This document shows, one piece after another, positions 1 through 33,415 of a stretch of DNA of 33,415 bases. The DNA is taken from positions 1-33,415 of the forward strand of contig JAITLI010000032.1 in NCBI GenBank assembly GCA_031277975.1. The letters are read 5' to 3'. The translations under genes and the position numbers were made by a program. Each line of letters begins with the position of its first letter. The stretch's first letter is position 1. Origin of the DNA: Azoarcus sp. GTDB lineage: Bacteria > Pseudomonadota > Gammaproteobacteria > Burkholderiales > Rhodocyclaceae. The notes beneath the pieces were generated by a model. That model did not search any database, was not told the DNA's origin, and saw nothing but the letters and a program-made list of their open reading frames with translations.

Positions 1-156
1 GCGCTGCGCGCAATCCTGTGGATGGCCCGTGGAAAACGCTGCGCGTTTCCCACCGCCCGCCCACAGGCCGGCGGCTGCCCACAAGCTCCGCAGCCTGTCA
101 TCATTATTTATGTTCATGGGGGGAAGATACAAGGGCGGGCGCCGAACCGGATCGAT

Positions 157-468
157 CTGGCCCGGAGCCGGGGGAGTCGTCAGGCTCGACATCGAATCAA
201 TCTGGCTCGGAGCCAGGGGAACCTGGCTCGACGTCGAATCAATCTGGCCCGGAGCCGGGGGAGTCTGGCTCGATATCGAATCGATCTGGCCCGGAGCCGG
301 GGGAATCTGGCTCGATATCGAATCAATCTGGCCCGGAGCCGGGGGAGTCTGGCTCGACATCGAATCAATCTGGCCCGGAGCCAGGGGAATCTGGCTCGAT
401 ATCGAATCAATCTGGCTCGGAGCCAGGGGAATCTGGCTCGACATCGAATCAATCCAGCTCGGAGCCAG
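157..468. repeat. Tandem repeat array, ~42-bp unit (about 7 copies), each unit made of two related ~21-bp halves (ctggcccggagccgggggagt / ctggctcgatatcgaatcaat)
   Basis: Read directly: consecutive copies of ctggcYcggagccRggggaRtctggctcgaYRtcgaatcRat. All three plus frames stay open through the array, as expected for a unit length divisible by 3 without stops. Confidence 0.95.
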
Positions 469-527
469 ATCGACCCGCTCCAGTGCCAGATTCAGATCGG
501 CGGCGCTACGCGCCGGATGGAACGCTC

Positions 528-570
528 TGGATTGCCACGGGCCTGCGGCCCTCGCAATGACGAAGGGGGG
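528..570. repeat. Short palindromic dispersed repeat (MITE/REP-like), copy 1: ggattgccacgggcctgcggccctcgcaatgacgaagggg
   Basis: ATTGC...GCAAT outer arms with inner GGGCC-TGC-GGCCC hairpin. A second copy with the same outer arms is at 33300-33345. Confidence 0.8.
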
Positions 571-629
571 GCGGTATGGCGAGGAACGCGGCGATGCCGA
601 TTGAATCTGATCCCCGATCCCTGTTCAGG

Positions 630-1577
630 TCAAACCACTCCCGCCCCGTGCGCCTGCCTGTCCGCCCAGTAGCTCGAACGCACCATCGGCCCGCAGGCGG
701 CGTTCCTGAAACCCATTGCCAGCGCCTCGCGCTCGAACATCCTGAACGTATCGGGGTGAACGTAGCGCAGTACCGGCAGATGCGCGGCGGAAGGTTGCAG
801 GTATTGGCCGATGGTGAGCATGTCGACGCCGTGGGCGCGCAGGTCGGCCATGACGGCAAGGATTTCGTCGTCGTTCTCGCCCAGGCCGACCATCAGGCCG
901 GATTTGGTGGGCACGTCGGGGTAGCGCGCTCCGAAGGCGGCGAGGAGCGCGAGCGAACCGGCATAGTCCGCGCCGGGGCGCGCCTGGCGGTAAAGGCGCG
1001 GCACGGTTTCGAGGTTGTGGTTCAGGACATCGGGCAGGGCATCGGCGAAGGCGGCGAGCGCGATCTCTTCGCGGCCACGGAAGTCCGGCACCAGCACTTC
1101 GATGGCGGCGCCGGGCGAGGCGGCGCGGATGGCGCGGATGCAGGCGGCGAAATGGGCCGCGCCACCGTCGCGCAGATCATCGCGGTCGACCGAGGTGATG
1201 ACGGCGTAGGCGAGCCGCATCGCCGCCACGGTCGCCGCCAGCGCGGCGGGTTCTTCGGGGTCGAGGGGTGCGGGGCGGCCGTGGCCGACGTCGCAGAACG
1301 GGCAGCGGCGGGTGCAGGCGTCGCCCATGATCATGAAGGTGGCGGCGCCCTTGCCGAAACACTCGTGAATATTGGGGCAGGAGGCTTCTTCGCACACGGT
1401 GTGGAGGCGGTGCGCGCGCAGGGTGGTCTTGATTTCGTTGAAGCGCCCGGCCTCTGCGCCGGCGCCGATCCTGACTCGGATCCATTCCGGTTTTTTCAGG
1501 CGGGGGGCGGGGACGATCTTGATGGGAATGCGGGCGGTCTTGTCCGCGCCGCGTTCCTTGCGGGGAGGGTGTGTCAT
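630..1577 (-). CDS. lipA: Lipoyl synthase (radical SAM)
   Basis: 315 aa; [12 protein letters not shown] and CTRRCPFC cysteine motifs, C-terminal VRSSY; start overlaps lipB stop (ATGA). Confidence 0.97.
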
Positions 1578-2239
1578 GGGGTCTCCGGCTTTTCGTCAGG
1601 CGGGGGCAAAAGGCGCGACAGGTGGCCGAGCAGGCGTTCGCCAACGGCTTCCACGCTGTCATCAATGCCGAAATCGGCCAGCCGCACGCTTTCCAAGTCT
1701 GGATAGCCGCAAGGGTTGATCCACGTGAAAGGCGTGAGATCAAGATTTACGTTGAGGCTCAGGCCATGATAGCTGCAACCGTTCTTCACTCTCAGGCCAA
1801 GCGCGCCGATTTTGCCGCCGCCGGTATAGACGCCCGGCGCGCCGTGCCTGCGTTCAGCGCCGAGGCCGCGGTCGGCCAGCGTGGCGATCATGGCCTCTTC
1901 CATCAGGCGGACGAACTCGCGCACCTTGAGCCGCCGCCGGGGCAAGTCGATGAGGAGATAGGCGACCAGTTGGCCGGGGCCGTGGTAGGTGATTTGTCCG
2001 CCACGGTCGACGCGGGCGAGTGGAATGTCGTCCGGGTTTCGCAGCAGGTGCGCGGGGTCGCCGGCCAGTCCGAGCGTGAACACGGGCGGATGTTCGAGCA
2101 GCCAGATTTCGTCGGCGCTATCCGCGCCGCGCGCGGCGGTAAAGGCCCGCATGGCTTCGAGGGTGGAGGCATAATCGGCCAGTCCAAGGCGTTTGACTTG
2201 CAAGGCGTTGATTTCAGGCCCCGATCGCGTGTCCGGCAT
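1574..2239 (-). CDS. lipB: Octanoyl-ACP:protein N-octanoyltransferase
   Basis: [68 protein letters not shown] motifs. Start taken at [11 protein letters not shown]; the listed ORF upstream of that overlaps another frame. Confidence 0.93.
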
Positions 2240-2582
2240 CCGGGTCTTTCCCATTCGGGTCTTTCCATATCGTGGCGGGCAAGAACAAAAACATCGCCAA
2301 AAGTGCGACAGGCGCAACCATGTATGAGCAAAAAGGAAAGCCGACCGCCATGGCAACAAAAGCAAACTCCGGTATTTTCCGGGCAAGCTCCAGCTTGAAC
2401 CAGCAGCCAATGGCGAGAAAAGGTAGAAGGAACAGGAAAAACAGGGGGGAAGCATGAAGCACGGCAAGGGTATAAGGCGTAAATGCGGGGACGCCGCACA
2501 ACATCATGGCGATAATAATATGATAGCAACCCGTCTTGATATGGTTATTCCTGTGAATCGCGCCTTCCCATCGCTTCATCAT
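2214..2582 (-). CDS. Small hydrophobic membrane protein of unknown function (122 aa)
   Basis: Several hydrophobic segments (YTLAVLHASPLFFLFLLPFLAIGCWF, FAFVAMAVGFPFCSYMVAPVALLAMFLFLPATIW); fits the gap between ybeD and lipB on the same strand with a short overlap. Confidence 0.65.
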   Translation of the reverse strand: MMKRWEGAIHRNNHIKTGCYHIIIAMMLCGVPAFTPYTLAVLHASPLFFLFLLPFLAIGCWFKLELARKIPEFAFVAMAVGFPFCSYMVAPVALLAMFLFLPATIWKDPNGKDPDAGHAIGA

Positions 2583-2598
2583 CTCGGGTTTCCCTTGT

Positions 2599-2877
2599 TC
2601 AAAGCACCACTTTCACCATGGGATGAGCGCTCAATTCCCGGTAGAGCGCGTCGACCTGTTGTTGCGAACGGGCGCGAAAAGTGCAGGTGAGCGACAGGTA
2701 ATTGCCCTTGCCCGAGACCCGCATCCGCATGGCGGCGGGATCGAAATCGGGCGCGTGGCGCAGTACGACCGCCAGAATCGCCTGGGCGAAATCGTCGGCG
2801 CGCGCCCCCATGATCTTGATGGGAAACTCGCACGGGTATTCGATCAGGGCGGCGTGGGGTTCGTCCGCCTCAGCCAT
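2599..2877 (-). CDS. ybeD: YbeD/DUF493 family protein
   Basis: 92 aa; ALIEYPCEFPIKIMG...FDPAAMRMRVSGKGNYLSLTCTFRARSQQQVDALYRELSAHPMVKVVL is typical of the family; lies next to lipB as in many proteobacteria. Confidence 0.9.
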   Translation of the reverse strand: MAEADEPHAALIEYPCEFPIKIMGARADDFAQAILAVVLRHAPDFDPAAMRMRVSGKGNYLSLTCTFRARSQQQVDALYRELSAHPMVKVVL

Positions 2878-3727
2878 GGCGCATCACCGTATCCTTGAAT
2901 TCCCGATACCAGCCATGCATACGGCGCGCGCATTCGCCGGGATGGCCGCTGCCCACGGGCTGGCCGTCGAGGGTGGTGATGGGCAGCACTTCCTTGGTCG
3001 ACGAAGTCATCCACAGTTCATCGGCGTCGCGCGCTTCTTCTTCGCGGATTTCGCGCACCGCGTGCGATAGCGCATGGCGCGCGGCCAGTTCGAGGATAAT
3101 GTCGTAAGTGATGCCGGGCAGCATCAAATGGCCCTTGGGCGGCGCGAGCAGCACGCCCTCGCGCACGACAAAGATATTGGAGGCCGCGCCTTCGGTGAGG
3201 AAACCGTCGCGGAAAAGCACGGTCTCGGCGCACCCCGCGTCGACCGCCTGCTGGCGCAACAGGCAATTGGCGAGCAGAGAGACGGTCTTGAGGTCGCAGC
3301 GCAGCCAACGGTAATCGACGGCGCTGACCGCGGCAACGCCGTGTTCGAGTTGCTCCCGGTCAGGCGTGGCGAGCGCTTCGCTCATGAGAAAAACGGTCGG
3401 GCGGATGTGCGCCGGAAAGGCGTGCCGGCGCATGCGATCGGCGCCGCGCGTGACTTGCAGGTATACCGACTGGTCGTCCCACGGATTGCCGGCCACGATC
3501 CGGGCGACAATCTCCTCCCATGCTCCGGCTGGATGCGGATTGGGCAGCCGGAGCGCGCGCAGGGTGTTTTCCAGCCGGGCGAGGTGCTCGGCGAGGCGGA
3601 AAGGACGGCGCGAATACACGGGGATCACTTCGTAAGCGCCATCGCCGAACAGAAAGCCGCGATCGAGCGGCGACAGGCGCGCCTCCTCCAATGGCAGGAA
3701 ATCACCGTCGAGATAACACAGCATCAT
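2870..3727 (-). CDS. dat: D-amino-acid aminotransferase / branched-chain aminotransferase-like PLP class IV enzyme
   Basis: MLCYLDGDFLPLEEARLSPLDRGFLFGDGAYEVIPVY, LKTVSLLANCLLRQQA, EGAASNIFVV motifs; start set at MMLCYLDG. Confidence 0.88.
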   Translation of the reverse strand: MMLCYLDGDFLPLEEARLSPLDRGFLFGDGAYEVIPVYSRRPFRLAEHLARLENTLRALRLPNPHPAGAWEEIVARIVAGNPWDDQSVYLQVTRGADRMRRHAFPAHIRPTVFLMSEALATPDREQLEHGVAAVSAVDYRWLRCDLKTVSLLANCLLRQQAVDAGCAETVLFRDGFLTEGAASNIFVVREGVLLAPPKGHLMLPGITYDIILELAARHALSHAVREIREEEARDADELWMTSSTKEVLPITTLDGQPVGSGHPGECARRMHGWYREFKDTVMRHG

Positions 3728-3758
3728 TGCCCTCCTCCATTCGCCGCGCCGCCGGGAT

Positions 3759-4904
3759 TCAGAGACTCTTGAACCACAACACGATGGCATCCCACAGCCG
3801 CCCGAAAAAACCGGCCAGCGGCACCTCTTTCAGCGCGACCACGGGATACTGCCCATACGTTTCCCCGTCGATGGTGAGCTTGAGAGTGCCAATCTCCTGC
3901 CCTTCCGTCAATGGCGCGAGCACCGGCTGGCGGCTTTCCAGAACCGCCTCGATGCGGTTGGCCTTGTCCCGAGGCAGGGAGAGGATGAAATCCCGGGAAA
4001 AGCCCGCGTCCACCCAATCCTCCTTGCCTTTCCACACCCGGAAACGCGACAGGCTCTGCCCGGCGGAATAGAGCCGTACCGTGTCGTAGAACTGGAAGCC
4101 ATAATTGAGCAGCTTGAGCGACTCCTGCGCGCGCACGGTTTCGGATGCCGCGCCAAGCACCACCGCGACCAGCCGCCGCGGCCCGCGCCTGGCGCTCGAT
4201 ACGAGGCAGTGGCCCGCGGCCCTGGTATGGCCGGTTTTCATGCCATCGACGGTGGGATCGAGCCACAACAAGCGGTTGCGGTTGGGTTGTTCGATGCCGT
4301 TGTACGTATAGGACTTGATGGAATAGAACCCGTAGTACTCGGGAAAATCACGAATGATCGCGCTGGCGAGAATGGCCAGGTCGCGCGCGGTGCTGTAATG
4401 CCCCGGATCGGGCAGGCCGTTGGAATTGGCGAAGCGGGTATTCTTCATGCCCAGGCGCTCGGCCTCCCGGTTCATCAGTCCGACGAAACTTTCTTCATCG
4501 CCGGCGAGCAATTCGGCCAGCGCCACACAGGCATCGTTGCCGGATTGCACGATGACGCCGCGAATCAGTTCCCCCACCGTCACCGTTTTGCGCGGCTCGA
4601 TGTACATGCGCGAGCCTTCCTGGCGCCATGCCCGCTCCGACACCGGCACGACCTGCTCCTCGTTGATCGTCCCCGCCTTCAGCGCCGCGAAGGTGAGGTA
4701 GGCCGTCATCAGCTTGGTGAGCGAGGCAGGCTCGACCCGGCCATCCGGATCATTGCCCGTCAGCGCCTGTCCGGTGGCATGGTCGACCAGTACCCAGGAC
4801 TTGGCCGCCAGTACCGGCGCGGGCGCTGTCTGCGCGCCGACCGCGAATGGGAAGAAGAAACACGAGAGAGCAAGGAGAAAACGCGGAGCGAGAAAACGCA
4901 TCAT
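3759..4904 (-). CDS. dacA: D-alanyl-D-alanine carboxypeptidase (PBP5/6 type)
   Basis: Signal peptide MMRFLAPRFLLALSCFFFPFAVGAQ; SLTKL (SxxK), SGN, KTG motifs; C-terminal membrane anchor. Confidence 0.95.
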   Translation of the reverse strand: MMRFLAPRFLLALSCFFFPFAVGAQTAPAPVLAAKSWVLVDHATGQALTGNDPDGRVEPASLTKLMTAYLTFAALKAGTINEEQVVPVSERAWRQEGSRMYIEPRKTVTVGELIRGVIVQSGNDACVALAELLAGDEESFVGLMNREAERLGMKNTRFANSNGLPDPGHYSTARDLAILASAIIRDFPEYYGFYSIKSYTYNGIEQPNRNRLLWLDPTVDGMKTGHTRAAGHCLVSSARRGPRRLVAVVLGAASETVRAQESLKLLNYGFQFYDTVRLYSAGQSLSRFRVWKGKEDWVDAGFSRDFILSLPRDKANRIEAVLESRQPVLAPLTEGQEIGTLKLTIDGETYGQYPVVALKEVPLAGFFGRLWDAIVLWFKSL

Positions 4905-5280
4905 GAAGGCCCGGAAAACAGGAAATGCAAATACAGGGAGAGAAGCCGGGAGCGGCCCGGTTTCGATTGCCGCTCTCGTTATCTTGGCGCTATTTTTCAT
5001 CCGCAGGATGCGGGTCCGCCATCGAAAACCGGGAATCGGCGCTGTTCCCGGCGCCTCAATAAAGTAGCGGCTTTCGTGGCGTCCGGGGCGATCACGGCGC
5101 CATGGTTGACGCCATATCGCGGCGCGGGGGGCGAAAAAACAGGCAAGAAAGCGAACAAAAAGTGAGCGATCCGCGCCCATTCCAGCAAATCCGCATTTTC
5201 ATCATTCATGGGAATGCAGCCAGCCATTCCAGACCTCCAGTAACGACGCCTCAAGCCGACCACCGGCCGACGCGGAAAGC

Positions 5281-5309
5281 ATCCTATATTCACTTGATAT
5301 AAGTGTCAA
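5281..5309 (-). promoter_or_regulatory. Candidate sigma70 promoter TTGACA-17 nt-TAGGAT reading toward dacA, with an inverted repeat CACTTgatatAAGTG in the spacer
   Basis: Minus strand reads cTTGACActtatatcaagtgaataTAGGAT; -35 matches consensus 6/6, -10 matches 4/6, 17-bp spacer. Confidence 0.55.
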
Positions 5310-5407
5310 GCCCGGAGGGCATTTGAGGAATTTCCCGCATCCGCCCGACAAATCCGCTTACTCGCGGAAATACGCTCCGGGCTTCCGGCAATCGCGGCCA
5401 GGTTTCT

Positions 5408-8400
5408 TCAGGTTTTCGGCGCGTTGCCGCGTCCCTGTTCGAGATAGGCGCGGGTATCCTCCGCATTCATCGGGCGGGCATGTTTGTAGCCTTGGATGAT
5501 ATTGCAGCGCAGGGTCTGGAAATAATCCCACTGTGTTTCGTTTTCCACGCCCTCCGCGATGAGCCGCATTCCCATGGAGTGCGCGACGACGGAGATGGCG
5601 GCGATGGTGGAATTCACTTTGACGTCGCCGATCCTGGAAGTGAAAAAATGGTCGATCTTGACCGCGTCAACCGGATATTCGAACAGGTTTTCAAGCGCCG
5701 AACGTTCGACGACCAGCCGGTCGATGACGATCTCGATACCCATTTCGCGCAGTTCCCTTATCATTGTCACGGTCTGGGTGGAATTACGCAGCAGGGTGTA
5801 TTCCGATATTTCAAACGCCACATATTGAGTATTGACTCGATAAGCATTCAAAATGGCCTGGACGCGCGCGATAAAGCCGCTCTGCTCGAAATGCCTTGGC
5901 GAGATATTGAATGAAATGCGGCCCGAGAACAGACCTTCGTCCAGCCATTCCCGCACATGGGAACAGGCCATGCGCAGGATATGGAAGTCGATTTCGCGGC
6001 AAACGCCGCAATGTTCGGCGGCTTCCATGAACTCTCCGGGCAAAAGCATGCCTTTCTCTGGATGCATCCAGCGCGCCAGCACTTCGAGATACAGAACGCG
6101 GTGCGTGCTCGTGCAATAAAGCGGCTGAAAATACGGTATGAATTGGCGCTCGTCCAGGGCCACGCGCAATGCTTTTTCCAGGCGAATGGAAGTGAAGAGT
6201 TTTTCCTGTATCTTTTCCTCAAAAAATTTGTAGCGCATTCCGCCAGCCGTTTTGGAAGCGTACATCGCCATATCGGCGTTCTTGATGATTTCCTCGGGGT
6301 CCTGGTCTTTTTTGTCGCTGAGGAAGGTCGCAATGCCGATACTGACGTTGATGTTCATTTTGTTGCCGGCCAGCATGACGGGAGCGCGGAGCCGGTCCAG
6401 AATGTCCTGTGCCAGGATGGCGGCCTGCTCCGGCCTGTCGATGCCGTTCATGATGACGGCGAATTCGTCGCCGCCCAGGCGCGCCGCCGTATCCATCCTG
6501 CGCACCCGTTCTTGCAGGACGTTGCCCATGTGCCCCAGCAGCATGTCGCCCACGGTATGTCCCAGGGTGTCGTTGACTTGCTTGAATTGGTCGAGATCGA
6601 AGAAAAGCAGCGCGCCATGTTTGCCCGAGCGCCCGCTCTGGCTGACCGCTTTCTGCAATTGTTCGTTGAACAGCATGCGGTTGGCGAGGCCGGTGAGCGG
6701 ATCGTGCCCGGCCAGGTATTGCGCTTTTTCTTCCGCGGCGCGGCGGATGCAGATTTCTTCGGAAAGCTGGCGGTTGGTTTCTGAAAGTTCCCGGGTGCGC
6801 ACATCGACGATTTTTTCCAGGTTGTCGCGCATGTCGCGCAGTTCGGCTTCGGCGCGGGTGCGAACCAGGATTTCTTTTTCCAGTTCGGTGACGTTTTTGT
6901 TCAGGGCTTCCGCCATTTCGTTGAACGTGCCGGCAAGCGAGGTGATTTCATCTTCGTATTTATAGTGGAAACGAAAATCTTTTTCGCCAAGGCGGTAGCG
7001 GTTGAAACCGTCGTCGAGCCAGCCGATTTTCTTCGTCAGAAACGAGGCCATCCAAATGGCGATGATGATGACCGCCACAATCAGGATGGCGGTCGATACC
7101 GTCAAACGCGAGGCGGCTTGCGCGAGGTCGTCGTGCAGCATGCGGCTGGCTGCGTCGCCGTGGCGCCGCATTTCATCGTTGACGGCCTTGATGATGCCGT
7201 CGAGGCGTTCTTTCGATTCGTTGGCGTCGCGGTGGAAATCGTCGACGTTGGCGCCGACGGTGACGATGCCGAAGCCGCGCTTGTTGCCCGCGGCTTCGGG
7301 GCTGTAGCGCCCGGTGTAGTAGGGAATGGCCGCGGTGGTGGTCAGTTTGTACAGACCGCTCCACAAGATGAGGAAGGAACCGGAGCCGCCTTGGTCGGCG
7401 AGGTTGTACCAGCCCGTGCATTGCGGGGCGAAATTGAGCCAGCGGCAATCGAGGCCGACATCGCCGCGCTCGGTCAGTTCCCGCGCCGGTTTGCGGCTTT
7501 GCAATTGATCGACGAAAGTCGGCGCGGTCTGCATGTACTCGGGCCAGCTTTTGCCGCTTTGCCGCCAGTCTTCATATATTCTGTCTTCCAGCCAGGGGAT
7601 GTACGGCTCGCCGTCCTGGTCGTAGCCGACGATGGAGTGGTGGCGGGGATGGACGATGCTGCGGCCCTTGTAGTCCCAGATGAAGGCGTAATTGCCGTCG
7701 AAGGCATCGTTGATGTCGCGGTAGCGCTCGTCGGAGGGGACGATGTGGTCGGTAAACGACATCAGGTGATCGTGGTTCAGCGCCAGCGTCACCCAGCCGG
7801 TGATCTTGCCGTTTTTCGTCACAGGCGTCGCCCAGCGCATGATGCCCCGGAAGCGTTTGCCGACCGGGTTTTCCTTGCCGGCGTAGGCGTGTTTTTCCGG
7901 CTCGAAGGCAATGCCGCGTTCCTCGGCGGCCCGCGGGGTGAATTTGCCGATGATCTGTGAGCCGACATAGGCGCCGATGACTTCGGAGACGTAGATTTCG
8001 CCGGGTTTGAGCCGCTCCAGATCCGCGAAATAAGTTTCCGCCCTGGCGTAGGTGTTGCGCCGCTGCGAAACGTCCTTCAGTTCCGCGGAGTGTTCGGGGG
8101 AGGTCGTGACCTTGAGTTTTTCCTTGCCATCCCGCCCGATAAAGGTCATTTCGAGATAAAGCGGCACGCTTTCCGCGTTGAACTCCGTCGGGGCGCGGTA
8201 ATGAAAGCTCGTGGCGTTGTCGCGGCTACCCGGCTGGGCGACGTAATCATCCGCGGCGGGGGTGGTTTCGGGCTCCCAGTCTTCGCCGTCTTCGCTCAGG
8301 CGCCATTTGCCGTGCCTGATCAGGTTGCGGCGGCGCTGATCCACGAAATTGCGGTAGGCCGCCTTGTCCGGTGCGAGGGTGGCGGCATGGAGAATGTCTA

Positions 8401-8701
8401 CGTCGCGGGCGTACAGGAAATCCGCGACCCGGCGCGCGGTGTCGGTGGTCAGGCGCTCGATTTCGTCGCGCGCGTGCGCGTCGAGCGCATTGACGGCATC
8501 GTCGATCGCCATGTCGCCGACTTTCAGAATGGCCCGGTCGGCGGTCTCGACCAGGCCGCCGATTTGTTCTCCGAGATGATTGGCCGTCGCCCGCGTCTGG
8601 CTCCAGGCGATCCAGAGCAGCAGCACCAGCGGCACCACTTTGATCGCAACAAACAGCAGGATCAGACGAACGCGAACGGATAGCTTGAGCCAGAAATCCA
8701 T
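5408..8701 (-). CDS. Membrane sensor protein: large periplasmic region, TM, HAMP, GGDEF (intact), EAL (degenerate)
   Basis: 1097 aa; N-terminal TM, second TM LTVSTAILIVAVIIIAIWMASFL followed by HAMP-like segment; I-site RRMD and RLGGDEFAV present; EAL domain reads YLEVLARW and loop 6 reads IDRLVVERSAL instead of IDDFGTGYSSL. Confidence 0.92.
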   Translation of the reverse strand: MDFWLKLSVRVRLILLFVAIKVVPLVLLLWIAWSQTRATANHLGEQIGGLVETADRAILKVGDMAIDDAVNALDAHARDEIERLTTDTARRVADFLYARDVDILHAATLAPDKAAYRNFVDQRRRNLIRHGKWRLSEDGEDWEPETTPAADDYVAQPGSRDNATSFHYRAPTEFNAESVPLYLEMTFIGRDGKEKLKVTTSPEHSAELKDVSQRRNTYARAETYFADLERLKPGEIYVSEVIGAYVGSQIIGKFTPRAAEERGIAFEPEKHAYAGKENPVGKRFRGIMRWATPVTKNGKITGWVTLALNHDHLMSFTDHIVPSDERYRDINDAFDGNYAFIWDYKGRSIVHPRHHSIVGYDQDGEPYIPWLEDRIYEDWRQSGKSWPEYMQTAPTFVDQLQSRKPARELTERGDVGLDCRWLNFAPQCTGWYNLADQGGSGSFLILWSGLYKLTTTAAIPYYTGRYSPEAAGNKRGFGIVTVGANVDDFHRDANESKERLDGIIKAVNDEMRRHGDAASRMLHDDLAQAASRLTVSTAILIVAVIIIAIWMASFLTKKIGWLDDGFNRYRLGEKDFRFHYKYEDEITSLAGTFNEMAEALNKNVTELEKEILVRTRAEAELRDMRDNLEKIVDVRTRELSETNRQLSEEICIRRAAEEKAQYLAGHDPLTGLANRMLFNEQLQKAVSQSGRSGKHGALLFFDLDQFKQVNDTLGHTVGDMLLGHMGNVLQERVRRMDTAARLGGDEFAVIMNGIDRPEQAAILAQDILDRLRAPVMLAGNKMNINVSIGIATFLSDKKDQDPEEIIKNADMAMYASKTAGGMRYKFFEEKIQEKLFTSIRLEKALRVALDERQFIPYFQPLYCTSTHRVLYLEVLARWMHPEKGMLLPGEFMEAAEHCGVCREIDFHILRMACSHVREWLDEGLFSGRISFNISPRHFEQSGFIARVQAILNAYRVNTQYVAFEISEYTLLRNSTQTVTMIRELREMGIEIVIDRLVVERSALENLFEYPVDAVKIDHFFTSRIGDVKVNSTIAAISVVAHSMGMRLIAEGVENETQWDYFQTLRCNIIQGYKHARPMNAEDTRAYLEQGRGNAPKT

Positions 8702-8763
8702 GGCTTTTCCACCGGCGTAGATTCAGGCTGTCTATTCTGGCCTCATGTCGGGACATTTCCAAG

Positions 8764-9801
8764 TCATGGATTAGCACGCCAGACGGTAAAAGGTCTCACC
8801 CCGAGCAATTTGCCAATATATCCGGCCGCCGCGCGCGCTTCCGCGAGGGATGCGTAAGGTCCGGCATACAGGCGAAACCGGCCTTCCCCGCCAGCCAGTT
8901 CGAACCGTCCGGGCAGGCCGGCGGCGCGGGCGTAAAGTTCCTCGGCGTTCTCGCGCGAGGCGAAAACGCCCAGTTGCAGGAAAAGCCCTCCGCCGTTTCC
9001 GGCGGCCCGCGCATCCGCATCCGCGTTTTCCTTTTCTTTTCCCGCTTCCGCTGTCATCGCCAGGGCCACCAGATCCGCCAGCGGATCGACATCCCGCCCG
9101 GAATCCATCCTTTCTCCGGTCGCCATTTCCACCTCCGGCGCGGGGGCGGGGGCGGACGGCGATTCCGTTCCCGCCGCGCCGGGGAGAATCTGTTCGATCT
9201 CGACTTCCGCGCTTCCCTTGTTGACGTAGCCGAGTTTCCAGGCCGCCGCATAGGAAAGATCCATGACGCGCCCGTGCAGGAATGGGCCGCGGTCGTTGAT
9301 CCGCACGATCACCGAGCGCCCGCTGGCAAGATCGGTCACCCGCGCGTAGCTCGGAATCGGCAAGGTCGGATGCGCGGCGGTCATCGCGTACATGTCGTAA
9401 GGCTCGCCGCTGGAGGTGGGCAGGCCGTGGAAGCGGCGGCCATACCAGCTTGCTACGCCGCGCTGGCGATATGTTTCCACGCGCGAGCGCGGTACGAAGG
9501 ATTGCCCGAGCACGCGGTAAGGGCGATTGGCGAAAGCATGCGGCGCCTCCACACGCGGCGCGGCATCGGGAAGCGCCGCCAGGTCGGCGGGCGGGTCGTC
9601 TCCCGGGCCGTCGTCCTTGTAATAAGCGCCGCCGCGCCGGACGGGCGCGCTAGGCGCGCCGGGCGCGGCATCCGTCCTGGACAAGGCGGGCCGGGCGGCT
9701 GGACGCCCGTCCGGCCGCGGACGGGACGGTGCGCCGCCGCAGGCCGCCAGCACCGCCGCGACCCAGCACAGGAAAAGCGGGATGCGCCGCCCGCCGCTCA
9801 T
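8764..9801 (-). CDS. rlpA: Septal ring lytic transglycosylase RlpA family lipoprotein with C-terminal SPOR domain
   Basis: Lipoprotein signal ending LAACGG; QRGVASWYGRRFHGLPTSSGEPYDMYAMTAAHPTLPIPSYARVT...VIVRINDRGPF; SPOR-like C-terminus. Confidence 0.94.
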   Translation of the reverse strand: MSGGRRIPLFLCWVAAVLAACGGAPSRPRPDGRPAARPALSRTDAAPGAPSAPVRRGGAYYKDDGPGDDPPADLAALPDAAPRVEAPHAFANRPYRVLGQSFVPRSRVETYRQRGVASWYGRRFHGLPTSSGEPYDMYAMTAAHPTLPIPSYARVTDLASGRSVIVRINDRGPFLHGRVMDLSYAAAWKLGYVNKGSAEVEIEQILPGAAGTESPSAPAPAPEVEMATGERMDSGRDVDPLADLVALAMTAEAGKEKENADADARAAGNGGGLFLQLGVFASRENAEELYARAAGLPGRFELAGGEGRFRLYAGPYASLAEARAAAGYIGKLLGVRPFTVWRANP

Positions 9802-10949
9802 TCGCGCTCCGCTCGCCGGCTGTTGTGAATACTCATCAGGATACCGACGCCCAGGCTCAGGGTCACGAGCGCGGTGCCGCCATAGCTGACGAAGGGCAAG
9901 GGCACCCCCACGACCGGCAAGATGCCGCTCACCATGCCCACGTTCACGAAGACATAGGTGAAAAAAATCATCGTCATCGCTCCGGCCAGGAGTCGCGTGC
10001 CCAGGGTCGTCGCCATGGCGGCAATGTAGAAACCGCGCAGGAGCAGCACCGCGTAAAGGACCAGCAGCGCCAGCGCGCCGGCGAAACCGAATTCTTCGGA
10101 AAGTACGGCGAAAATGAAGTCGGTATGGTGTTCCGGCAGGAAGTCCAAGTGTGTCTGCGTCCCCTGCATCCAGCCTTTGCCGGTGAGGCCGCCCGAGCCG
10201 ATGGCGATGGTCGACTGGATGGTGTGGAAGCCGTCGCCGAGCGGGTCGAGGTAGGGGTCACGCAAAGTGCACACACGTTGTTTCTGGTAATCGCGCATGA
10301 TGGGCCGCCAGCTCACGTCGGGCTGGCACATGGAATCGCCGAAAGCGACGAAGATGGCAATGCCCACGATGCCGGTCATGATCGCCGGTACGATCAGTTT
10401 CCACGACAATCCGGCGAAAAAACACACATAGATTCCCGCCGCCGCCACCAACACGCTGGTACCCATGTCGGGCTGCCTGGCGATCATGCCCACCGGCACG
10501 GCCAGCAGCAGGATGGCGGCGAAGAATTCCCGCCAGCCGATATGCCCCTCGCGCTTCTGAAAAAACCACGCCAGCATCATCGGCATGGCGATTTTCATCA
10601 GTTCCGAAGGCTGGATGCGGGTCACGCCGATGTCGAGCCAGCGTTGCCCCCCCTTGGCGGAAACGCCGAAAAGCATGACCATCACCAGCAGGGCAACCCC
10701 GGCGACATAGAGTACCGGCGCCAGGGACAACAGGCGCTGCGCCGGGATGAAGGCCACGATCCACACCCCCGCCAGCGCCAGAGAGATGTGCAGGAGCTGG
10801 GAGCCGAGGCGCTCGGGCGAGGCACTGGCCATGACGACCACCGCATACGCCATCAGGAGCACGAGCACCAGCGCCAGCGCCGGGTCGATCGGCCGCGCCA
10901 GCGCTCGCGCCAGCCGCGACAGAGGATGTTCGCGCAGCGCGGCGATCAT
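9798..10949 (-). CDS. rodA: Rod-shape-determining protein RodA (SEDS glycosyltransferase)
   Basis: Multi-TM; GWMQGTQTHLDFLPEHHTDFIFAVLSEEFGF, GVPLPFVSYGG. Start set at MIAALREHPLSR; both junctions are 4-nt overlaps. Confidence 0.95.
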   Translation of the reverse strand: MIAALREHPLSRLARALARPIDPALALVLVLLMAYAVVVMASASPERLGSQLLHISLALAGVWIVAFIPAQRLLSLAPVLYVAGVALLVMVMLFGVSAKGGQRWLDIGVTRIQPSELMKIAMPMMLAWFFQKREGHIGWREFFAAILLLAVPVGMIARQPDMGTSVLVAAAGIYVCFFAGLSWKLIVPAIMTGIVGIAIFVAFGDSMCQPDVSWRPIMRDYQKQRVCTLRDPYLDPLGDGFHTIQSTIAIGSGGLTGKGWMQGTQTHLDFLPEHHTDFIFAVLSEEFGFAGALALLVLYAVLLLRGFYIAAMATTLGTRLLAGAMTMIFFTYVFVNVGMVSGILPVVGVPLPFVSYGGTALVTLSLGVGILMSIHNSRRAERE

Positions 10950-12913
10950 TCGATCCGCTCCCCGGCGCGGACGCTTTCCCCGGCTTCGGCGCTGTCCCTT
11001 TCGGCCTCGGCGCTGTCCTCGTCCTCGATGTCTGCGGGCGCGCGGGCGCGCTTGTCGAGCAGGAAGAAGTCGATCACCTGCCGCGCGATCGGCGCCGCCG
11101 CCGCCGCCCCCCAGCCGCCGTTTTCCACGAACACCGCGAGCGCGATCTTCGGCGCTTCTGCCGGGGCGTAAGCGATGAACCAAGAGTGATCGCACAGGCG
11201 CGGGTTGGTCTTGCAGGTTTCACCGTATCTTTGCCCGCTCTTGAGCGCGAGCACCTGCGCCGTGCCGGTCTTGCCCCCGGCGCGGTAAGGCGCGCCGGCA
11301 AAGGCGCGCGCGCCGGTGCCGAAGCGGGTGACGTCTTCCATCGCCTTGCGCACCGCGGCGAAGTGCTCGGGCTTGATGGGAATCTCCCTGACGAGTTCGG
11401 GCGATTGCACGTACCGTTGCCCCTTGTCGTCGATGATCGCGCGCACGACGCGCGGACGCATCAGCTTGCCGCCATTGGCCACCGCCGCCAGCGCGTTCGC
11501 CATCTGGATGGGCGTATAGGCGTTGTAGCCCTGTCCGATCCCCACCGAGATCGTTTCGCCGGCATACCATTTCTGCTGTTCCCGGGTCTTGAAGGTCTTG
11601 CGTTTCCATTCCGGCGACGGCAGGATGCCCTCGCCCTCGCCGGGCAGATCCACGCCGGTGCGCGCGCCGAGGCCGAACCAGGCCATGGAAGCGGCAATGG
11701 CGTCGATTCCCAAGTCGTTGGCCAGCACATAGTAATACGTGTTGCACGACACGACGATGGATTTGTGCAGATTGACCATGCCGTGGCCGCCCTTCTTGTC
11801 GTCCTTGAAAAAGTGATTGCCGAACCAGAAACCGCCGGGATCGGGGTAGAGTCTCTCGACGGTGCGCTTGCCGGCGGCCAGTCCCGCCAGCGCCATGAAG
11901 GGCTTGAAGGTCGAACCGGGCGGATAGGCGCTGTTGATGGCGCGGTTGAGCAAGGGCTTGTCGGGCGAATCGTTGAGCATCCGCCAGTCCGGGCGGGAGA
12001 TGCCATCGACGAACAGATTGGGGTCGAACGTCGGCATCGACACCAACGCGAGCACTTCGCCGCTCGCCGGTTCGATCGCCACCAGCGCGCCGCGCCGTTC
12101 GCCAAAAGCAGCCTCGGCGACTTTCTGCAATTCGATGTCGATGGACAGCTCGACACTGTTGCCCGACACCGAGGGCTTGTTCGACAGACTGCGCACCGCG
12201 TACCCGCCGGCGGTCTTCTCGATCTGTTCGGCGCCGGTGATGCCATGCAGATCGGCCTCGTAGACCGCTTCCACGCCGGTCTTGCCGATATTCTTGCTGC
12301 CGCGGTAGTTGGCGGCCTCGCCCTTCTCCTCGATATGTTCGACATCTTTTTCGCTGATGCGGCTGATATAGCCGATGAGGTGCGAGGCCAGCTTGCCATG
12401 CGGATAGTCGCGGAACAGCCGCGCCTGCACCTCGACGTTGGGAAAGCGGTAACGCTGGCCGATGAAGCGCGCCATTTCCTCATCGCTCAGGCGGGTACGG
12501 ATCGGCGCGCTGCGGTGGCGGCGGTTTTCGACGAGGAAGGTGTCGAAACGCTGCCGGTCCCTGGATTCTATGGCAATGATCGAGGCGAGCGCATCGATCG
12601 TCTCGTTCTGCTTTTTCCTGCTCTGCTTGCCGTCGATTTCCAGCGTATAGGCGATGAAATTGCGCGCCAGCATGACGCCATTGCGGTCGATGATGTCGCC
12701 GCGATGCGGTACGAGCGGCAACAGGGCGGTGCGGTTGCCCTCGGACTTGCTGTAGAAATGATCGTGGCGCACGACTTGCAGGATATAGAGCCACGCCGCC
12801 AGCAGGAGGCAGCAGGCGAAGGCGAACACGCAGGCCACGAACACGCGCACGCGGAAGCTCTGCACGTCGTCTTCGTCGGGCGCGTAGAAGGTCTTTACTC
12901 CGCCATTATTCAT
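10946..12913 (-). CDS. mrdA: Penicillin-binding protein 2
   Basis: 655 aa; PPGSTFKPFMAL (SxxK), SCNTYYY, KTGTAQ, PHRGDIIDRNGVMLARN. Confidence 0.96.
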   Translation of the reverse strand: MNNGGVKTFYAPDEDDVQSFRVRVFVACVFAFACCLLLAAWLYILQVVRHDHFYSKSEGNRTALLPLVPHRGDIIDRNGVMLARNFIAYTLEIDGKQSRKKQNETIDALASIIAIESRDRQRFDTFLVENRRHRSAPIRTRLSDEEMARFIGQRYRFPNVEVQARLFRDYPHGKLASHLIGYISRISEKDVEHIEEKGEAANYRGSKNIGKTGVEAVYEADLHGITGAEQIEKTAGGYAVRSLSNKPSVSGNSVELSIDIELQKVAEAAFGERRGALVAIEPASGEVLALVSMPTFDPNLFVDGISRPDWRMLNDSPDKPLLNRAINSAYPPGSTFKPFMALAGLAAGKRTVERLYPDPGGFWFGNHFFKDDKKGGHGMVNLHKSIVVSCNTYYYVLANDLGIDAIAASMAWFGLGARTGVDLPGEGEGILPSPEWKRKTFKTREQQKWYAGETISVGIGQGYNAYTPIQMANALAAVANGGKLMRPRVVRAIIDDKGQRYVQSPELVREIPIKPEHFAAVRKAMEDVTRFGTGARAFAGAPYRAGGKTGTAQVLALKSGQRYGETCKTNPRLCDHSWFIAYAPAEAPKIALAVFVENGGWGAAAAAPIARQVIDFFLLDKRARAPADIEDEDSAEAERDSAEAGESVRAGERIE

Positions 12914-12922
12914 TCCGCCATC

Positions 12923-13444
12923 TCAGATCGGCCTGTTCTCATCGCGGTCGACCGGCTGGAGCTGCTGCGGCAGCAGGTAATCCAGCGGCAGCCACAGGAT
13001 TGCTCCGGTGGCGCTGGACAGGAAATACCACCAGCCGGGGAATTCGTCTCCGGCGACGACCCGCACCGCGACCATCAACCCTTGCGCCGCCAGCAGTATC
13101 GGCAATACATGCAATGCCTGCACCAGTACGGGAAACCACATGACCCGCCGCGCCAGCCCGTTGGACAGGAAAGCGAGGACCACGTAGGCCAGCGCGTGCT
13201 GGCCCATCGCCGCCCCCTGGCCAATATCGACCAGCACGCCGAAAAAGAACCCGGTTCCCATGCCGACGCGCGCGGGTTCGCGGATGCTCCAGAACGCCAG
13301 CGCCAGCGCCATCCAGTCGGGCACGCCCGGCAGCGCGCCCGTGGGAACGTAATCCAGGCCGAGGGCGACGCAAAGACTCAAATATACGAGCCACGCCTTC
13401 GCCGGTTGCTGGATGCGGTTGGAATGGTTGGTGAATTGTTGCAT
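12923..13444 (-). CDS. mreD: Rod-shape-determining protein MreD
   Basis: 173 aa multi-TM from MQQFTNHSNR; ...GFFFGVLVDIGQGAAMGQHALAYVVLAFL typical of MreD; lies between mreC and mrdA. Confidence 0.93.
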   Translation of the reverse strand: MQQFTNHSNRIQQPAKAWLVYLSLCVALGLDYVPTGALPGVPDWMALALAFWSIREPARVGMGTGFFFGVLVDIGQGAAMGQHALAYVVLAFLSNGLARRVMWFPVLVQALHVLPILLAAQGLMVAVRVVAGDEFPGWWYFLSSATGAILWLPLDYLLPQQLQPVDRDENRPI

Positions 13445-13481
13445 GACCTGTCCGCTATTTCTTTTCGGTTTCCGTCTCGCT

Positions 13482-14510
13482 CTAGCTGTTTTCCGCTCCG
13501 CGCCTGCGGGTTTCCGCCCCGCTTTTCCTGGTTCCCGTCCCGCTTTTTCCCACGCCCGCCTCGTTCTTCCCGATTTTCGCCCTGCCCTTTCCGGCGCCCG
13601 CTTCGCTCCGCGCCGCTGGCGGAGCTTCGCTATCCGGCTTCGGCGGCGGCGGCGGCAATTCCGCGCGCCCCAGCACCAGCACGCGGGCGCTGCGCTCGAC
13701 GCCGCCCAACGGTCGACAGGCGACGCGGGCAAACGCATCGGTGTCGCGCTCGACGTTCTCGACCACGGCCACGGGCAGGCCGGGCACGAACATGCCATCA
13801 AGCCCCGAGGTCAACAAGCGGTCGCCAACCCGAATGTCGGCATTGGCGAGCACGAACCGCACTTCGAGTCCGCCGCGCCCGGTACCGAACACGACCCCGC
13901 GCAGGCCATTGCGCTCGACTTGCACCGGGACAGCCTGATTGCGGTCGGTGACGAGCGTGACCTCGGACTGGATCGGATATACCCGCGTCACCTGTCCGAG
14001 CACGCCATCGGCATCGATCACCGCCTGTCCGGCCTCCACGCTCCCGCGCGCGCCGCGATCAAGAATGACCTTGCGGGAAAACGGATCGGGCGCGTTGTAG
14101 AGCACCTCGGCGGCGACACTGCGCGTGCGCACGCGCTTGGCCATGTCGAGCAGGGCGCGCAGTTGCGCGTTTTCCTGTTCGAGTTGCTCGAAGCGCAAGC
14201 GCTGCTCGGCGACATCGAGTTGCCGGCGGCGCAGATCGGCGTTCTCGATCTGCACTTTCGCCAGCGTGGCGAAATACACCGAAGCGTCGCGCGCTGCCAT
14301 GACCGGCTCGGAAGAGATCCGTTGCAAGGGATAGGTCACCACCGACAAGACTTGGCGCAGGGTTTCGAGATAACGGAAATGCATGTCGGCCACCAGCATC
14401 GCCAAGCAGATCGTGACGAACAGCAACAGGCGCGAGCGCACTTTGGTGCCACGCTTGAAAACCGGGAGCGTTTGAAAATCGGCGGAAGGCATCCAGCGGT
14501 CCCCGGGCAA
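13482..14510 (-). CDS. mreC: Rod-shape-determining protein MreC
   Basis: N-terminal TM, coiled-coil region, ILDRGARGSVEAGQAVIDADGVLGQVTRVYP...SGLDGMFVPGLPVA; basic low-complexity C-terminal tail. Confidence 0.94.
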   Translation of the reverse strand: MPGDRWMPSADFQTLPVFKRGTKVRSRLLLFVTICLAMLVADMHFRYLETLRQVLSVVTYPLQRISSEPVMAARDASVYFATLAKVQIENADLRRRQLDVAEQRLRFEQLEQENAQLRALLDMAKRVRTRSVAAEVLYNAPDPFSRKVILDRGARGSVEAGQAVIDADGVLGQVTRVYPIQSEVTLVTDRNQAVPVQVERNGLRGVVFGTGRGGLEVRFVLANADIRVGDRLLTSGLDGMFVPGLPVAVVENVERDTDAFARVACRPLGGVERSARVLVLGRAELPPPPPKPDSEAPPAARSEAGAGKGRAKIGKNEAGVGKSGTGTRKSGAETRRRGAENS

Positions 14511-14558
14511 TGGCGCGCGCGAGACGCGCCATGAATGCTAGCGTTTGTCGATGAGAAC

Positions 14559-16009
<1,451 letters not shown>

Positions 16010-16060
16010 CCGGATAGCCGCTGTTTTTTGCCCCAATTCACCCGTTTTCTCCGCCGCTCC

Positions 16061-17554
16061 ATGAACAATGCGCCACTTTTCGACGCGCCCATTGCCGTCC
16101 TGCGTCACGCACTGGACACAAAAGCCATTTCCAGCGTCGAACTCGCCACGCTTTTCCTCGACCGCATCGAAGCGCTTGATCCCGCGCTCAACGCCTTCAT
16201 CACCGTCGAACACGAACGGACGCTCGCCGAAGCGCGCGCCGCCGACACGCGCATCGCCAGGAACGAGGCCGGGCCGCTCACCGGCATCCCGCTCGCCCAC
16301 AAGGATGTGTTCTGCACCGAGGGTATGCTCACCACCTGCGCCTCGAAAATGCTGGCCAATTTCGCCGCCCCCTACGATGCGCATGTCGTCGCCCTGCTGA
16401 AAAGAGCCGGAGCGGTGAGCCTGGGCAAGACCAATATGGACGAATTCGCCATGGGGTCGTCGAGCGAGACATCGTATTTCGGCCCGGCCCGAAACCCGTG
16501 GAAAACCGGCCATGTGCCCGGCGGCTCCTCGGGCGGTTCGGCGGCGGCGGTCGCGGCGCGGCTCGCGCCGATCGCCACCGGTACCGACACCGGCGGCTCC
16601 GTGCGCCAGCCCGCCTCCTTCTGCGGCGTCACCGGCATCAAGCCGACCTACGGACTCGTGAGCCGCTACGGCCTCATCGCCTACGCCTCCTCGCTCGACC
16701 AGGGCGGCGCTTTCGGCGCCTCCGCCGAAGACTGCGCGCTGCTGCTCGCGGGCATGACCGGGTTCGATGCGCGCGACTCGACCAGTCTCGACCGTCCGCC
16801 CGAAGATTACGCCGCCGCGCTTGCCGTGCCGCCCGCCGACGCCGCCAGGCCGCTCGCCGGACTTGTCATCGGCTTGCCGCGCGAATTCTTCGGCGACGGC
16901 ATGAGCGGCGATATCCGCGCCGCCGTCGACGCGGCACTGGTGCAATACCGCACTCTGGGCGCGATGACCCGCGAAGTGGATCTCCCCAACGCCAGGCTGG
17001 CGATTCCCGCCTACTACGTCATTGCCATGGCCGAGGCGTCGAGCAACCTTTCCCGCTTCGACGGCGTGCGCTACGGCCATCGCGCCGCCGAATTCGCCGA
17101 CCTCGCCGACATGTACTGCAAAAGCCGCGGCGAAGGTTTCGGCGCGGAAGTCCAGCGCCGCATCCTGATCGGCACTTACGTCCTGTCGCACGGTTATTAC
17201 GACGCTTATTACCTGCAAGCGCAAAAACTGCGCCGCCTGATTGCCGGGGACTTCCGCCGCGCCCTTGGCGAATGCGACCTGATCGCCAGTCCTGCCTCTC
17301 CGGTAACAGCCTGGCCGTTGGGCGCGATGCGCAACGATCCCGTGCAGATGTATCTCGCCGACATCTACACCACGCCGGTCAACCTCGCCGGCCTGCCGGG
17401 CATCTCCCATCCCTGCGGCTTCGACGCCAGCGGACTGCCGGTCGGGCTGCAACTGATCGGCGACTATTTTTCCGAAACACGCCTGCTCACCGCCGCGCAC
17501 CGCTTCCAGCAGGCCACCGACTGGCATCTGCGCCGCCCGGCGCTTGCAGCCTGA
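16061..17554 (+). CDS. gatA: Asp-tRNA(Asn)/Glu-tRNA(Gln) amidotransferase subunit A
   Basis: Amidase signature [51 protein letters not shown]; start at [10 protein letters not shown]. Confidence 0.97.
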
Positions 17555-17584
17555 TACACGGACGCGAGATCAAGAACAAATTCA

Positions 17585-17612
17585 ATCGGGCGCTTTCGCG
17601 CCCGATCGTTTT
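17585..17612 (+). terminator. Rho-independent terminator after gatA
   Basis: Perfect 9-bp stem ATCGGGCGC-tttc-GCGCCCGAT followed by cgtttttt. Confidence 0.9.
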
Positions 17613-17981
17613 TTCCGCTCCCTGATCCCCGATCAGCGCCCCGGCCCGGACTTTTCGCACCATCCCGTTCGATAGAATCCGCCCTGTCCGGTGTGCGGCG
17701 ATACAAAAAAAGTCTCCTGAGTATTTTTCCCGGTCGTAAAAAGTATATCCGCCCTACAATAATTCCCGCTCCGGCATCTCCCCGATCATCGTTACTTGCT
17801 GCTTGAGCGAGTTTCCGTTCCTCGCCGCGAGGCGCATATACAACAAATGAATGAAGCACCATGCCCAAATAGGGACTTTCCGCAAGATGGCAATTATTCT
17901 CGTGTCCACACGCTTTAGAGAAGATAGAGTAATGCCGCTGTCTATGCAATTAGGGGCCATTCTCTTATACGAGGTCATCTG

Positions 17982-20108
17982 ATGGACACAAATCGCACGC
18001 AGAGCATCTTTGCACGGTACCGCAAAATCATTTTCGCCGTGATTTTGTTTATGGTCGCCGATACGGTCGTGATTGCTATTAATTTCTACAATACTTACAA
18101 GGCTGACGAATCCGCCATTTCGATCAACCTTTCGGGACGGCAGCGGATGCTTTCGCAGCGCATGACCAAGGTGCTGCTGCTGACGCAGCGCAGCGTGGAA
18201 GCAGGCGATGACGCGGGCGTCGAGAAAAACCTGAAGGAACTCGACCTCACGGTGAATCTCTTCAATACCACGCTCAAGGGATTCCGCGACGGTGACAACG
18301 TCACCGGCGGCGACGGCAAGCCGGCCTTCCTGGTCCAAGTCGAAACGGACAAATCCCGGCAAATCGTGGCGGACGCCTATAAGATCTGGATGCCATATCT
18401 GGAATTGTTGCAGCCGCTGCTGGGCAAGACCAGCGTTACAGACGTTCAGGCCCTTGAAGCCGCGGTCGCCTATGCCCAGGCCAACAATCTGGAAGTCCTG
18501 CGTCTCATGAACGACTTGACCACCGATCTGGAAATCGTCGCCAACCAGCGCGCCAGTACCCTGCGGATCGTCTTGACCATCGGCATCATCGTGGCGTTCT
18601 TCAACTTCAGCTATACCGTCGTCGTTTCCATCCGGAATCTGATGGCCAGCGACAGGGACCTCGCGCAGGCCCGTCACGAAACCCACGAAATCCTGTCGAC
18701 CGTCCACGAAGGACTGTTCCTGCTGAGCAAGGACAAGAAACTGGGCACGCAATTTTCGAGCTCCCTGCCCATCATGCTGCACCGGGACATCGAACCCGGC
18801 ATGGATTTCCTGCCCATCTTGCAAGGAATGGTTTCGCAGGAAGTCTACGATTCCGCGGTGGATTACATTGAGTTGCTCCTGGGCGAACGCGTGAAGGAAT
18901 CTCTGGTCGCCAGCCTCAACCCGCTGACCGACGTGCCGGTCACCATGGTCGACAAATTCGGCAGCATCCAGAACCGCTACCTGTCGCTGTTCTTCAACCG
19001 GGTCATCATCGACGGCGCGATTTCGCATATCCTGGTGACAGTGCAGGACACGACCGAAAAAGTCTTGCTGGCGCAGCAACTCGAACAGGCGAAGAGCAGG
19101 GCGAAGATCGAAATCGAGGCACTGCTGCGGCTGGCGGGCAGCGATTTCGACTCGCTCCGGCAATTCATCGACAACACCGGAGAATCGCTGGCGCAAATCA
19201 ACAAGAAACTGAGCGAGACCCAGGAAAACGACCGCGAGCGCCTGCACACCCTGAATTACGTCATGCGCCTCGTACACGGTATCAAGGGCGAAGCGGCGGT
19301 GCTCGGCATCGACGCCCTGGAAGAGTACGCCCACGCCAGCGAGCAGGAAATGGTCGCCATGCGCGAAAACAGCGACCGGGATGGATTGAGCGGCGAGCAG
19401 ATGTTGCGCATCGCCGTGCTGCTGGAAGGCTTCTACGAGCGCTATTCCTCGCTCTCCAGCGTCGTCTCGCGCCTCGGCGAAGCCTTGGGTGCACAGGCGC
19501 CGGACGCGGGTGACGCGGGCGAAACCAGGGCGCGGACGCAGACGCAAACGCCCCCGTTCGTCCAGCAGATCGCGGATCTGGCGCACCGCATCGCCACGGA
19601 TCACGGCAAGGATGTCGAGGTATCATGTCAACTCGAAAAACTCTCCTCCCTGCCCAAGCATATCGTGCAGGAGCTGCAAAGCATCTCCATCCAGCTCGTC
19701 CGCAATGCCCTGTCGCACGGGATCGAAACACCGGAAGAACGCAGCAACCGCCAAAAACCCAAAATGGGAGCCTTGTGCCTCTTGTGCGAATATCTGGGCA
19801 ACAATCGCTACGACTTCACCGTGCGGGACGATGGCCGCGGCATCGTGCCCGAACACTTGCGCGCGAGCTTGGTGGAAAGCGGCCGCCTGAGCAGGGCGGA
19901 AGCGTCGGCCATGAGCGACGAAGAAATCGCCCAGCTCATTTTCCAGCCGGGCGTGTCTTCCGCGGCGAAGGCGGACCGGGACGCGGGGCATGGCGTTGGC
20001 TTGGACATCGTCCTGGAAAAGGTAAAGAGCTTCAATGGCCGCATGCTGGTCAGGAGCCGCCCGAACATGTTCACTGAGTTCCACATCCAATTCAGCACGG
20101 CAGGATAA
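17982..20108 (+). CDS. Membrane-bound CheA-like sensor kinase: PilJ/NarX-type N-terminal sensor, Hpt-like domain, CheA-type HATPase
   Basis: Two TMs flanking INLSGRQRMLSQRMTKVLLL; Hpt-like LVHGIKGEAAVLGIDALEEYAH; CheA-type N box SIQLVRNALSHGIETPEER, G1 DDGRGI, G2 GHGVGLDIV. The protein ends just after the ATPase domain. Confidence 0.88.
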   Translation: MDTNRTQSIFARYRKIIFAVILFMVADTVVIAINFYNTYKADESAISINLSGRQRMLSQRMTKVLLLTQRSVEAGDDAGVEKNLKELDLTVNLFNTTLKGFRDGDNVTGGDGKPAFLVQVETDKSRQIVADAYKIWMPYLELLQPLLGKTSVTDVQALEAAVAYAQANNLEVLRLMNDLTTDLEIVANQRASTLRIVLTIGIIVAFFNFSYTVVVSIRNLMASDRDLAQARHETHEILSTVHEGLFLLSKDKKLGTQFSSSLPIMLHRDIEPGMDFLPILQGMVSQEVYDSAVDYIELLLGERVKESLVASLNPLTDVPVTMVDKFGSIQNRYLSLFFNRVIIDGAISHILVTVQDTTEKVLLAQQLEQAKSRAKIEIEALLRLAGSDFDSLRQFIDNTGESLAQINKKLSETQENDRERLHTLNYVMRLVHGIKGEAAVLGIDALEEYAHASEQEMVAMRENSDRDGLSGEQMLRIAVLLEGFYERYSSLSSVVSRLGEALGAQAPDAGDAGETRARTQTQTPPFVQQIADLAHRIATDHGKDVEVSCQLEKLSSLPKHIVQELQSISIQLVRNALSHGIETPEERSNRQKPKMGALCLLCEYLGNNRYDFTVRDDGRGIVPEHLRASLVESGRLSRAEASAMSDEEIAQLIFQPGVSSAAKADRDAGHGVGLDIVLEKVKSFNGRMLVRSRPNMFTEFHIQFSTAG

Positions 20109-20116
20109 ATACCGAA

Positions 20117-20485
20117 ATGAAACTCCTGATCGTTGACGATTCCGCGATTATCAGAAGCCGCATTGCGCGCGTACTGGGTAATTCACGCTTGGTTTCCATC
20201 GACGTGATTGGCATGGCCCGCAACGGCATAGAAGCCATCACGCTCTTTTTGCAGAATCCCCCGGACATCGTGACCATGGACATCACCATGCCGGGAATGG
20301 ATGGGGTCGATTGCACGGAGAAAATGATCAGCCTTCATCCCGAATGCAATATCCTCGTCATTTCCGCGCTGAGCGACAAGGCCACGGCCTTGAAAGCCCT
20401 GAAAAAAGGGGCACGCGGTTTTCTTTACAAGCCATTCACCGACGAAGAACTGGTCGCAGCCTTGCTGGAGCTTACACACTCATGA
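20117..20485 (+). CDS. CheY-like single-domain response regulator
   Basis: 122 aa; LLIVDDSAIIRSRI, DIVTMDITMPGMDGVD, VISALSD, KPF: all receiver active-site residues present. Confidence 0.95.
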   Translation: MKLLIVDDSAIIRSRIARVLGNSRLVSIDVIGMARNGIEAITLFLQNPPDIVTMDITMPGMDGVDCTEKMISLHPECNILVISALSDKATALKALKKGARGFLYKPFTDEELVAALLELTHS

Positions 20486-20958
20486 GCACCACCACTCTCA
20501 TCAATGAACACGACATCCAGAGCTTCGTGGAAGCCGTCAGCTCTTTTTTCTTCCAGATCACCCAAGAAAAGGTAGAGATCCGCTCCGCTTATCTAGTGGA
20601 AGGCGGCATTTCGCCCACGACGTTCGATCTGACCAGTTTCATCACCCTTTCCGGGGAGTTTTCCGGGCGCGTGTATTTTTCGGCGCCGCGCGTCATGGTC
20701 GCGCATCTCCTGCTCGCGATGCAGGAACCGGACCGGGGCGATGAACGCCTGCTGGATGCGGTCGGCGAAATCGCCAACACAATTTCCGGCAACGCCCGCA
20801 AGCATTTTGGCGAGAGCATGCAAATTTCCGTACCGGTCACGCAAACCACCGAGCGCGACTGGCTGAGCAGCGTCGCCTCGCCGCGCTCCTATGTCATTCT
20901 CGTGAGGTGGAAGCAGTATCGGGCATCCGTCGTCGTCGACATCCAGCGCATCGGCTGA
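20482..20958 (+). CDS. CheX-like chemotaxis phosphatase
   Basis: FVEAVSSFFFQITQEKVEIRSAYL...FSGRVYFSAPRVMVAHLL...DAVGEIANTISGNARKHFG (E-x2-N phosphatase motif); ATGA overlap with the CheY stop. Confidence 0.87.
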   Translation: MSTTTLINEHDIQSFVEAVSSFFFQITQEKVEIRSAYLVEGGISPTTFDLTSFITLSGEFSGRVYFSAPRVMVAHLLLAMQEPDRGDERLLDAVGEIANTISGNARKHFGESMQISVPVTQTTERDWLSSVASPRSYVILVRWKQYRASVVVDIQRIG

Positions 20959-21112
20959 AATACCATCAGCCCGGCGAACGGGATGCGGGGTAGTGGCCTG
21001 ATACGGATTCGCCCGCAAAGCGATTACGGCAAGGCCGGACAAGACTGACATCGCCTCGCGCGTCGAAACCGCCATGGATGGGAGCGCCTGCCGGGTTTTT
21101 TGGTCGCGCCGC

Positions 21113-24100
21113 TCACATCGTATCGAGCAGGCGCAAAGCTTCGTCGAATTCCGAAACAAGCACCAGTCCGACGAGCTTCGAGACGGCATCGTGTTTTTCA
21201 TTGCCGAGCGGCTGCGATTGCAAGGCCGACAGCGCGGCATCCATGCCGTCCAGATCTCCCGCTTCCAACGCCGCCCTCAACCGGGCCAGGGTTTGACGCT
21301 CCAGTTCCGAGTCGGCGGCGGCGTTTTCATTCCTTGACGCATTGCCGGCTTGCGCTTCCACGAGCGCCTTGCCTATCCGTGCGCTCAGGTTGGCCAGCCC
21401 GGAGCGGAACTTCTCCAGGTTCTGGCGAATGAAGGCGCTGTCGCCACGGTGTCCGGCGGATTCCAGCAAAGCCGCCGACTTCGACAAAGCCTTCGCGCCA
21501 ACATTGGCTATCGCATTCTTCAAGGCATGGACACTGGTGGTAAAAGCCTTCAGTTCCTCGGGCAAGACCGGCACTTCCAGCAAGGGGAGCCGTTGCTCCA
21601 CATCCTGCCGGAAAACATCGAGAAGACTCAGGTAACGTTCTTCGGAACCACCCACACTGGATACCCCCGTGGCGATATCCAGGCCCTCGATCCCCGAGAA
21701 ACACATGATCGCCTCGGTTTTTATCTCCTTTTTCACCACTTGTGGCGCATCCTGACGCTTTTCTTTCGGTATCCAGCGGCTCAGGATGGCGTCGAGTTTG
21801 GCAACTTCTATCGGTTTCGAAAGAAAATCGTCGAAACCGTTTTCGAGGAACATTTCCCGCATCCCGGAAACGGCATTGGCGGTGAGCACGATAATGGGCA
21901 CTTTCTTGAAATATTCACCTTCCAGATTTCGAATGATGTGAACGGCTTCCAGACCATCCATTCCCGGCATCATATGGTCCATGAAAATGATGTCGTAGCA
22001 CTGGCGACGCGCCAATTCAATGGCCTCGTGTCCGCTCGCGGCACAATCGATCTGCAATTCGTAGATGGCCATGAGACCTTGGGCCACGCGCAGATTCGTG
22101 GCAAGATCATCCACAACCAGAACACGCGCGCCAGGTAAAATGAAGCGGACGCCGTTTTCAGCGACACGCGCATAATGTTTCGCATCCAGCAGGCCATTCA
22201 GGATATTGGCGATTGCGGGAGCGTAAGTCGGCATGATCAATGTGCGTACATTGCTTCCCGGCATCTGCTCGTCCGGTTCGGTATCGAGGAGCACCGGCAC
22301 GGCGCCGGGAGCGAGCCGGCCTCCTTCGGCAATGACTTCCGCCATCAAGTGACGCGGCGAAAACACAAAAGCGTAATCATGGGCAAGCAATTCATTGACG
22401 AAATCCTCATGGGTATGCACGCTTTCGCAAAATACGCCAAGGTTGCGAACAGCCGAAACGATGTAATCGACATACCCCCGCTGCGGCTCATACACTAGGA
22501 CGCTTTTCTTTTCCGGCTCCAGCACCTCCGCAAAACGGCGATATTCCCGGATACCTTGCGAGAACGTCGCGGTAAAGGTCGTGCCTTCACCATAAACGCT
22601 CTTGACAGTAATATCCCCTCCCATCATCCGGCTGAGGCTGCGGCTGATGGCAAGCCCCAAGCCGGTACCTTCAATACCCTTGTTTTTGACAGAATCGATC
22701 TGGACAAAATCGCCAAACAATTTGTCCATGTCTTCTTCTTTGATACCTATTCCGGTATCACGCACCTCGCAACAAATATCCGCGACATCCGGCCCGGTTC
22801 TCTTGCCATCAATGGAAAGGAAAATATGGCCCTTCCTCGTATACTTGGCAGCATTGCTCAACAAGTTCAACAATATTTGGCGAACTCGCATCTCATCGCC
22901 GATGATCATCCCCGGCAAGCAGCTATCGACATAGACAGAAAAGCGCACTGGCTTTTCCAGTAAACGCATCCGGATGATTGTAATAACATCGTTAAGCAAA
23001 GAACCAAGATCGTATTCTACATTCACGTTTTCCAATTTCCCGGATTCTATTTTGGAAAAATCAAGAATATCGTCGATCAGGGCAAGCAAATTCGAGCCCG
23101 CCTGTTTGATATCCGCCGCATAGGACTTGGTGGTCTGCGGAGCGTCATCGCGCAGGATCAGTTCGCTCATACCGATAACGGCGTTCATCGGCGTGCGTAT
23201 TTCATGCGACATCTTCGCCAGGAATGCACTCTTGGAACGGTTGGCGCGCTCCGCTTCCAGACGGGCTTCCACCAATTGCGTGACATCGCTGATATCCACG
23301 AACCTGCCCGCCGCGCCGCCTTCTTCATCCTCGAGCAAATCGGATATGATCCTGAAATGCCACGATTCACCGTCCTCCTCCACTTCGATCGTATTTTCGT
23401 AATATCCATCGCATTCGAAAATGTCGCTGATCATCAGTTTCATGTTCATCCGAAGAAAAAGATCGACCAGCGGACGCCCGATGGCCAATTCCGCACTTTC
23501 GATATGCGCCAGTTTTGCCATTGGCTCGCTGAGGTAAGTAACGCGATTCATTCGATCTACCATGGCGACGATATTGGGCGTAGTCGCCATGAAAGAAACG
23601 AAAACCTTCTCCGCCCGGAAGGAGCGTAAATTCTTGCCGGAAGTCAAGCGCGCCAATACCAAAAAGAGGAACGCGGCAAAAACGCTGAACCCCCACTTCA
23701 CAAATATCCCGTCGAAGCTCACTTCCCTGCCCAGCAAGGGTACCTCCGCCAGCAGCAAAAGAAAAACAACGGCAGCTTCGGTGATGGCCAAAAACAATAA
23801 AGACCTATATTTTCCGTAGACAGCGCCAATGCCGATCAGGCAAATGCACGCATCGAAGTAATAGGACAATCCCGCCACATACATACTGTCGGCAGTCAAC
23901 GCCAGGAAAACGAGAAGCGGGATCAAATACGACATCAATTCAATATTCGTAACAACGCATATCAGAAGTGCTATTACGGCGACAAGCAGCAAGCAGATAG
24001 ACAACAGAAAGGCCACATTCTCCCAAACCCCGGCATTGATATATTGTGGCAATTGGATACTGACAAAAATCATTATACCGATAAAAATGAAAAGATTGCC

Positions 24101-24337
24101 TGTCAAATAACAATTCCTGTCGCTTTTCCCCTTAAGCAAGCGATCTACCCTTCTCATCGCTGGAACGATAAACAGCAACATTGGTAAAGAAACACAAAAC
24201 AATACCATCAACTCGAAACCAGAGCCGGATTCGACGGTATATTTCAGATTCGAAAATATGACGGCAAGTACGCAAATCAGCCCCAGGATGGCAGACCAGC
24301 GGAAATAACCTTTCCCCAAGTTGCTTTTGAAATTCAT
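21113..24337 (-). CDS. Hybrid sensor histidine kinase: multi-TM, PAS, HisKA, HATPase, degenerate receiver, canonical receiver, Hpt
   Basis: [22 protein letters not shown] (H box), [30 protein letters not shown]; receiver [12 protein letters not shown]...[13 protein letters not shown]...SKPI; C-terminal Hpt [13 protein letters not shown]. Confidence 0.95.
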
Positions 24338-25335
24338 GGCCGCACTCCCGAAGTAACTTCGTTCGTCGCGCCGGTTGGCGTGACGATGCGCACTACACCA
24401 GGTTTCACTTCTACCGTAATGTATTTATCGTAGAAAACTTCCCCGTCCAGATCAAGCATCAAGGGACTATCTGAAATCACAAAAACCTTTTTCGCCCGTT
24501 GGTATGAAAACAGATCCGGATGCTCGGCATGCTTGCCGTGCACATAATACGATACCATTTTGAATGTATTCAGGACACTCGTATCTCCACTGCACAGCAC
24601 ATCCAGCCATCCGTCGGACGACGAAGCTTCGGGAATGATGGTTTTATCTCCCGAATACATCGGCGTGTTGGCGATGTTGATAATGGCGCGCGAACCGCCC
24701 CAATCCTCGCCATCGACCCATATCCGGTAATTCTGCTTGGCGAGCGCGCGTCTGGCGATAATCGAAGCGGACAGCCAGCGCACAAGAAAATCGGGCATAT
24801 GACGCCATAAAAAGCCGTGGTGACTTTTCAACACCATGGAACTGATATTGGTCAGCGACTCCAACCCGACCAAACAATAACTCAGCGCATAATTACTGCC
24901 GCAATACAGTGCATCCATCGGTATGGAAGGTGCATTGATCTGCGCGTTCAAGGAATGAAAGAGCTTCTTGTCTTTTTGCCCGAAAACGCGGTAAAAACTG
25001 TCTTCCGTACCGTAAGGCATCGTACCCAACTCCGCGTTCGGCAACCCCACGACACCGTTCAGGCAATCGAACAAAATGCCGTCGCCGCCCACGGCAAACA
25101 CCCGCAACGGCACGCCAGGCGAAGCCGCGCCCGCGAACCGGCGTATCGCACCGATGGCATCACGGGGAAACCGTGAAATATGAACCGCGTACTCCGGACT
25201 TGCCTGTGCTTCCGCATCTTGTTCCCTGAAAAAACGGTGTATCCCCTCAATAACACTATCCATTTCCCGGCGGCTGTGGAAACATACCGGATTGACAACA
25301 AAAAAGTATCTTTTCGGGGGCAAGGGCATTGTCAT
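24334..25335 (-). CDS. Diacylglycerol/sphingosine kinase-fold protein with altered nucleotide-binding motifs
   Basis: [32 protein letters not shown] (cf. GGDGT), [16 protein letters not shown] (cf. P-x-GTxNDF), late [10 protein letters not shown] and [13 protein letters not shown] typical of YegS/DagK C-terminal regions. Confidence 0.8.
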
Positions 25336-25438
25336 GAGTGTTCCCTCCCCTGTCCCTGTTCATTGCCGATAAATAAAGCATTTATTTTTGCCACTATTTC
25401 CTCCGTCACAAAAATTGTCCTGAAAGGCGCGCTTCCCA

Positions 25439-26536
25439 TCATTTTGCCGCCCCCGCCACTGTTACCAGGCGTAAATCTTCCGAGCATTTTTCAAACAACT
25501 CGACCAGCATTGGATCGAAGTGCTTTCCCTTGCCTTGCCGGATAATATCGACTGATGTCCAATGATCGAATGCATTTTTATATGGGCGCACGGAGGTCAA
25601 GGCTTCGTAAACATCGACAATTGCCATCAAGCGCCCGAGGAGCGGGATTTCCATACCGGCAATCCCGCCAGGGTAGCCAGTGCCATCCCATTTCTCGTGA
25701 TGATACCTGGCAAAAGTCTTGGCATGCTGCAAGAAAAGACTGTCCTCCTCGTCTTCTTCAAGCCTCTCGATGAAACTGACGCCAAAAGCAACATGATTTT
25801 TCATTTCCCGGAATTCTTCATCAGTCAACTTGCCGGGCTTTTTGAGAATACTGTCCAGGATGGCAATTTTGCCGACATCATGCAACTGGGAAGACTGGAG
25901 CAGCAATTCCAGATCCCAACCCGCCGTTTGATCCCTGTACAAGTCCTCTTCCATCAAAGCAGTCAACAATACCCGCAAACATTGTTGAGTGCGTCCGATA
26001 TGATTGCCCGTGTCGGTATCGCGTCCTTCCACCAGTTCCGCCATTGCGCGCAATACTTTATTCTGCAACTTCAGGACAGTCTGTGTTTTTTCCGCCACCA
26101 TTTTCTGGAGATTGTCGTTGTAATCCTGTAGCGTTTTTCTTTGTGATTCCATCAACAGATGCAACTCCACCCGCTTCTTCAGAAGCGCGGCGGAAAAAGG
26201 TTTGGCGATATAATCCACGGCTCCAAGACTCAATCCCATGAGTTCGCTTTTATCATCGTTCATGGCGGTCAGGAAAATAACAGGAATATCTGAAGTATCC
26301 GGGCTTCCTTTCAATATTTTGATAGCCTCGTAACCGTTCATCTCCGGCATATCGACATCCAGGAGAATCAATTCCGGGACGTAGCTACTCAACATTTCGA
26401 ACATCTTGCGTGCGGATGCCACGGTCAACACTCTATAGGAGTTTGACAATGCGGTTTTACCGACCATCAAATTGGCTAGGCTGTCATCGACCAGCATGAT
26501 CAACTTGCGGTCATCCACAACGTTCTTATCGCTCAT
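25439..26536 (-). CDS. Response regulator with C-terminal HD-GYP domain (probable cyclic-di-GMP phosphodiesterase)
   Basis: LVDDSLANLMV, LILLDVDMPEMNGYE, KPFS receiver residues; ELVEGRDTDTGNHIGRTQ, LHDVGKIAI, HHEKWDGTGYPGGIAG, IVDVYEALTSVRPYK; start at MSDKN with upstream ggagg/ggaga. Confidence 0.94.
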   Translation of the reverse strand: MSDKNVVDDRKLIMLVDDSLANLMVGKTALSNSYRVLTVASARKMFEMLSSYVPELILLDVDMPEMNGYEAIKILKGSPDTSDIPVIFLTAMNDDKSELMGLSLGAVDYIAKPFSAALLKKRVELHLLMESQRKTLQDYNDNLQKMVAEKTQTVLKLQNKVLRAMAELVEGRDTDTGNHIGRTQQCLRVLLTALMEEDLYRDQTAGWDLELLLQSSQLHDVGKIAILDSILKKPGKLTDEEFREMKNHVAFGVSFIERLEEDEEDSLFLQHAKTFARYHHEKWDGTGYPGGIAGMEIPLLGRLMAIVDVYEALTSVRPYKNAFDHWTSVDIIRQGKGKHFDPMLVELFEKCSEDLRLVTVAGAAK

Positions 26537-26616
26537 TTCTCCTCCAGACGCAAAATTCAATTCAAAAATACTGATGCCATGAGCAGAGGATTTATCAAGG
26601 ATGTCCTCACATCGAC

Positions 26617-26645
26617 ACTATGAAGCTACACAATAAGGCTATCAA
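26617..26645 (-). promoter_or_regulatory. Candidate sigma70-like promoter TTGATA-17 nt-CATAGT upstream of the HD-GYP gene
   Basis: Minus strand reads TTGATAgccttattgtgtagcttCATAGT, ~80 nt before the start codon in an AT-rich intergenic region. Confidence 0.4.
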
Positions 26646-26830
26646 TACTTTAATGGATTCTATGAATTGTCCTGATTGTACGAAAACGAAAAATTCACGA
26701 CATGCATAAAGTACGCATATGGCGGCCATTGCGCTGTCGTAACAAAATCACGATTTCCCCCGTGGAATTCAACCGCGGCAATCCTTTTGCTCCCCCGTGC
26801 GCTCTCCCGCGCCTGCCATCCTGCCCGGCC

Positions 26831-27385
26831 TCAGCGCATAGCCGTTCTGTCCGCCGCCTCGCCGGGGCGGAACGCGGCGCAAAAGTCCGTATGGGTTTCG
26901 AGGCGGACGCCGCCGAGCAGCTCGATGCAGTACGGCACGGCGGGAAATACCGCGTGCAGGCATTCGCCGATGGCCGCCGGTTTGCCGGGCAGATTGATGA
27001 TGAGGCTCTTGCCGCGTATCCCGGCCATCTGGCGGGACAGGATCGCCGTTGGCGTCGAGGCGAGCGAGGCGGCGCGCATCCGTTCGCCGAACCCCGGCAG
27101 GATTTTCGCGCACACGGCGGCGGTGGCTTCCGGCGTCACGTCGCGCGGCGCGGGGCCGGTGCCGCCGGTAGTGACGATGAGGCAGCAGGCTTCGTCGTCG
27201 CTCAACGCCCGCAACGTGGCCGCGATGAGCGCCCTTTCGTCGGCGATGAGCCGGGGAACGGCCTCCCAGGGACTTGCCAGCGCATGGGTCAGCCAGTCGT
27301 GGATGGCGGGGCCGCCCCGGTCTTCGTATTCGCCGCGGCTGGCCCGGTCGGAGACGGTGACGATGCCGATGCGCGCCCTGTTCAT
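26831..27385 (-). CDS. mog: Molybdopterin adenylyltransferase
   Basis: IGIVTVSDRASRGEYEDRGGPAI, CLIVTTGGTGPAPRDVTPEATAAV, LIINLPGKPAAIGECL. Confidence 0.94.
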   Translation of the reverse strand: MNRARIGIVTVSDRASRGEYEDRGGPAIHDWLTHALASPWEAVPRLIADERALIAATLRALSDDEACCLIVTTGGTGPAPRDVTPEATAAVCAKILPGFGERMRAASLASTPTAILSRQMAGIRGKSLIINLPGKPAAIGECLHAVFPAVPYCIELLGGVRLETHTDFCAAFRPGEAADRTAMR

Positions 27386-28659
27386 GGTTCGTCTTCCAGT
27401 TCCGCGTGCTCTTGGTAGGCGCCGGCTTCCAGCAGTTGCACCCGTGCGATGTCGCCCGCGGCGAGTCCCTTGCTGGCGCCCGGCACGATGAGCAGTCCGT
27501 CGGCGCGCGCCATGGCCAGGATGTCGGCGCTGCTCTGCGAACCGGCGGAACGGGCTTCATACAGGCCGGAGGCGTCACGGGCAAGTGTCACCCGCACAAA
27601 CTCGACGCGCCCCGGTCTGGATTTGATGGCATGAGTCAGCCGGGCGGGCAGCGTGCGCCGGAACAGACGCCGGTGGCCGCCCAGAGCGCGCAGGGCCGGC
27701 AGGACGAATTGCTCGAAGCACACCATGCTGGAGACGGGATTGCCGGGCAGGCAGAAAACGAGGCCATGATCCGAAACGCCAAAGGCCACCGGATGGCCCG
27801 GACGCATTTCCACGCGCCAGAAGTGCGGGGTGACGCCCAGCGCCGCGAGCGTGGGGCGCACGTAATCATGCACGCCGATCGAAGCGCCGCCCGAAACGAG
27901 CAGCACATCGTAACCAAGCCCCCGTTCGAGAAAGCCCGCCAGTTCGGCGGGATCGTCGCGGGCAATGCCAAGAAGACAGGGTTCCACGCCCTGGGCTTGT
28001 ACCTGCGCCATCAGCGCATAGGTATTGCTGTCCGGAATCTTGCCGGGATCGAAAGGTTCGCGCAGGGCTTCCAACTCATTGCCGCTGGAGAGGATGGCGA
28101 CGCGCGGCGGCCGGTAGACCGTCACCATGGCCTGTTTGACCGCCGCCAGCACGCCCAGCGCGCCGGGAGTGATTTCGGCGCCGGCCGCCAGTACGACCTC
28201 GCCCTGGCGCATGTTTTCGGCGCGGCGGCGAATGTCGGCCGCCATCTGGACGGGGACGAGGATTTCGACCGCGCCATCCGGAGCGGAGCGGGTGTCTTCC
28301 ACGCGCACGACGGTATCCGCGCCGGCGGGCAGCGGCGCACCGGTCATGATCCGGGCGCATTGGCCGGACTGGAGGACGGCGCGGGGAAGGTCTCCCGCCT
28401 TGATGTCGTCGACGATTTTCAACGCCGCCGGAGCAGCGGCGATGTCGGCGGCGCGCACGGCGTAACCGTCCATCGCGGAAATATCGCGGGGCGGCAAATC
28501 GCGGTTGGCGCGGACGTCCACGGCCAGCACCCGGCCAAGCGCGCGTTCGAGCGCGATGCTTTCCACGCCGAGGGGGGCGCTCCTGGCGAGGATGCAGGCT
28601 TGTGCTTCCCGGACTGAAAATTCACCGGGAGATGGAGGAATCGCTGCTTTTTCGTGCAT
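27382..28659 (-). CDS. moeA: Molybdopterin molybdenumtransferase
   Basis: LPPRDISAMDGYAV, IMTGAPLPAGADTVVRVEDT, VAILSSGNEL, PGHPVAFG, CLPGNPVSSMV; start at MHEKAAIPP. Confidence 0.95.
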   Translation of the reverse strand: MHEKAAIPPSPGEFSVREAQACILARSAPLGVESIALERALGRVLAVDVRANRDLPPRDISAMDGYAVRAADIAAAPAALKIVDDIKAGDLPRAVLQSGQCARIMTGAPLPAGADTVVRVEDTRSAPDGAVEILVPVQMAADIRRRAENMRQGEVVLAAGAEITPGALGVLAAVKQAMVTVYRPPRVAILSSGNELEALREPFDPGKIPDSNTYALMAQVQAQGVEPCLLGIARDDPAELAGFLERGLGYDVLLVSGGASIGVHDYVRPTLAALGVTPHFWRVEMRPGHPVAFGVSDHGLVFCLPGNPVSSMVCFEQFVLPALRALGGHRRLFRRTLPARLTHAIKSRPGRVEFVRVTLARDASGLYEARSAGSQSSADILAMARADGLLIVPGASKGLAAGDIARVQLLEAGAYQEHAELEDEP

Positions 28660-28672
28660 GGGTCTGCCGCCT

Positions 28673-29278
28673 TTACCGGGGAAGCGCCCCGAAATATCGC
28701 CGCGCCCCGGCAAAGTCTTCCGGCGTGTCGAGATCGGCAAAACTCTGTGGATGCGCGCCGGCAGCATACAGGCTGTATTCGTCAACGCAGCGGACATCGA
28801 GCACGGTGAGCGCTGTCCGCATACTGCGCGCCCCCGCGCTTTCGAGGACGCTCTGGAGGGCCGGCAGGGCCGTCGCGGCATAAAACGCCGCCAGGCATTG
28901 GAGATGCCCGGCGGCGACGGGAACGACGGCCTGGTGATTGGCGCGCAGCGCCGCCAGCCGCAGGATGATTTCAGGCCGCAAGTAGGGCATATCCACCGCC
29001 ATGGCGAAAACCCATGGTGTCGCGGCGCGCCGCAGCCCGGCGCAAAGACCGGCAAGCGGCCCCGCCGCCGCGACGTCGTCGCAAACTTGCGGGATGGCGG
29101 GGTCGATGTCGCCGCGAGGCTGCTGGACGCTGAGCAGGATCGCGGGGAAAAGCGCGCGCGCCAGCCCGGTCGCGCGTTGCAGCAGGCTTTGCCCGCCGAG
29201 CTGCAAGACGGCCTTGTCGCGCCCCATCCGGCGGGAGACGCCGCCCGCGAGGATCAGCGCCGTGCAATCGTCAATCAT
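28673..29278 (-). CDS. mobA: Molybdenum cofactor guanylyltransferase
   Basis: ALILAGGVSRRMGRDKAVLQLGG, AGPLAGLCAGL, VFAMAVDMPYL, ADLDTPEDF. Confidence 0.95.
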   Translation of the reverse strand: MIDDCTALILAGGVSRRMGRDKAVLQLGGQSLLQRATGLARALFPAILLSVQQPRGDIDPAIPQVCDDVAAAGPLAGLCAGLRRAATPWVFAMAVDMPYLRPEIILRLAALRANHQAVVPVAAGHLQCLAAFYAATALPALQSVLESAGARSMRTALTVLDVRCVDEYSLYAAGAHPQSFADLDTPEDFAGARRYFGALPR

Positions 29279-29774
29279 GCCAACGCAAGAGAAAATCGGC
29301 CAACGCCCCGATGTCGTCGAGCGCGAAGTGCGGCAGCGCCGGGAACAGTCCGGCGCAATCGGTGACGATGGCGATCAGGCCGTCTTCGATGCCGCAGCGC
29401 GGCGGCTTGCCGGTTTCGCGCCGCAGGACTTCGATCTTGGGGCCGGGGGCGTGCGAAAAGCCCTCGGCCAGCACAAGATCGGCTTCGCCCAGGAAGCGTC
29501 CGGCCAATTGCGCCGGTTCGCGCTCGCCGCCAGTGTCCGCCACCAGTTGCAGGGCGTCCGCCGTCACCAGCATGCTGAGCGCCGCGCCCGCCTGCTTGTA
29601 GCGCCAACTGTCCTTGCCTTCGGTGTCGAGCCGCACGGCGTGATGCGCGTGCTTGATGGTCGCGACCCGGCGGCCGCGCCGGATGAACTCCGGGATGAGC
29701 CGTTCGACGAGGGTGGTTTTACCGGCGTTCGAATGGCCGACGAAGATGAAAACAGGAGGGGGCGTGTTTTTCAT
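29271..29774 (-). CDS. mobB: Molybdopterin-guanine dinucleotide biosynthesis adaptor protein
   Basis: MKNTPPPVFIFVGHSNAGKTTLVERLIPEF (P-loop), VATIKHAHHAVRLDTEGKDSWRYKQAGA, DLVLAEGFSHAPGPKIEVLR. Confidence 0.93.
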   Translation of the reverse strand: MKNTPPPVFIFVGHSNAGKTTLVERLIPEFIRRGRRVATIKHAHHAVRLDTEGKDSWRYKQAGAALSMLVTADALQLVADTGGEREPAQLAGRFLGEADLVLAEGFSHAPGPKIEVLRRETGKPPRCGIEDGLIAIVTDCAGLFPALPHFALDDIGALADFLLRWHD

Positions 29775-30191
29775 CGAAGTGTTCCGCGAGAGGCAAGAGG
29801 CCCGAATGGAAGGCGCGTAATGATACGGCATCGGCGCGTCCTCGCGGTGTGATCCCGCGCATGATTCGTCCAGGCCGCCCGCCATGGGCGAGATGCCAAC
29901 GTTACATCGAGGATTCGCGGCGGATAGTATTCATGAACGGGCGTTATGATTCATCGGATTCAGTCCCCATATCGTGCCAGGAATGGCCGCCCGCATCTTC
30001 TTTCTCCGCCGATCGGATCGGTGCGGGATCCGATCCCGCGGAAGTTTTGCAAAAGGCCCGCTTATCCGCGCCCATTGCCCGGGAAGCCGCTCATGACGCG
30101 AGCCATCCTGATGTATCATCATCCCCGGAATCGCCCAGCCCGCTGTAACGCCGTGGTGATGAAAAGCCATATAGACGACAAGGAGTGCGCC

Positions 30192-31625
30192 GTGCCGAAC
30201 AATGATGCTCTCGATGGACTGAAGCCTCGGCCATTGTCGATGGAAGAGGTCGACCAAATACGAAAGCTTGCTGAGCAAGTGCGCGACTCGACCCGGAAAC
30301 ATTTTCAGACCGAACTGAATTATGACGAGGAAAGCATACGCTGGCTGGATCGGTTCATCGAACAGATGCGGTCGATGCCTGAAGATCAATGGCCCATTGG
30401 CCCCATCGGCTCATTTCTCGGCGAATGCATCATCCGGAATTTTGGCGGGCAATGGGTAAGAGGTGGCGGAATGCTCGGCGTTGCATTCGATGACAGGAAC
30501 GTTGCCTTTCCCTATAACAAGACGGCTAAGCAATTTACAAACGGAGCCGAGGGAGGAGATGCAATATCGGGGCTTTATCACACGGTGTCGCAACTTTTCC
30601 ATACGGCGGGAAAACCCTTGACGCCTGTTCAGGACAAACTCCTGGAATTTTTCCAGAAGGGTTGCCGTATTTTCGTTTTTTCCGATGAGGAATGGAAAGA
30701 AGTCGAGGAAATCGACGATCGTTTGCTAAACGAGGGGCGTTGGCTGAAGCTCCGCAAGAAATCGTCTGTTTCATATACAACCTCGATACCGCTTGCCCAG
30801 ATCGACCGTTTCTATGCTTGTTCGTCAACCGGGCGGCTGCTGCATACTGAACGGATACAAAAGCCGGATTTGGAAACCCTGCCCGCGGAAATACTCGAAC
30901 AAATCAAGCGCGCCATCCCGGCGGACACTTCATCGACCGTTGACCAACTGGAGCGTGGAAAACGATTCGTCGAAATCGATCCGGATGAGGATACCGCGCA
31001 CTATGTGCGCCCTGTGCGCGCCCTGCCCGAAGTGGAAGACGCGCTCTTCAAGCTGAGAAGAAACTGGATGCAATGGCAGCAGCGGGCGGATTCGTTTTCC
31101 GTGGCTTCCATGTCGATTCCCCGCCCGCCCTGGATGTCCCAGGTAAAGGATGACGGGCTGGAGGAACTTTTCCGGCGGCAGGGATTGTTGCTCAAGGAAG
31201 GGAAAATCATGTGGGCGGCGGTGATCCAGGCAAACACACTGTTGTTCGAACCGGGCAATGACGATTGCCCGGGATGTTTCGTCTATTCCCCGGACACTTA
31301 CTTCGATTCGCGCCCGCAGGAATTACGCTCGATCGGGCACAAGATATTTTCGTTCAAGGAAACGAATCCATCCGACCCGAAACTGAAAGAGGTCGCGCGG
31401 CGAGTCACCGACGAAGCGGCCTACACGATGGGGTTCACACTCCCCAAAGTGTTTTCGGACAAGGAAATCCGGTGGGTCACGACCATCGTCTGCCGAAAGC
31501 ATATCCCCGATGGCGTGCTGTCGTCTGGCTTCTACCCTATCCTGATCCATCCATCCACGCGAGCGGTCATGATCGTTCCGTGCCAGCTCTGGCCTGCCGG
31601 ATTGTCCGCCTTGCCGGTCTCCTGA
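30192..31625 (+). CDS. Uncharacterised two-part protein with an N-terminal DUF3806-like segment
   Basis: aaggag ~6 nt upstream of GTG at 30192 (alternative ATG at 30159). N-terminal [12 protein letters not shown]...[58 protein letters not shown] resembles DUF3806; the C-terminal half was not recognised. Confidence 0.75.
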
Positions 31626-31686
31626 ACCTTTTTCTTTTCCCGATCGAAATCGGACTCTTGCCAGTCGCAAGGCGTCCGCCGCCAGC

Positions 31687-33060
31687 ATGCCGAACACCGC
31701 CACCCCCTCCCCCCCCATCGCCGCCATCGCCACCCCTCCCGGGCGCGGCGGCGTGGGTATCGTCCGCGTTTCGGGCAATGATCTGGCCGCCTTCGCCGTC
31801 CGCCTTACCGGCAGGACGCCCGCGCCGCGCCGCGCCGTCCGCGCCGCTTTCATGGCCGCCGACGGCAGCGCCATCGACAACGGCCTGATGCTCCATTTCC
31901 CCACCCCCGCCTCCTTTACCGGCGAAGACGTACTGGAACTGCACGGTCACGGCGGCCCCGTGGTCATGAACCTCCTGCTCGGGCGTTGCCTCGAACTTGG
32001 CGCCCGCCTGGCCGAACCGGGCGAATTCACCCGCCGCGCCTTTCTCAACGGCAAACTCGACCTTGCCCAGGCCGAGGCTGTCGCCGACCTGATCGACGCC
32101 TCCACGGCCGCCGCCGCGAAAAGCGCCGTGCGTTCGCTCTCGGGCGAATTCTCCCGCGCCATTCACGCGCTGACCGCAGAACTCACCGACCTGCGCGCGC
32201 TGGCCGAAGCCACGCTCGATTTTCCCGAAGAAGAAATCGACTTTCTCCGGCAAGCCGACGCTTTCGAGCGCATCGCGCGCCTCGGCGGGCGTCTGGAAGA
32301 AATCCGCGCCCGCGCGAAACAGGGCAAGCTCCTCCAGTCCGGCCTGCACGTCGTCCTCATCGGCCAACCCAATGTCGGCAAATCCTCGCTGCTGAACCTG
32401 CTGGCCGGCGATGAGCTTGCCATCGTCACGCCCATCCCCGGCACCACCCGCGACGCGCTCGCTTCCTCGATCCAGATCCACGGCATTCCGCTTCACATCA
32501 TCGACACCGCGGGTTTGCGCGAAACCGAGGACGAAGTCGAAAAGATCGGCATCGCCCGCGCCTGGAAAGCCATCCGGAACGCCGATCTCGTCCTGCTGCT
32601 GCTCGACGCCCGCCACGGTCTTGGCGCCAGCGATCGCGCCATTCTCGACCAGCTTCCCGAAAGACTCCCGCGCATCATCGTCCGCAACAAGATCGACCTC
32701 ACCGCCGAATCGCCGCAAAAGCGAGCGCACGGCACGAATGGCATGGAAACCGCGACCATTTCCGTTTCCGCCAAAACCGGCCAGGGACTGGAACTGCTGG
32801 AAGCCGCCTTGCTGGAGATCGCTGGATGGCATGACAGCGAAGACATTTTCATTGCCCGCGCCCGCCATTTGCAGGCGCTCGCAAACAGCGCGCACTATCT
32901 GGACGCCGCCCGCGCCGAACTCGAATCCTCCTTTCCGGCGCTGGAACTCTTCGCCGAAAACCTGCGTCTGGCACAAAACGCCCTGGCGGAAATTACCGGA
33001 GAATTCACGCCGGATGATTTGCTGGGGACGATTTTCAGCCGCTTCTGCATCGGAAAATAA
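31687..33060 (+). CDS. mnmE: tRNA-5-carboxymethylaminomethyl-2-thiouridine modification GTPase
   Basis: [52 protein letters not shown]-terminal FCIGK. Confidence 0.97.
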
Positions 33061-33084
33061 AAACCTGTTCTGGAGGGAGAGTGT

Positions 33085-33300
33085 TTATGTATAGATATAT
33101 GCAAACTTTTCTTGCCAAGCCGCAAAAACTTCCGGTTTGGTGAGCGAACACCACAAGCGGATGGTCAAATCCACCATTTCCTTGCTCCTTGAGACGATCT
33201 TGGTTCGTCGCGTGAATCGTCCCAGGTGATGTCGTGTGTTGCTGTTGTCTTGCTCGATTGTAAATGTCCTGGATTCGCTGACTTGATTGAACCGCCACAT
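33085..33300 (-). pseudogene. C-terminal remnant of an IS1-family transposase (InsB-like)
   Basis: FTIEQDNSNTRHHLGRFTRRTKIVSRSKEMVDLTIRLW...FAAWQEKFAYIYT* matches the conserved C-terminus of IS1-type transposases; no N-terminal or catalytic part lies upstream. Confidence 0.75.
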
Positions 33301-33345
33301 GGATTGCCACGGCGCTACACGCCTCGCAATGACGAAAGGGGGACG
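33300..33345. repeat. Short palindromic dispersed repeat (MITE/REP-like), copy 2: ggattgccacggcgctacacgcctcgcaatgacgaaaggggg
   Basis: Same ATTGC...GCAAT arms and gacgaaaggggg flank as copy 1 at 528-570, with a different inner stem (GGCG-ctaca-CGCC). Confidence 0.8.
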
Positions 33346-33415
33346 GTCGGGAGGCGGCTCCGCACTGGAACCATGGGCAGGAGTGCGGGGTAGCGGTGTT
33401 ACACTCGCGCACCGT

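Follow-up and report, generated by a model that had tools for sequence, protein, structure and literature searches.

How would a kinase with CheA-like catalytic parts signal if it is anchored in the membrane and carries no domain for binding CheW? The question is raised by one gene in a 33,415-nucleotide stretch of DNA from Azoarcus sp. (contig JAITLI010000032.1), called the window below, the product of which had been described in a sequence-only reading as a fusion of receptor and kinase that may bypass CheW/MCP arrays.

Architecture of the Receptor-Kinase

The open reading frame (17982..20108, +) begins with the ATG at 17982, has a stop codon that ends at 20108 and encodes 708 amino acids, the parts of which follow one another in the order given here. 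A first hydrophobic and putatively transmembrane helix (aa 15-36; 18024..18089, +), recognized by its sequence IIFAVILFMVADTVVIAINFY and helical in an AlphaFold model, leads into a PilJ-type four-helix sensor that contains INLSGRQRMLSQ (aa 38-194; 18093..18563, +; Pfam and model), and this is followed by a second hydrophobic helix that is putatively transmembrane by sequence and model (aa 195-217; 18564..18632, +). The order of secondary structure elements in the model then suggests a PAS-like domain (aa 244-356; 18711..19049, +), which is seen in the model only and was not called by Pfam, and a linker helix that is modeled as a probable coiled coil (aa 358-385; 19053..19136, +). The homologue L084 gives a Pfam PAS_4 match (E 3e-6). 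Pfam, conservation, and the model agree on an Hpt (P1) domain (aa 389-502; 19146..19487, +) with H432 as the phospho-acceptor (codon 19275-19277), and Pfam, structure matches, and conservation agree on a CheA-type P4 ATPase with its N, G1, F, and G2 boxes (aa 525-706; 19554..20099, +).

The Pfam matches, PilJ at 38-109 (E 6e-10), Hpt at 392-462 (7e-9), and HATPase_c at 570-704 (8e-11), are all above the curated cut-off. When compared with solved structures by phmmer, residues 542-702 align with the P4 domain of Thermotoga maritima CheA (1i58, E 1.6e-25), and in the solved-structure search residues 386-461 match CheA P1 weakly. Domain-level Foldseek matches of the model are CheA P4 structures, with a TM-score of at most 0.84 on the target, and the top partial matches in NCBIfam are CheA models across 527-704, far under their cut-offs. 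The AlphaFold model was built from 32 family members and has a mean pLDDT of 81.6 and a pTM of 0.37, the latter making its domain arrangement unreliable; its individual segments are a membrane-spanning helical sensor, an alpha/beta PAS-like fold over 244-356, the helix of the linker (358-385), an Hpt bundle of helices (389-502), and, after disorder over 505-522, P4 (525-705), beyond which the protein ends.

Searched with Pfam at E values up to 1, the window kinase has no CheW, H-kinase_dim (the P3 dimerization domain), or HisKA match, and having no HisKA (DHp) domain beside HATPase_c it is not a classical HisKA sensor kinase. H-kinase_dim was not detected in other members either (E up to 0.1), and no P2 was found in the kinase. 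A single helix (525-540) precedes P4 in the AlphaFold model, in which the last P4 strand (697-705) closes the chain and no SH3-like domain is seen. The PilJ-type extracytoplasmic sensor, which lies between the two hydrophobic helices, the internal Hpt-like motif around H432, and the CheA-type ATPase had all been named in the sequence-only reading and are borne out by these matches, as is the claimed lack of a CheW-binding domain, for which the Pfam search and structure prediction returned neither a CheW domain nor an SH3-like fold. Its description of an end right after the G2 box needs amendment, because the chain runs about 33 residues past G2, but it does stop at the true end of P4. The PAS-like domain, the lack of a recognizable P3, and a CheX gene after CheY are additions to that reading.

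CheY and CheX in the Same Gene Unit

A stand-alone CheY-like receiver (20117..20485, +; D55, S83, F102, K105) starts 8 bases past the kinase stop. It is followed by a CheX phosphatase gene with the EIAN motif kept (20482..20958, +), the likely start of which, ATG at 20482, shares the 4 bases ATGA with the stop of cheY. The acidic pocket, the D55 region, S83, and K105 of CheY are conserved, with a Phe where Escherichia coli has Tyr106. CheX is identified by Pfam PF13690 (E 2e-17) and by its E-x-x-N active-site motif, the surrounding GEIAN being conserved across 49 aligned sequences.

Where 1.3 kb or more could be read downstream of the kinase gene, CheY comes next in 47/47 loci and CheX follows CheY in 45/47. 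The two loci without CheX are paralogues in one genome of 1.8 Mb (G314), which holds three copies of the kinase (L086, L087, and L090), only one of them adjoined by CheX. None of 42 canonical CheA loci, most of which span about 3 kb, so that more distant genes would escape, has a CheX nearby, and in all 24 module carriers searched the best CheX of the genome is the module's own. This linkage places CheY and CheX in the unit of the kinase, a set of three genes. A neighborhood comparison found no further gene that recurs across distant carriers, and deducing the output from the gene neighborhood was dropped for that reason. On the upstream side, a terminator-like stem-loop (17585..17606, +), picked up in a consensus scan with a count not above that of shuffled sequences, may set the preceding amidase gene apart from the module. 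Elsewhere, tandem copies of the module lie in one genome (L092; G530:C4:250695-265328), one copy being followed by two CheX genes, and two neighboring open reading frames of 299 and 318 codons there have no Pfam match.

Catalytic Residues and Proposed Signaling Route

Over 32 homologues that are 26-77% identical to the window kinase, H432, K435, N575, and H579-G580 are invariant, as are D616-D617-G618-G620 and the G2 glycines, and a pattern check over all members found a single one, L043, that misses one ATPase box pattern. By these residues, the catalytic parts of the kinase are intact.

We consider it probable that the three genes encode a self-contained module, in which a one-protein receptor-kinase signals to its own CheY, which is reset by CheX, without CheW, P5, or MCP arrays. 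An inner-membrane protein, presumably dimeric, would sense through its periplasmic domain, which is PilJ-type here. The signal would pass by way of the second membrane helix, the PAS-like domain, and the helical linker to the P4 ATPase, which would phosphorylate H432 of the built-in Hpt domain. From H432 the phosphoryl group would be transferred to the adjacent CheY, a direction that we infer from the conserved motifs and the gene linkage, and the adjacent CheX would be expected to strip it from this CheY. CheW, CheA P5, and MCP arrays would not be needed because receptor and kinase are one protein. Counted against this model are the lack of a P3 for dimer contact, the two of three G314 paralogues that have no adjacent CheX, the possible cross-talk with canonical systems in most carriers, and the restriction of CheW-free carriers to a single family (f44).

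Carriers, Arrays, and Flagella

The module is found in Rhodocyclaceae and in scattered other proteobacteria. By a hand count of near-full-length matches, it is carried by at least about 28 of the 151 genomes sampled in the family, at least 11 more in the order, and at least one genome outside the order with two tandem copies, all of these being lower bounds because the broad searches scored two or three candidates per genome. The close relatives of the window locus are "Azoarcus" metagenome-assembled genomes, which from isolate names and general knowledge we take to be termite-gut isolates.

The canonical systems of the window genome lie apart from the module: its five CheW domains are spread over contigs C20 and C86, with none on the contig of the window, and FliM is present. 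FliM is found in 31 and CheW in 37 of 40 carriers, and cross-talk is possible in most carriers, the window genome included, because canonical che and chp systems are also present. Taken with the CheY-like nature of the messenger, these counts could be explained by a kinase that feeds chemotaxis or twitching arrays, either by associating in trans with canonical CheA (or CheW) or through a CheY that acts as an extra input to the flagellar motor. We judge this to be quite unlikely, since the kinase has neither P5 nor P3 for array contact and since nine carriers without FliM and three without CheW still retain the kinase and CheY, and usually CheX. HMM searches of the assemblies of G314, G347, and G277 found no CheW domain, MCP signaling domain, or FliM. 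These genomes are of the one family f44 and 99-100% complete (G347 and G277 are single-contig), and they have divergent sensors but retain kinase, CheY, and CheX. Because CheW, MCP, and FliM are undetected there, the kinase has to do without CheW/MCP arrays and flagella in these three genomes, and the array bypass proposed from the sequence alone gains support from them.

For the self-contained module, the output in the carriers that lack FliM cannot be the flagellar motor, and we have a weak preference for an action on type IV pili or on some other target inside the cell. PilT was present in 11/11 carriers tested, a comparison that comprised carriers only and no non-carriers and therefore carries no weight for a pilus output.

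Convergent with the module lies a large hybrid kinase with HisKA, HATPase, receiver, and Hpt domains (21113-24337, -), shared only in close relatives. A YegS/DAGK-like lipid kinase gene (24334-25335, -) overlaps its start, and a receiver-HD-GYP regulator (25439-26560, -) forms a dense signaling cluster with the two; neither the lipid kinase nor the regulator is common to distant carriers. With a HisKA-HATPase-REC-Hpt protein next door, the module kinase might serve mainly as a phosphatase or phosphorelay element to another kinase, such as this one on the opposite strand, and not as an autokinase, but this is very improbable given that the hybrid neighbor is not common to distant carriers, whereas the ATPase boxes and H432 are. 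Farther away in the window, a GGDEF-EAL protein of 1097 aa (5408-8701, -) adjoins the cell-wall elongation genes for RodA, a lytic transglycosylase, and MreB, and a 559-codon open reading frame upstream of mnmE (29946-31625, +) has no Pfam match at E 1e-5.

The CheW-less Ending Is a Family Trait

Two to three residues follow P4 in the window kinase before the stop, and 11 close homologues stop at the same residues. In post-P4 lengths taken from 116 P4 domains in the fetched loci, 0-29 aa follow P4 in all 51 distinct homologues, whereas the sampled canonical CheAs continue for 132 aa or more, which leaves them room for P5. Over a diverse alignment of 32 members, Pfam finds Hpt and HATPase_c in 32, PilJ in 31, and CheW and H-kinase_dim in none, and ten further, more distant proteins agree for Hpt, HATPase_c, and CheW. 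The CheW-less ending is a fixed trait of the family and not a truncation, and the fusion of receptor and kinase in one polypeptide without a CheW-binding domain, as first read from this one protein, is true of the whole family. It is hardly credible that an ordinary CheA had its P3 and P5 overlooked or lost to an assembly error or frameshift, for although the window genome is fragmented (204 contigs) and divergent CheAs are known to escape the H-kinase_dim model (PMC10542144), dozens of independent homologues share the C-terminal end and the 8-base gap to cheY has no room for a further domain, which together rule out a missed or frameshifted P5, and in addition the AlphaFold model has no extra domain and the P4 of the kinase is a separate lineage.

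Sensory Input

The nitrate N-box defined for McpN reads [IVL]-[ND]-x-A-G-x-Q-R-M-L-[ST]-Q (PMC6381276), and G-x-x-R is a feature of nitrate-sensing kinases (PMC8199190). The corresponding INLSGRQRMLSQ of the window kinase is one residue off the N-box, with S for A, and so falls outside the strict pattern; its G-x-x-R core is present, so that the window kinase may still bind nitrate. Among 50 full-length members the strict N-box is found in 9, and the G-x-x-R form in 36 by a loose pattern, at least one of these hits (L053) being spurious. Nitrate as the ligand was kept as a lead only, because the N-box is degenerate or lost in part of the family and narG, which was not found in the window genome, was found in only 6/37 carriers and is absent from 31. 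The sole match of the sensor domain among solved structures is McpN, at a non-significant E of 0.72.

One member, L051, carries a Cache sensor instead of PilJ, and the f44 members L086-L090 have no Pfam PilJ match, with the rest of the kinase unchanged. Such a pattern, in which the input varies while the core of kinase, CheY, and CheX stays constant, is expected of a receptor-kinase module.

Relation to CheA and Other Known Systems

CheA is defined by four core domains, Hpt, dimerization, HATPase_c, and CheW (Berry et al. 2023, PMC10542144). The window kinase has the Hpt domain with its conserved His and the CheA-type HATPase_c, but P3 was not detected and a CheW-like P5 was not found, and under this definition it is not a CheA. 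The label "CheA-like" given to it earlier is fair for the catalytic parts, and by inference the protein works like CheA in its P1 and P4 chemistry. The likeness extends to the HxxKG of P1, to a P4 that is 31-32% identical to the T. maritima P4 structures, and to CheY as the expected phosphate acceptor; the differences are the missing P2, P3, and P5/CheW, the N-terminal membrane receptor, a P4 of separate lineage, and the occurrence of the module in genomes without detectable CheW and MCP.

Other systems share single parts. NarX/NarQ and McpN have the PilJ-type periplasmic four-helix sensor, and many module members have the G-x-x-R motif, but the kinase contains neither the HisKA-type core of NarX/NarQ nor the MCP tail of McpN. 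The CheY-CheX pair, a lone-receiver CheY and a CheX with the conserved E-x-x-N, resembles that of spirochaetes and Thermotoga, where CheX sits with a CheA/CheW/MCP operon, whereas the module CheX is tied to a CheW-less kinase. Similar in design is a kinase on an Ideonella plasmid (WP_151125625.1; L059:2864-5254) with a 4HB_MCP-HAMP sensor, Hpt, CheA-type ATPase, and no CheW match; its P4, however, groups with CheA on a long branch, the next gene is annotated as MCP, and no CheY or CheX is annotated beside it. This fusion, which has a different sensor, shows that CheW-less receptor-kinases as a design also occur outside the module lineage. As far as could be found, the module itself appears undescribed, no description having been met in the open-access literature (subscription papers lay outside the search).

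When 92 P4 domains are placed in a tree, the 51 from the module fall on one side of a branch and all others on the opposite side (support 100/99). The tree is unrooted, so that it accommodates a CheA that lost its P5 as well as an earlier divergence. A tentative idea, which we think unlikely, is that the module lineage diverged before CheA gained its P5/CheW coupling and does not descend from a CheA that lost P3 and P5; if true, the module would be a surviving relative of an intermediate between two-component systems and chemotaxis. As a conserved lineage with its own receptor, CheY, and CheX, present even in genomes where CheW and MCPs were not detected, the module shows that a sensor can be connected straight to the catalytic machinery of CheA. 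Two questions can thereby be put to the test: what controls P1 and P4 when P3 and P5 are missing, and whether such kinases gained or lost their coupling to arrays.
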